From NCBI GenBank assembly GCA_032622095.1, contig CP136069.1, positions 72,129,319 through 72,193,318 of the forward strand: DNA of 64,000 bases, in the 5' to 3' direction. The position numbers and the translations under genes are program-made. Numbering within the stretch: position 1 is the first letter of the stretch; each line of letters starts with the position of its first letter. Of the stretch, positions 1 through 64,000 are shown in pieces. This stretch comes from Siphonodentalium dalli (lineage: Eukaryota; Mollusca; Scaphopoda; Gadilida; Siphonodentaliidae). The notes under the pieces were generated by a model. The model was not told the origin of the DNA, made no database searches, and worked only from the letters and a program-made list of their open reading frames with translations.

Positions 1-40
1 TAAGTTCAACAAATCGTTGAACTTATTATCAGAACATTGA
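1..40. repeat. MITE family D fragment (hairpin), cut by window edge
   Basis: The window opens inside a small hairpin: AAGTTCAACAAA followed by a short loop and TTGTTGAACTTATTATC. The same hairpin occurs at 39064-39110, 40421-40455 and 54016-54055 inside a longer element with TTAACCCTTTCT-like ends, so this is the truncated core of one more copy. Confidence 0.6.
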
Positions 41-60
41 ATATTTAGTATAGAAAGGAG

Positions 61-488
61 AAAACACAACTATATATAGCTCATTGCTTCAGGCGAACTG
101 AACATCACCCCGGTTGACCCTCTAAAACTGATAAACGCAAAACTGTTGATATATTCGTTTCCATATTAATTGAAAATATTGCAAACAAATAGGGCATAGT
201 AATTTATAATTCGCCAAAAAAAATCCAAAATTGCACAGAGGGGAGTATGTAACGACCACTGAGTGTCCGCGGATCGGTTGTGCATGCGGTGTGAGACGGA
301 TGATCATACATGTTTGGCATGTATCCACCAGTGCAAATATTTGAGTATATGCTATCTCATGTTCCACATGCGTGCGAATTAAGTAGTCGGTCAATCATTC
401 CGCCATGAAGGTTAGTCATTATGTGGCCATTGACCTTCAAATAGAGTCGACAAGCCTTGAAAAAGTGTGTATGACATTTACAGAATTA
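61..488. other. No recognised feature
   Basis: Apparently unique AT-rich DNA. A 90-codon open frame on the minus strand (122-394) has no domain, no signal peptide and no splice context that would support it as coding. Confidence 0.6.
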
Positions 489-569
489 TGTCCCCAGAGG
501 GTATATTTAGTTACGCTATCTCGCACAGTGGGCTTGCGTCACCAAATTCACCCTCTGAGAACCTCATTC
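489..569. repeat. Short hairpin MITE, family E (CCCCAGAGGGTG ends)
   Basis: GTCCCCAGAGGGT at the left and ACCCTCTGAGAACCTCATT at the right are inverted copies enclosing a partly palindromic middle (TTACGCTATC / GCGTCACCAAA). The same ends recur near 27290, 27575-27695 and 46045-46072, so this is a dispersed foldback of about 80 bp. It carries no coding content. Confidence 0.55.
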
Positions 570-648
570 TGCTGAGGCCTCAACTGCTATATATGAGAGA
601 CATATATATGATAAGATTGAAGTTCCTCAGTTGAAGTTGATGATGTTC

Positions 649-854
649 ACAACATGGTAAATATAATGAAAATGAGTGTGTGACTCCAGTAATTTATTCA
701 TTTTCATTATAATTACCACGTTGCTTGCATCGTTCATAGAACACATGGCTCATGGCCCATGGATCAAATTAATTCATGTGTTGCATATATTCTGTTGAGT
801 ATAACAAGAGATGGTCCCATAAATGGCCGGATTTAATGTACAGTCCCCCTTTAA
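649..854. repeat. MITE family F, partial copy
   Basis: This aligns over about 200 bp with 34970-35177: TGAAAATGA, the CGTTCATAGA block, GTTGCATATATTCTGTTGAG and a final CCTTTAA. The right end retains GTACAGTCCCCCTTTAA; the left TTAAAGGGG end is lost. The family ends resemble those of the larger elements at 54437-56785 and 57914-58474. Confidence 0.65.
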
Positions 855-1052
855 TGTAAACAATTTGTATTTTTTTTCGTTTTAAGTTCCCGTTTGATTT
901 GACAATTCATGTATAGTTCAGAATAGATATTATATCCTCTATGAAACAACTAGATACTGATTTCATGCAGAAACTTTGCGCAGATGTCAATCCTGGTGAT
1001 CATGCACTCATTTATCACAATCCGTGGACACTCAGGGCTACATGTTATTATA

Positions 1053-1101
1053 TGTTAACACTGAGGCCTATGGGAAATAATTACTTCACTGTAACCTAAA
1101 C
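1053..1101. repeat. Fragment of the GGTTACACTGG-ended element
   Basis: CACTGAGGCCTATGG followed by a short spacer and GTAACCTAAA matches the right end of the element at 10042-10497. Only this end is present. Confidence 0.55.
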
Positions 1102-1419
1102 CAGATTCTAGGACAACCGATGTATCACAAGCTGGTTTGAGTAGAATAAAAACCTGGACTATAATTGTTCGCATAACCATTATCCAGACTTATACATCGA
1201 GAATTCAGAACAAATGACCGAACATTAGACACTGACAGATAACCGATGGCATTCGTCAAGAATGAATAGCAATGAATGCAAATTGAGATTCCTCTGTGAG
1301 GTGTCGATATCCTGTGTTTCTGTAAGTGTTCAGCTTGAATGGTTACATCTTAGCCCAATCTGTGTTATCTAATAACCATATTCAGAAATCGAATCTCATG
1401 GTCGATAAGGCAGCGTGCT

Positions 1420-1568
1420 AGATCATGCCATGATTCACTACTGTGGTTAACACCCGTAGAGTTCATATTCCACCAGTGCAAAACATGGGAACTTTGTGAT
1501 GCACTGACCCCTTTTGACGGGGCCGAACTTCATAACATGGCAAGCAAGGCAGGGAATATACTTCTTTG
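1420..1568. repeat. Foldback family G, left-end fragment
   Basis: GATCATGCCATGA, then AACACCCGTAGAG, TTCATATTCCACCAG and GGGAATATACTTCT follow the order of the left arm of the copies at 22597-23200 and 48579-51344. The right arm is missing. Its GAATATACTTCT segment corresponds to the point where the transposon at 48718 landed in another copy. Confidence 0.6.
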
Positions 1569-1874
1569 TTTATATTTTTTCTCGATAATATACTTCAAAG
1601 TATGGGGTGGTCCCAGCACGAAATTGCATGCTTTTAGTGACTTTAGTTAGCCGATATCGCAAAATAAAAATTGAATTAATTATTAATTAATAATTAAAGT
1701 AATCGTCAGATAACAAGTTTAAATGAAAGTATAAATGACACTGTAGCTCAACTTTGGTGGGAGATAATGTTATGTGTTACAGTCAATAGAGCGATTATGA
1801 ATGCGGAAAGTTTAAATATCTAAGTAATATTAGATGTAAATATGAAAAATATATATAAAGTATAATTTCAACTA

Positions 1875-2640
1875 AATTCAGAAAAACTATTGACGGCTCG
1901 GGTCGGCTCCCATCTAGATGTCACCCAAAAGATCCATAAGAAATTTGCTGGCAATCGGACGAGTGATGTGATCTGTAGGGTGTGCCAAAGGTTTTTGTCA
2001 TGCAAAGAGCAAAATCCAAGATGGCTGCCGCCGGCCATGTTTTTAATCGAAATGTTTTCAAATTCGATAGCTCCCATCGGGAGGTGGTCCTAAACATGAC
2101 TGTAAATTTTCAAAACAATTAAATGAGAGCTGCAGGATGATGGTCGGGTGTGGGAGGTGGTCTGTATGTGTGTGTGCGGAAGGATTTAGTTATACAAAGA
2201 GTATAATTCAGAGTATAATGTTTTTCAATGAAATTCAGAAAAATGGTTCCCATTTAGAGGTTGTCCCAGTGATCCATATGACGTTTGGTGATGATCGGAT
2301 GATGAATGTAGTCTGTATGGTGAGCAAAACGTTTAGTCATGCAAAGAGTGAAATCCAAGATGGCTGCCGTCGGATGTGAGATGCGTGCTGCAGGGTGTGC
2401 CGATGGATTCAAATCTAAAATCCAAGATGGCTGCTGGCGGCCATGTTTTTAACGAATTCGGTCAAAATAGGAGGCTCCCATTTAGAGCTCACCCAAAGAT
2501 CCGTATGAAGTTTGGTGACGATCTGATGAGAGATGTGACCTATAGGGTGTACTAACGGAAATTGTTTACGGACGTCCTCCCGACGCATGCACGGACGCAC
2601 TGACCGACGCCAACCCATGGCATTAGCTCAAACTTGACCT
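1875..2640. repeat. Three degenerate copies of an ATCCAAGATGGCTGC repeat
   Basis: About 180-bp units start near 1875, 2230 and 2440. Each has CTCCCATYTAGA, a CACCCAAAGATCC-like block, TTTGGTGACGATCGGA, and AAATCCAAGATGGCTGCC with GGCCATGTTTTTAA. The last unit runs into ACGGACGCACTGACCGACGC and ends with TCAGCTAAAAA, the tail style of dispersed repeats known from mollusc genomes. The short open frames in it follow the repeat and are not genes. Confidence 0.7.
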
Positions 2641-2700
2641 CAAGTTCAGCTAAAAATAAACGGAACTACAAAATAAAATAATGAAAAGATTTGTGTTTAA

Positions 2701-3092
2701 CCCTTTACCCAACAAACCGGCCAAAAACGCCCAAATAAAGCTTCAACAGCCTAAAATATCTTCGGTCTGTCTCAATAGAACGATACAAATATGGATATCA
2801 TTGGAACCGGCTCCTTGACCACATTGTGATAGTTACAGTTATGCCCTGTGCCAATGCATTCTCTTATATATGCGAGTCGACCATAGGTCGCCTCGCATAT
2901 ATAAGAGAATGCATTGGCCTAAAAAAAATCTTTTTTTAACACTTTTTACCATTTTTTCTTACATTCTTTAACAATTTTATAATTTTTAATGTGTTAAGCC
3001 AATGCATTCTCTTATATATGTGAGGCGACCTATGGTCGACTCGCATATATAAGAGAATGCATTGGCACAGGGCCCTCCTGTTGGGTAAAGGG
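2701..3092. mobile_element. TTAA-flanked hairpin MITE, family A (piggyBac-like ends)
   Basis: The element is flanked by TTAA on both sides (2697-2700 and 3093-3096). Its termini are CCCTTTACCCAACA and the inverse TGTTGGGTAAAGGG. TTAA target sites and CCC-starting termini are hallmarks of the piggyBac superfamily. It holds two hairpins with 26-bp arms (CCAATGCATTCTCTTATATA...), the second being the reverse complement of the first, separated by a T-rich linker. Other copies are at 16091, 23935 and 37996, in the opposite orientation. No transposase is present. Confidence 0.88.
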
Positions 3093-3304
3093 TTAATCAA
3101 GAATACGGTTAGTTTACTTTTTAACTTATCTTGTACATTCTGTTATTTGCAACTGCCTTCTTTGGTGTATTGCAATAAACTATCTTATCAATAAGTATTT
3201 ATTGAAGACATGGTTAGCATGCAGGGATAGCAGTCGTCTGAAATTTGGTGATTGGAAACGGTGTCTTGGTTTTGATTGATGGAGCATGCGCATAATGGAG
3301 CGAT

Positions 3305-3990
3305 TAGTCGAACTTAGAACCCCCCTCTCCATTTGAACCACATCCAAATGTCCCAGTCCGCGAAGTTCCATTTGCACACCACCCCTTGTGTTGGAATTAT
3401 CCAACTGGTACACCAGGTGTTTCCAGCTGTTGGAAATGTCCAGTCCGCGGTTCCATGCTGATTCCAGTCCAAACTTTTGGCCGATAATGTGAAAATATGC
3501 GACCGTTGGTCTAAAGACAACAAATTACCCACTATATACTAATTGAAATATCTAGCAACCAGACAAAATCAACCTATACACCAAACTGTATACTTCAGTT
3601 CTGAAATTACCAGCCAAAGTGTCAGGCATGAAATTTCCAACTGTTGAATGTGCTGTCCAGAGTTGTGGGTGAGTTACACGCACACACACCCGCGACCACG
3701 TCCCTCCTCAGCTGATGTCAGAGTGGGGATACATGGACGTGGTTAGACGGGGGTGGTGGAGGTCCACATTATAATTTCCAACTGCAACTCTTCACAAGAT
3801 CGAGAAATTCAATTTGCACATTCGAAATTTGGTCTGGGAACAACAATTTCCATACTAGTACAAATATAAAATCACTATCGCGGAACAATTTAAACTTATA
3901 TTTGGTAAGAAATTTCAAACTAATGTCGTGTCAGCTATTTACAAATATTAAACATTTTGACAACAGTTGGAGGTTAGACCCCCCCCCCCC
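3305..3990. repeat. Dispersed repeat family I (TTGGAAATTTCCAAC), two degenerate copies
   Basis: Blocks such as TTGGAATTATCCAACTGGTA, the GACCGTTGGTCTAAAGACAAC block, and GTGTCAGGCATGAAATTTCC followed by AACTGTTG recur in the same order at 12960, 21690, 33155, 42190, 45410 and 46700. A second, shorter copy ends at 3990 in a C homopolymer. The family is rich in the self-complementary word GGAAATTTCC. No coding potential. Confidence 0.7.
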
Positions 3991-4572
3991 CAAATCGTCA
4001 ACTCATGCTGTCAGCTGTTATTAGAATGGATAGTCAGCATTGGCTTCGTTCACATGACTCGTGATGTGATAATCCCCACATATTCATGCAGCGAGCAATA
4101 TAATTTCCGGGTAGCATTCCGATTGTTCGGGGGAAGGTTCAGTCAGCACATAACATTACAATTTATTGTATCGTTATAAGCTATTTGTTGCCAAAGAAAT
4201 AGTTGTGTTGTTATGTGTCCCAAATTCCTCGTTCGGTTACATCCACGTGCACTGTAAAGTGTATTACATTGCCCACTGAGTTGTTTGATCTATCGTCGTA
4301 TAAAGAAACACACCACTGTATCTCTTTCATTGCTTTGACTTTGTTGGCTTTTTAACCGTTTGTCTTACGTTAATTGATGAGGATGTGTATACCATTATTA
4401 TGTGGTTATATGTGTGTATACATGTGTGTAACCGGAAACTATCCTTCATAAATAGCAACAAAAGAGAAGATATTTCCTCGTATAATATAATGGGTGAAGA
4501 TGGGTGTACTCAAGGCTGATCAAGTCTCTTGTTGTATAATTATTCATCTCTCACAAATGAGGGTGGTGGAAC
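3991..4572. other. No recognised feature
   Basis: Unique-looking DNA with a short GTGTGTATACATGTGTGTA stretch near 4408. No gene or repeat boundary is visible. Confidence 0.55.
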
Positions 4573-4778
4573 TACAGTAATGCCCTAAATAATCGACTCC
4601 TTAACCACAGCAGAATTATGGGTAACTTTTCAAGATTTAGTCGGAAATATGGCTTGTTGCCATTCATCGGAAAGCTCTCAGCCGATGAATGGCAACAAGC
4701 CATATTTCGACTAAATCCTGAAAAGTTACCCATAATTCTGCTGTGGTTAAGGAGTCGATTATTTAGGGCATTACTGTA
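4573..4778. mobile_element. Near-perfect palindromic MITE (Tc1/mariner-like ends)
   Basis: Arms of about 98 bp (4573-4670 and 4682-4778) are reverse complements except for one substitution and one single-base indel, around an 11-nt loop. The ends read TA-CAGTAATGCCC and GGGCATTACTG-TA. A TA duplication plus a CAGT terminus is the pattern of Tc1/mariner-derived MITEs. The high arm identity implies a young or actively homogenised element. Confidence 0.8.
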
Positions 4779-4779
4779 T

Positions 4780-5190
4780 TCCCCCTGAATCCTGAATACC
4801 AGTCAACTGATATAGGGGTGATACTGCGTACAAATTAACAGAGGGGTGAATCTTGCGTATACCAGTTAAGAAAATATAGAATACATCTACATATACTTAG
4901 TAATTTGAAACTAATATCATAGTTCTCACATATTTGCTGAAGTAGTACCATAACTTCAACATATACAAGTATATTGTATCAAGGGTATTATGGACCGAAT
5001 TACATCAAAATATGTCACTTCGGCTGAAAAATAATCAAAATTACTGCAATGATGTGCTATTAAAGTTGCATACCAGTCTTTTTGTTGAATCCCGAATACC
5101 GGTTAAATTGGGCATATGAATCTTGAGTACCAGTTAACAGAGCGATATGAATCCCGCTATACCTGAAAATGGCTCGAATCTCGCGTACCA
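4780..5190. repeat. Degenerate short repeat, GAATCYYGNRTACCAGTTAA-like
   Basis: The words GAATCCTGAATACCAGTCAA, GAATCTTGCGTATACCAGTT, GAATCCCGAATACCGGTTAA and GAATCTTGAGTACCAGTTAA recur with AGAGGGGTG-type spacers. This is an old, interrupted tandem array with no gene. Confidence 0.55.
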
Positions 5191-5335
5191 AAAAGAGGGG
5201 GTTGAAATTAACTTGACAACCTCACAAATGGATAGCTATACCAATAACAGTCCTATCTTAAGTCGAATATTCAACCACCGATAAAAAAAAACAACAAAAA
5301 ACATGAGTTAAAATAATTGCAATTGCCATGTTTAA

Positions 5336-5571
5336 CCCTTTATTGGCGGGAGATGCGCTGATGCTGCATTAAAGATCCTGTGCCAAAGCATTATATTATA
5401 TATGTGAGTCTCCCATAGAGATCCTCACGTATATAAGATGATGTACTGGTTTACAAGGTCAAGGTAAATATTGTCAGGCTAATGTATTCTCTTATATGTG
5501 CGAGGCTCCCTATGGGAGACTCGCATATATCAGAAAATGAATTGGCACTGGTTTTCGAAAATTTCAGGAAG
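5336..5571. mobile_element. TTAA-flanked hairpin MITE, family B
   Basis: This begins TTAA-CCCTTTATTGGCGGGAGA, continues GCATTAAAGATCCTGTGCC, then carries two hairpins with ATTCTCTTATATGTGCGAGG-type arms and GCTCCCTATGGGAG loops, and ends near GTTTTCGAAAATTTCAGGAA. Copies are at 32934, 42440 and 61689 (inverted). The arms are related to family A but the backbone and loop differ. The right TTAA is not intact here. Confidence 0.7.
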
Positions 5572-5709
5572 CTCCATGCAGTATACTAGCAGGTCTAACG
5601 TGTTACTGTGCTATGTATATTAGAACAAGAGATGGACTGTCGTCCGGTGCATACCCCCTTGTGGCATACCGCCTAGTGTGTGCATATCAATAACTTATGA
5701 CTGCTATAC

Positions 5710-6545
5710 TCAGACAGATGGACCCAAAAATCAGCATTTTCATATAAACAAAGATGAATGACTATAGAACAAAAAACCAAAAACAAAACAGTTGAATGTG
5801 CCATTAAATGTCCTCATAGTGGTGAACATCCATTCAAAATTTCATTGAGATCCGAGCATTACTGTTCAAGTTATGATCTGAACAGACATCGGATGGACCA
5901 AACGGCCAACATTGCAAGATAAACAAAGATGAATAACTCTAGAATGGAAAAGCCAAACAAAACAATGGAACCCTTTATTTAATGTCCTCATAGTAGTGAA
6001 CATCCATACCAAATTTCATTGAAATCCCAGCACAACTGTTGATGTTACGACATGAACAGACACCAGATGGACCAAAAATCCAACATTTCCAGATAAACAA
6101 AGATGAATAACCCTAGAATGGAAAATCCGAACAAAACGATGGAACCCTCTATTTATTGTCCTCATAGTAGTGAACATTCATGCCCAATTTCATTAAGATC
6201 CCAGCACAACTGTTGAAGTTACGACATGAACAGACACCAGACGGACCATTTCCAGATAAACAAAGATGAATAACTAGAATGGAAAATCCGAACAAAACGA
6301 TGGAACCCTCTATTTAATGTCATCAGAGCAGTGAACATCCATACATAATTTCAGTGAGATCAGAGCACTACTGTTCAAGTTATGACTTGAACAGACATCG
6401 GACGGACGTACGGATGGACGGACGTACGGACAGACGTACGGACGTATGGACAGAGGGACGCACACACGGACGGATGCACGGACGGATGCACGGACGGACG
6501 GACAGGTGCAAAACAGTATACCCCCCTTTTTTAAATGGGGTATAA
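5710..6545. repeat. About 174-bp tandem repeat (4-5 units) with a GGACGGACG tail
   Basis: Units share AGATAAACAAAGATGAATAA, AACAAAACRATGGAACCCT, GTCCTCATAGTAGTGAACAT and GAACAGACAYCRGAYGGACC. Successive GTGAACATCC blocks lie near 5823, 5997, 6171 and 6331. The last unit runs into a GGACGGACGTACGGA tract (about 6400-6500) and ends near GTATACCCCC...GGGGTATA. This is typical mollusc dispersed-repeat architecture. The Arg/Thr/Asp-rich open frames in the tract are artefacts. Confidence 0.75.
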
Positions 6546-6549
6546 TAAG

Positions 6550-7054
6550 CGTACACCAGCTTGGCGGTAAAAGTCAAGCGATTTTACGGCGCCAAACCTA
6601 AGGTTTATAAATAGATGTCGACACATATGTGTATATATACGGGAGAACGAGTAAACACTAATAGAAACTGTTTATGCGGCTAAACTGCGACCTCCAATAT
6701 GATTAATATGCATGATTTACACTCAAAATAAGCTCCCATTGTCACATTCGCGGCATAGCGTTTGTCGCTCAGTCGGTTATTAGAAGATTGGCTTAATTCG
6801 CTTTGCTACAACTTTTGTAGCCTACATGCTGGTCACAAGACTTCTAAACGTTTTGACCGTGAGTGTGTATGCGAATTCGTTGAAATGGTCACTTGATTCA
6901 GATAACTTATGTTGGCAATTTCAACACCGGTTACATATGTTATACGTGCGTATGGCTAAACCTGGCTAACGACCTGTGAACATGACGTCATAGTGTTCAT
7001 TATATTTTCGTGTTCACAAAGTCACACGGGTGACCCAACCGATTGGAGGCCATA
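6550..7054. other. No recognised feature
   Basis: Unique-looking DNA between the GGACGGACG repeat and the 21-bp satellite. No splice-supported open frame is visible. Confidence 0.5.
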
Positions 7055-9360
7055 TGTGTTACATATAGGCATCTCGATGTTTCACATTTACATCCCAGTC
7101 TTTTACACTGGCATCTCGGTGTTTTACATTAACATCCCAGTGCTTTACACTGGCATCTCGGTGTTTAACATTGCCCTCTCGGTGTTTTACACTGCATCTC
7201 GGTGTTTAGCATTGGCCTCTCTGTATTTTACACTGGCACCTCGGTGTTTTACATTGCCCTCTCGGTGTTTTACACTGGCATCTCGGTGTTTAACATTGGC
7301 CTCTCGGTGTTTAACACTGGCCTCTCGGTGTTTAACATTGGCCTGTCGCTGTCTTACATTGGCATCTCGGTGTTTAACATTGGCCTCTCGGTGTTTTGCA
7401 CTGACATCTCGGTGTTTTACATTGGCCTCTCTGTGTTTAACATTGTACTCTCGGTGTTTTACACTGGCATCTCGGTGTTTAACATTGGCATCTCGGTATT
7501 TTACACTGGCATCTCGGTGTTTAACATTGGCATCTCGGTATTTTACACTGGCATCTCGGTGTTTAACATTGGCCTCTCGGTATTTTACACTGGCATCTCG
7601 GTGTTTAACATTGGCCTCTCGGTGTTTTACACTGGCATCTCGGTGTTTAACATTGGCCTCTCGCTGTTTTACATTGGCATCTCGGTGTTTAACATCGGCC
7701 TGTCGCTGTTTTACATTGGCATCTCGGTGTTTAACATTGGCCAGTCGCTGTTTTACATTGGCATCTCGGTGTTTAACATTGGCATCTCGGTATTTTACAC
7801 TGGCATCTCGGTGTTTAACATTGGCCTCTCGGTATTTTACACTGGCATCTCGGTGTTTAACATTGGCCTCTCGGTGTTTTACACTGGCATCTCGGTGTTT
7901 AACATTGGCCTCTCGCTGTTTTACATTGGCATCTCGGTGTTTAACATTGGCCTGTCGCTGTTTTACATTGGCATCTCGGTGTTTAACATTGGCCTCTCGG
8001 TGTTTTGCACTGGGCTCTCGGTGTTTTATACTGACATCTCGGTGTTTTACATTGGCCTCTCTGTGTTTAACATTGTACTCTCGGTGTTTTACACTGGCAT
8101 CTCCGTGTTTAACATTGGCCTCTCAGTGTTTTACACTGGCATCTCCGTGTTTAACATTGGCCTCTCGGTATTTTACACTGGCATCTCGGTGTTTAACATT
8201 GGCCTCTCGGTGTTTTACACTGGCATCTCGGTGTTTAACATTGGCCTCTCGCTGTTTTACATTGGCATCTCGGTGTTTAACATTGGCCTGTCGCTGTTTT
8301 ACATTGGCATCTCGGTGTTTAACATTGGCCTCTCGGTGTTTTGCACTGGGCTCTCGGTGTTTTATACTGACATCTCGGTGTTTTACATTGGCCTCTCTGT
8401 GTTTAACATTGTACTCTCGGTGTTTTACACTGGCATCTCCGTGTTTAACATTGGCCTCTCGGTGTTTTATACTGACATATCGGTGTTTTACACTGGCATC
8501 TCGGTGTTTAACATTGGCCTCTCGGTATTTTACACTGGCCTCTCGGTGTTTAACATTGGCCTCTCGGTGTTTTACACTGGCCTCTCGGTGTTTAACATTG
8601 TCCTCTCTGTGTTTTACACTGGCATCTCGGTGTTTAACATTGGCCTGTCGCTGTTTTACATTGGCATCTCGGTGTTTAACATTGGCCTGTCGCTGTTTTA
8701 CATTGGCATCTCGGTGTTTAACATTGGCCTCTCGGTGTTTTATACTGACATCTCGGTGTTTTACATTGGCATCTCGGTGTTTAACATTGGCATCTCGGTG
8801 TTTAACATTGGCCTCTCGGTGTTTAACATTGGCCTCTCGGTGTTTTATACTGACATCTCGGTGTTTTATACTGACATCTCGGTGTTTTACATTGGCATCT
8901 CTGTGTTTTACATTGGCCTATATATGTTTATATTGGCCTCTCATTGTTTTCCATTGGCATATACAGTGTTTTGCATTGACCTCCCAGTGTTTTGCACTGG
9001 CATCTTGGCGTTTTACATTCTTGGCCTCTCGATGTTTCGCACTGACCTCTCAGTGTTTTCCATTGACCTCCCACTGTTTTTGCACTGGTATCTCGGTGTT
9101 TTACATTGGCCTTTCTGCATTTTCCATTGACCTCTCAGTGTTTTTACATTGGCCTCTATGTGTTTACAATGACCTCTCGATGTTTTACATTGACCTCCCA
9201 CTGTTTTGAAATGGCATCTCGGTGTTTTACGTTTGCCTCTACCGGTACTCGATTTTTTACATTGGCGTCTGTGTTCTACATTGACCTATATATGTGTGTG
9301 TGTGTGTTTACATTGGCCTCTCAGTATTTTCCATTGGCCTCTCAGTGTTCAGATATTCAG
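7055..9360. repeat. 21-bp satellite array, about 109 units
   Basis: The unit is CTCGGTGTTTAACATTGGC plus two bases (21 bp). It alternates between a 'TTTAACATTGG' and a 'TTTTACACTGG' form, giving a 42-bp dimer. A rarer block with TTTTGCACTG and ATTGTACTCT recurs at 7396, 8005 and 8341. The last two are exactly 336 bp (16 units) apart and the first two 609 bp (29 units) apart, so higher-order copying has occurred. Because 21 is divisible by 3 and the unit lacks stops in two plus-strand frames, frames of 738 and 642 codons overlap here (7-residue units like SRCLTLA and ISVFNIG). Two overlapping readings of the same DNA, periodic composition and no splice context argue that neither is a gene. Units degrade towards the right edge (after about 8900). 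Confidence 0.95.
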
Positions 9361-9681
9361 TTAAAAAAACGACCATAGACGTAAATTTCCCATCAATAAA
9401 TATGAATTATTATGCACGTTGTGTTTACTGTTCGCATATATGTCGTATTCATATATTTCGCGAACAAACCCGCAGATGAATAACAGCATTTGAATGTTTA
9501 CTTTTTAACTGAGTGGGAGAACCAATTTAGTAAATACTCGTGTTGAGCCAAATAGCTGGCCCCTTGGTGAGATAGTATCCACAACATCATATTGTTGGTT
9601 CTATATGAGTAATGCAGATTGAGACCATTAGATGTCAGTCACCCGTATATTTTCCCGCCATCGTATTGAAAGATCACTCAC
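9361..9681. other. No recognised feature; possible 3' intron of the minus-strand gene
   Basis: Unique-looking DNA between the satellite and the exon at 9682-9796. If that exon is real, this stretch and perhaps the satellite lie in its downstream intron. TTTTTAACTGAGTGGGAGAA near 9500 vaguely resembles a family D terminus. Confidence 0.4.
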
Positions 9682-9796
9682 CTCCAAGCCAGTTGAAGAG
9701 TTTGCCAAATATTTTTGGATTTCTCCCAAGGAAATGAGCATAACCCTTGCCATACTGTTTCCTTGGCAACCACAAAGGCCACTGTTTGTCTCGCTT
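9682..9796 (-). CDS. Candidate internal coding exon of a small secreted protein
   Basis: On the minus strand a good acceptor (TTTCTATTTCAG, ending at 9797) is followed by 115 nt of open frame and a strong donor (GAG|GTGAGT, GT at 9681-9680). The exon encodes 38 codons plus one base, beginning KRDKQWPLWLPRKQYGK and ending KIFGKLFNWLG. It is rich in Lys, Arg and aromatic residues, with basic pairs that could be processing sites. The sequence is not repetitive, unlike almost everything around it. It starts in phase 0, matching the proposed donor at 10605 of the upstream signal-peptide exon. I do not recognise the family. The next exon would lie at lower coordinates, beyond or within the satellite. 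A chance open frame between chance splice motifs remains possible. Confidence 0.45.
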
Positions 9797-10041
9797 CTGA
9801 AATAGAAACAAATATAGGTTAATTAGTGTGAGTATTGTCTGTGAGCGATGCACCATTTGTTGTGGGTGATTACCGTGTTAACTTGTTATCTCGTCCAATT
9901 TCTTTCGTTTTTTACCGGTCGGTCGTGATGATATCGCTGACAAATTACGGTCCTTGAACGATTTCCCTCATATCTGTGCTTGTGGCCTCGTTAAGCATCG
10001 CTTATCTAACTTGTTCGAGTAATAGATTTGTAGAGTTGGCG

Positions 10042-10497
10042 TTTAAGGTTACACTGGTGTAAATAGGGTTCGGAGTGACATCTAGCGGATGCGGGATATA
10101 TAGCAGATAATAAAATAGACACTGGGCCCTGATTGGTCAATAGCCTTGCGTGCTTTTTGCATAAAAAAAATCACCACACCTCTTCCCTATGATTTCCCAT
10201 AGGTAAAATAGCCATTGGCACAGGAATTAACCCTTTGTAGTGAAGTTTGAATTTTTTGGTGTGGTCTAAAATATGACAGTATTATTTATGCGGTTCTGAC
10301 ATTAGTTACGAAAACACAAGATTTAATGGCGAATTCCCTGCTAGACGGACATGATTTTTTTGCGTAAAATGTTTCCCCAAATGTCAATTTTTCAGATTTA
10401 AAGAACATTTTGGACCCACAATTTATATTGCCAACAGGATACGCTAAAACGTTAGCACTGAGGCCTATGGAAAACATTTACACCAGTGTAACCTAAA
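10042..10497. mobile_element. TIR element (GGTTACACTGGTGTAAAT ends), 456 bp
   Basis: The left terminus, GGTTACACTGGTGTAAAT preceded by TTTAA, is matched in inverse at the right (ATTTACACCAGTGTAACC followed by TAAA). The interior (10080-10225: GATGCGGGA, AATAAAATAGACA, TGATTGGTCAAT, GGTAAAATAGCCATT) is found again at 32030-32165, and the right end at 1053-1101. No coding capacity. Superfamily not assignable. In the candidate gene model it sits in the intron. Confidence 0.65.
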
Positions 10498-10605
10498 AAT
10501 GTTAGTCCATGGCAGCGCTAAAAAGATCTGACCATTAGAGCTTGAGATCTCCGTTTGCTGGCACCGTCTTTTGGCTTTTTGTTTATATGTTCTGCACGGT
10601 TCTAC

Positions 10606-10794
10606 CTTAAATGGTAGCTTATACAATAAAGCATTCATTCGTATACTGTAGTGTCCACATACCGCCCGTAGTTCTTGATCACGCAAATAATTCCTTCCTT
10701 GCTGACTGGCACAACATTTAGCATGGACTGAGATGCCACTCCCGCTGTGTATACACATTATAAGGATTGGCAATGTCACCAGATACATATACAT
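10606..10794 (-). CDS. Candidate first coding exon, signal peptide, Cys-containing secreted protein
   Basis: The minus-strand frame starts at 10794 with a typical secretory leader (MYMYLVTLPILIMCIHSGSG) and a likely cleavage point before KCC. The following 36 residues contain Cys-Cys, a later VCGHY and a basic, Leu-rich end. AAG|GTAGAA (GT at 10605-10604) is a plausible donor in phase 0, which joins in frame to the exon at 9796-9682 across an 809-nt intron. If unspliced, the frame runs on to 10465 (109 codons), but its last 11 codons fall inside the transposable element, so an exon boundary before it is more credible. Function not recognised: a secreted peptide, hormone precursor or effector are all possible. 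No TATA box is evident upstream. Confidence 0.4.
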
Positions 10795-10856
10795 AGACTG
10801 CCCGTGGTAATTGTTGTGTCCTTTACTTCTTTTAGGTTGAACGCAGACACATTGTC

Positions 10857-11363
10857 AATAACACCTTTATAAACTCGTTGTGAAATGTTATTTACGAGCT
10901 TCCGATCTTTCTATTGTTCTTTCTATGAAACCCCGGTCTTGGTTAAGTCAGTTTCTTATACCGTTTTTCTATCATCTTCTTTTTCCTAATATTGTGTAGA
11001 CCCCCACATAGAACTGTAACGCGTCAGTCTGTAACGCCTGATGTCCAAACATTTTAATTTGCAGGGACATAGGGCTGCAGACTGGCGCGTTACATTCCTA
11101 TGTGGCGGGGGGGGGGGGGGTCTGCACAATATTAGGAACAGGAAGATAATTGAGATGAAGATGATATAGAAACACTGGAAATACTATAAGAAACGAACTC
11201 AAACGAGGCAGTGGTTTCCTAACACGCTATATGTCAGCTTGTTTCCATGTCGCTGACTATAACGTCATTGACTCAAGGCTGTCATTACACTTAAGAAAGA
11301 CCCCCAGAAGGGTCGGAAGCTCGTGAATAAAAATTCACAACAAGTCTATAAAGGTGTTACAAT
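10857..11363. mobile_element. Large three-tier foldback element, about 505 bp
   Basis: Outer arms: AACACCTTTATAAACTCGTT and ACGAGCTTCCGA on the left match the inverse of GGAAGCTCGTGAAT and TATAAAGGTGTTA on the right. Middle arms: GAAACC...GTTTCTTATA against TATAAGAAAC...GGTTTC. Inner arms: CCTAATATTGTGTAGACCCC against CTGCACAATATTAGG, plus TAACGCG...CAGTCTG against CAGACTG.CGCGTTA. TA flanks both ends. A 15-17 base G run (about 11107-11121) lies in the right inner arm. Confidence 0.65.
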
Positions 11364-11420
11364 CTTATTTATATTATCATAATTTTTCTGATTACTTTAC
11401 CATCGAGTGCACAAACAAAT

Positions 11421-11727
11421 ATGTTACACAAACAACATATGTATCCATACATATCGAGAGAAAAGGCACCGATTCCTCTCTCAAACCATGATAATTTACC
11501 ATTAGCGAATCATGAGGGAGCGACGGGTACTCATGAAATAGTCATGCTTTTCGCGGACGTCGGCGTAAACACTTCGGTGCATTTCCGGCGGAATTCACGT
11601 CTGATTCTCGCGAGACCATTAACTGCGTGCGAAGCAGTGGTAATCAGACGGTACATCGTGTTCATTATGTAACGGACAGAATGGCACTGGCGAAGCTAAT
11701 GACCTTAACCGCTTCTATGCTAACATA
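11421..11727. other. Unassigned segment holding a lone relative of the 56-bp repeat
   Basis: An 83-codon plus-strand frame (11421-11672) has no leader or domain. Its 3' part (about 11640-11690: TAATCAGACGGTACATCGTG, TTCATTATGTAA, CAGAATGGCACTGGCGAAGC) matches the last unit and right flank of the 56-bp array at 12880-12945. The segment therefore looks like a single-copy ancestor or a displaced end of that array. Coding is unsupported. Confidence 0.4.
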
Positions 11728-12075
11728 GCCGTACGGACGCCAGAATTTTTAGGGCGACTGAGACTTTTTGCCCGTAGTTTTGTTTTACAAGATACAACAT
11801 GATATATTCATGGCTGTAACATTTTTGTAGAATATACCTTGTATATACGCAGAAATATAACAAGACAGATTCAAATTAACCTTACATGTGTATAATTCGG
11901 GCATAAATGAAAAATACTGTAATTTGCCATAATTTCCCCCTAAAATATCATTTAGTTTGCCCGAAAATTGTCCGCAATTTGACCGAAAACATCTCCAAAT
12001 TGCCCGAAATTTCCACAATTTTTAGCTTTCAAAATGTTTTGTGGGGCTGCAGCCCTCCCAGCCCCCTGACCCTAT
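11728..12075. repeat. Dispersed repeat family M, copy 1
   Basis: From ACGGACGCCAGAATTT to GGGGCTGCAGCCCT this aligns throughout with 18801-19138. Shared blocks include CTTGTATATAC, AGATTCAAATTAACCTTA, GTATAATTCGGG, AAAAATACTGTAATTTG and several AATTTGCCCGAAA-type words, ending TTTAGCTTTCAAAA. It is non-coding. The degenerate CCGAAAATTT repeats in the middle suggest an internal mini-array. Confidence 0.75.
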
Positions 12076-12189
12076 GGCTAATATATCTGAGCACCTCCAA
12101 TGGGTAATAGACCGTTCCAATGTATACTTCTATAAATGAATGTGGCAATCCATTTAGTATCGAAATGGTTAAAACAATCTGATAGCATG

Positions 12190-12915
12190 CACACCATCCC
12201 TACGTCGCATGCCAAACAGTCGGCACATCGCGTTCATCATGTTAGCACACCATCCCTCCATCGCATGGCTATCAGTCGGCACATCACGTTCATCGTGTTA
12301 TCACACCATCCCTCCATCGCATGGCTATCGGTGGGCACATCGCGTTCATCGTGTTAGCACACCATCCCTCCATCGCATGGCAATCAGTCGGCACATCGCG
12401 TTCATCGTGTTATCACACCATCCATCCATCGCATGACAATCAGTCGGCACATCACGTTCATCGTGTTATCACACCATCCCTCCATCGCATGGCTATCGGT
12501 GGGCACATCGCGTTCATCGTGTTATCACACCATCCCTCCATCGCATGGCTATCGGTGGGCACATCGCGTTCATCGTGTTAGCACACCATCCCTCCATCGC
12601 ATGGCTATCAGTCGGCACATCACGTTCATCATGTTAGCACACCATCCCTCCATCGCATGGCAATCAGTCGGCACATCATGTTCATCGTGTTAGCACACCA
12701 TCCCTCCATCGCATGGCAATCAGTCGGCACATCGCCTTCATCATGTTAGCACACCATCCCTCCATCGCATGGCAATCAGTCGGCACATCACTTTCTTCAT
12801 GTTAGCACACCACCCGCCATCGCATGGAAATCAGTCGGCACATCGCGTTCATCGTGTTAGCACACCATCCCTCCATTGCGTGGCTATCAGTGGGCACATC
12901 GGGTTCATCATGTAA
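12190..12915. repeat. 56-bp tandem array, about 13 units
   Basis: Each unit contains CACCATCCCTCCATCGCATGG, CTATCAGTCGGCACATC and GCGTTCATCGTGTTAGCA in that order, 56 bp apart. Variation (CTATCGGTGGG versus CAATCAGTCGG; TTAGC versus TTATC) is distributed in a way that suggests unit-block copying. The series of 70-90-codon open frames offset by 112 bp follows from the period and is not coding. Confidence 0.92.
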
Positions 12916-12959
12916 AGGGCAGAATATCAGTGGCGAAGCTTAATTTTCAATGGTCTTTC

Positions 12960-13195
12960 CATTTGTTGTAAACTCCCAACCTGACTAATACTAAGGTTGG
13001 AAAATTTCCAACAGATTACCCAGACCAACATTTTTTACTAAAGCAGAATAATATGCTGCTGTTGGTCTAAAAACAACAAATTCTCCACTAATTACTGGTT
13101 GGAAAATCAAACTATGAGAAGAATTTCAACTTATATGTGGTGTAAAATGTCCATCTAATGTTGTGTCAGGCATTGAAATTTGGTACAATACCCAG
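12960..13195. repeat. Dispersed repeat family I copy
   Basis: GGTTGGAAAATTTCCAACAG, the CTGCTGTTGGTCTAAAAACA block, CTAATTACTGGTTGGAAAAT and GTTGTGTCAGGCAT appear in the family order. Confidence 0.72.
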
Positions 13196-13237
13196 AAACT
13201 AAGATCACTCAAAGAGCAACTGAGCCCATGAAAACCC

Positions 13238-13456
13238 ATGAATAGTAAAGAGCTCTTGCTTCATGTGCCGAAGTTCATAGAACGGAGGCGTCAAAAGGAT
13301 CAGTTTGGTCATTCAAGGGAGGTCACTTTTCCTAGCCATCTTGGGGTCGAGCGGATGAAATGTCTCCGTGAGAGGCAAGAAAACCTGCGTTCAACCAAGA
13401 CGTCTCGGTTCCGCTCGTTTGATGTCTTCTTGTATGACCCTGATAGGACAAAGTGA
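13238..13456 (+). CDS. Weak candidate open frame, 72 codons
   Basis: The frame is rich in charged residues (FIERRRQKDQF, CLRERQENLRSTKTSRFR) and lies outside the repeat blocks on either side, which is the only reason to list it. It has no leader or recognisable domain and ends at a normal stop. The minus strand is also open over much of it (13332-13598), which lowers confidence. It could be a decayed exon. Confidence 0.15.
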   Translation: MNSKELLLHVPKFIERRRQKDQFGHSREVTFPSHLGVERMKCLRERQENLRSTKTSRFRSFDVFLYDPDRTK

Positions 13457-14184
13457 CTCCCCAACTTAAATAAATTTTTACCAAAGTTGGGGGGTTAGAC
13501 ACCCATAACCCTCCCATGAAGCCACGTCCCTGTGGGTACGTGCCAAAAGCATATGTTGCGTCGGTTATAAACGGAGGGATAATCAGTTCACAAACCAATT
13601 ATCATTTTGGGACTGTTGCAACTAATCTATTTTGTCTGGTGTAGTCCTCCTCCATCAAGCTCCCCGTCTGCAGAAGCACAGAGCAGATTGACGGAACATC
13701 CGGGGAGTATAAATGGCAATCCATTTAGTCTAGAATAGGTGCGTTCGATCCGTCACTCTAAAGGCACTCCACCTCAAGCTGTGCATAATTTTTATCCGTT
13801 TGTCGGGACTTTCGTATTCGATTGATTGAAGGATTCGTCGGAGAGTGAATCGATCAGACCCTAATCGACCGTTAACAAACGATTAGTTTGAATGTCCCGG
13901 CCATTTGAGATGTTGTGTCTGGGAAATTTATGTCACACAGCAGCTTTTGGAAACGGATCGAACTCCAGTAATTACCAGTAAATCCGTGAAGTTGTCGGAA
14001 GTATTGCTTTTAGTTCCTAATCTATTTCGCGTCTTGGGATGTGCCAGTGGGTGTAGAGAGCTCTTCATGACATAACTAAATTTAATGATGTACATAATAG
14101 CCCCATTACGGCGCCCGTACTTGGTAAATTGATAATATTATACTGCTTTCATCACGAAAGTTTTATGACTTTGTTATTTCAATT
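13457..14184. other. No gene seen; short repeat remnants
   Basis: ACCAAAGTTGGGGGGTTAGA followed by ACGTCCCTG near 13484-13530 is a family I-type flank. The rest is unique-looking. Confidence 0.5.
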
Positions 14185-14500
14185 AAGTGTAAACATATTT
14201 TTTTATTTCTAAGTCCAAACAAATAACATAATATACAGATGACACATATAAGCAGTGTTACTATATGGAAACGAGGATCTGACAACAAGCCCGCGGACCT
14301 GTCTGAAGTCTTCTCCTCTTTAGCTACATGTCCCGTCCCCAATAGGTGAGGGAGTGCTATAGTTCAGACGGGAAGGGTTGGAAGTAATGGTTTTCGGAGA
14401 ATTGGAGATATATAACATAAATTGGGTTATATAGGCATGGAAAAAAGGAAGAAGATAGTGTTAGGGATAGCAGAAGGCAGAGAAGGAGAGATATTATTGC
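14185..14500. repeat. Dispersed repeat family J, copy 1
   Basis: Colinear similarity with 57109-57500: AAGTGTAAACATATTTTT, CAAACAAATAACATAATATA, TATATGGAAACG.GGATC, GACAACAAGCCCG, GTTCAGA.GGGAA and GAATTGGAGATATAT. On the minus strand the start reads as an A-rich 3' end with AATAAA, so this could be the 3' end of a retrotransposed or duplicated transcript. No coding region is recognised. Confidence 0.6.
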
Positions 14501-14976
14501 TGTTAACAATTAACAGCGTCCTTTCTTGGTCAATTTAAACTATTATACAAATTTCACGACTTTGTGATTTCAATTTATAACATCACACCAAACAATAAAC
14601 AAATCAGTGCACATTTATGGTGATATTTATTTTTATTTTTATTTACAGTTTCCTCAATCATCCCATATTTGTGGGTTTTTTTCAAATTGGCCAGTTTCTA
14701 TACAAAGTACGTATCCTGTCACCTGATTATAATAACGATCGTGATCAAATAAGATAACCACTGATGTATCAAAAGGGCTCAATATTTTGATAATACAAGA
14801 TAGCCAGTCAACAAGTCAAATCCATGTATTTTTTTAATTTTTTTTTATATTGTTTTTCGGTATAATTATTAGTCAATCATGCAAGAGTACACACGTATAT
14901 ATGTGCAGAACGTGTATAGAATAACAATAGTGTATTCTCCTGCGCTGTTCGGGTCGTATAAAAGCTATACAATTAA

Positions 14977-15427
14977 CCCTTTCAGTGCCAAGTCCGATTT
15001 TTGTATCAACCCATATACCCTGTGCCAATGCATTCTCTTATATATGCGAGTCGACCATAGGTCGCCTCGCATATATAAGAGAATGCATTGGCCTAACAAT
15101 TTTTCATCATTTGTTATTATTTTTTACAATATTTTACAATTTTAATAATTTGTTCTTATATTCTCTTTCAGTGCCAGGCTTATTTTGTAGGTTTAGTGCC
15201 AGGGAATCTTACGTTTTTCATGGGCATCAAAATTATTACTATGAATACTTGGTGATAGTTTTAGTTATAACATGCCCCTAAGGTTTTATCCAGTTTGTTT
15301 TTAAATTCGCTATAGCATACCGAAAAAAATCTTTAAAAAAAAACAAAACAATGTTTTAATTTTTTTAGGGCCGATTTTACAGACCGTAAATTAGGGCCGA
15401 TGATATCGGCCCCTGGCACTGACATGG
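14977..15427. mobile_element. TTAA-flanked element, family C, carrying one hairpin module
   Basis: The flanks are TTAA (14973-14976 and 15428-15431). The termini are CCCTTTCAGTGCCA and, inverted, CCATGTCAGTGCCAG. The internal GTTTAGTGCCAGGG and GGCCGATTTTA/GGGCCGATGATATCGGCCCC blocks are unlike families A and B. Yet it contains the same CCAATGCATTCTCTTATATA hairpin with a CGACCATAGGTCG loop at 15024-15092. piggyBac-like by TTAA and CCC. Confidence 0.7.
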
Positions 15428-15727
15428 TTAAGCAATTATAAACATTGCTTTTCCATTCATGTTTCGTTGTTAACTTCGTTCCGTAGATTATGACACCGGG
15501 GGATAATAATTGGCGCTTATGCAGGATCGATCTATATAGCGATTCACAACGAAGTTTATTTCCGGAAAGATAGCCCCCCGAGTTCCGTTTTTGCTATCCA
15601 GTCCGAATTATTTATATATTAACATTGATATGTCATTAATTAATACGCCCCTGGAGATTTCCTTCTGGCAGACCACGTTACTATGGAGGGTCGTGCGGGA
15701 GGTGATGCCGCCATTTGATATATCATA

Positions 15728-15855
15728 TGGAAAGCTTGCAGGATTCATGCTTTGGAATACCAATAAATATATCATATAAGCTGGATTTGGATCCGGATAA
15801 TGACTTTTCGTCGATCTATCCACGCACAATGCAGACACCATTGGCGCCCATTTAT
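15728..15855. repeat. Low-copy duplicated segment K, copy 1
   Basis: GGAAAGCTTGCAGGATTC, GGAATACCAATA and TCATATAAGCTGGAT, then GGAT.CGGATAATGAC, align with 17378-17510. Read in the same plus frame, the copies give QDSCFGIPI and QESCVGIRI with DLDPDNDF and ELEPDDDI, so several differences are conservative. An AG acceptor-like site precedes each. It may be a duplicated exon or simply a dispersed repeat; too short to decide. Confidence 0.4.
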
Positions 15856-16090
15856 CTCTTTGAAAAAGCATCAAATTTGGTCATCAATGCATGGCGTTGA
15901 AGGTTACGTTACCAATTGATATCTAATAAACGTAGACTAATAAACATTTCCGAACCATATTGTCTGGACCCTAGATGTTATAGCACTTTTTGCTCCGGCT
16001 GTCAAACGAACAAAACACATATTGCTAATACACATGTTAGAAGCCATGACATCAATCATCAACCAATCACTTGATCAATAAATGCATTAA

Positions 16091-16412
16091 CCCTTTACCC
16101 AACAGAAGGGCCCTGTGCCAATGCATATATAAGAGAATGCATTGTCTTAACACATTAAAAATTATAAAATTGTTAAAGAATGTAAGAAAAAATGGCCAAT
16201 GCATTCTCTTATATATGCGAGGCGACCTATGGTCGACTCGCATATATAAGAGAAAGCATTGGCACAGGGCATAACTGTAACCATCACAATGTGGCCAATG
16301 AGCCGGTTCCAATGATATCCATATTTGTATGGTTTTATTGAGACAGACCCAAGATAATTTAGGCTGTTGCAGCTTTATTTGGCCGTTTTTGAACGGTTTG
16401 TTGGGTAAAGGG
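16091..16412. mobile_element. TTAA MITE, family A, with collapsed first hairpin
   Basis: Left flank TTAA (16087-16090), right flank TTAT (one change). The termini CCCTTTACCCAACAG and TTGTTGGGTAAAGGG are intact. The second hairpin (16196-16263) is complete. The first is reduced to CCAATGCATATATAAGAG running to AATGCATTG, i.e. most of its left arm and its loop are missing. Confidence 0.85.
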
Positions 16413-16591
16413 TTATACCAATTATACCTTATTTTATATATTTTTTGTTATCTTGATCCATCCTTCAAACATTTTACATCCAACATCAACACGAAACGGG
16501 AGGTCATGGCATCGCCAGATAACATTTATAACATTTATTTACAACATGCAGTGTTCACGTGTACGTCATGTGTGCTTATTTGTCATATAAA

Positions 16592-16630
16592 ACAATTAGT
16601 TAGTTATATAGTTAGTTAGTTAGTTAGTTC
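16592..16630. repeat. TTAG tetranucleotide microsatellite
   Basis: TTAGTTAGTTA with one ATA interruption, about nine units. Confidence 0.85.
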
Positions 16631-17377
16631 TATACTCAACAACTCCTGGAGGAGAAGAGAAAACAAATGCCACTTTCAATTTAACTAAAATACCAAAAAA
16701 CATGTTTTTAACTGACTGTAAATATTGTGATTTTAAAGGCACGTGAGGCCTTAGTTGTCGAAAATATTCATATTTGTTCCAATCACCGTAAACAGAAAAA
16801 CATTGAAACGCATACAGTTTCGTTCATATATACCATGACCATCGCGTAAACAGCATGTTATCATAAAGATTTACTATATTTTACCTAAGCAAGAGCCTGA
16901 TTCTTTTACAGAAGACAGCACAATGCTGCTGGCTAATCACACACAAATGGCATAAACGCTCTTTATTCGTTCCATATCAGGAATTCACCCACAAAGAACG
17001 CTCTTTATATTTACCATCATAATATAAACAAACACCAGAAAAGTAACTTTTTATGCTTTTGTTTACATAACAATGGTCAAAAATATGACAATAACATACT
17101 GTTTATGCGATATTCTTATTTGTATACGGACAAAGTCTGTCTACATTTTGTTGTTCTTTCTGTTTGTGGCGGTTTTTGACGGGTGGAAATATTTTCACAG
17201 GATACCCACCGCCAAGGCCAACCGTACCTTTAACACTGCTGCAAACACCATTGATAGTTACGAAACGTTGTGGAATTAGCGAAGAGGCCATATATACAAG
17301 CATACCGCTTTCTTCGGCCGAATAGTCAAGGTAAATTCATGCAAGGTATAAGTTCAAGGTTAGTATATCTCCTATAT
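16631..17377. other. No gene seen
   Basis: Mostly unique DNA. ACGCTCTTTATTCGTTCCAT and AACGCTCTTTATATTTACC near 16958-17018 are small words shared with 30390, 32345 and 53315, so a diverged dispersed repeat may be present. Confidence 0.45.
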
Positions 17378-17510
17378 TTGTAAAGCTTGCATGCAGGAAT
17401 CGTGCGTTGGAATACGAATACAATTATGTCATATAAGCTGGATCCCGGAGTTGGAGCCGGATGATGACATTTGCCGATCTGTGCACGCACGCCTGGTGCA
17501 GATATATACA
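17378..17510. repeat. Low-copy duplicated segment K, copy 2
   Basis: Counterpart of 15728-15855, with AAGCTTGCATGCAGGAATCG, GTTGGAATACGAATA, TCATATAAGCTGGAT and CCGGATGATGAC. Both strands are open here, so coding is not established. Confidence 0.4.
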
Positions 17511-17574
17511 AGAAAACCAGTCAGAAATGGTAACGCCCCCAAGATCATATTATTAGCCATAAATATAAATTACT

Positions 17575-18195
17575 AGCAGGTGACCCGACTTCGTCCGGGC
17601 TTTGATCATGAATTGACAATTTTGAAGGTCAAGGTCAGGTCGGAGTCACTATTTGACCCGCCCAAAACACTCCCCGGACAAAATTACCCGTAGGTATCAA
17701 ATTTCGTCGAAATCCGTCCAGCAGTTTTCCCGGCCATAGCTAACAGACAAACAAACAGACAGAAGTCCCAAAATATATATTAGATAATTTGTGGGTACCC
17801 GTTTCAAGGTGAAGGTCACCTCGGGCGGAAAAACTGACCCGATGAAAATCTCCCCCATTCTCATGAACCCCTAAGTACGAACACATATATAAGAATCACA
17901 CAACACGCTCATGTCTGTACACTGACACAACACGCTCATGTCTGGACACATACACGCTCTTTATCAACGACACTGCGGCTATGAACGCTCTTTAACTATC
18001 ACGCGATTAACCCATGAATTCCCATTGCGGTGGTGGGGGATTGGAGAATGAGTGATCTGACGTTCTCAGAAGCGGTGCGATGACACTCCATCTGGGATTT
18101 TACCCTTAGGTAGGAAGTTTGGGCTCGATCCGTCCGGCAGTTTTCCCGGCCATAGCTAACAAACAAACAAACAAACAGAAGTCCCAAAATATATA
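17575..18195. repeat. Dispersed repeat family L (GACCCGACTTCGTCCGGGC), composite copy
   Basis: The copy starts GCAGGTGACCCGACTTCGTC, contains TTGAAGGTCAAGGTCAGGTC, AAAACACTCCCCGGACAAAA, AATTTCGTCGAAATCCGTCC and GCCATAGCTAACA, and ends CCCAAAATATATATTAGA (17785). A second module with the same GCCATAGCTAACAAACAAAC and CCCAAAATATATA end closes near 18195, after ACACAACACGCTCATG words. Inverted and expanded copies are at 52350-53690, with direct copies at 62660-63590. Confidence 0.75.
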
Positions 18196-18800
18196 TAAGA
18201 TAATATAAAATATATTAGTTACATGAATGCACCGCCTCAGAATTCCGTTAAAACAACTAATCCTTCAAATTATTACAAAAAACTACGGTTTATTACTGCA
18301 GGTTTTTCATTCACCAAACCAGAAAGCTTCTAAATGCGGATCAAAAATTGTGTTCCCGCCATAAAGTCTTCAAGTGTGCATGGCCCAGCCATTGTTCATA
18401 CCTAAACATCGAACGCAATTAACGCGGTCATAATAGTTACATACTGCAACTGTAAGACATCCAGCGAATACACACCCCACGAAAACCCGAAATGTGTTGT
18501 CCTGCGAGATATCCCATCGAAATAGCTCAATTTGACACGGCCAGATTAGCCTTTCTACAATATCCTAAAACAACAAAGCTTCTCAAATCATAGGCATAGT
18601 CAACTTTCACAGGAATCCCTCTATATCCACGCAGCAAAAAAGGAGGGGGTAAAACCCTCATCCATCACCATGGCTCATTTCAATTGCATCTGTCTCGCCT
18701 GGTGGCGCATGCGTGCTCCATTGTCAACCGCCTACTTACACAATACACAGTAAATTATGCCAATAATTTTTGAATTTGCATCTAAAGTGTCGACATATAT
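18196..18800. other. No recognised feature
   Basis: Unique-looking DNA with no splice-supported frame. Confidence 0.5.
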
Positions 18801-19138
18801 CGATAGCCGAATGGACGCCAGAATTTGAGTCTTTTTGCCCGAATTTTTTACATGATATACTTATGATTGTAACAGAGATTTTGTACAACATACCTTGTAT
18901 ATACATATAAATATAACAAACTAGATTCAAATTAACCTTAAGTATGTATAATTCGGGAGGAAATGTGAAAAATACTGTAATTTGTCACCACCCCCAAATA
19001 ATATCCAATTTGCACGAAAATTACCCGAAATTGACCGAAAATATCTTCAATTTGCTCGAAAATTTCCCGAATGTTTAGCTTTCAAAACGTTGGGGGGGGC
19101 TGCAGCCCTCACAGCCACGCCCCTGGCCCATACGGCTA
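18801..19138. repeat. Dispersed repeat family M, copy 2
   Basis: Colinear with 11728-12075, from GAATGGACGCCAGAATTT to GGGGCTGCAGCCCTCACAGC. The CCGAAAATT-type words in the middle differ in number and spacing between the copies. Confidence 0.75.
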
Positions 19139-19140
19139 TG

Positions 19141-19296
19141 GAATTCGACCTTAAAGATGCCATGTTAAGGTCTATATCCGGAGATAACGAGGAATACACT
19201 GATTCCCTGTTGATTTATTGGAATGGCACACAGACGAACAGTCACCCGAGGCTATCGATCGAGGACGGGTTGAATACTGAATACAATGGGCGGTAA
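19141..19296 (+). CDS. Weak candidate exon, about 52 codons after a repeat
   Basis: Immediately after family M the plus frame reads EFDLKDAMLRSISGDNEEYT, then a Leu-Ile-Tyr-Trp stretch and HPRLSIEDGL before a stop at 19296. The acidic, non-repetitive composition looks protein-like and contrasts with the preceding repeat. No leader, domain or clear acceptor is seen. It may be chance. Confidence 0.18.
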   Translation, partial: EFDLKDAMLRSISGDNEEYTDSLLIYWNGTQTNSHPRLSIEDGLNTEYNGR

Positions 19297-19452
19297 ATAG
19301 CCCTGTAGGAAGCTATATAATACACCTTAAAGGTGGCTGAGTCTATATATAGACAAACGTGCGGTCGCAGATGGGAGATATATGTGGTGTAACTTACTAC
19401 CATTATACTATACTATTAGTATATTCTTGAGGATTTTTGTTGTTGTAAATTC

Positions 19453-19902
19453 TAAGGCCAAAATAAAAAAAAAGACCTGTGTTTCTGGCGACCCACCCGC
19501 CCCTCTTCCAACGCCCCCCGACCATTTAAATTTTATTGATTTTGCAAAGTTAGTATGCATCCAATTTTATTTTTTGTGTAAACCGATTCATTTCTATATT
19601 GCGTGTGCTGTTAAACCGGAAATTATACCACATTTCGATTAGGTCACAGCCGAATCAAACTTATTTTTTCATGTTTTATTCAATAAAACAATAAATTACA
19701 CTATATTTTAATATTATGTACTTAGTTTTATTATTTTATAGTACATTAAAAACAAGGAGAAGCAGTCTGGGGTGTATTCATAATTATTTTGAGAAAAGTA
19801 GAAAATAAATGAAAAAATAAAATAAAATGAAAAGAGACCCGCCCACCCCTATTTTGTTTTTGCATGTCACCAGAAACACAGGAATATTTTGTTTTGGCCT
19901 AA
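19453..19902. mobile_element. Inverted-repeat element (CTAAGGCCAAAA ends), 450 bp
   Basis: The left arm has TAAGGCCAAAATAAAA, CCTGTGTTTCTGGCGACC and CACCCGCCCC. The right end has the inverse (GTCACCAGAAACACAGGAAT and GTTTTGGCCTAA). The interior is AT-rich. Non-coding; superfamily unknown. Confidence 0.6.
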
Positions 19903-21589
19903 GCAACAACTAAGGCCAAATTTTCTAAAGTATAACCTACAACCAATGCCATCCTTGCCTTTAATGAATGTATGCGCTAGGAGAGCCACACGCACATATA
20001 ATGCAATATAAGGTTTAGTCGGTCGGCACGAAACCAGAGACGGACGTAATTAAAGCTTGCGAATTTGGAACCGGATCGATATGATTGGCATGCCGTGAAG
20101 TGGATATTATATTTGAGTTTCATCACGCGATGCGGCTGTGTCATGTAATTACTGGATTGACTAATACACGAATGGAAAATTAGTGCTGATGCTGTGTTAT
20201 GTAATTCACTGCAGTGAAGCAAGCTGGGCAAGCATTACTATTATATCGCCATGATGTTTTCGCCAGTAATGAACTTGAAGCGACTTGAGGGTCATTCAAG
20301 CTGGTATCGACAGTGAGCTGTGCGTATCGCATCCCCCCCCCCCCCCCCCCCCCACGAATTGAGAACCTGGCCTTTAATTATTTACTCGTCGTTTGAGCCA
20401 CGAAGAACCAACTACTGGTTCTTCAGCTTGGTTCATCTGTCTCTTGTTTAACAGTGTATGAGTTTCAGATTCCCTCCTCTTTCTCTTATCATCCATACAT
20501 TTTTTGCACCACCCTCATTTTGTGAATTTGTTTTTAAATACCAATTGGTTTTGAGTCGTGTTTATTTCATCTCAACTTAAGTTGACCTGTCAAGCCAACA
20601 TTTTTACGAGTTGCTTGCTTCCCGCATTAATTCGGGAATTAATTAATTAATTAAATTATTCATAAGTTGGCACGCTGGGGTTTGTTCATACACTGGCGAT
20701 TTTTAAAGAACTGATGATTATTGTTCTAAACGACTGTTGAGCTGACTTCGTATAGTGTGTGAGCAAAGTCTTATTAATTCCCCTTAGTAAATGCAGCCAA
20801 AACATACTCCAAAACTTGTTATCGAGAAAATTGACCGTTGCATATTCATTCATATCCATTTCTATGCACACATCTAAAACATATATGTTTATTCGCTGGA
20901 ATCCATATCTATATCTAAATCCAATTTAAATATTAATCTAATCTGAAAATTATAGTGAAATATTTAAATTCTTTATCTAGCCATTATTGATTGTATTATG
21001 TTAGTCAAGGCCGGGGTGCCGGGTAGACGGCCACCATAGGCCACGGCACTCCACACAATACGTATACGAATTCACTTATATTATAATGTATAATGTATTG
21101 TGAATAAAATATTATCCATTAAAAAAAATAATATATATATATATCGATGATATTATTAGATTACTAAAATAGCAGACAGAATTTTAATCGATGCTGTCAC
21201 ATTGGTGAATATCGATTGGTAAGATAGAAAACTCTGGTAGAGATTGGGATTCAATAGGTTGATTTTCTAACCATGCAGGGCCGCCATCGCTGGTTGTGCG
21301 GCTTACATGTATGTTGACTTATGCACCATGTATCTTATCAACTGAGACACCGTTGGCTGTTGGAGACCGGAGAATCATTCCAGCAAGCATATCAACATGG
21401 ACGTGTTGACAGTGGTTTTAAAACAAAAACAAAAACAAAATTCAACAGTTAAAAAATTCAGACCTGTACATGTTAGCTATAGTATAAGTTGATCACATCT
21501 TCAAAATTCAAAACACTTTGGATTCATGAAGACATTCTTCCATGCGTGTTATATGTCTGTGTCATATCGGGGACGTAGCTAGTGGGTCC
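19903..21589. other. No gene seen; homopolymer and low-complexity tracts
   Basis: This holds a 21-base C run (20333-20353), an AATTAATTAATTAATTAAAT stretch (about 20638) and a short ATATAT run (21131). I see no coding region or transposon boundary. Confidence 0.6.
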
Positions 21590-21905
21590 CCGTTGGGGGT
21601 GTCGACCTTGAAATGTCCAACTGCACCCCCCCCCCCCCGCCTTGAAGCAGACGAAATTTAACTCACAGGTAAGCAGAATTCCATTTGCACCCCTATAAAC
21701 ATTCAAACTGGTACACAAAGCATTACCATAAGGTTGGAAAATTTCCAACTGATAGGCTAGCAAACAGTTTGACAAAAGTAGAAAATATGCCAGTGTTGGT
21801 CTATAAACAACAAATTCCCCACTTATTACTGTTTGGAATGTTGTGTAAAAATTTCCAACTAATGTTGTGTCGGGCATGACATTTCCAAATGTTGAAAGTT
21901 TTTTT
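21590..21905. repeat. Dispersed repeat family I copy
   Basis: Contains a GTCGACCTTGAAATGTCCAA flank, AAGGTTGGAAAATTTCCAAC, a CAGTGTTGGTCTATAAACAA block, TTACTGTTTGGAATGTTG and GTTGTGTCGGGCATGACATT. C and G homopolymers flank it. The 117-codon minus frame across it follows the repeat and is not a gene. Confidence 0.7.
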
Positions 21906-22596
21906 ACAAGGTTTGGGGGGGGGGGGGTATAAACCTATCTATTTTTAAATCCTGATAGCATACATATATATGTATAGGTAAATAACTTCAATTCAAACAA
22001 AAACAAATATAATAGTGCATGTATATATACATAAACGGAATGATTGGAAAGGGGATAAAACAACAAGCACATGCAGGGGCGTATCTTAATATTGTTTCCC
22101 CCTGTCGCCATACATATCCCTACATGGAGGCGTCAATAACCATCGTTATTATAGGCCATATTATACGTCTCCTCAATTTACGTTCATGATCACGATATTG
22201 TTATTAGGAATGGAATGCGGCTCCGGTCTCGGCGCGTGGTAACACCATAATATTCCCACCGGGTCTAAATTGAGTCAAAGCCAATTCAATCCAATTTGCT
22301 TGATTGTGGTCGTATATGGTATACAAATGTCGAATAGCCTTCACAATGGCCGTATGCTAATTGTTTATATGTGATCCATAGCAATAAAACAATTATAGAC
22401 AGGGACATACGTGGCTAGAGGTTTCCGTCCAAATACACCCTTTGAGGAAGACCGAAGTTTCCAAGTGCGAGACAATTCAGAAATGCCATTTTCACCCCTC
22501 CCCAACAATGTATCGTGCGTTGGTTATTCGGTTATTTTATCAGCACAAATGTCTAAACGCATATAGACAACACTCATGGCAAACATCATGCAAATT
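21906..22596. other. No recognised feature
   Basis: Unique-looking DNA beginning with a 12-base G run. No supported gene. Confidence 0.5.
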
Positions 22597-23200
22597 AGAT
22601 CATGCCACGAAATTCTACTCTGGCTACTCTGGCTACTCTGGTTTTGACAGAGAACCTTATAAAATTGAAAAGAAAACGCGGAGGATATATTTCTTAGTTA
22701 TTATCTGTTCCTTGTATATAATGTACTTCACTGTTGGTGAAAGCCCTAACTCGAAATTTCACGATTTAAGAGACTTTGTGAGCAATTTTGCTTTGCGTCG
22801 CTTACAATTATGGGATTTCTATAATTGGTAAATAATTCAATGTTTATTGCGATATCGGCTCAGAAAAGTCACAGAAAAGCATGCAATTTCGAGTTGGGAT
22901 ATTCACCTTCAGTGAAGTACATTATTAAGGAACAGATAATAACTAAGAAATATATTCCACGCGTTATTTTTTCGACTTTATGAGGTTCCCTGTCAAAACT
23001 TCAAAAAGTTGCAAGGTGGATATGATCTCTATAATGTGTTTATTTATATTTATTTATAATAATGTGTATAATATGCTTATATATGTACCATGATATATGT
23101 AAATAGTGTACAAATGTTATCTCGATACCTATGTATTATAGGTCATGAGAATAAAGAATTGAATTGGCGTTAGCCACAGTAGAGTTTCATGGCATGATCT
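22597..23200. mobile_element. Foldback family G, full copy, 604 bp
   Basis: Outer ends AGATCATGCCACGAA and TTTCATGGCATGATCT are inverses. Inner arms include ACAGAGAACCTTATAAA, ATATTTCTTAGTTATTATCT, AATGTACTTCACTG and CTAACTCGAAATTTC, each matched in inverse on the right (AGTGAAGTACATT, AGATAATAACTAAGAAATAT, TTTATGAGGTTCCCTGTC). A 10-bp CTACTCTGG-type triplication occurs at 22619-22648. This copy shows the unoccupied site GGATATATTTCTTAGTTATT that corresponds to the insertion point at 48717. The 129-codon frame crossing it is an artefact. Confidence 0.8.
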
Positions 23201-23934
23201 ACATGCAAATAAAACACAAGAGTTCGAAGATGTCAGGTCACATAGTTACATGTAACAATTCCGGTCATCTGATGCATGGACTGCCCAGCAATGACTCCTG
23301 ATGAGTTACTGTTTGACGGCCTATGCCCCCAGATGGCTGACAAAGCCAATAAGATAGAAACATTGAACATGAAAGCAAAATCTAACTGGGAAAAGAACAT
23401 TATGAATAATCAATAAAGACACCACCTGTGAATGCTAAAGATGGGGACATGTCTTATATAAGCATCCTGCTTTCTGCCAAATCCCATTCTCTAATAAAAT
23501 TGTCTTTATGTTATATTTGTACCATTTTCTTGTTAATTAATGTGCATGATTTAGAGAATAAATATGTTTACACCAAGAGTTCGAATTAGCTGCCATTTTG
23601 CTGAGTAGCTTGCGAAAATTGTCAACAAGCCATACAAATACCCCTCTAAATCACCGTCGGTGTCAGTAAGTTTTTAGTGATGAAATTATTCTCATAAGTT
23701 CTCAAATCACATAGGACATTTGACTTTGGGGGGATCGAGTTTGCATTTTTTGTTGGAAAACCCCACGTTAAATATAGAACACCATGCACTGACTGGTATC
23801 CAGCCGGTGGATCAGAAAGGACATGTACAATCGGGTCGCCACACCTTCTTGCGCTGCATGGCCGACATGCATCATATATACTTTGAACCAGTCTCTTTGA
23901 AAAGCCGCCGAAAATTTTACCATAGTTAGTTTAA
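23201..23934. other. No recognised feature
   Basis: Unique-looking DNA. A 69-codon frame (23720-23929) has no support. Confidence 0.5.
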
Positions 23935-24310
23935 CCCTTTACCCAACAGAAGGGCCCTGTGCGAGTCGACCATACATGTAGGTCGCCTCGCATATATAAG
24001 AGAATGCATTGGCTTAACACATTAAAAATTATAAAATTGTTAAAGATTGTAAGAAAAAATGGTAAAAAGTGTTAAAAAAAGATTTTTTTTAGGCCAATGC
24101 ATTCTCTTATATATGCGAGGCGACCTATGGTCGACTCGCATATATAAGAGAATGCATTGGCACAGGGCATAACTGTAACTATCACAATGTGGTCAAGGAG
24201 CCGGTTCCAATGATATCCATATTTGTATGGTTCTATTGAGACAGACCGAAGATATTTTAGGCTGTTGAAGCTTTATTTGTCCGGTTTTGGCCGTTTTGTT
24301 GGGTAAAGGG
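23935..24310. mobile_element. TTAA MITE, family A, first hairpin half-deleted
   Basis: TTAA flanks (23931-23934 and 24311-24314) and intact CCCTTTACCCAACAG / GTTGGGTAAAGGG termini. The second hairpin (24092-24160) is complete. The first has lost its left arm (CTGTG joins directly to CGAGTCGACC) and its loop carries an extra ACATG, giving CCATACATGTAGG. Confidence 0.87.
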
Positions 24311-25642
24311 TTAACTAAAGTATTGTACACAATTCACGGTATGAGGATGGACATAACATGATTTGACAGTAAGCATAATGCTTACCATATTTTATCATAA
24401 ATATGATAAGGCGTTCCATGGCGTTTGAAAGAAACAGACTTTGAACTATAGCCTAATTGGCCTGCACTATTATCAAATGTCAAAGTGCAGGGCTAACACG
24501 ATTGCTATATATGTCGTTAATCTTGCTGTATTAAAGTCGAGCTATTCAAAAATGGAGCCATCAATATATTTAAAAATATAACCATTGAGCTCAAATGGCC
24601 GTGGAAGCAGTAGAAATAGCTCGTTGTTGCATAAGATGAACATTGATTTTAGAATTTAGCTGCAGTAAAAACTCAACGATAAGAGATACCGTGCAGATCT
24701 GTTGCATATATACCGTATATGGCTCCATTAAAAGTTTTATCAGTATATATAGGTTATTGGCGCCATCATAGTGCTTTGAATGTTATTTCAAAGAAATGAC
24801 ATAGAAATGAATATATATAGAGAAAGGTACGCTTCGTGAATGTATACATAATCGCATTTAATTTTTAAAAGGTGCGCTTTGTTTGGCAAGTGCTCTCTTT
24901 ATATGTTGTTCCTGACAACATCGGATCTCTATTCATAAGCATATTGATTTGAAAGACCAAGAAAATGTAGGGCATGATTATAGTGTCAACTTGATACGAT
25001 CGACAATTATAGTTTTCCAGTCATAAAGTGTCCATTGTGTATTAAGTCTCGACATATATTGGTGCAACGGTACCAACTTTATCACCGATCTTAAAGATGT
25101 TCTATCCCTCCGTGGCTCATGATGATTTAATCCCATAATTCACATGAACATAGAGAAGTACAAAGAAAGGAGTATTTACAAAAGAATATAGGGATATATA
25201 TACATTATATACATGTATCCGGTGCTGTGGGGACGTCCATCAACAAAAACAACAACAACAATTTTGTTTTTATTACACGATCCTACCATTATTCCATTCA
25301 ATAAACCCATTCTATAAATTGTGATATTAAACGTTCGTGCCAGGTGACCTTTGACTTCCGGTTTACCGTCTTTTAACATTCCGTACGCTACGTCTCAAAA
25401 ATACTATGACTTCCAATATTTTTCCAACAAACTATCATGACTGAAGAATTTGAAAAGTTATGTTATTAAATATACGCCATTAAAAGCGCCAAATAGTCTT
25501 TATTTATCTGGGACTATTTCTTTACGCGGGCAAACAACGAATAGTTAAGTGAAACGTCATCGCATGTCTTATACAAGCCGATGTTAGTTTTCTCGTTCCA
25601 TTTGTTGATTTAAGTATGTTTTGTCGATGTTTTGGATCATGT
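24311..25642. other. No gene or repeat recognised
   Basis: 1.3 kb of unique-looking AT-rich DNA. A CAACAAAAACAACAACAACA patch lies near 25240. The short frames show no domain or splice context. Confidence 0.55.
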
Positions 25643-25810
25643 AATAAATAGAATCTACAACTCGTCCCCAGTTTATAGCGGAAAATAAAAAACTCGTCCA
25701 GTAAATTAGGTCTGGACTCTCGCCAAAGGCTCGGGCCAGACCTAATTTACTGGACTCGTTTTGTAAATTCCGCTATAAACTGGGGACTCGTTGTAGATCC
25801 TCTATTTATT
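25643..25810. mobile_element. Foldback family N, copy 1
   Basis: The arms AATAAATAGAATCTACAACT ... CCCCAGTTTATAGCGG and AGTAAATTAGGTCTGG have inverse partners on the right, ending TGTAGATCCTCTATTTATT. ACTCGTCC and AACTCGT words sit at regular places in each arm; the loop contains CTCGCCAAAGGCTCG. Other members (37587, 59745, 60355) share ends, ACTCGT words and loop style but not stem sequence. Confidence 0.75.
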
Positions 25811-26023
25811 AAACTACTTGTCAACGCACGTTTACTATAACTACTACCAAAAACACACACAAGATATAGAGACATATGGTGTTGCGTATGGTATATTTGA
25901 CATGGAAGTGTTTTAACAAACAGATTTCTGAAGAGAAAAAAATACGCTAGGATATTCTAAAAATAGCCACATTTTCTGTCCAGAATCAAAGAAATAAATG
26001 GAGAAAAACAATATTTCTTTGTG

Positions 26024-26280
<257 letters not shown>

Positions 26281-26574
26281 GAAGACATATATACACATGC
26301 AATATAATTTAACTTGATAAGGCTCATTTGAAGGTAGTTGTTTATTAACTTAAATAAGCTCGTCCATCAAAGTGCGGATAGGCCGATCTGATTCTTTAAG
26401 TGATAATCAAAATAACGGGAGAACTGATGACTTTCCAGTCACCATACCGAAGACCGAAGAATAGTTCATGAAGCGCTATAAATAAATTGTGGGAATAATA
26501 TACTGCAAGACAAGATGTTTAAGACATATATATATATATGAGATGAGGTGAACTTCTGCACCGATGCATCCACA

Positions 26575-26692
26575 TAACCCTTTCTATACTGAATGGATTC
26601 TCCCATTCAGTTATACCAGTTGCACATTGGAATAGTCTAGTATTCATTTGGAGGATGTTAAGCATATATATGAGCAGACGACAGACATACGA
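26575..26692. repeat. MITE family D, end fragment
   Basis: ATAACCCTTTCTATACTGAA, ATTCTCCCATTCAGTTATAC, AATAGTCTAGTATTCATTTG and GAGCAGACGAC follow the order of the family D right half in inverse orientation (compare 54290-54421). The hairpin core is absent. Confidence 0.6.
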
Positions 26693-27241
26693 AATAATAA
26701 TAAAGTGCAAAAGAATTCACATTCATTGGTGGGAACTGTTCAGATAATATTAATGAACAAATGGGAATCAAGTTAGCATCAACCAGCGGTTATTTCGAAA
26801 GGTTTGCGTGTACCATTATTAAGTGAAATGGGCTGCATATTATTTGAACCCTATAGAACGAATAAGTTGGTATAGGAAAACTAATATTCTACAATATATG
26901 ATCTTTCAGCGATGTGATGTCGAGTCTTGTCGACTGATAATATCATCGATATAATAATGCAGTAACTTACCACAAAACATCGGTAACAGTTACATCATAT
27001 TTGATAATAGATAATAACGAGTCACAAGTTCACAAAACCACTGTCTTTCTGACAATGACGTCTCGGGTGACGTATATTCCCCGGGGCTGATCTCTATTAC
27101 ATAATTATATCCCAGGATTGTTGGCATGAAATGCAATTACCACCAGGTTAATGCTCCGCTTCCTCAACAAATCTGTCGACCCGTCTATTGCCTGGACGCA
27201 GACTCCGTAAAGTAATTTCTCCCAGAGAAGGAAATAATTGC
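26693..27241. other. No recognised feature
   Basis: Unique-looking DNA without a supported gene. Confidence 0.5.
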
Positions 27242-27730
27242 ACGACTTATCAGCGGTACGAAATAATAGTGGGTCTGTCATTTGCAGAATGAGGTCCCCA
27301 GAGGGTGAATTTAGTGATGCTATTCCACAAAGGGGACTAGCATCACAATATTCATCATCTGCTTTGCTTATGCCAAATCTTCTGGGAAGTATCTATAGTC
27401 TCAAATTGACATAATTTAGTTACTTTTTCCCTTCTGGGAAGATTCTATATCCCCTAAGAAGAAAACATGCATAATCGAGATAACTAATGTGTGAACATCA
27501 CCATCTTCAACTGGGGAGTTTCACCTCAATCTTATCTCAGGTCTCCCATAGAAGTTGAGGCCTATAAGTATAATGAGGTTCCCAGAGGGTGAATTTGGAA
27601 TTGCTATCCCGCTGTGCTGGGTAGCGTCAGCTGCGTCACTAAATTTACCATCTATAATAGCTGCATGGGTACCTCATTCTGCAAATGACAGATACGCTAT
27701 GTGTAGGCTTGTTTATCAGCGGTACGAAAG
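27242..27730. repeat. Rearranged cluster of hairpin family E
   Basis: GTCATTTGCAGAATGAGGTC at 27277 is matched in inverse by ACCTCATTCTGCAAATGAC at 27672. GAGGTTCCCAGAGGGTGAAT lies at 27571 and CACTAAATTTACCATC at 27637. TTTATCAGCGGTACGAAA-type words occur in direct order on both sides. This looks like two family E copies fused or partly duplicated. Overlapping open frames on both strands have no support as genes. Confidence 0.5.
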
Positions 27731-27963
27731 TTCACCAGAGAACGGTCGGATCGTTCCCCACCAAGATACCCGGAGCGATAAGGCAGTATTTACGCGTAAT
27801 GTTGATAGGATCGGTCATATATAAACCTATCGCTCGGAATGTATGTTTACCCAACGCCTGGTTGGCGCTGCTGATTGTTGGGGCTTCCGCTTCGGAACAG
27901 ATTTAGCTTCAACCGCGAGAAATATCGAGCTGCAAGAGATATCGCCGTCGGTGGTCTTATAAC

Positions 27964-28410
27964 TCCCATGATCACGGTAGGGAATCACGCGGTTTCGATG
28001 TTGGTGAGTACCACGCATTCAAAATGTGCAAACGCACAAAATCATAATATACGAGGAATTGTTGTTCGGAAATACTTAGTGGCTTTCTATAACATTCTGA
28101 CCAAAGTTGCCAGTCGGAGGTGCGTGGAATACACCAGCCAATAAATCTTGGAGAATCCTTCGACTGACAACTTTGGTCAGAATGTTAGGGCAAACAAATG
28201 TGAATTTGGACATAAATGAGGTATCAGCTTGTTTGAAAAATAGTATAGCATCTGCTCGTAGCTGCAAAATACTATGTAATATGTAATATCTTAGTTTATT
28301 ACCTTTTTTCCTCGCTTCTGGTCGCGTTCTAGATCGCCTCGGCCATTATGAATGCGTGGTACTCACCAACCTCGAAACCACGTGATTCCCCACCGTGATG
28401 ATGCCAGTTT
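27964..28410. mobile_element. Two-tier foldback element, about 450 bp
   Basis: Outer arms: ATCACGGTAGGGAATCACG, GGTTTCGATGTTGGTGAG and TACCACGCATTC, with inverses at 28345-28408. Inner arms: AACATTCTGACCAAAGTTG / CAACTTTGGTCAGAATGTT (28092 and 28169) with CAGTCG / CGACTG. No coding content is supported. Confidence 0.65.
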
Positions 28411-30209
28411 TGAATGAACTCAGATTTAGTTTAAAGGCCCTCAAGGCATTCGATAGTTGAATAGAAAGTTATTGAAATTTCGCCAATCAAATAATTAGTG
28501 TCAACGTGTCAAAATGACACCGTATTATAGGGTATATTACACGAAACGTACATTTATTTACCTCTCAATGCATGGGGGTGGGTCTGCAGAAACATTCCAG
28601 CCACAGGGAGGGGGTGGTGAGTGGTTCGTAAGCATGCAACAGCAGTCTATACACGGCTACATGCATAAAACCACTTTGAATGACAAAATATGACATCCGT
28701 ATGTCAACATGCAGTACAAAATTATAACAAAATATTTGCAAATATCATCTTGCCATCTGAACCTTTTATATACACTAGTCATTGCATGGTTACCAAAACC
28801 ATTTTAGTTTGTATAGTATGGTTGTGCACATGCGCCATTATAATTGGGAGGTGAATGTTAAAGGCCTAAGATGAAATCCCTATACATTAGGCATATCGTT
28901 ATATATTCACTCAGATGTATTTCAATTTTGGCAAAAATATTGGAAGAAGATACCTATGGGTCCCAAAAAGTCTTGGAAAAAAAGGATTGGGGGACGAGGA
29001 AATGGTCAGGTAGCGGAAATTATTTTTTTCGACCCTGTGTCAGCCTGTGTCTGCAAAAGTGTTCAAGACCCATCCCCATTCCGCAGTTTTACACATTGCG
29101 ATATATATCAGAACTGTCAGAAAATGTTACAATTAATGTTTTCTTTTGTTTGTTCTAATATACCAAGAAAATAATGTACAGCGACCTAAATTAAGCGCTC
29201 TCATTGCTGCTGTAAGTAAGTTAACGAGGAAATACGCAGCGCCCCTTATCTGATCATAATCAACGATGTCTGTATTTTAGAGTTATCGTTCGTGGCTGAA
29301 AGCAAAACCATATGACTACGCTGTTACAGCGATGTTTTTACAAACATGATACGGGATCTAGTGAGTGTAGGACTATTGATAATGAAAATAAGAACATGGT
29401 GTTCTCTTTTATATCGTTCTTCTTGATAATAATGTATATATTAACAAAGTTTGTATGATTTTTCAGACGTATCCACCACGAATGCCTTTATGAACTTTAA
29501 ATAAAATGTCTCCACATCTATATTTGTTTTATCAATTCCGCGTATATCATTTACTTCCTGCATGTGTGTGGATTCCTACTACATGTCCTTATATGGAGTG
29601 CTCCTACCAACGAGAATATACAAACAATTAGTATATTGATAACACTGTTGTTCTATAAGATCACCTTGCAATTAGTCGATAATCGAAATCGGATATCGTT
29701 TTACTAACAATCTGGTCGATCTATTTCTGATAAATCATTGAATTGGAAAATTTAGGACAATTATAGAATCTGACCTGTCTTGGCTGGTGAATGATATACA
29801 ATATCCAGGAGAAAATTAATTTGTCAACATTTGATTGGATTGCTCCACGTAATTGTTTCGATATAATAGCTATCGCCAACAAATCGATAACCGGGGGTTC
29901 TACCCAGGGATAATATAATCAATTCCCAAACTGTCCACAAATTCCAAGCCGTTTGCGACCATTACATAATTACAGAAACCACATACAGACCAGAATATCC
30001 AACATGGTCCCGGTCAGAGGAAATGTGTATTGATATAACTGTTTTTATTATTATTTGTTTTATTGAAACACAAACAGACAAAGTCCAATCATCCGTTCAT
30101 CCACACTCACACTTGCACACAAGCTTACGTATACTCCCACCTTATCTCATTCATACGGCTGGTGCATGGATCGAAAAAAATTCCGACCAGCCTGGATATA
30201 TTGATACAA
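28411..30209. other. No gene or repeat recognised
   Basis: 1.8 kb of unique-looking DNA. Overlapping frames at 28871-29174 (95 and 72 codons) lack a leader, domain or splice signals. Confidence 0.5.
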
Positions 30210-30440
30210 CTTAAACCAGGATATGGCTCACTCGAGCTTCCAATTGTTGTCAACGTGATTTGGAAGGAAGTACTAGATACGTTGACAAAAACACGAAATA
30301 TTGATATACCGATTTCATATGCTCTTAAAAATAATTGTCATGGTCAGTAATTTTTCAGCTGTTCTCAATTTTTCGCAGAGTAGCGAAATAAACGCTCTTT
30401 ATTTCTACCATATCAGGAATAGTCTTACACGGAATTCTCT
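30210..30440. repeat. Dispersed repeat family O, copy 1
   Basis: Colinear with 32165-32400: ATAGCTCA/ATGGCTCA, GTTGACAAA.ACACG, AATATTGATATACCG, TTCATATGCTCT, AGCTGTTTTCAAT / AGCTGTTCTCAAT and CTCTTTATTTCTACCATAT. The shared peptide reading (LTKTRNIDIP) follows from DNA identity and is not evidence of a gene. T homopolymers follow at 30459-30481. Confidence 0.65.
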
Positions 30441-30890
30441 TTTTTGTTCCCATGCAGGTTTTTTTTTTCCTTTTTTTTTTTTGGGACCCAAACACGGTCG
30501 TCTGTCTGACTCCAATGCGTCTTTCTTGAACATATAATGCACGCAGTTCAAGTATTTATCGACCTATTTCGATACAGGGACAAATTCGAAAGCGGAAACT
30601 AATAGGTGTATTTTGGAGGGCAAACCACCAAGTCGATTTAATTGAGTTGATTCACCGTATATTGTCAATTAACTAGCGACACCTATCGCTGGTCATATTG
30701 ACTTTTATGGAAAAAGTAGACCGGACTTTCAAGCAGTCTATAATACCAATTAGGCACGATGAGGTGTTGACATTCAAACCAGGTGTAATCCTTTCACGTG
30801 CATACGCTATATATATATATACATGTATACCAAACACTCGGTACCCTAGACAACTGAAATGAAAATACGACGACAAAATGTGCGCCGATA

Positions 30891-31065
30891 TTAACCCTCT
30901 CTATATTAAATTGATTATCCCAGTCAGTCATATAGTGTACATAGGAATGGTCTATTATTTATTTCTAGGGATGTGAGGTGATGAAAGATAAATAAAAGTG
31001 CTGACGGAGCCCTATCTATTGAGGGAAATGTTTATATAATAAGTTCATCAAACGACATATGTGTC
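30891..31065. mobile_element. MITE family D, nearly complete half with hairpin start
   Basis: TTAACCCTCTCTATATTAAA, TTATCCCAGTCAGT, GTACATAGGAATGGTCTATT, GATAAATAAAAGTGC, TTGAGGGAAATG and AATAAGTTCATCAAACGAC follow the family order. It is truncated after the first hairpin arm. Confidence 0.7.
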
Positions 31066-31855
31066 CTCGATTCATATATTTTATACCCTGGAATATATAT
31101 AAAACTTGCTTGGAAATAAGAGAACATCTTTAAATAAGGTAAGGAAACCCGAAGTACAAGTTTGTGGTTATTATTTTTGTTTCTATTATTTGTTCTATTA
31201 TGTGCAACCCGTTGATGGGCGTGTGTACACATTGGTCTCTATTCATCGTGAAAATCATTTGTGTATACATCCCAGCCCCGGGGGCGTATATGTACCAGTA
31301 ATGTTGTAGCGCGCTATTAATTTCCCCATATGTATTAGAATGCAGACATTAAATCGCTAGACTCCATTAGTGATAATTTCCAGCGTGTTTGTCGTTTTCC
31401 TGTATTATATATGAGTTTCAGTGGCTTTCACTCCGGGGTAATTCGTGTTTTATGATCTCTGCTACCATCGCTTAACTTCGTATAATACTCACAACAGACC
31501 ATTAGCTATATATCGCCGGTCATCAACACGCTCTCATAAACGCTGTTCTTGTTAATAGAACTATTCAAAAAGAACAGTTGGCGCAATCACCAGTATGTAC
31601 TCAATCCAATTCGATGGTCCCCATATCATCAGATTCCAACAACAACTATATTCTTGAAATGACGCTTCAGTTTTCACAATGGACTAATCGCCAACAATAA
31701 TGCTAACCATGCACTGTAAAATATAGTATAAAATTGCCCAAAAATGTTTTATATATTATATATCAACATTTTGTTTTACGTAATTTGGTATCGAGAGTAT
31801 GTCGGTCGATATTCGTCGAATATTTGCCAGGCCGCCAAATATTCGAGGTGGTGAA
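31066..31855. other. No recognised feature
   Basis: Unique-looking DNA without a supported gene. Confidence 0.5.
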
Positions 31856-31995
31856 AATAACAGATCTCAAAACTCGAAATCTGATCACTCTGGGCTTTGA
31901 TGGGTGGGTTCCTCGACTCAAATCTGATATTTTGCCCTATAGACGCGGAACAAAATAGTAATTTAGGGGCGTTAAATCGGATTATGCATCTTTAA
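31856..31995. repeat. Dispersed repeat family P, copy 1
   Basis: CTGATCACTCTGGGCTTTGA, GGGTGGGTTCCTCGACTC, ATAGTAATTT and GCGTTAAATCGGATTATGCA, then CTTTAA, are matched in inverse orientation by 63690-63850. The terminal block alone recurs at 46349-46373. Confidence 0.7.
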
Positions 31996-32029
31996 ATACT
32001 GAACATGTGATTATTATCGCTCTCCAACA

Positions 32030-32164
32030 GATGCGGGACGATTATATAGGAGAGAATAAAATAGACAGTGGGATCTGATCGGTCAATCGCGTTGCCTGTT
32101 TTATAAATAAAAAATACAGCACACTTCTTCCCTATAATTTTAGGTAAAATAGCCATTATCACAA
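32030..32164. repeat. Interior fragment of the 10042-10497 element
   Basis: GATGCGGGACGATTATATAG, GAATAAAATAGACAGTGGGA, TGATCGGTCAAT, CTTCTTCCCTATAATTT and GGTAAAATAGCCATT correspond to 10085-10225. The TIRs are missing. Confidence 0.7.
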
Positions 32165-32400
32165 AAATTAAACGGACATAGCTCATTCGAACATCCAAAT
32201 TTTGTCTACGTAATTTGAAGGAGGTGAAAAATAGGTTGACAAAGACACGCAATATTGATATACCGGCTTCATATGCTCTGGAAAATACTTGCAACGATCA
32301 CAGCCAGTGTTTAGCTGTTTTCAATGTTTCGCACACAAGTGAAATCTCTTTATTTCTACCATATATCACATATAGACTAATATGGAACGCTCTTTTCTGT
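32165..32400. repeat. Dispersed repeat family O, copy 2
   Basis: Counterpart of 30210-30440, directly abutting the fragment before it. Confidence 0.65.
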
Positions 32401-32933
32401 TTTTGGTCGTGCAAATGTCTCTTTTTTGTTTGTTTTTTGTTTTTATAAACAAAATAATAATAAAACGTTAACACAATGTCAGTCGTTCAGATTTCAAGAA
32501 AATTCAGAACCTGGACATTATTCTTAAAACAGTATACACTAAATCACTTCCGGTCTCGCAAAACAGAGCTATGTCTGAAGTAAGTCCTGCGCGTTGGGGA
32601 CTGAATTCTGCATGGAGCCTGACTATACAGTGTCTTATTTTTGGAAATAGGAAAATCAATAAAAATGACTGTTACCAAATGTCACGTGATTGTGTCGTTT
32701 CTATATAATCATGTTTTCTTGTCTAATAACTTCTGACAAATATAGTTGATTCTAGCTTAATCAGCGTAAGTAACACAAAAAGAACATTTCCGATAAGTTG
32801 TTTATAGGGGATTTGGCGGAAGGCATATACAAAGCTCGTTTCAGGACATGTTTTATTTAATTATGGGTTTTCGGCGTAGGAGTTGGAGTTGGCTGGCGAA
32901 CTATTCTGCGCTACTATATTCCTTTTGTATGGG
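32401..32933. other. No recognised feature
   Basis: Unique-looking DNA with a TTTGTTTGTTTTTTG stretch at its start. Confidence 0.5.
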
Positions 32934-33154
32934 GTCCATGACGGGCGCTGCGCTGCTGCAACATTAAAGATCATGTGCCAGTGCATTATCTTATACATGC
33001 GAGGCTCCCTTTGGGAGACTCGCACATATAAGAGAATGAACTGCTGGCTTACAAGGTCAATGTTAATATTGTTAGGCCAATGCATTTTCTTATATATATG
33101 CGAGGCTCCCTTTGGGAGACTCGCTTATATAAGATAATGCATTTGACACAGGGA
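32934..33154. mobile_element. Hairpin MITE, family B, internal part
   Basis: CATGACGGGCGCTGCGCTG, ATTAAAGATCATGTGCCAG, two hairpins with GAGGCTCCCTTTGGGAGACT loops, and a final GACACAGGG. Neither TTAA terminus is visible. Confidence 0.72.
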
Positions 33155-33310
33155 AAAATATGCTGCTGTTGGTCTAAAAACAACATATACCCCACTAATT
33201 ACTGCCTGGACATTCAAACAGTGAGAACGATTTAAACCTATATATATGGTGTAAAATTTCCAACTAATGATGTGTCAGGCATGAAATTTCCAACTGTTGA
33301 AAATTTTGAG
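33155..33310. repeat. Dispersed repeat family I copy
   Basis: TATGCTGCTGTTGGTCTAAA, CCACTAATTACTG, GGTGTAAAATTTCCAACTAA and GTGTCAGGCATGAAATTTCC. It directly joins the family B MITE. Confidence 0.72.
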
Positions 33311-33800
33311 ATACCTTCCAACCCCACTCCTGTCTCACGTCCCTGTATACATGTATGACACACTTTACAAGCTTAACTGTAAATACCTTCCAACATAGAC
33401 TATGGCTACGACCGGCTTTGACTTCAAAGATCGAATTAAATCGATTTCATTTCTAGGCTTACTGTTAAAACTTCTTCTCATCATTGTATAAAATAATTGA
33501 CCCATGCAGCATGCTATATATATACCCTAAGGTTAACATTGCTCGCTTACTATTTATCGCAGAATATGTTATTCTCAAACAAACAAACAAACTTCTGATA
33601 TACTATATAATCCACAGTCCCCTTTGTAAAAATACCAGATATATACCATTATATTACATTGTATTACAGGTGTGATTTACCTTGATTTATGTGAATGAAT
33701 GCTTTTAATAACTGAATCATGAATTAGCATGGGATTAGAGATGAATAGAAACCATATATATAACTATTTACAACATAGTCATCGTCATCTTCAACTTGTC
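33311..33800. other. No recognised feature
   Basis: Unique-looking DNA with a short CAAACAAACAAAC run near 33580. Confidence 0.5.
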
Positions 33801-33801
33801 C

Positions 33802-33850
<49 letters not shown>

Positions 33851-34150
33851 TCATCATCATCATCAACATCATCTTCATCAACACTATAATCGTCATCTGC
33901 ATGAATTATGCTAATCGCCATCATCATCATCATCATCATCATCATAATCATAATCATCATCTTCTTATTATTATTCGTTGTCATCACAACCGTCATCATT
34001 GGAAGGCTTGTCGTCCGCATCATCATCATTATCATCATCATCGTCGTCGCCGCTATCACCATCATCCTCAACTATCATCAATATCATCGTCGTCATCAGA
34101 ACGCGCCATCAGTACGTTTTTACGTCATCGCCATCGGCATTATCGTCATT

Positions 34151-34192
<42 letters not shown>

Positions 34193-34193
34193 G
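33801..34193. repeat. CAT trinucleotide microsatellite, interrupted, about 390 bp
   Basis: Pure TCATCATCA blocks (33801-33890, 33917-33960, 34156-34193) are separated by CGTCAT/CATCGTC variants. All six frames are largely open (poly-Ser, His, Ile on plus; Met/Asp on minus), so the 60-143-codon frames are artefacts. Confidence 0.96.
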
Positions 34194-34646
34194 AGTGATT
34201 ATAAACAATAATTTCACTGGCGAATAATGTCACTTTAATTTGCATGTATTTATACGAGCTATTGAAATTTATGGGTCATGTGTATAATGGGGGTATTATT
34301 ACAGGATTTCTGGTAAATCAGATATATATAGTGGGATATAATAAATAGAATAATCACTTGATTGAACTGGTGACGTTAAATAATTCATTTGATACAGGGA
34401 CTATGTTGTAAAACACCCGAGCACAATGCGCTCTCGTGTTTTTACAGCACCCCTGCCTCTGAATCAGTTTATTTCCCATAACCTATACATATATCGCAGG
34501 TATGGAGATAATTATCATGAATTATTGCAAGTCACCAGTCACTGGTATAGAATATAATGGTATATCTGGTATTTTCCCCAGGGGTCTGTGCAGTAATCTA
34601 CCTTTCATTAGTGTGTATGATATGTATATTGTCGCTGGCTCCTATG

Positions 34647-34649
<3 letters not shown>

Positions 34650-34711
<62 letters not shown>
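34650..34711. repeat. AT dinucleotide microsatellite
   Basis: About 31 uninterrupted AT units. Tyr-Ile frames across it are artefacts. Confidence 0.97.
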
Positions 34712-34713
<2 letters not shown>

Positions 34714-34945
34714 AATCAACGTACTCATCCGTTAAATGCGCTCGTTGATGTGGCGTTCGCTTGCAGAACATGCTAGGTTTTATAGTATCCAAATTTGAAT
34801 GTCAATAGGTCTATTCTTAGCAACTATTCGATAAAGTCCATATTATATATCCTTTGATGCAGGCAGCCGGAGTCAGTCAGTGAAGTGACATTAAATTAGT
34901 GTTTTATTATAGCATATATATACCGGCAAACTGTGTTATCAACAA

Positions 34946-35177
34946 TTAAAGGGGTACTGTAAACAACGTGGTAATTATAATGAAAATGAATAAACGGCTG
35001 GAGTAATAAATTCATTATCACTATAATTACCATATTTGCGTCGTTCATAGAGCACATGAGTGTATTTTGTACTAATCCATGGCTCAAATTCAATCGTTTG
35101 TTGCATATATTCTGTTGAGTATTAAAGGAGATAGTCCCATAAATGGTCAGATTTAGTGTAGAGTGTCCCTTTAAAGA
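34946..35177. mobile_element. MITE family F, full copy
   Basis: Ends ATTAAAGGGGTACTGTA and GAGTGTCCCTTTAA are imperfect inverses. The internal inverted block GGTAATTATAATGAAAATGA / CACTATAATTACCATA forms a hairpin. It is colinear with 649-854. Confidence 0.72.
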
Positions 35178-35309
35178 TACGGATGGCCTTCGTGATTGGT
35201 ATAGCTGTTAAAATAGTCACATCCGTTAAAACCGCAATAAACACATAGAATGTTGACAGATCTTTTTCTCATACCAATCATACATATCGCATAAATGGCA
35301 TGTTATTAT

Positions 35310-36485
35310 CAATTCAATTCAATTCAGGATCGTATGTATGGTATCGCCGTGTTAGTAAACGAACAAGATAGTCAAAGACTGCGGGATCGCTCACCAGACT
35401 GCAAAGACTGATCAGACTGGGACTCTGGAGACCACAACAGTCAGAACTTTTCATAATCACTTTAAAAGAATTAGATCTAAACAGGATATGTGGCTAGAGA
35501 GGCTTCATGTATGTAGATCAGTGAATATCTACCTTTAAATTACCAACTGTACACTACAGATCACCCCCTCCTCCTACAGCTCAACATGTCCCCTCCCGAC
35601 CGGGCTCCAGACTCCCAAGTCTTAGGTTGGAATTTCACAACCGACATCTCAAACTTTCTCAATTGTTGGAAATTTCCAATCTCACAAGCGCCTTTTTATA
35701 AAACCATTTAGACATGTTTAAAGCCCAATTATCCATGGACCCAAAAACACCATATGTATGTCAGATTAATCAGCCAGGTAGTTCCAAGGTAGATGTTTTA
35801 ATGAATTTGGTATTTTAATGATTTTATTAGACACAAAAGTCTTAAGTCCCCATAGCCCCGTCATTTCTTAACAGGTTGACCTCATGTCAACAAATCTTAA
35901 TCTCATTCACCATATGTAGGCTAAATAGTCCAACCTCTCTTGAGAAGACATTTTAAGTATTACTATAGAGACATACAGTTATGTCCCTGGTCACACCCTA
36001 TTTAACCTGGTGACCACATCTGAATAAATTTGAATCCCAGACACCAAAGAGCCCTTCATACTAAATATCAGTAAAATAAACCTGATGGTCCGTGTGAAGG
36101 AAGCATATTAAGAGGAAAACTGTCCTTTGCTTGGCCACTATTTGACCAGGTGACCCCATTTTAACAAATTTGAACTACAGTCACCAAAGGACCATTCACG
36201 CCAAATATGAACCCACTCAACCTGATGGTACACGAGAAGTCGTTTTTAAGAATTACTATGGAGGGCAATAGTTATGGCCCTGGCTTCACAACCGTTTGAC
36301 AGAGTGACCTCATTTGAACAAATCTGAATGTGAGTCAACTAGGGAACATCCACACCAAATATGAACCCATTCAGTCTTATGATCTAGAGAGGATGTTCAA
36401 AGAATTGTTGACCGATGGATGGACGGACAGAGAGATGAACAGATGAGATGAGAAGTGATGTCTATAGCTTCGTCTCAGGTGAGCT
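35310..36485. repeat. Degenerate mollusc-type repeat cluster (family R), part 1
   Basis: A leading block (GACTGCGGGATCGC, CACCAGACTGCAAAGAC, AGTCAGAACTT) matches 45140-45330, followed by a TTGGAAATTTCC patch. About four units of TGACCYCATTTGAACAAATC, AGTCACCAAAGGACC, CCAAATATGAACC and TTAAGAATTACTATGGAG follow. It ends with GATGGATGGACGGACAGA, TCGTCTCAGGTGAGCTTAAA. This is a long-decayed dispersed repeat without coding frames. Confidence 0.7.
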
Positions 36486-36889
36486 TAAAAATTACATTTC
36501 ATTGAAAAAATCTGTCAATCAACCCCCCCCCCCCCCAACACTGGGGACATCCCTGAGAGAATATGACATACATGATTTATTTGAATGCCTGACTACATTA
36601 GCTTAACAAAATTCCCATGACCTTGAAAGCCAGTGCATTCTCTGGGATTAAATTGCATTCATGAAACCACTATCAGCATGTCTTGGAGAGGTGTTGACAT
36701 TTAGATAATTAGGTTTTAACGACTGCACAAACAGCTTTGTGTCAAAACAAGGATTTTAATGGGGTGAACTAGGTAGAGATAATGTGGTATGGTACAGCGT
36801 GGTGTGGCAGGGACAGGAGGTGGGGTGGGGGAGGGTGGGTGTGGTAGCTGTGATGTGTCTAAAAAAAATAAAGGTCAAAATGCAAAAAT
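36486..36889. other. No gene; C run and GGTGGGG-rich stretch
   Basis: A C homopolymer near 36522-36536 and a G/T-rich segment (36785-36850) that gives a low-complexity minus-strand frame. Confidence 0.5.
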
Positions 36890-37436
36890 GTTTTGTTTTT
36901 TTAGTTATGTCCCTGGCTCTGCCCCTGTATGACCCAATGAACCCCATTTGAACAAATCTGAACCACAGTCACACAAGGTCCCTCCGTACCAAATATAAGC
37001 TAAATCGGCCCAATATTTTTTGAGAAGAAGTCATTCTAAGAATTACTATAAGTTATAACTTATGGCCCTGGTTTCTTAAATAATTGACCGGGTGACCTCA
37101 TTTGAACAAATCTGAACACCAGTCACACAAGGACCCTCCATACCAAATATTAGCTAAATCGGCCCAATGGTCCTGGGCAAGGAGTCGTTGTAAGAATTAC
37201 TATGGAGGAATAGAGTTATAGCCCTGGTTTCGCAACTATTTGACCCAGTAACCTCATTTGAACAAATCTGAATGAGAGTCACCTATATAGGGAACATCCA
37301 CACCAAATATGAACCAATTCGGTCTTACAGTTCCAGAGGAGATGTTCAAACAATTGTAGACGGATGGACGGATGGACGACGGACGAGGAGTGATGACTAT
37401 AGCTCCACCGGAGACTTCGTCTCAAGTGAGCTAAAA
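36890..37436. repeat. Family R repeat, part 2
   Basis: Three units: CCCATTTGAACAAATCTGAA, CAGTCACACAAGGTCCCTCC, CAAATATAAGCTAAATCGGC. It ends GATGGACGGATGGACGACGG, GACTATAGCTCCACCGGAGA, CTTCGTCTCAAGTGAGCTAA. A shorter copy is at 46060-46345. Confidence 0.75.
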
Positions 37437-37586
37437 ACCATATTATGTTACAATGCAGTATATATGCAAAGCGATTACGTTTGTGAAGCGTCTCAGCTAA
37501 CGCTCTAAATGTAATGCATTTTGCAGCTTCTTTTGAGATCTGTTTTCTTTTGATTTGTTAAAAAGGCATAAAGCTCTAGTTTTTGA

Positions 37587-37760
37587 TCATGTGATATATA
37601 AGATCTTCAACTTGTTATGTTGGGATATAAGATTTTATGAAACTCGTTTGATAAATTTGATTCACAACTCGTCTACGACTCGTTGTGAATCAAATTTATC
37701 AAACTCGTTTCATAAATCTTATATCCCAACATAACTCGTTGGAGATCCTCTATATATAGC
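37587..37760. mobile_element. Foldback family N, copy 2
   Basis: It opens GATCATGTGATATATAAGAT. The arms TATGTTGGGATATAAGATTT, ATGAAACTCGTTTGATAAAT and TTGATTCACAACTCGT have inverse partners to the right, and it closes AACTCGTTGGAGATCCTCTA. Near-perfect stem, loop CTACG. The stem sequence is unrelated to copy 1. Confidence 0.78.
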
Positions 37761-37995
37761 ATTTATATAACTTACCTGACCCCAAGTCCCTGTATGCCCA
37801 CATGATAAGTGGTCTTGAGTGGTTGAAAGGCGTTCATATGTGTATGAGTCTTTGGTTTAATGATAATTGGAGTTTCAAGGTATCTTGATTCTTGAATCTT
37901 ACTGCATGCAAATTTTAGAATTGGCACAGGTGCATGATCGTTTTGTTAGTAAAGTGTACAGTAACGTAAGAAGTGAGCAACGGCTTCTGCATTAA

Positions 37996-38376
37996 CCCTT
38001 TACCCAACAGAAGGGCCCTGTGCCAATGCATTCTCTTATATATGCGAGTCGACCATAGGTCGCCTCGCATATATAAGAGAATGCATTGGCTTAACACATT
38101 AAAAATTATAAAATTGTTAAAGAATGTAAGAAAAAATTGTAAAAAAAGAATTTTTTTAGGCCAATGCATTCTCTTATATATGCGAGGCGACCTATGGTCG
38201 ACTCGCATATATAAGAGAATGCATTGGCACAGGGCATAACTGTAACCATCACAATGTGGTCAAGGAGCCGGTTCCAATGATATCCATATTTGTATGGTTC
38301 TATTGAGACAGACCGAAGATATTTTAGGCTGTTGAACTTTATTTGGCCGGTTTTGGCCGGTTTGTTGGGTAAAGGG
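37996..38376. mobile_element. TTAA MITE, family A, intact copy
   Basis: TTAA flanks (37992-37995 and 38377-38380), CCCTTTACCCAACAG start and GTTGGGTAAAGGG end. Both hairpins (38026-38093 and 38160-38228) are complete. The tail contains ATCACAATGTGGTCAAGGAG and ATATCCATATTTGTATGG. This is the best reference copy in the window. Confidence 0.92.
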
Positions 38377-38997
38377 TTAATAGATTGAAACGAGCATATA
38401 CACATTATATATGTATACGGCATACACACTCATTTTTATTTAACGGATTGATCGCGTTTACCCGTCAATTCATCACCATCGTTACTCGTCCTTCGGTTAA
38501 CATGCCATCAATAATTTAAAAAATTTCAATCGATCAACATATACATCGCAATTTCCTTGCATGCATGGTCTGAGTGCCGTTAGCATGCATATTCGATATG
38601 TGGGTGAATATATATATGCAATCACCTGATTAACCCTTGCATGCGTATATACTCACTGACGAGCAGTCCATGCACTTGGAGAATGTAAGTTCGTCAAACG
38701 GCCTAAAGGCCAGAAGAACAGAAAGACTGTCAATCCTACATAATGATATGTCTTTTGCGCTTGCATTATAAAACTGCCCTCTAAATGGGAAATGTCGTAG
38801 CCTGAATTTATATCTCCTCTGATATATGTGAATTTATGTCACGATATGTTACTATACCATATAATATAGCTGTTGAAAGTGACATTAAACCCCAATTAAC
38901 CATAACGAATTGCCCTCCGGGCTCCAAATCAATTATAGACCATTCCAATATATGCTTATATGTCTAAATGGGAGACTCCATGTACCAATGGTACGGT
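38377..38997. other. No gene; possible family D fragment at the end
   Basis: Unique-looking DNA. ATTATAGACCATTCCAATAT and GTCTAAATGGGAGACT near 38932-38975 resemble a family D end. Confidence 0.45.
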
Positions 38998-39230
38998 TAT
39001 AACCCTTTCCATATACTAAAACATCATTGATGAGTATTATCACATATAGGAAATGTTCAGATACTAAGTTCAACAAATTACCACATATCATTTGTTGAAC
39101 TTATTATCCAAACATTTCCCTCAACAAATAGGACTCCTTCTGCACTTTTATTTATATGTCGTCTGATATTGGCAACCTAAAATCCCTCCAAATCAATAAT
39201 TGATCATTCCGATTTTCGATTCTATAAAGT
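38998..39230. mobile_element. MITE family D, full-length type
   Basis: It starts AACCCTTTCCATATACTAAA, then AACATCATTGATGAGTATT, GGAAATGTTCAGATACTAAG, the TTCAACAAA/TTTGTTGAA hairpin, CATTTCCCTCAACAAATA and CTCCTTCTGCACTTTTATTT. The right terminus is decayed. It is followed by TATATATTTATATA tracts to 39270. Confidence 0.72.
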
Positions 39231-39270
39231 ATATATATATTTATATATTTATATATATATTTATATACGG

Positions 39271-40260
39271 AAGTCTCAAAATATATAGTAGATTACCAAA
39301 CATTCCCCAGGTGACTTTCTAGTCAATGAGTATCCAGTCATCAGAGTGTGAATACCCGCCACGGGTTGTGAACCCTATAATTGAAGTCGAGTTTACATCG
39401 TATACATTCACTATAGTTAAAACACCATATATAATGCTAGCCCGGGGTATTTCTTCATGTTTGACCGATTTATTTGACATGCATGCAGCTTAAGACCCAC
39501 TCCTTTGTGACCTCTGAGTAGTGACGTACATTGTGTATAATATGTACTAAATACTACAATATTGGTGCGACAGAAGTCACCAAAGTATATAGAACAACAA
39601 TGCTCTATACTTGAAGTAATCCGAACAACAACGCTGGGTATTCAGACGCCAGCTGGAAACTTTCCAATAATATATACATATATATAACTTCTAATAAATG
39701 TCCGCAAATTAAAGGGGTATACAATGTTAAATAGTGGGATTGTGAATTCGGTCTAGTTAGCGGGGTTGCAGTTTCAATGTCAAATGTGGACAACCGGGAC
39801 GAAACTAATCTAGTTTCTTTCCTGGCTGCATGCATTATCGTACGTTGCTTCTTTTATTCCACGTGACCCAGCATGGTAGCGGCCATATAGAGCAGAGGAT
39901 GGTCATAGAATGGGCGTGTGATTAGCTGATCCTCTTGCACTGCACCTACCGGTACATGCACCGGTGATACCGGTGTAAAATTGTGACTCGTTCTGCTCTA
40001 TAGATGAGCAAGAAAACCTCATATATACAAACGAAAAACAGCAACATTCTGATAACAAAATATATGCATTCTGATAACATGCTCTATGGAAATATTTGAA
40101 ATTCCGTTTTCGGGACATAATTTGATCCCTTTCGTTTAACACTTTACCTCTGACTGAAAGGTGATGAGATTGCTTTGATATCTACCCCTTCTTTCCATTA
40201 AGTTCGCTTCCATCGGATCTGGGCTAACAACGATCATGGCGAACCCAATCCATTTGTTTC
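39271..40260. other. No recognised feature
   Basis: Unique-looking DNA; no supported gene. Confidence 0.5.
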
Positions 40261-40475
40261 TTACCCCTTTCTTTGCTAAATGGATTCGCAAAGTCGGTTA
40301 AAAAGTGTACATCTGAGTGGTCTATTATTAATTTGGAGGGATGTTAATGTGATAAAAGCAGACGACATATAAATAAAAGTGTAGAAAGAGGTCTATTTAT
40401 TAAGGGAAATGCTTAGATAATAAGTTCAACAACGTTTGTTGAACTTATTACCTAAACAAATATTTCAAGTGTGTA
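40261..40475. mobile_element. MITE family D copy
   Basis: TTACCCCTTTCTTTGCTAAA, AAAAAGTGTACATCTGAGTG, GGTCTATTATTAATTTGGAG, AAAAGCAGACGACATATAAA, TAAGGGAAATGCTTAGATAA and a tight AAGTTCAACAACG/TTTGTTGAACTT hairpin. It is in the orientation opposite to 53962-54207. Confidence 0.72.
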
Positions 40476-40550
40476 CTTTATACACGACGTTTTCTTGCGC
40501 TAAAATCGTTTGGATTAGCTTTTCCCATCCCGGTTGGTGCTTCCAGCAAT

Positions 40551-40925
40551 ATACGTGTGATGTGTTCACTGTTCACCAATGTACCGATCATGTTCACGAT
40601 CTCAGAAACAATCCATATATACGTGTGATGTGTTCACTGTTCACCAATGTACCAATCACGTTCACGACCTCAGAAACAATGCATATATAAGTGTGATGTG
40701 TTCATCCATATACTTATCTTCACCCATGTATATACCAATCAGATTCATGCCCTCAAAAACATGAATATATACACGTGATGTGTTCACCCATGTACCAATC
40801 AGATTCGTGCGCTCATAAACATGAATATACATTTGATGTGTTCACCCATGTACCAATCAGATTCGTGCGCTCATAAACATGAATATATACATGTGATTTG
40901 TTCACCCATGTACCATAATGAGTCT
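40551..40925. repeat. 62-79 bp tandem array, 6 units
   Basis: Units contain ATACGTGTGATGTGTTCAC, CAATGTACCAATCAGATTC (variants), and CTCATAAACATGAATATATA. Spacing is about 69 bp in the first half and 62 bp in the second. Confidence 0.85.
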
Positions 40926-42189
40926 GCGTTCAGCCATTTATTGCATGGAGGAGATTAATAGTTTCCAAGCAGCATCTACTTATCTCGGAGTGATTTGTAA
41001 TGAAGAGCTGCTTATCGTCAAATGACTCACTATTAGTCTAACTCTATAATCTCATAACTGAGTTCTCATTGGTACCCGTCGCAGATAAAGGTTCATTATA
41101 CGATAGACTCTATCGAGATTCCTGCATGTGAAGGACTAGATTATTATGTTTGTATAACGCCAGAAAGATATACGGATACCAATGTTTTTATACATTCCAG
41201 GTGCAACTTTGTTCCGGAACGCTCGCGTTCTGCTCCATTCATTGCTACATCTGTTTGAGTATCATGCATGCTGATATGCATGTGGTATCATAACCTTTTA
41301 ATTAATTAATTAATTAATTAATTATCCCATCGATAATTATAGAAGTGTGTTGTGGAATTAACTATATTCACTTGGAGGGTTGAAGATTTGGACGTCACAA
41401 AGAACTCGACCATGACAGTAAAGCTCCAGACACTATTGCTATAGGATTATATTTGAAGTCGCGGTATCTCTTTGTATTGGTCCAAGGGTTACCGCTAAAT
41501 ATATATTAATTATATATTTACTATTATGAAACCTATATCCAGTTATTGGGCTTTGGATAAAGTATATAATGTTTAGTTAATCCATGAACAGCGAACGTGC
41601 CTCACTTCCCATAATTGGTTTTGATAAATTGATATTCTGTTCATTTCTGTGGGTATCCCTTCATGAAATTCAGGTCCAATTTCACATTCCTCTTGGTTTC
41701 ATGGTGTTACCTCATGGGAGTGGGAACTACTCGCATATAAATGCTGAATCAGCCCATTAGCTCGATGTATTCAGGTTAGGTCAAATACAAAATTGCTCTG
41801 TTACCTATGTGTTGGTCCAAAAAATCCAGACAGACAGGAAGGGAAATCTAATATTCTTGCATTTAGAATGAGCGTTACAAAGATTATTTATAGGCAAATT
41901 TACCGTTTCCTTGTTTCATAATTCAGTTATATGTGTGCAACAAAACCATCCATATGACCCCACTTGCGTAAACTATAGCATGCACTCAGTCAAAGTCATT
42001 GCAGCAACCATATTTCATTGTTGACACACAATGGCCAATACAACAATTGAAGACATTGCATACAAACATTTGAAGCTTCTGAAATGTGAATTTATTTGTT
42101 TTTGACTTATTGGCCACGATTTTCTATTTCAATACTCGATATAGTTATAGCGAGGGATATGGCGACGGGTTGGCGGTCTCACACCCACC
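40926..42189. other. No gene seen
   Basis: Unique-looking DNA with a TTAATTAATTAATTAATTAA run at 41298-41323. Confidence 0.5.
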
Positions 42190-42370
42190 CTTCCCCCAAC
42201 TTTATTCAAAATTGTCAACAATTGGAAATTTCATGCCTGACACATGCAACATTAGTCGGGGTTGTCAGTTTGGAAATTTCCAAACAGTTAGAAATTTTGG
42301 TGTACCAGTTGGAAAGTTCCAACCTAAGCAGGGTGCAAATGATATATTTCATACATGGGAGTTTGGTCTG
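42190..42370. repeat. Dispersed repeat family I copy (inverted)
   Basis: CAACAATTGGAAATTTCATG, CCTGACACATGCAACATTAG, GTTTGGAAATTTCCAAACAG and TTGGAAAGTTCCAACCTAAG. The 129-codon frame across this stretch and the next MITE is an artefact. Confidence 0.72.
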
Positions 42371-42439
42371 GTTCAAGGCTGAAAATTACCTTAAGAAAAT
42401 CTGCCTAATTTGGTGTCAAATAGGACTGTCGATCTTTAG

Positions 42440-42663
42440 CCCTTTCTTGAGGTTCATGACGGGAGCTGCGCTGGTGCAGCATTAAAGATCATGTGCCAGT
42501 GAAGTATCTTATATATGCGAGTCTCGCATAGTGAGCCTCGCATATATAAGAGAATGCACCAGCCTACGAATATTCTCTTATATATGCGAGGCTCCCTATG
42601 GGTGACTTGCATATATATAACAGAATGCATTGGCACAGGGTTTTCGCAAAATTTCAGGAAGGG
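42440..42663. mobile_element. TTAA-type hairpin MITE, family B
   Basis: Starts CCCTTTCTTGAGGTTCATGA after TTAG, continues GCATTAAAGATCATGTGCC, and has two hairpins (loops GTCTCGCATAGTGAGCC and GGCTCCCTATGGGTGAC). It ends CAAAATTTCAGGAAGGG before TTAA (42664-42667). The two loops differ from one another. Confidence 0.77.
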
Positions 42664-43115
42664 TTAAGCAGACAAATTATAGGCATGTGTTTACGAGAAG
42701 AACGAATGCCACGCATACATGTTCATCGTCTTGGCTGTAGTTTCTTCCGAAAACTATACGCCGAAAACCGATTTACTTCAAATATAAGTTGCAGTAAACT
42801 GAGCTAAAAAAAAAGTTTGTTAGTCATCACTACGCTATATGGGTATAGAAACATGCTATTGTGAGAATTTCATTTGTCTTCACGTGCTTCTTTGTCATTT
42901 CATATAGTAGTGTGTATATGTCGTGACATGTGTAAAATGGCGATGTATACTGTTCAGTTTATCCGCAATTTGTAGGTATATACATACATGGACGTGGCTA
43001 AAGGGTATCAGTGGTGGTGTCTATACATAGACGTTTCCAACTGCACCCCGGTGGGGTCAAACATTTGTTTTTCGGTTGGGCGGTCAAGAGGATACAAAAG
43101 CACATTTTTCTGCAG
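42664..43115. other. No recognised feature
   Basis: Unique-looking DNA; a family I-type TTTCCAACTGCACCCC flank lies near 43036. Confidence 0.45.
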
Positions 43116-44090
43116 TTAAGGGGGAGACGCACGTTTTGCATAAATCACAGTAAATCCAGCCAGAAATGGCAAGTGATTTTCAACAAACAATTTCTCTGGA
43201 TCTATCTGGTGAACAATCTTGAATTTTACATATGATAATTTTCATTATATATAGAATCAGAGCAATTATAAAGAGACAATAACAATAATGGATTTTAATA
43301 CATTTGAGAGGTTGAAAATATTTGTTTCGTTTCTGCCCCTTTTGGTACCGAGAACTGCCAGAAAAATTTATAAATTCAAACAACATGTCAACCATCAAAT
43401 AGCTTATTGTCTTGACTCCATGAGAGGAGGCTTCATTTGTATCATAATGTTGAGTTAGCTTTTTAATTGCATATTATAGCATCATACCCCAAGTATTATA
43501 ATGAAGAATAAAGCAGTCACAAACATGCCAGCCCAATGAAAACAAATGTTCAAATGTGGTGCTGTCCACTCAAGCAGGGAGCAATCAACATAAATTAGGC
43601 CACAGTGTTAAGAGATATGGTGGTCAGATTTAACTTGGTTGTGAACCCATGACCCAGAACTCAACTGAGCCCAATTTTTCAATGACCAACAAACATGGCA
43701 TGAAAATTCTCAATAATAAAAAATTATTTATGGTAGTTGTCTTTCTGAATGAAAATAATCATTTAATTTCATGAATCAAGAAAAAATGAGTCTCCTCTCA
43801 TGATCTCCAGATATGATATCATGTATATATGAAATGCACTTTCGAAAAAAATCTGTTTTACAGTAGTTCTCGGTACCTGAACACAGTGAAATTTTAAAGA
43901 TTTTTCATGCCATAAAAGTAAAGTAAATGAGATTATAATAACCAAATGTCCAATGGTTCTTATATATGGTACCACAATAATCTCTTGTACAAAATTTCAC
44001 AAAGATATTCCTGATAGATTCTGATAGATTTAGAGATAATACATTTTGAAATACCAGGAAATTTTGGCAAAACGTGCGTCTGACCCTTAA
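43116..44090. mobile_element. TTAA-bounded inverted-repeat element, 975 bp
   Basis: TTAAGGGGGAGACGCACGTT at the left and AACGTGCGTCTGACCCTTAA at the right are inverses beginning and ending in TTAA. Further inverted pairs lie inside (TACCGAGAACT / AGTTCTCGGTA; ATGAGAGGAGGCTC-type / GAGTCTCCTCTCATG). It is AT-rich with no transposase. TTAA edges suggest piggyBac-like mobilisation. Confidence 0.65.
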
Positions 44091-45139
44091 ACAAAATCCT
44101 CTAGACTTTTCGACTATTTTTGGCCTTAAACTTGGAGATAATGTAATATTTACACCAAAACTGCCTTTAGACAGTCATTATAAATTGTTTCTTGTTGTAA
44201 AATTACTAAATGCCAGATATAATAATACAAGTCAGTCTGTAACTTCGAACAAAAAAGCATGGGCACATTGCATAATCAATCACTGCATGCCGTGCCAAAC
44301 TAGGCTGATCACATACACCAACCTATAATAGATGGCTGAGATATAGGAAACGGACAGAAAGCGGTTAAAATTCTTATATTCTTCCGAAAAAAAATTCGCG
44401 TTTCTATATATTTGGGGTGTCGAGAAATGGTCTAAAAAAAACTTGCTAAAACGGAACAAATATTTAGTTGAGAGGTCGGTGGTTGCCAAAAATGGCCAAA
44501 GGTATAAAAAAAATTTTATCATACTGTCATATATGTATGTGTCTGTAATTATTTTTCCACACACCACTGCCTATACCAGGCAAATTTATTTTTGAATATT
44601 TGTTTCTGGAATTAAAACACTTGACCTAGTTTAAAAAAAAACAGTTGAATTGAAAAATAAATACACCAACCAACTGTTTAATGGAACAAATTCCAAGCCG
44701 ACCCGCCAGATAAATATGTATTGTTTTCAATTCCGCACAAAGTAACACCCAGAAATATTTACACGGCGATTTGCATGGAAATTTCCATTCAAAAATTGGT
44801 CACTTGCGTGACGTCCTCCTTGGTGGGCTCATTGTAGCACGATCTTGTTACAATGTGGTATAGAAACCAATGGTAGTTTTATGAAGTTTAATCGCAATAT
44901 GGATCATTAAGTGTCGTTGACAATGGAGCTTACGTAATTATCTCAAGAATGAGACCGGGCCTTCGATTATTACCCGTTCATCCAAATTGACCCGATTGTT
45001 TTTTTGTTATGTTCCTATATAGCCGTACTTGAATTTCATTTCACAAAGGCTGATTGTGTGTGTGTGGGGGAGGGGTTTTGCTGGGACACCATAGTTACCT
45101 ATTACAGATTTATTACCAACATCTCGAGCGTTGTATTAA
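44091..45139. other. No recognised feature
   Basis: Unique-looking AT-rich DNA. A 95-codon minus frame (44280-44567) has no domain or splice context. GTGTGTGTGTGGGGGAGGGG lies near 45056. Confidence 0.5.
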
Positions 45140-45700
45140 ACAAGACAGTCAATGACTGTGGGTCGCCCACCAGACTGTAAGGACAGAGAAGACGGGGATT
45201 CTGACGACTACAAGAGTCAGTACTTGACAAAATCACTTAAGACAAGTAGTTCTAAACATGGACATAGCTGGATGTTCTCAGATGAGCAGGGCTCTTCACC
45301 TTGAAATTTCTAATTGCACATCACTGACAAATCTCCAACCTCTTACCTTTTAAAGAGGACAACCATACCACAGTACTAAGTTCACAAAAATCCTTTTGTA
45401 CATTCCTCTTAGGTTGAATTTTACGACTGGTACCAGTACTTCAAGCTCTCAAACGTTTGATAATTACCAACCTGACACCCCCCATAAAGTTAAAATTTGT
45501 AGCCAATTCGGTCCAACAGTTTAACCTGAAGTAGGAACATATGGACTGATGGTTTAAAACATACATGTTAGAAAATCAAACCAAACTACGAGAACAATTC
45601 TAACTTATTTTTGGTGTGAACATCTAATCTACAACTAATGTAGTATCAGGCATGAAATTTTTAACTGTTTAACTTTTGATCAAAGTAGGGGGTCAAATAT
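45140..45700. repeat. Family R lead block plus family I copy
   Basis: CAGACTGTAAGGACAGAG, GGGGATTCTGACGACTA and AGAGTCAGTACTTGACAAAA match 35385-35460. AGGTTGAATTTTACGACTGG, TCCTACAACTAATG-like blocks and CAGGCATGAAATTTTTAACT are family I. Confidence 0.6.
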
Positions 45701-45994
45701 CCACCCCTCTACACTCCCTCCCCATTGCCTCAAACATTGCCCCAACCCAGGCTGTCTAGAAATCAATATCATTATACCAGTACCAAACAGCATAGAGGAG
45801 AGTTAAGTCTCTTATCTGCCCCTATTAGAACAAATGTGAATCCTCATCTATGAGATCCATTCATCTAGTAATATCAATAAAAAAAACCCAATTTTTCTTT
45901 GAAAAATCAGGGTATGATTTCACCTGGATAAGTGGTGGCTAAGAAACTAATATTGGAACAGCCGAGTCTGTATTAGTGTGTCTGACCTTTGCAT

Positions 45995-46345
45995 GTGAAT
46001 TTAATGACAGTATTCCGCAAGGTGGACTAACATAACCGAATTCACCCTCTGGGGACCTCATTTCCTAAAATGACCCCATTTGAACAAATCTGAACCCCGA
46101 CCGTCCAAGGCCCATCCATACCAAATATAAGCTATATATATATAGGCCCAATGGTTCTTGAGAAAAAACTGTTTTAAGAATTACTATGGAGGTAAAGAGT
46201 TATGGCCCTGGCTTCGCACCTGCATGTATTTGATGTGATGAACTTAATTGAACAAATCTGATTGTGAGACACATAGGGAACATGCACACTGAACTATATA
46301 AACACATTCGGTCTTTAATATGGAGAAGAAAACAATTGTTGATAG
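45995..46345. repeat. Family E half-copy and short family R copy
   Basis: CCGAATTCACCCTCTGGGGA followed by CCTCATTTC is a family E end. It is followed by CCCCATTTGAACAAATCTGA, CCATACCAAATATAAGCTA, TTTTAAGAATTACTATGGAG and GGAACATGCACACTGAAC. Confidence 0.65.
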
Positions 46346-46505
46346 ATGCGTTAATTCGGATTATGCATCTTTAAAAGACTGTAAACTAAAAGCTTTTCTG
46401 AAATCCTGATCGCAATATGTTTCTCGTTACATAAGGAACCAATAGTTACAAACATATCCAGGATTTCTAATAATATCATCCATTATCAATTTTCACAACC
46501 AAATA

Positions 46506-46684
46506 ATGGACACGCGCCTTATGATCTTTGTGTTGTTGTTGGTGGAGGCGGTGCATGGAACAGGAGGGTATGCAGGGATTCCAGCACCCCTTGATATCGA
46601 CCGAACCTTCTGCACAAAAGATAGCATTACATTGGAGGAAAGTACTCTTCTGAAGGTTGTTCCCCGGACATTGCGAGAGTTGGG
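46506..46684 (+). CDS. Candidate first coding exon of a secreted protein
   Basis: The frame opens with a strong leader, MDTRLMIFVLLLVEAVHG, predicted to be cleaved before TGG. About 40 residues follow, with a proline-rich start, one Cys (RTFCTKDS) and an amphipathic LEESTLLKVVPRTLRELG helix. A donor-like GGG|GTGGGT (GT at 46685-46686) leaves two bases of a codon, and family I repeat begins just downstream, so the frame should not be read further. The proposed acceptor at 47566 supplies the one missing base, keeping frame. I do not recognise the family. It could be a neuropeptide or other secreted factor. The minus strand is also open here, which tempers confidence. Confidence 0.38.
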
Positions 46685-46689
46685 GTGGG

Positions 46690-46810
46690 TGTTTCACCTC
46701 CTCCCCAATTTTGGTATAAAATTTCAATAGTTGGAGATATCATGCCTGAGTCCTGACACAACAATCAGTTAGAAATTTCAGATCACATTAAGTTGGTGTA
46801 AACAATATTT
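46690..46810. repeat. Family I fragment
   Basis: TTTCACCTCCTCCCCAATTT, ATTTCAATAGTTGGAGATAT, CATGCCTGAG, CTGACACAACAATCAGTTAG and AAATTTCAG. Confidence 0.6.
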
Positions 46811-47566
46811 ATTCCCAATACAAAAAAATACTGGTGCACGGATGATTATGGATGATTGGAATGAGATGAGACTATTTAACAGCCTATATATTGTGGCTTT
46901 TTTGTGTGCTGTCCTCTCCCAGATCGCCGTTCGGGGCGAATCAGGTGGGAAATTTTGCTGCTTTGAACATTAGATAATTCAGTGATGAATTTAGTATAGA
47001 TCGCACTCAACAACAGATAGCAACAGTAGATAAGAAGTTGAGTGTGTGAGCAGATTTGGGAATTATGGATAACCAAGGAAATGAAAGGACAGTAGTTAGA
47101 TTTATAGATTTAAGAACGTTTTGGGAAGAGAGGATGGTCAGTAGGGGGGGGGGACTGGCATAGTATATAAGGATGTTTAATGTGTATTATGTTGACAATA
47201 AGTTGAAGTTCTTCTGATATTATTATTGTCAAACAAGTATGTAGTGTGAAATTTGTTATTTTTAGACCAATATATAGTGCGAATTTTGTTTTTAATCACT
47301 CGCATAGCTGTCAGCAGGGCAATGGGCATAACAGTTACTGTTAGAATGGAACTTTTCCCCAATGTTAATTATGCATTTTGTACAGGCATCAGTCGAGAGT
47401 TATTAAGGGGAATAGAACCCGCGCATCATGCATGCCCCCTGCCCTGTCGCTCTTCGATGTATTATTTTACACCCTTGGTACTGTCAATTTAAAACTGGTA
47501 AATAGAAGTCTCTCTCTAGTTTAAACGAAGTTAATATACTCACATATATATCAATCTTTGTCATAG
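46811..47566. other. Putative intron; no other feature
   Basis: If the two flanking exons are real this is intronic. Another acceptor-like site (TTTTGTACAG at 47375-47384) opens an alternative in-frame exon (begins HQSRVIKGN after the split glycine codon), so exon structure is unresolved. A 10-base G run lies at 47144. Confidence 0.35.
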
Positions 47567-47930
47567 GATAGAACAATCTGAAGAAGGCCCCATTCTTCGC
47601 ATGATGCGACATAATATCCACACAGCCGACAGAGTACTCTCCCGAGCCGGGCGGGAGGTGTTGTCGGCCACCGCCCTTCTTTCCCGGCTTAGCACAGCCA
47701 GGGAGGAACTCCTCCTTGAATCCCTCCATCCTAATCCTTCCGGTAATCCGGAAATCACACAGTATAATCCCACGCTAACTTTACGAACTATCTTTCCTTC
47801 ATATTCCTGCTCGGTGACACACATACCATGTGTACCGACCACGCAGACATGTGGTCTAATATACTACCACTATACAGTAGCGCTTGCACAATGTGTACGC
47901 GATATTGTTCTCTGTATTTACGGTCTTTAG
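47567..47930 (+). CDS. Candidate downstream exon, helical segment
   Basis: After TTTGTCATAG the frame runs IEQSEEGPILRMMRHNIH, then a continuous helix-prone stretch with RAGREVLSATALLSRLSTAR and EELLLESLHPNPSG. It is locally GC- and CpG-rich, unlike the surroundings. Its phase (one base, then codons) complements the donor at 46684. The 3' boundary is uncertain: donors CCG|GTAATC (about 47742) and TCG|GTGACA (about 47814) are possible, otherwise the frame stops at 47930. The opposite strand is also open for 93 codons. No family recognised; a fragment of a mobile-element protein is an alternative. Confidence 0.3.
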
Positions 47931-48535
47931 GCTTATCTGTGGTGAGTTGTCAAGGCGTGCACCGAAACACGCCGTAGACGTTGTACGGTGTCCGATACAA
48001 ACACTTTCAACACAACAGCGCCCTCGTCAAAGAAAATCGTTGGGCGGGTTTGCCAATTTGCCGTCTGCGCGCTTCGCTCAACACTGATCAACAGTCTATC
48101 CGTTCATTGATGTCAATTCGTTGTAGAAGCCGTGGGTATATTGTGGCTTTAAAAGTTATCTGCTTGTTGATGTCTACTCGTTGGAAAACTTTCTAGAACT
48201 CGTGGGTATGTTGGGCGCGTTTTGACCGTAAGCCGGTTCACCAGACCAATCGATCACCGGTTAATTCCTTGTGACCTGTAGGTCCGTGAACCTCAATTAT
48301 TTAGCAACGGAATTATTCTGGTCCGTGACATCCGCTTGAGATTTATCCACGTCCGACGCGTGTCTATATCCCGGCGTATATAATTTCCTATAAAATAATA
48401 CACGTCCCGCTGTTGCAATCCATTACATTGGAAAACGTAATATATAATGCATAATTATGCGTCTGGACATATAATCCGGATAATACTGATAATGAGGGGG
48501 GACGTGGTCATGTATACTTTTGGTAGATCATGTCA
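47931..48535. other. No gene assigned; relatively CpG-rich
   Basis: CpG-containing unique-looking DNA (for example GTCCGTGACATCCGC, CACGTCCGACGCG). Short frames at 47884-48196 are unsupported. It could be 3' untranslated or promoter sequence. Confidence 0.35.
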
Positions 48536-48751
48536 CGAATCTCTGCTCTGGCTTCACCCGTAGAGATCACACTCCACTAGATCGTGCTATGAATCTATAC
48601 TCTGGCTAACGCCCGTATAGAGTTCATATTCCACCAGTTAAAGACCGTGTAACTTTTTGAAGTTTTGACAGGGAACCTTATAAAGTCGAAAAATTAAAGC
48701 GAGGAATATATACTTCTATGGGGCGCCGTTCCTCTATTTATCCCCTATTTG

Positions 48752-49168
48752 CAGATATCTCCTCGTGGCTAAGAGATATCTCCTCGTGAATTAAGAGATA
48801 TCTCCTAGCGATTTAGAGATATCTCCTCGCGAATTAAGAGATATCTGCTAGCAATTTAGAGATATCTCTTAATCGACATGATCGAGGAGATATCTCCTCG
48901 CGAATTAAGAGATATCTCTAAATCACTAAGAGATATCTCCTCGCGAATTAAGAGATATCTCCAATTCATTAGCAGATATCTCTTAATTCGCGAGGAGATA
49001 TCTCTTAGTGGCATGATTTAGAGATATCTATCAATTCGCGAGGAGATATCTCTTAGTGATTTAGAGATATCTCTTAATTCGCGAGGAGATATCTCTTAGC
49101 CACGAGGAGATATCTCTTAGTACTGCTGAATTAAGAGATATCTCCTCGGCCGCTAAGAGATATCTCCA
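48752..49168. repeat. Left subterminal palindrome array, 19 copies of GAGATATCTC
   Basis: I count 19 decamers, nearly all GAGATATCTC, with a few one-base variants (GAGATATCTG, CAGATATCTC, GAGATATCTA). They are separated by words of 11 or 12 bp (CTCGCGAATTAA, TAAATCACTAA, TTAGTGATTTA, CTCGTGGCTAA, CTCGGCCGCTAA) with three longer ones of 16-18 bp, so the usual period is 21-22 bp. Read from the inside outwards, the inner ten or so words repeat, in order and inverted, at the start of the right array. Confidence 0.93.
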
Positions 49169-49199
49169 ATTCGACAGTGTTGACTGGAACAGGCTTAAA

Positions 49200-49490
49200 A
49201 TGAAGGATCCCTCAATAGTACTCAATGATGCTATGTATAGAACAGCGAGAGCACGTGGCGTTGTTTATAAACAGAGGGTCGGACATTCTCCGGGTATTAC
49301 AATACGTTGCCCTACCTTGTGCAATGTAAACATGTCATCGAATAAAACAGTGATGGTGGGTCTTATAATAAAAAGGGGCCACCGCAATTGTTGGTATGGC
49401 TTATGCAACAATGGCAGTAAGAAATGTGGAGAAAATCACTTGGAAAATGTAACTTTGACGCCCTTTCCTAACCTAAAATCAAACAGATAA
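49200..49490 (+). CDS. Unrecognised 96-codon frame inside the transposon
   Basis: This lies just inside the left palindrome array. It is the only plus-strand frame of any size in the internal region. It is basic, with a Cys-rich C-terminal half (RCPTLC, then NCWYGLCNNGSKKCGENH) loosely reminiscent of a zinc-binding knuckle, but the spacing matches no family I know. No leader. It may be a remnant of a captured or transposase gene, or chance. AAAATG context, stop at 49488-49490. Confidence 0.25.
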   Translation: MKDPSIVLNDAMYRTARARGVVYKQRVGHSPGITIRCPTLCNVNMSSNKTVMVGLIIKRGHRNCWYGLCNNGSKKCGENHLENVTLTPFPNLKSNR

Positions 49491-50394
49491 AATATGTATT
49501 TATGGATTAATTAGTTGTTGCTGAAACGAGAAATTAACTGTTGATACCGATAAAATTGGACATATATATGCAGCAAGTATTTTGTGCGTGTCCTTAGCCC
49601 CACTAAGGAGTTCCCGGACCCAATTCCTGTCACATTATGACATATTTCAGACAGAACGAAAATGACTGTCAAATTATGTGTTATCAAATCGAAAATTACG
49701 ACTGGATTCACAAAATTCGAACAGTGTTAATATAGTGTCAAGTGATATAGTACTATAGATACAATGTATAGGTGCATGCAAAAAACACGAGAACATGTAT
49801 ACAGGCCCTGTAGGGAACGTGATGCCACAGAAACTCTTATGTCGCCAGATGTCTCTTGGTTATTTTAGCTATGTCAATTACGTGGAGAATAATTCAGGGA
49901 CCAAAGATGCCGTCGATGCACTACTGATTTGTGAACAATAAACATGGATTTTGTGAACTGAGAACTGGTGTTGATGGCAAAGCTGTAAGGCAACATTGCC
50001 ATAAATATAATGCTTTCGTTATATAATCATGGATCTAGTGAAAAAATTATTTGACAATATGATATAATTGATTTGGATCATCAAACACCTGCATGTATAT
50101 GGGAAGCCAAATTGACCGTGGAGCCCAACGATGATACGAACACAGCATCCGCCTTATATAGACGGACTAATGATATTCTCCCCAAATCCAAGCGGTAAAT
50201 AAAATATATACTCTGCTACAGTCCAAATCATTATACTCTGTCCATTTAATAGGTTCTGTTGCACATGCACCAATATATCGTGTGCTCGCCCTTCTGCCAT
50301 AACGAAATTAACACATACAATATTCACAATGGCTGGCAAAAAAAAAAACCACTTGCTGGGAGGAGAAATTATTAATGTTCTCTGACCCAAAACT
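49491..50394. other. Transposon internal region, no recognised gene
   Basis: AT-rich sequence without palindromes. Minus frames of 66 and 78 codons (49511-49711 and 50154-50390) have no motif. Confidence 0.5.
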
Positions 50395-50904
50395 GGCTAA
50401 GAGATATCTCTTAGCGGCCGAGGAGATATCTCTTAATTCAGTAGTACTAAGAGATATCTCCTCGTGGCTAAGAGATATCTCCTCGCGAATTAAGAGATAT
50501 CTCTAAATCACTAAGAGATATCTCCTCGCGAATTAAGAGATATCTCTAAATCATGCCACTAAGAGATATCTCCTCGTGAATTAAGAGATATCTGCTAATG
50601 AATTGGAGATATCTCTTAATTCGCGAGGAGATATCTCTTAGTCATTTGGAGATATCTCTTAGAGGCCGAGGAGATATCTCTTAATTCAGCAGTACTAAGA
50701 GATATCTCCTCGTGGCTAAGAGATATCTCCTCGTGAATTAAGAGATATCTGCTAGTGATTTAGAGATATCTCTTAATTCGCGAGGAGATATCTCTTAGTC
50801 ATTTGGAGATATCTCCTTGGCAATTGGAGATATCTCTTAATGAATTGGAGATATCTCTTAATGAATTGGAGATATCTCCAAATGAATTGGAGATATCTCT
50901 AAAT
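50395..50904. repeat. Right subterminal palindrome array, 23 copies of GAGATATCTC
   Basis: I count 23 decamers with the same vocabulary of 11-12-bp words. Its inner part (50395-50600) is the inverse of 48960-49168 word for word, with point differences. A similar block starting AGAGGCCGAG / TTAATTCAGCAGTACTAA recurs at 50660-50800, so part of the array was duplicated. The outermost words are TTAATGAATTG-type and are absent from the left outer end. Confidence 0.93.
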
Positions 50905-51140
50905 AGGGGATAAATAGAGGAAGGGCGCCCCATATACTTCTTAGTTATTACCTGTTCCTTAATAATGTACTTCGCTGCAGGTGAAGGTCCCAACTCGAAA
51001 GTTCACGATTTAAGTGATTTTGTGAGCGATTTTGCTTTGCGTCGCTTACAATTATGGAATTTCTCCTGGGTAATTAAATCAATGTTTATTGCGATATCGG
51101 CTCATAAAAGTCACAGAAAATCACGCAATTTCGAGTTGGG

Positions 51141-51212
51141 TCCTTCACCTATACAATGACGTACTCCTTCACCTATACAATGACGTACTCCTTCACCTAT
51201 ACAATGACGTAC
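51141..51212. repeat. 24-bp tandem triplication
   Basis: TCCTTCACCTATACAATGAC plus GTAC is present three times in a row inside the right arm of the family G copy. In the other copies this point is a single CACCTTCAGTGAAGTAC-type sequence. Confidence 0.95.
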
Positions 51213-51345
51213 ATTTCTAAGGTACAGATAATAACTAAGAAATATATTCCCCGTGTTACTTTTTCTACTTTATAAGGTTCCCTGTCAAAACTGGTGGAAT
51301 ATGATCTCTACGGGCGTTAGCCAGAGTAGATTCATGGCATGATCC

Positions 51346-51755
51346 AATACTCCACCAGTTCAAACCCTGGGAACTTTTTGATATTCTGACAGGGAAGTTT
51401 ATAACATTGCAAAAAACAATGAGATAATATATCCCTTTAATAGTTAATACCTGTTCCTTAATAATGTATTTCACAGCAGCTCGAAAGTGCATGGCTTGTG
51501 TGACTTTGCGAAGCCGATTTTTATTTGTATCGTTTAAAATCATGGAATTTCTCATTGGGAAATAATTCAATGTGTTTTGCGATATCGATAAAAGTCACAA
51601 AAATCATGCAATCTCGAGCTGTAACCACTCCCTACTGTGAAATGGACTACTAAGGAACAATTATTAACAATGAAATATGCTCCATGCGTTGTGTGTTCAA
51701 TGTTACAACGTTCCCCGTCAGAATATCAAAAAGTAGATATTCATGGTATGTGATC
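51346..51755. mobile_element. Foldback family G, adjoining diverged copy
   Basis: CTCCACCAGTTCAAACCCTG, TTCTGACAGGGAAGTTTATA, ACCTGTTCCTTAATAATGTA and CAGCTCGAAAGTGCATGG, with inverses to the right (GCAATCTCGAGCTG, AAGGAACAATTATTAACAAT, ACGTTCCCCGTCAGAA). It starts directly where the preceding copy ends. Confidence 0.75.
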
Positions 51756-52349
51756 CAACATTTTGGTATATAAAAGCAAGGGAGGATATCGTTAAATTTC
51801 TTCAACTATTGAGTTTAGAGGGAATTTAAAGAGTCTATTCCTATTTGTTATCTTGCCGAAAAAAGAAAAGATGACACGATACAGGTACATGTATATATGG
51901 TGGAAAACCTTCATGTAAATCAGCCCTATGTATATATAGCCTTCATAACTAAAATCGCTAATCGGCACAGGAAGTTGACTGATGTTCCTGAACATATCTG
52001 ACCATCTGCTGAACTAATAAACCATAAGGTATCGTTAATCGGAATATTTATGGACATATACCGCGTCTGTTTGGGGTAAATTTGACCAGGACATGTGCAC
52101 AATCGTCGATAATACGCTGGATCTTTGTTTAGATGGCAGCCATCTTGTATGTGTATGTCACGTGACATTACAAATTGAAATACAGTCCAATTATTTAGCA
52201 CAACCCATCCCGCGATGTTGAAAATATATGTCTTGCTTATAACACAAAAGTGTACACGGTGTCAGTTTTCGAACATTTGCACCCACAGCATGATTCGAAG
52301 GCATGAATAATTTGGTCAGGGAATCGGTGTCGGTGGCAGCTAACCCTTC
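51756..52349. other. No recognised feature
   Basis: Unique-looking DNA; a 91-codon minus frame (51926-52201) has no support. Confidence 0.5.
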
Positions 52350-53095
52350 CTATCTAATATATATTTTGGGACTTCTGTCTGTCTGTTTGTTTTGTCTGTT
52401 TGTTTGTTAGCAATGGCCGAGAAAACTGCCGGACGGATTTCGACGAAATTTGATACCTATGGGTACTTTTGTCCGGGTCACATCGTGACCACGAACTGAC
52501 CTTGACCTTCAAAATGGTCAATTAAAGGTCAAATCGCGCCTTTCGACGGATTTCGACGAAATTTGATACCTAGGGGTACTTTTGTCCGGGGAGTTTTTTG
52601 GACGGGTCAAATCGTGACCCCGACCTGACCTTGACCTTCAAAATGTCAATTCAAGGTCAAATGCGCCTTTCGACGGATTTCGTGGGGTACTTCTGTCCGG
52701 AGAGTGTTTTGGACGTGATCCCGACCTGACCTTGACCTTCAAAATGGTAAATTCAAGGTCAAATCGCGCCTTTCGACGGATTTCGACGAAATTTTATACC
52801 TAGGGGTACTTTTGTCCGGGGAGTGTTTTGGACGGTCAAATCATGACCCCGACTGACCTTGACCTTCAAAATGGTCAATTCAATGTCAAATCGCGCCTTT
52901 CAACGGATTTCGACGAAATTTGATACATAGGGGTACTTTTGTCCGGGGAGTGTTTTGGACTGGTAAAATCGTGACCCCGACCTGACATTGACCTTCAAAA
53001 TGGTCAATACAAGGTCAAATCGCGCCTTTCGACGGATGAAAGCCGAGGGGAAATAGCCCGGACGAAGTCGGATCACCTTGTTATTCTACTATATA
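52350..53095. repeat. Family L repeat, inverted, with five tandem internal units
   Basis: It starts ATCTAATATATATTTTGGGA with CTTCTGTCTGTCTGTTTG, and ends GCCCGGACGAAGTCGGATCA. In between are about five units of roughly 128 bp, each with GACCTGACCTTGACCTTCAA, CAAGGTCAAATCGCGCCTTT, CGACGGATTTCGACGAAATT and GGGGTACTTTTGTCCGGGGA. The single-unit forms are at 17575 and 62660. Confidence 0.85.
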
Positions 53096-53690
53096 TTTTT
53101 AGAACTACTTATATATATATATATAAATATATATATTTGTCCTTTATAGACTCGAAAACGGCTGCACCGATTGAGCTCAAACTTCCTATATAAGGGTAAA
53201 AGGTCACGGGAAATGTCATCGGATCATTCGCGAGCCCGTGCGACGACTCCTTCACTCCTGATCCACTCCGCAGTCATCGTGATTGACCGGGAGTGCTTAA
53301 CACAATAACGCTAAACGCTCCTTATATCTTCCATATTTGGGTTCGTTAACCGGTTAACGCTCTTTATTACCTTCGGCTTTCGCATACGGCCTTTGTTTAC
53401 GTTATCGCTCGAAATAGAACTCGCTTCTGTGTGATTCTTACGTACTTAGGGCTTCCTAGGAACGGGGGACATTTTCATCGCGTCAGTTTTTTCGCCCGAG
53501 GTGATCTTCACCTTGAAACGGGTATCCACAAATGATATATATGTGTGTGTCCTTTATAGACTCGAACCGATTGAGCTCAAACTTGCTACCTACGGGAAGT
53601 GTCATGGACGGGTTAAATTGTGACCCCGACCTAACCTTGACCTTAAAAATTATCAATTCAAGGTCAAATCGGGTAAAATTGAAAAACAAA
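53096..53690. repeat. Family L-related second module
   Basis: TCCTTTATAGACTCGAAAAC, ACCGATTGAGCTCAAACTTC, CGCTCCTTATATCTTCCATA, TTCGCCCGAGGTGATCTTCA and CCTTGAAACGGGTATCCACA recall 17790-18195 in inverse. Then another GACTCGAACCGATTGAGCTC block and CAAGGTCAAATCGGGTAAAA. Confidence 0.65.
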
Positions 53691-53915
53691 AAATTAAATT
53701 AAAAAATTGAAAAACAAAAAATTAATTAAAAAAATAAATTAAAAAAGCCATTAAATTAAAAAGGCACAATTAAATGTCAAATCGGGTAAAATTGAAAAAC
53801 AAAAAATTAAATTAAAAAATTAAAAAGACGCAATTAACTCATTGAAAAACAAAAAAATAAATTAAAAAATAAATTAAAAACATTAATTAACAAAATTAAT
53901 TAAAATTTTTACAAA
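53691..53915. repeat. AAATTAAAAAAT low-complexity array
   Basis: AAAAACAAAAAATTAAATTA-type words repeat irregularly; GGTAAAATTGAAAAACAAAA occurs twice, about 110 bp apart (53670 and 53784). Confidence 0.8.
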
Positions 53916-53961
53916 TTGTCATGTTTCTGACGATTGCCGTCAGTGGCGGGCTAACCTGCTA

Positions 53962-54207
53962 GTACTATATAAAGCATCATTGATGAGTAGTTATCCCATA
54001 GGAAATGTTCAGATAATAAGTTCAACAAACGACCTATATTTGTTGAACTTATTATCTAAACATTTCCCTCAATAAATATGGCTCCTTCTGCACTTTTATT
54101 TATCTATCGTCTGCGTTTATCACCTTAACACCCCCCAAATGAATAATAGACCATTCCGATGTACACTTTTCAACTGACTGGGAGCATATTTAGTAAAGAA
54201 AGGGTTA
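53962..54207. mobile_element. MITE family D, best copy
   Basis: AAGCATCATTGATGAGTAGT, GGAAATGTTCAGATAATAAG, the TTCAACAAACG/TTTGTTGAA hairpin, CATTTCCCTCAATAAATATG, GCTCCTTCTGCACTTTTATT, ACACCCCCCAAATGAATAAT, CAACTGACTGGGAGCATA and a final AGAAAGGGTTA. The left terminus is cut by the preceding repeat. Confidence 0.78.
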
Positions 54208-54289
54208 TTGAACAAAATTATTCGGTTCGCCGTGAACGTTGTTAGCCTATATATCAATTAAATGGAAGCAATTAACCATAATGACAAGA

Positions 54290-54421
54290 AGGGGTATATA
54301 TTCAAGAAAATGCCGTCGTCTGCTTTTATCACCTAAATATCCCCCCAAATGAATATTGGACCATTCCAATATATATGTTTATAACTGAACGGGAGAATAC
54401 ATTCAGTATAAAAAGGGTTAA
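54290..54421. repeat. MITE family D, right-half fragment
   Basis: CGTCGTCTGCTTTTATCACC, CCCCCCAAATGAATATTGGA, CCATTCCAATATATATG and GAACGGGAGAATACATTCAG end at AAAAAGGG-TTAA. Confidence 0.7.
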
Positions 54422-54436
54422 CTCCCTGGTTTAAAG

Positions 54437-56785
54437 GGATACTCTACTCAACTGTTGTTGTTGGTTTCTATAGTCTCTGAGTCGTAGAATAAGGTAACCA
54501 GATTTCCATTATTTGAAAGTCTGTTGAGTACGAAGTAATGTCACGGATGGCAGAGTAGCCGGAATGCGAAAATACCAATTGTCGTTGTCGAGTAATTTTT
54601 GGACAGTTTTCAAGCAAATGTATCAAATAAAACGAGCGTCGCACAGCGACTGCATTTATCCCGTCGGGTCGCTAAAACATGACAGCTAGAGAGACACGTT
54701 TGCAGTTGTTTACCAAAACTAAGAATAGAACCAAAACAAGATCACGTGCCCGATTGGGTCAGTCGCTAAATAAAGATTTGATGGATCATGCGGATCGATA
54801 CACAAATTCCATTGGTGGTATTAACATGCAGTATTATATGATCATTAATAAGATTTAATAAGTCAATGTTACCAAAAACTCTCAGCAGCATCAGGGTAAT
54901 ATATAACCAGGGCGCTGATCGTTCTCAGTAAATCGAGAGAGCGGAACTATATCGCCTGAGGCACGTGATCAAGTCGTGAGAGGGCCAAGGTCTTTTCGCA
55001 AGATTCGAAAATTGGGGAAAGTATGTATTTGTTTGAAATTACCCCCCCCCCCCCCACCCTCCCCCTTTTTGTTTGTTTGTTTGTTTGTTTTGTGATCCTG
55101 CGGCATTCGCTTGGCACTGACCAGCAGACATCACTAACCAGGGGGTCTAGTGTCTCGTTTCAGGTCCGGGTTCCCACGGACTCCGCTTGTTTGCCATGGC
55201 GCATTGGGGGCCAAAAAAGGAAGACGCGAAGCAAGAAATGGATAACTGGACAGTGAACATCCTACCAATAATTTTACGACTACCTTTTTGATTAATAATT
55301 CATTAAATAAAGGTAGTCAATCAGGCAGACCTGTCTTTGTTGTGTTACGACCCTGCGGGATAAATGTTATTTTATATGCATACTGGTCCCATATATTCAT
55401 TTAAGTCGTATAGTCACTAATCAGTGAGTGGCTTGAGTTTAGGCCCGGTATATCAACATAATTTTTTACACGATCATGTGTACCACGCGTTGCCAAATCC
55501 ACTATCCGTGAATTATTTTGTATTACATCTTGTACACGTAAATTCGTAATTTAATTTATGGCTCCAGCCATAAATTAAATTTATATCAAATTGTAATACG
55601 ACCCTGCCTAACTATGCTTAAAAGCCATGTCCTGATTGGCCAGTGGCCCGAGTTACCATGGCTATCTCGTTCCAGTTTTGTGGTACAATTCTACTTTTTC
55701 CAATTGTACCACGAAAAAAATCGGTTTATTCAGATCGCCGCACGCGACTTTTCCCGTCTTTTCTAACTCCGCGCAAACGGGGCATCAACGGAGTACACCC
55801 GCACCCGTAACCCTTTGAATTTTTCTATATCTTGACAATCTTGCGAATTTTCTAGCGATTTGTCGCTTGAAACCAGTTTGGTTGCCAATGAATATGGTCC
55901 AAATGATGTTATGGTATATTGATATATGTTACGACCAAAGAAAGTTACTTAATAAGTATATTAAATGACAAAATAAATCCATGGGGCCGGGCTGTGCATT
56001 CGTCGATTCGAATCTCGATCATATTCGATATTTCGGAATCAAGTTGAAAATGAAAGCGTTTGTTCACCAGTATACAGAAGGGGAATAAGATTAGTTTAGT
56101 AAACTAGATCATTTAGATCGCTTTGTGTAAGGAAAATGGTCCATAGTCGATGATCATATTCATGTTATCCCAACAACGTTCAAAACAGAAATGACCGAAA
56201 TCGTATTTCCTGTACAATTTAAATGAAACGCACGGGCGCCGCTGAAAACACATCGTTTTTTAGCCAATCACAACGATTATTTCTAGAAGAGGTGCCTCGA
56301 AAAGTCAACGGGGGAATTTCATAACAAGACAAGACATTACCAGAGTACTCCATGCACAGAAATCGAGTAGGCCCAATACGAATTACACCACGAAATGTTT
56401 TCTCACCTGAGACCGAAAAAGCGCAGTATTTCGTTGACTATTCAGTCGAATTGTGACCATAAACTTTCAGTCGTATTACAAAAGAAATAAATACACGGTG
56501 TATCGGTGTGTATGGTCAAGTTGTACCACAAAAACTGATTGTAGGACTCCGCTACGCGTCGTCCTACAATCAGTTTTTTGTGGTACAACTTGACCATACA
56601 CACCTCTACACCGTGTATTTATTTCTTAATTATTAACTTTGATTTTAAGATAACCTATTAACCTAAACGTTTACAGAATACATCTTTGACTCAAATTACT
56701 TAGTTTTTTTATATATATATTATCGATATTAGATCTTGTTATCACAGGGAATTTATTGAAAATGGCGTACAGTACCCCTTTAATT
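54437..56785. mobile_element. Large TIR-like element, copy 1 (family S), about 2.35 kb
   Basis: The left end TTAAAGGGATACTCTACTCA and right end GGCGTACAGTACCCCTTTAA are imperfect inverses. The shorter element 57914-58474 is an inverted, internally deleted relative: its left end matches this right end, its right end this left end, and its middle matches 55370-55600 (GTGAGTGGCTTGAGTTTA-type, ACACGATCATGTGTACCACG, TTAATTTATGGCTCCAGCCA). A CCCC run followed by TTTGTTTGTTTG lies at 55043-55085. No transposase is recognised in the additional 1.8 kb; frames at 55023-55256 and 55636-55818 are unsupported. Confidence 0.65.
56482..56626. repeat. Long hairpin inside family S copy 1
   Basis: AAATACACGGTGTATCGGTG, TGTATGGTCAAGTTGTACCA, CAAAAACTGATTGTAGGA is inverted at the right with few differences, around the loop CTCCGCTACGCGTCG. 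It is absent from the shorter copy at 57914. The loop style (CTCNGC...GNGTCG) recalls the family N loops. Confidence 0.8.
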
Positions 56786-57108
56786 TTCAACAATTGATCA
56801 TCGTGATATAACTTGGCGGCCAAAACAATCAAACAAATAACAGCATCAGTGTTGGAACTTTCCGACCGACCGACCGACTTAGGCCGAGTTTGTTATGATC
56901 ATTTTCCAATGATCAATTACCCGTATACTCCTTCGTCGAAATATGGTCCGAAATCAATAGCGAAACCAACTGATATCGAATAAGAAATCCTTCAAATCTG
57001 CACTTTATTAATAAACTATTGATTTTACTCGATACCTCTTAACAGTGAATTGCGATAATCCATGATGTCTACAATGATGTAATTGCAATTAATTTAAGAC
57101 TCTTTTAG
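56786..57108. other. No recognised feature
   Basis: Unique-looking DNA with a GACCGACCGACCGAC run near 56863. Confidence 0.5.
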
Positions 57109-57545
57109 TGTAAACATATTTTTATTCACAATTCCAAACAAATAACATAATATAAAATTGACACATACATTGAAATATAAGTGATAGTATATGGAAACGT
57201 GGATCAGACAACAAGCCCGATGGCTGTATGAATTTGAGGCTTCCCCCTTTTGGCTATATGCCCAGTCCTCAATAAGTGATGGAGTGTGTAGTAAGTGTAA
57301 ACAATATTCTATTCTCAATAACTTGCACACATAATACATAAAGACATAAACAAGGGGGTAGTTCAGATGGGAATGATTGGAACTATCGGTTTTCTTAGAA
57401 TTGGAGATATATAGCATAATCTAGGCTGAGTAAGGCATGGGAGAAGAATGAAGAATATAGTGTTCGGGATAACGGGAGACAGAGAAAGAAGAGAGAAAGA
57501 GGAGAGAAACTGGAAGACAACAATGGGACAGATGAAATGGTGAGA
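57109..57545. repeat. Dispersed repeat family J, copy 2
   Basis: Colinear with 14185-14500, with an extra segment at 57285-57355 (TAAACAATATTCTATTCTCA). The 107- and 111-codon minus frames overlapping it are judged artefacts. Confidence 0.6.
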
Positions 57546-57605
57546 GGATGAGAGTTGTAGTGTGTTTTTCAATAAGATTGAGTTGTTGCGTGAATAATAA
57601 TGAAG

Positions 57606-57608
<3 letters not shown>

Positions 57609-57673
<65 letters not shown>
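57609..57673. repeat. AT dinucleotide microsatellite
   Basis: About 32 AT units. Confidence 0.97.
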
Positions 57674-57676
<3 letters not shown>

Positions 57677-57913
57677 GTCGCCATGCGTCAGGCGCCATGG
57701 GAGGGGGTCGATAAGAATTACTGTAAGCCGGTTATGTACGTCAAAAAGTAAGTAAAAACACACATAGCTACGCGTATTCAAAATCAAAATATGTAAACAA
57801 CTAAACTGAAATATATACCTTCCCTGAAAACAAGAACATATTCGACAGTACAAACCCTAAGCGGGACAAGGCTCTTTTATTAGGTAGCACGCTACCACTT
57901 ACGACTCTCCTGT

Positions 57914-58474
57914 TAAAGGGGTACTGCACGCCATTTTCAATAAATTCACGGTAATAACAACGATCTAATATCGTTAATATTTAGAAAAATCAGTAATTTG
58001 AGTCGAAGGTATATTCTGTAAACGTTCAGGTTGATAGGTTATCTTAAAATCAAAGTTAATAATTTGATATAGATTTAATTTATGGCTGGAGCCATACATT
58101 AAATTACGAATTTCCGAGTACAAGAGGTGGTCAAATTAATTGAATGATAGTGGATTGGACAACGCGTGGCACACATGGTCGTGTAAAAACATAGGTTGAT
58201 ATATACGGGGCGTAAACTCGAGCCACTCACTGACTATACAATGGGACAAGTATATTCATATAATATAACATTTATTTGATACAGTTGCTTGAAAACTGTA
58301 CAAAAATTACTCGACAACGACAATTTGTATTTTCGCATTGCGACTAATCTTCCATCCGTAACATTACTTCGTACTCAAAATACTTTCAAATAATGGAAAT
58401 CTGGTTGCCTTATTCTACGACTCAGAGACTATAGAAACCAACAGCAACATTTGAGTACAGTATCCCTTTAAACA
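57914..58474. mobile_element. Family S copy 2, inverted and internally deleted, about 560 bp
   Basis: TTAAAGGGGTACTGCACGCC at the left and GAGTACAGTATCCCTTTAA at the right. Order of shared blocks is the reverse complement of 54437-56785: AACGTTCAGGTTGATAGGTT, ATTTAATTTATGGCTGGAGC, CCACTCACTGACTATAC, TTACTCGACAACGACAATTT, TTCTACGACTCAGAGACTAT. Confidence 0.72.
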
Positions 58475-59744
58475 GGTAAACTGTTCGTCCATGAAATAAC
58501 ATTCAGTGACATCATTAAGTGTATATTACATGCATAATATTTATATATGTATTGCACCCAAAGGTGATAGTAGCGTAGATCAATTTATCTGCTAGTGTGC
58601 CAGCCAAAATCGTAGGGGCATCGGTTACCATTATGAGTAAACGTTAGCCCAAATACCTGTCAAATTAGTTGAAATTACCATTGGTTTTGCAAACTCCATA
58701 CAGTATCCTCTCCATTATCACTGCGCTATGAGAGTAATCATATTGAATCGCATCAAATCAGCCCAAATATATTGACATGTGCCAATTGAGTATAAGCCAA
58801 TATACAAGGTGTAAGCGTCGTGTTATGTTGCGTTTTCTACATTAGTTCTCAGTGAATTTGAATGATATGTTGAATGTATGTCCGTGTTTGGATATGGAAT
58901 ACATAATCGTTTTGAATTAAAAAAAAACAAAAATTTATTCTTTGTAAAATAATTCATGGGTGATCTGATTCATGCATCTTTTTTTCTTGTTCATACTCAT
59001 CTATCATTATCTGTATCGCTAAATACACAATAAATCAACAAAACCAATATTTATTGTAAATATGTATATTTTAGACAAATTAAAGGGACATAAGGCCATC
59101 AAAATTGGTACAAAACATCACCGCTAGACGAACATGGAGAAATAGATAAACTTAGTTCTTATATTAATTATTGATAACTCTCCAATAACGAAATGTCTCA
59201 TGTTATGTAAACATTACTCTTACAATATGTGTGAATATGTATATTTATCATATGACTCAATCATTATTTACGTTGGAAACTATGTCATAAATCAATTTCA
59301 TATCAATTACTAATTCATATCACCTTCCGATAATTTGATTGGTTTGTTGACAAAAAGTGTGTTCTGATTGGCTGAATGGCAGCCGGGGTCCGAGCCGCAT
59401 CTCTGACTAAATGCAGGTCAAATTCGTGCGCGTCAAATGCACGAATCAACGCGATGCCGAAATTCTCGCAATTATAATCTTGAAATATATAGTTTTGGAC
59501 ATTGTTATACGATAAATAGAATATGTAATTCGTATTTATCTAATAAACATACGATATAATGTCACAAACTGACAACAGAATAGCGCACTATATCTTCGCG
59601 TGCATATTATTTCTGCTAGTTCACCAGGTGTAATTGGGCTTCCGGTGCAATAAAGTGACGTTACATTAACCTTTTGCTGCCGATGTCATATAGCTATTTA
59701 GTGATTTGTGTGCGTTTTGGACATCATAATCAATTTATAGGTGT
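58475..59744. other. No recognised feature
   Basis: Unique-looking AT-rich DNA. AATAGAATATGTAATTCGTR occurs at 59516 and again at the start of the next foldback (59755). Confidence 0.5.
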
Positions 59745-59912
59745 CATATGATAAATAGAATATGTAATTCGTGTTTCTCTCATATGATATTTATGAAACT
59801 CGTCACGAATTTTCCGTTTTCTCTCGCCGGAGGCTCGAGAAAACTGAAAATTCTTAGACTCGTTTCATAAATATCACATGAGAGAAACACTCATTTCATA
59901 TCCTCTATATAT
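59745..59912. mobile_element. Foldback family N, copy 3
   Basis: GTGTCATATGATAAATAGAA at the start and CATATCCTCTATATATG at the end. Arms GTTTCTCTCATATGATATTT, ATGAAACTCGTC and AATTTTCCGTTTTCTC have inverse partners. Loop CTCGCCGGAGGCTCG. Confidence 0.75.
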
Positions 59913-60354
59913 GTGTATATGTGTATGTACATGTATGTATGCAACTGCAGATATGTAAAAACATATGAATCATGTGACTAAGGATTCACATTTTAATATC
60001 TTCGTGACTGTAAAAGAAGTAACAATGTCTTCCAACTAACACCACCAACTTGGCATTGATAAGTAGTGATAATAGGAAACATATATATGATCCATATATC
60101 ATTCAATTTCATTTTCAGAAAATATATGTATGTTAATATTTGAATGTAAATTGTAACAAAAAAATTTAATAAATTATAAAAAACAAACAAAAACATCACT
60201 CTTAAAGTGTCATGTGCCGATAGTACATACGATAATATAGTTATAGTTTGATATGTTCCCGGATCTAGGATGATTTTCCTTTCCCCAGGGATTGTAACTG
60301 CTAGGGTTAAATGTATATAAGTAAGCACAATACGTGGGAGATATAAATGGTATA

Positions 60355-60525
60355 GTATATAGAGGATCTCACATGAGTTTCTATTTTATACGGAATTTAT
60401 CAACCGAGTTCACTAAATTCGATTTGAGCCGAGGTTTACCGAGGCTCAAATAGAATTTAGTGGACGAGGTTTATAAATTACGTATAAAATAGGACGAGTT
60501 TGAGATACTTTTTATCACATGATCA
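60355..60525. mobile_element. Foldback family N, copy 4 (inverted)
   Basis: Starts TATATAGAGGATCTCACATG. Arms AGTTTCTATTTTATACGGAA, TTCACTAAATTCGATTTGAG have inverse partners. Loop CCGAGGTTTACCGAGG. Ends TTTGAGATACTTTTTATCAC with ATGATCA. Confidence 0.72.
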
Positions 60526-61688
60526 TATAATCGCTAAAATTTTGTCGAAAACAACAAATAACTGCAGCCCGCGATCATTGTCCAAAGAGCAGCGTGACGT
60601 CATTGCACGCGACGATATTACACGTGTCTATTACGCTCGAATATTACATCGGAAAATAGTGCTAATCATGTGATAAAAGAACATACAAGCATAATTAACC
60701 AGATCTTATTCTTAATATGTTATGACATGGTAGTAACCATTGTATAGTCGATGGATGGGTAAATCTATATCATCCTATATATATAGTAAACAATAGTATG
60801 ATTCACGTCATAGACACGGGTATCATGATACGTCAAACCTTATTTGGCCGGATGATACCCCAAATCTTGGAATAACTACTCGTGTCTAAGAGATACAGAT
60901 TCACTACCGCTTAGACAATTGAACCACCAATACCTCTGTTCATCTACATATTGTCAGTAAACGTTATTGAAACATAAAAGTATAAAACCTCAGGACTCTT
61001 CATTGTTCCCGTACACGACCATCCTCACACTTACAACTGGACATAACGGGACACATGCTCAGTCATTGTGTTAACAAACATCGCCGATGGTAATTACTAT
61101 TCAACTGTAATGTTTGAAAATCTATTTTGTATAACATTTTTCAACGATTTAACCTTTTCTAATGAATATACATTTATACAAGTATCTTTAAGTTTGATTG
61201 AACTTAAAATGACAGTAGTGTTTACATTACAATTGCTTCAACGTGTGCATGGAATCTTATAATCCAAGTAGTATTGATGAACATATGAACACAGTCAATG
61301 TAATTTTCAATGGTTTTCTTGCATATGATGGTTTCACACGTGAAGTGATGTGTTTCGGGCGCGAAGTTCCCAAGGTGTTCGAAAAGATCTAATGATCTTC
61401 TCCCTAACCTTTCTACTTGTGTACGGTACACATGTACACTCATCTATATCATATCCTCATGTCTGGTTTTAGCAATTATGATTGGGGTAGTAGCCCCCCG
61501 ATATTCAATAAGGGGCAGTGCGGTTGCCAGGGGTATCTCTTGTTGTTTGTACTATGGTGTCGGGCGAGTTGATGATCCGAAACAATGAACCGGGCCCCTG
61601 AAGATTGACAGGGAAATCAATGGGTTTTTTTTTTTTACAGATGTTATGGTTTTTATATATACCAACTGCAAAAACCTTGTGCCTTTAA
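60526..61688. other. No recognised feature
   Basis: Unique-looking DNA. Short frames (61068-61262 plus, 61222-61443 minus) have no leader, domain or splice support. A T homopolymer lies at 61626. Confidence 0.5.
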
Positions 61689-61954
61689 CCCGTCCATAAC
61701 TGAATTTTGCGAAAACCCTGTGGCCCGTGCCAATGCTTTTTCTTATATATGCGAGCCTCCCATAGGGAGCCTCGCATATGTAAGAGAATACATTGGGCTA
61801 AGAATATTTGCATTCACCTTGTATAAATAAGCCAATGCATTCTCTTATATATGGATGGCTCCCTATATATGGGAGATTCGCATATAGAAGAGAATGTACT
61901 GGCATAAGATATTCAATGCTGCTCAACCAGCGCAGATCTCGCCATGAAAGTGTG
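61689..61954. mobile_element. TTAA-flanked hairpin MITE, family B (inverted)
   Basis: TTAA flanks (61685-61688 and 61955-61958). It starts CCCGTCCATAACTGAATTTT then GCGAAAACCCTG, has two hairpins (loops GCCTCCCATAGGGAGCC and GGCTCCCTATATATGGGAGA), and ends AATGCTGCTCAACCAGCGCA, GATCTCGCCATGAAAG. Confidence 0.78.
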
Positions 61955-61958
61955 TTAA

Positions 61959-62625
61959 GAGTGTTTTGAATGTGGAAAATTCCAACCGTTGGGGTGTTTA
62001 ATTGTAGTTTCCATAATTGGATACTCAGTTGTAAAATTCCAGTATAGGCAATAATAATCAATATGACGCTACTATATAATTCTAACTCAAGAGAAATATA
62101 ATTTTCCGCGTATTGTGTAGAGGAATATTATTGTCTTCTCGGCACTTGAAGAGTTAATGGGAAAATACATTTTGCCGCGTGTGTATTGTCTTGTCATTTG
62201 ATTATGGGTGTGTACGGTCGATGTGGAGTTGCTGATGCAGAATATATGATTGTCATTGGGTGACCAGGTATGCGCATAAAGCGTGAATAGTAAAGGGTCG
62301 ATCTATGGTCAGATATACACAAATGTGAGATACCATCTTGTTAGTTTATCAGATGACTGAGATTGTTAAGAAAACGAATCCGACGTTTATATCCACGAGG
62401 TCAGTATATATATATAGAGCATATTTCGGATACATGTTTCCAGACTAAGATATATATAAAAATGATAAAGTTATGGCTCTGGTTTTCCTGTGAGGCTTCC
62501 CATGCGGTCTGAGAAGGGGCCCTGATTCCATTGAGCCAAGATAGAACATGCGTCATCATGCATGCATATAATATGTTTCTTTATCTTGTAAACTTTAGAT
62601 CCATTTTCATATATATTTCCATTTC

Positions 62626-62627
<2 letters not shown>
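61959..62627. other. No recognised feature
   Basis: Unique-looking DNA. Confidence 0.5.

Positions 62628-62629
<2 letters not shown>

Positions 62630-62659
<30 letters not shown>
62630..62659. repeat. AT dinucleotide microsatellite
   Basis: About 15 AT units, immediately before a family L start (the same repeat ends in ATATATATTAGA elsewhere). Confidence 0.9.
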
Positions 62660-62935
62660 CTAGAAGGTGACCCGACTTCGTCCGGGCTTTGACCTTGAAT
62701 TGTCCATTTTGAAGGTCAAGGTCAAGTGGGGTCACGATTTGACCAGTCCAAAACACTGCCCGGACAAAAGTACCCGACAAACGTGCCCGTCGAAATCCAT
62801 CCGCTTTTACCCGATTTGACCTTGAATTGATCATTTTGAAGGTCAAGGTCAGGTCGGGATCACGATTTGACCCGTCCAAAACACTCAGTGGACAAAAGTA
62901 ACCCTATGTATAACATTTCGTCGAAAATGGTTGGA
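62660..62935. repeat. Family L repeat, two units
   Basis: AGAAGGTGACCCGACTTCGT, CTTGAATTGTCCATTTTGAA, TCACGATTTGACCAGTCCAA, then a second TTGACCTTGAATTGATCATT and CCGTCCAAAACACTCAGTGG. Confidence 0.85.
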
Positions 62936-63100
62936 AACTAACAATTGTAATCAGATGTAATCAAAAAGTAATCGATTACATTACTAAAGTAATTGTAATC
63001 GTAATCGATTACATTGAAAAAAATGTAATCAGTAATCGTAATCGTAATCATGTAAATCAAAAGTAATTGTAATCGTAATCGATTACATTGGCATGTAATC
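62936..63100. repeat. TAATCGATTACA-rich patch
   Basis: Repeated GTAATCGATTACATT and GTAATCGTAATCGTAATC words, with at least four TAATCGATTA palindromes in 165 bp. It interrupts a family L array. Confidence 0.85.
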
Positions 63101-63590
63101 GCCCCAACCCTGGTCGAAATCCCATCAAAATTGGCGATTTGACCTTGAATTGACCCGATTTCAAGGTCAAGGTCACGTCGCACGGGCAAATGAATATGCT
63201 TATGAGACTCCCCATACGAACGTACCCCCACATACCAAGTTTCATCGAAATCCCGTGATATTCGGGCGCTTGACCTTGAAATGACCAGATTTCAAGGTCA
63301 AGGTCACGTCACACGGGCAAATTAATAGGTTTATGCCACTCTCCGGCCGTAGGTATCCCCACATACCAAGTTTCATCGAAATCCCGTGATATTCGGGCGT
63401 TTGACCTTGAAATTACCCGATATCAATGTCAAGGTCATATCGCACGGGCAAATTAATAGGCCTATGCCAGTTCCCGGCCGAAAATACCCCCACGTACCAA
63501 GTTTCATCGAAATCGGGTCGGCCGTTTTAGAGTTCATCGCGATCACACACACAGACACACACAGATCTTCCAAAATATATAATAGATACA
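63101..63590. repeat. Family L array, three 125-bp units and terminus
   Basis: Each unit has GACCTTGAAATGACCAGATT, TCAAGGTCAAGGTCACGTC, CACGGGCAAATTAATAGG, CCCCCACATACCAAGTTTCA and TCGAAATCCCGTGATATTCG. It ends CACACACACAGACACACAC and CCAAAATATATAATAGA. Confidence 0.85.
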
Positions 63591-63689
63591 CTCTGCGTGA
63601 ATATAAAAGCGCACATATACTCATCAAACATTGTAGGCGAATTTATATTATTATTTCAAAATAAACGCTATCTAGATTCAACCGCTTAC

Positions 63690-63850
63690 CATATATAGCA
63701 CTTAAAGGTACTCAATCCGAATTAACGCTCGCAAATTACTATTTCCTTGGTTTCGGGGGTAAAAAATATTTGATTCGAGTCGAGGAACCCACCCATCACA
63801 GCTCAGAGTGATCAGATATCGATGTTTGAAATCTATTATTTTAATTTTAG
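63690..63850. repeat. Dispersed repeat family P, copy 2 (inverted)
   Basis: AAGGTACTCAATCCGAATTA with ACGCTCGC, AATTACTATTTCCTTGG, TTCGAGTCGAGGAACCCACC, CATCACAGCTCAGAGTGATC and AGATATCGATGTTTGAAAT mirror 31856-31995. Confidence 0.7.
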
Positions 63851-64000
63851 GTGGCCCCATAGACAGTCAACGAGAAGAATTTCTTTGACCAAATTGCAGG
63901 TAAAGATGGATAACTCTAAAATCAAGTGGCTTTTTGTGTCAGATATTTGACAAACCGGCAAAATTTCGATGAACAAAATGTTGATAAATAACAGGCTGTG

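What the first reader, a model, noticed from the sequence alone, without database searches (positions are those of the whole stretch)
48718..50933. Transposon armed with 42 GAGATATCTC palindromes at 21-22-bp spacing
Two subterminal arrays (19 left, 23 right by eye) carry a perfect 10-bp palindrome separated almost always by 11 or 12 bp, i.e. about two helical turns, so the sites would lie on one face of the DNA. Each decamer contains GATA on both strands. Subterminal transposase-binding repeats are known in hAT and Mutator-like elements, but I know of no described case with this density, palindromic perfection and helical phasing. It may be a transposase platform, a host-factor (GATA-type) platform or a recombination substrate. 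The count and spacing are seen; the function is inference.
Basis: partly seen in the sequence, partly recalled or inferred. Interest (0 to 1): 0.85.

Follow-up and report, generated by a model that had tools for sequence, protein, structure and literature searches.

The report
Jumping gene with arrayed palindromic sites
This is a small, recently active jumping gene that moves with borrowed enzymes and whose two ends carry dozens of copies of one short palindrome at near-regular spacing, probably a docking platform for the protein that moves it.

Summary
The element (48717-50934, 6-bp target duplication TACTTC) has two subterminal arrays with 42 decamers, 36 perfect and 6 with one mismatch. It is one of a family in a 2.23-Gb eukaryotic genome: 385 terminus hits, control 0. 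All 20 paired copies tabulated carry decamers, and 785 of 1,041 neighbouring pairs in held sequence are 21-22 bp apart. The 6-bp duplication (exact in 23 of 30 pairs) and TATGG..CCATA ends fit the IS3EU superfamily as published, not hAT or Mutator. No autonomous member was found. Substitutions shared by several copies avoid decamers in the right arm (0 over 230 sites against 16 over 239, p 3e-5), not significantly in the left; private ones do not differ significantly. Other arrays use the same decamer at exactly 20 bp (866 pairs, control 0). Best reading: a non-autonomous IS3EU-like element whose palindromes dock a dimeric, element-encoded protein. Helical phasing holds within blocks; 26- and 28-bp steps break it.

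The parts
48711..48716 (.). Left copy of the 6-bp target-site duplication TACTTC
   Evidence: 6-bp duplications exact in 23 of 30 paired copies
48717..48750 (+). Left terminal inverted repeat, 34 bp, begins TATGGGGCGCC
   Evidence: pattern with 385 genome hits, reversed control 0
48752..49166 (+). Left subterminal array, 19 decamers (15 perfect, 4 with one mismatch)
49167..50400 (+). Interior with no open frame of 150 aa or more; long matches in other copies are mostly 90-100% alike
50139..50209 (+). Remnant of a coding exon end and splice-donor-like GTAAAT (reads ..TASALYRR..IFSPNPS in related copies)
   Evidence: 89% over 73 nt to L041 5481-5553; same frame recognisable in parts of L041, L054, L055, L056
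50401..50899 (+). Right subterminal array, 23 decamers (21 perfect, 2 with one mismatch); 414 nt of it is 88% complementary to the left array
50901..50934 (-). Right terminal inverted repeat, 34 bp, ends GGCGCCCCATA
50935..50940 (.). Right copy of the target-site duplication TACTTC

Best explanation
A non-autonomous, recently mobile DNA transposon of the IS3EU/GingerRoot kind. It is moved in trans by a DDE transposase that cuts next to TA..TA ends with a 6-bp stagger. [quoted passage not shown] Bound at steps of about two helical turns, its dimers would coat each arm in blocks, raise the local concentration of transposase and help pair the two ends; the same sites may also titrate or repress it. 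Shown: element, ends, 6-bp duplications, array and spacing across the copies examined, recent movement, right-arm avoidance of decamer changes. Inferred: superfamily membership (by ends and duplication only), the trans-acting enzyme, identity of the binder, synapsis role.
For: Array in all 20 paired copies tabulated, 7-47 decamers with at most one mismatch. 785 of 1,041 neighbouring pairs 21-22 bp apart. Genome-wide 3,051 perfect pairs with an 11-12-bp spacer, control 0. 6-bp duplications exact in 23 of 30 pairs. Ends TATGG..CCATA, repeats of 34 bp: published IS3EU have 6-bp duplications and TA..TA ends, fungal ones TAYGG..CCRTA with repeats over 30 bp (passages). The genome holds many rva_4 integrase-core domains (126 matches); that this is the IS3EU-type domain is recalled, not shown by a call. 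Shared substitutions: right arm 0 decamer against 16 spacer variants, p 3e-5; both arms 7 against 27, p 7.6e-4; private ones 89 against 75, p 0.31. A copy on C1 has both arms identical in the compared columns (0 of 412, 0 of 481), interior above 99% and a different duplication (TGTTAG): recent movement. Same decamer reused at 20-bp spacing. Precedent: palindromes in piggyBac ends bound by the C-terminal domains of both monomers of a dimer (passages).
Against: No autonomous element and no transposase between matching ends was found. Of 109 rva_4 places compared with 151 listed ends, only two neighbourhoods lay within 40 kb: one flanks a 745-bp copy that has its own ends, the other (C8:58991061) is 27 kb off and was not read. 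One rva_4 region read (L063, 6.2 kb) shows no decamer and no matched pair of such ends; its own ends may lie outside. The left arm alone shows no significant avoidance (7 over 190 against 11 over 185 sites, p 0.35). Block-like spacer differences show that arrays are also reshuffled, which by itself keeps decamers in register. 26- and 28-bp steps break the phase. No binding data exist.
Confidence: 0.6

Rival explanations
1. Array by tandem and inverted duplication alone: the decamers are what remains of a satellite-like repeat that spread by slippage, unequal exchange and template switching inside the inverted repeats, with no binding role (as with the tandem repeats inside some Galileo ends).
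For: Each arm is internally inverted and repetitive; blocks of spacers are swapped between subfamilies; perfect decamers recur every 29 bp at C1:7414188-7414516 (positions only).
Against: Spacers differ widely while the 8-bp core is invariant in 42 of 42 units (units were chosen with at most one mismatch). Shared variants avoid decamers in the right arm, private ones do not. The same decamer is held at a second spacing of 20 bp.
Confidence: 0.22
2. Host-factor platform: the decamer is a site for a host transcription factor or architectural protein that drives or insulates the element, for example a GATA-type or homeodomain dimer.
For: Perfect palindrome suits a host dimer; a shared site in arrays of two spacings could mean a host reader.
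Against: AGATAT is not a standard WGATAR site (recalled). The arrays lie just inside the ends in the copies tabulated, which suits an end-binding protein better than a promoter.
Confidence: 0.12
3. Derivative of a Polinton/Maverick, which also makes 6-bp target duplications: the 32.7-kb copy with the same ends carries a frame that weakly resembles the adenovirus protease and others that I took for Polinton genes by eye.
For: L041/L042 share ends, array pieces and the 6-bp duplication ACAGGG with the family; one L042 frame matches Peptidase_C5 at E 0.0051, 17 bits, below the curated cut-off of 21.3; a capsid-like frame has no Pfam match.
Against: The insert has its own inverted repeats (AGTAGTATTGG..) and its own 6-bp duplication CATGTA inside the element: it came later.
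Confidence: 0.02
4. A hAT element with 6-bp duplications (hAT6 is reported) rather than IS3EU.
For: hAT6 with 6-bp duplications is cited in PMC12730594 (passages), and hAT elements can have subterminal repeats (passages).
Against: Ends TATGGGG..CCCCATA fit the published IS3EU ends and not the usual hAT ends (hAT consensus recalled, not tested).
Confidence: 0.12

Closest known systems
IS3EU/GingerRoot DNA transposons (PMC10045372, PMC12730594; passages seen)
   Same: 6-bp target duplications, TA..TA ends, TAYGG..CCRTA, inverted repeats over 30 bp
   Different: No dense palindromic subterminal array is mentioned in the passages I saw; transposase not found here
CACTA elements such as soybean Tgmt* (PMC2613891; passages seen)
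   Same: Dense subterminal repeats (4 left, 24 right in Tgmt*) able to form palindromes, thought to be read by a TNPA-like protein
   Different: 3-bp duplication, CACTA ends, asymmetric arrays, longer variable motif
piggyBac and piggyBat (PMC11707139; passages seen)
   Same: Palindromes inside the ends bound by C-terminal domains of both monomers of a transposase dimer; extra subterminal sites can inhibit
   Different: A 19-bp palindrome in each piggyBac end, or an imperfect one three times in the piggyBat left end, not about 20 per arm; TTAA targets (recalled)
Hermes, a hAT element (PMC10368747; passages seen)
   Same: Short subterminal repeats bound by several DNA-binding domains of a transposase multimer
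   Different: Short non-identical repeats, bound at the left end only; 8-bp duplications (recalled for Hermes)
Galileo, a P-superfamily element (PMC4168063; passages seen)
   Same: Long inverted arms, internal tandem repeats in some copies, many non-autonomous copies
   Different: 7-8-bp duplications; tandem repeats in only some copies; no invariant short palindrome mentioned in the passages

Membership tests
IS3EU/GingerRoot | 6-bp target-site duplication | tested here: met
   Exact in 23 of 30 paired copies; 1 more has one mismatch; the other 6 are two worn short copies and two duplicated loci with a changed end
IS3EU/GingerRoot | TA..TA ends (TAYGG..CCRTA in the fungal families) | tested here: met
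   TATGGGG..CCCCATA; 21 of 30 pairs have TATGGG at both ends, 9 have a change at one or both; published features
IS3EU/GingerRoot | Terminal inverted repeats over 30 bp (fungal families) | tested here: met
   34 bp with one differing base in the window element
IS3EU/GingerRoot | IS3EU-type DDE transposase encoded by an autonomous member with these ends | tested here: inconclusive
   Not found among 109 rva_4 places (of 126 matches listed) and 151 listed ends; the 385 end hits were not all listed and 150 of 241 rva_4 candidates were scored
hAT | 8-bp target duplication (7, 6 and 5 bp in special lineages) | tested here: not met
   6 bp; hAT6 remains possible
Mutator-like | About 9-bp target duplication (recalled) | tested here: not met
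   6 bp
Polinton/Maverick | AG..CT ends (recalled), own coding set between the family's ends | tested here: not met
   Ends are TA..TA; the Polinton-like insert in the 32.7-kb copy has its own ends and duplication
Dada | No terminal inverted repeats, insertion in small-RNA genes | tested here: not met
   34-bp inverted repeats; no tRNA gene in the window and no Rfam match at the gathering threshold at 48600-51100; published features

The most novel reading that the evidence does not exclude
One dimeric reader of GAGATATCTC serves at least two element families in this genome that have re-evolved arrays of different pitch (20 bp and 21-22 bp), each close to two helical turns; the arrays are then a phased multivalent scaffold on which a transposase filament assembles block by block. 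No title or passage that I saw describes such an architecture for IS3EU (listings and passages only).
Probability: 0.25. Interest if true: 0.72.

Novelty: new variant of a known kind. Interest (0 to 1): 0.5.

Why it matters
Subterminal repeats are common, but I know of few cases with a single perfect palindrome at this number and pitch through a whole family, and here it is in what looks like IS3EU, a superfamily whose mechanism is little studied (recalled). If the reader protein were found, this would be a natural test of whether site number, pitch and helical phase control synapsis or repress transposition. It also gives a genomic example in which changes that spread avoid the sites in one arm while inserted copies decay evenly.

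Tried and rejected
Polinton parentage of the 32.7-kb copy: rejected when the nested ends and duplication were seen. An 8-bp duplication read by eye at first (ATACTTCT): rejected, the family fits 6 bp with one more T/A in the repeat. Autonomous parent at C1:96836747-96857737: rejected, a 745-bp copy with its own ends lies between the transposase pieces. Coding region shared by L054 and L058 (78% over 1.5 kb): no frame over 94 aa and none convincing. Exon MAGVSEM..: no Pfam family; 3 genome matches, all inside copies or the 32.7-kb relative. Array in viral contigs: 0. Literature for the decamer: 28 papers hold the letters, of which 20 were listed; no listed title concerns such arrays in a DNA transposon. 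The first constraint measure (decamers 5-7%, spacers 12-16% in distant copies) overstated the effect because spacers had been swapped in blocks; with clear register in 15 chosen arms it was 42 of 2,080 against 133 of 2,481, and the filtered test replaces it. The host species was not identified; one guess (a lettuce) was looked up in the taxonomy and dropped. Spacers of 1-9 bp as a control were asked for but did not complete.

Full report
WHAT IS THERE. The element spans 48717-50934 (2,218 bp). It starts TATGGGGCGCC and ends GGCGCCCCATA, with 34-bp inverted repeats that differ at one base, and it is flanked by TACTTC on both sides. Thirty-six perfect GAGATATCTC lie in the window, all of them in this element, against a shuffle mean of 0.07. 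With one mismatch allowed there are 42 in the element, 19 left and 23 right, and 2 elsewhere in the window. Column counts over the 42 units show AGATATCT in 42 of 42, the outer G in 40 and the outer C in 38, while the commonest base in single spacer columns has 31-81% (columns at fixed offsets). Units were chosen with at most one mismatch, but no step in the arrays is long enough to hide a whole missed unit with normal spacers: the longest is 28 bp. The arms are 88% complementary over 414 nt, and each arm is itself internally inverted.

SPACING AND PHASE. Spacers here are 11 bp (18), 12 bp (16), 16 bp (2) and 18 bp (4). At 10.5 bp per turn the phase coherence is 0.386 and 0.489, above random spacings (p 0.028 and 0.001), but the angles show blocks of 2-10 sites, each drifting slowly and turned by 120 degrees at each 28-bp step and by about 170 degrees at each 26-bp step. 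So the claim that all sites lie on one face is too strong. Over all distinct neighbouring pairs in the held sequence, 785 of 1,041 are 21-22 bp apart, 155 are 26-28 bp and 33 are 41-45 bp.

THE FAMILY. The window is part of chromosome-scale contig C9 of a 2.23-Gb genome in 9 contigs. The terminus pattern with up to 3 mismatches has 385 hits and 0 in the reversed control; about 100 of these were listed. With two further patterns I could place 151 ends. They form 49 plus/minus neighbours, of 231 to 32,675 bp, 28 of them between 1,889 and 2,742 bp. Every one of the 20 paired copies tabulated carries decamers, from 7 (a worn 233-bp copy) to 47; one of the 20 rows (L039) ends at an inner terminus, and two (L056, L057) are one insertion twice. 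Target duplications of 6 bp are exact in 23 of 30 pairs. The seven misses are one pair with a single mismatch, two worn short copies, two copies from one duplicated locus and two from another, both loci with a changed far end. For the 11.4-kb copy the best of several partners was taken, and two of the 23 are the same insertion in an inverted duplication (C6), so the 23 are not all independent. The copy at C1:181068617-181070812 has both arms identical to the window element in the columns compared (0 of 412 and 0 of 481, CpG columns left out), a nearly identical interior (99.5-99.6% over 1,012 and 1,082 nt) and another duplication, TGTTAG: the family moved recently.

EMPTY SITE. Joining the flanks with one TACTTC kept gives an inverted repeat that runs across the junction (84% over 105 nt) with another stretch beside it (88% over 60 nt). 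The element therefore jumped into an older palindromic repeat.

WHAT MOVED IT. 6-bp duplications and TA..TA ends are what one paper gives for IS3EU, and TAYGG..CCRTA with repeats over 30 bp what another gives for fungal IS3EU (PMC10045372 and PMC12730594, passages). hAT6 also has 6-bp duplications and stays a rival. The genome contains integrase-core domains of the rva_4 family: 126 matches, with 150 of 241 candidates scored. That rva_4 is the IS3EU-type domain is recalled; no call shows it. I compared 109 of the rva_4 places (neighbouring pieces left out) with the 151 ends. Two neighbourhoods lie within 40 kb: C1:96836747-96857737, which flanks a 745-bp copy that has its own ends and duplication, and C8:58991061, 27 kb from a cluster of copies, which was not read. 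One rva_4 region that I read (L063, 6.2 kb) shows no decamer and no matched pair of such ends, though its own ends may lie outside. After the left array, related copies hold an exon (MAGVSEM..; L041, with recognisable parts in L054, L055 and L056), and the window element keeps its last part and the donor-like GTAAAT; no Pfam family matches it. An autonomous copy must have existed recently (inference) but was not found.

THE 32.7-KB COPY. C4:131104837-131137513 has the family's ends and the duplication ACAGGG. Its left array is broken by inserts, and a Polinton-like element with its own inverted repeat and the duplication CATGTA sits in its interior. The name rests on AG..CT ends (recalled), the 6-bp duplication and one frame with a sub-threshold match to the adenovirus protease. 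This refutes the idea, which I held for a while, that the window element is a Polinton derivative.

ARE THE DECAMERS KEPT BY SELECTION? Arms were compared with the window arms, CpG sites left out and only units in clear register used (64 distinct arms, of which 27 left and 22 right passed the score limit; Fisher tests set numbers of variants against numbers of sites). Variants seen in one copy only: left 50 over 190 decamer sites against 31 over 185 spacer sites (p 0.09), right 39 over 230 against 44 over 239 (p 0.81). Variants shared by three or more copies: left 7 against 11 (p 0.35), right 0 against 16 (p 3e-5); both arms together 7 over 420 against 27 over 424 (p 7.6e-4), private 89 against 75 (p 0.31). 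Dead copies thus decay about evenly, while changes that spread through source elements avoid decamers, clearly in the right arm and not significantly in the left. The filter (at most 3 differences per spacer) works against this result. The window arm is the reference, not an ancestor, and shared variants are not all independent events.

OTHER ARRAYS. Genome-wide there are 3,051 perfect pairs with an 11-12-bp spacer (control 0), 866 with exactly 10 bp (control 0) and 5,372 with 13-42 bp, which includes skipped units (control 265). The 20-bp arrays that were listed (14 loci, all on C1) do not coincide with listed family ends, and some form two clusters 1.3-2.1 kb apart, as expected of the two arms of one element (for example C1:154105894-154106025 and 154108011-154108162). 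Their letters could not be read. They suggest sister families with the same decamer and another pitch, again near two turns. The count for spacers of 1-9 bp, a useful control, did not complete.

MECHANISM. A palindromic 10-mer suits a dimer. In piggyBac a palindrome in the end is bound by the C-terminal domains of both monomers (PMC11707139, passages), and CACTA elements have dense subterminal repeats thought to be read by a TNPA-like protein (PMC2613891, passages). I take the arrays as docking sites for such an element-encoded protein. Whether they promote synapsis or restrain it cannot be told; the piggyBat work shows that subterminal sites can inhibit. Novelty is limited to what I searched: (listings) brought no title describing such arrays in IS3EU, and Repbase itself was not searched.

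Noticed in passing
G000 C1:7965466-7965555, C1:112027247-112027785, C1:154105894-154108162 and others (positions only): Arrays of the same decamer at exactly 20-bp spacing, 866 pairs genome-wide with control 0, away from the listed family ends: probable sister families.
   Followed up: partly
G000 C1:7414188-7414516 (positions only): Perfect decamers recurring every 29 bp about a dozen times, a satellite-like array.
   Followed up: no
L041 about 5566 to L042 about 4241: Polinton-like element with its own inverted repeats and 6-bp duplication CATGTA nested in a copy of this family; L042 6630-9129 reads N.
   Followed up: partly
window 48526-48716 and 50941-51344: The flanks form an inverted repeat across the empty site: the element sits in an older palindromic repeat.
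   Followed up: partly
window 51141-51212: Three perfect tandem copies of a 24-bp unit just outside the element.
   Followed up: no
window 6960-9209: Long 21-bp tandem array (83 copies in register) that stays open in several frames, including a 749-aa frame.
   Followed up: no
window 2697-3032, 23979-24314, 37985-38376: A dispersed repeat present in both orientations, up to 98% alike.
   Followed up: no
G000 C6:109614939-109618412 and C6:110849148-110852605: The same insertion of this family (duplications GTAATG/CATTAC) in an inverted duplication about 1.2 Mb apart.
   Followed up: no
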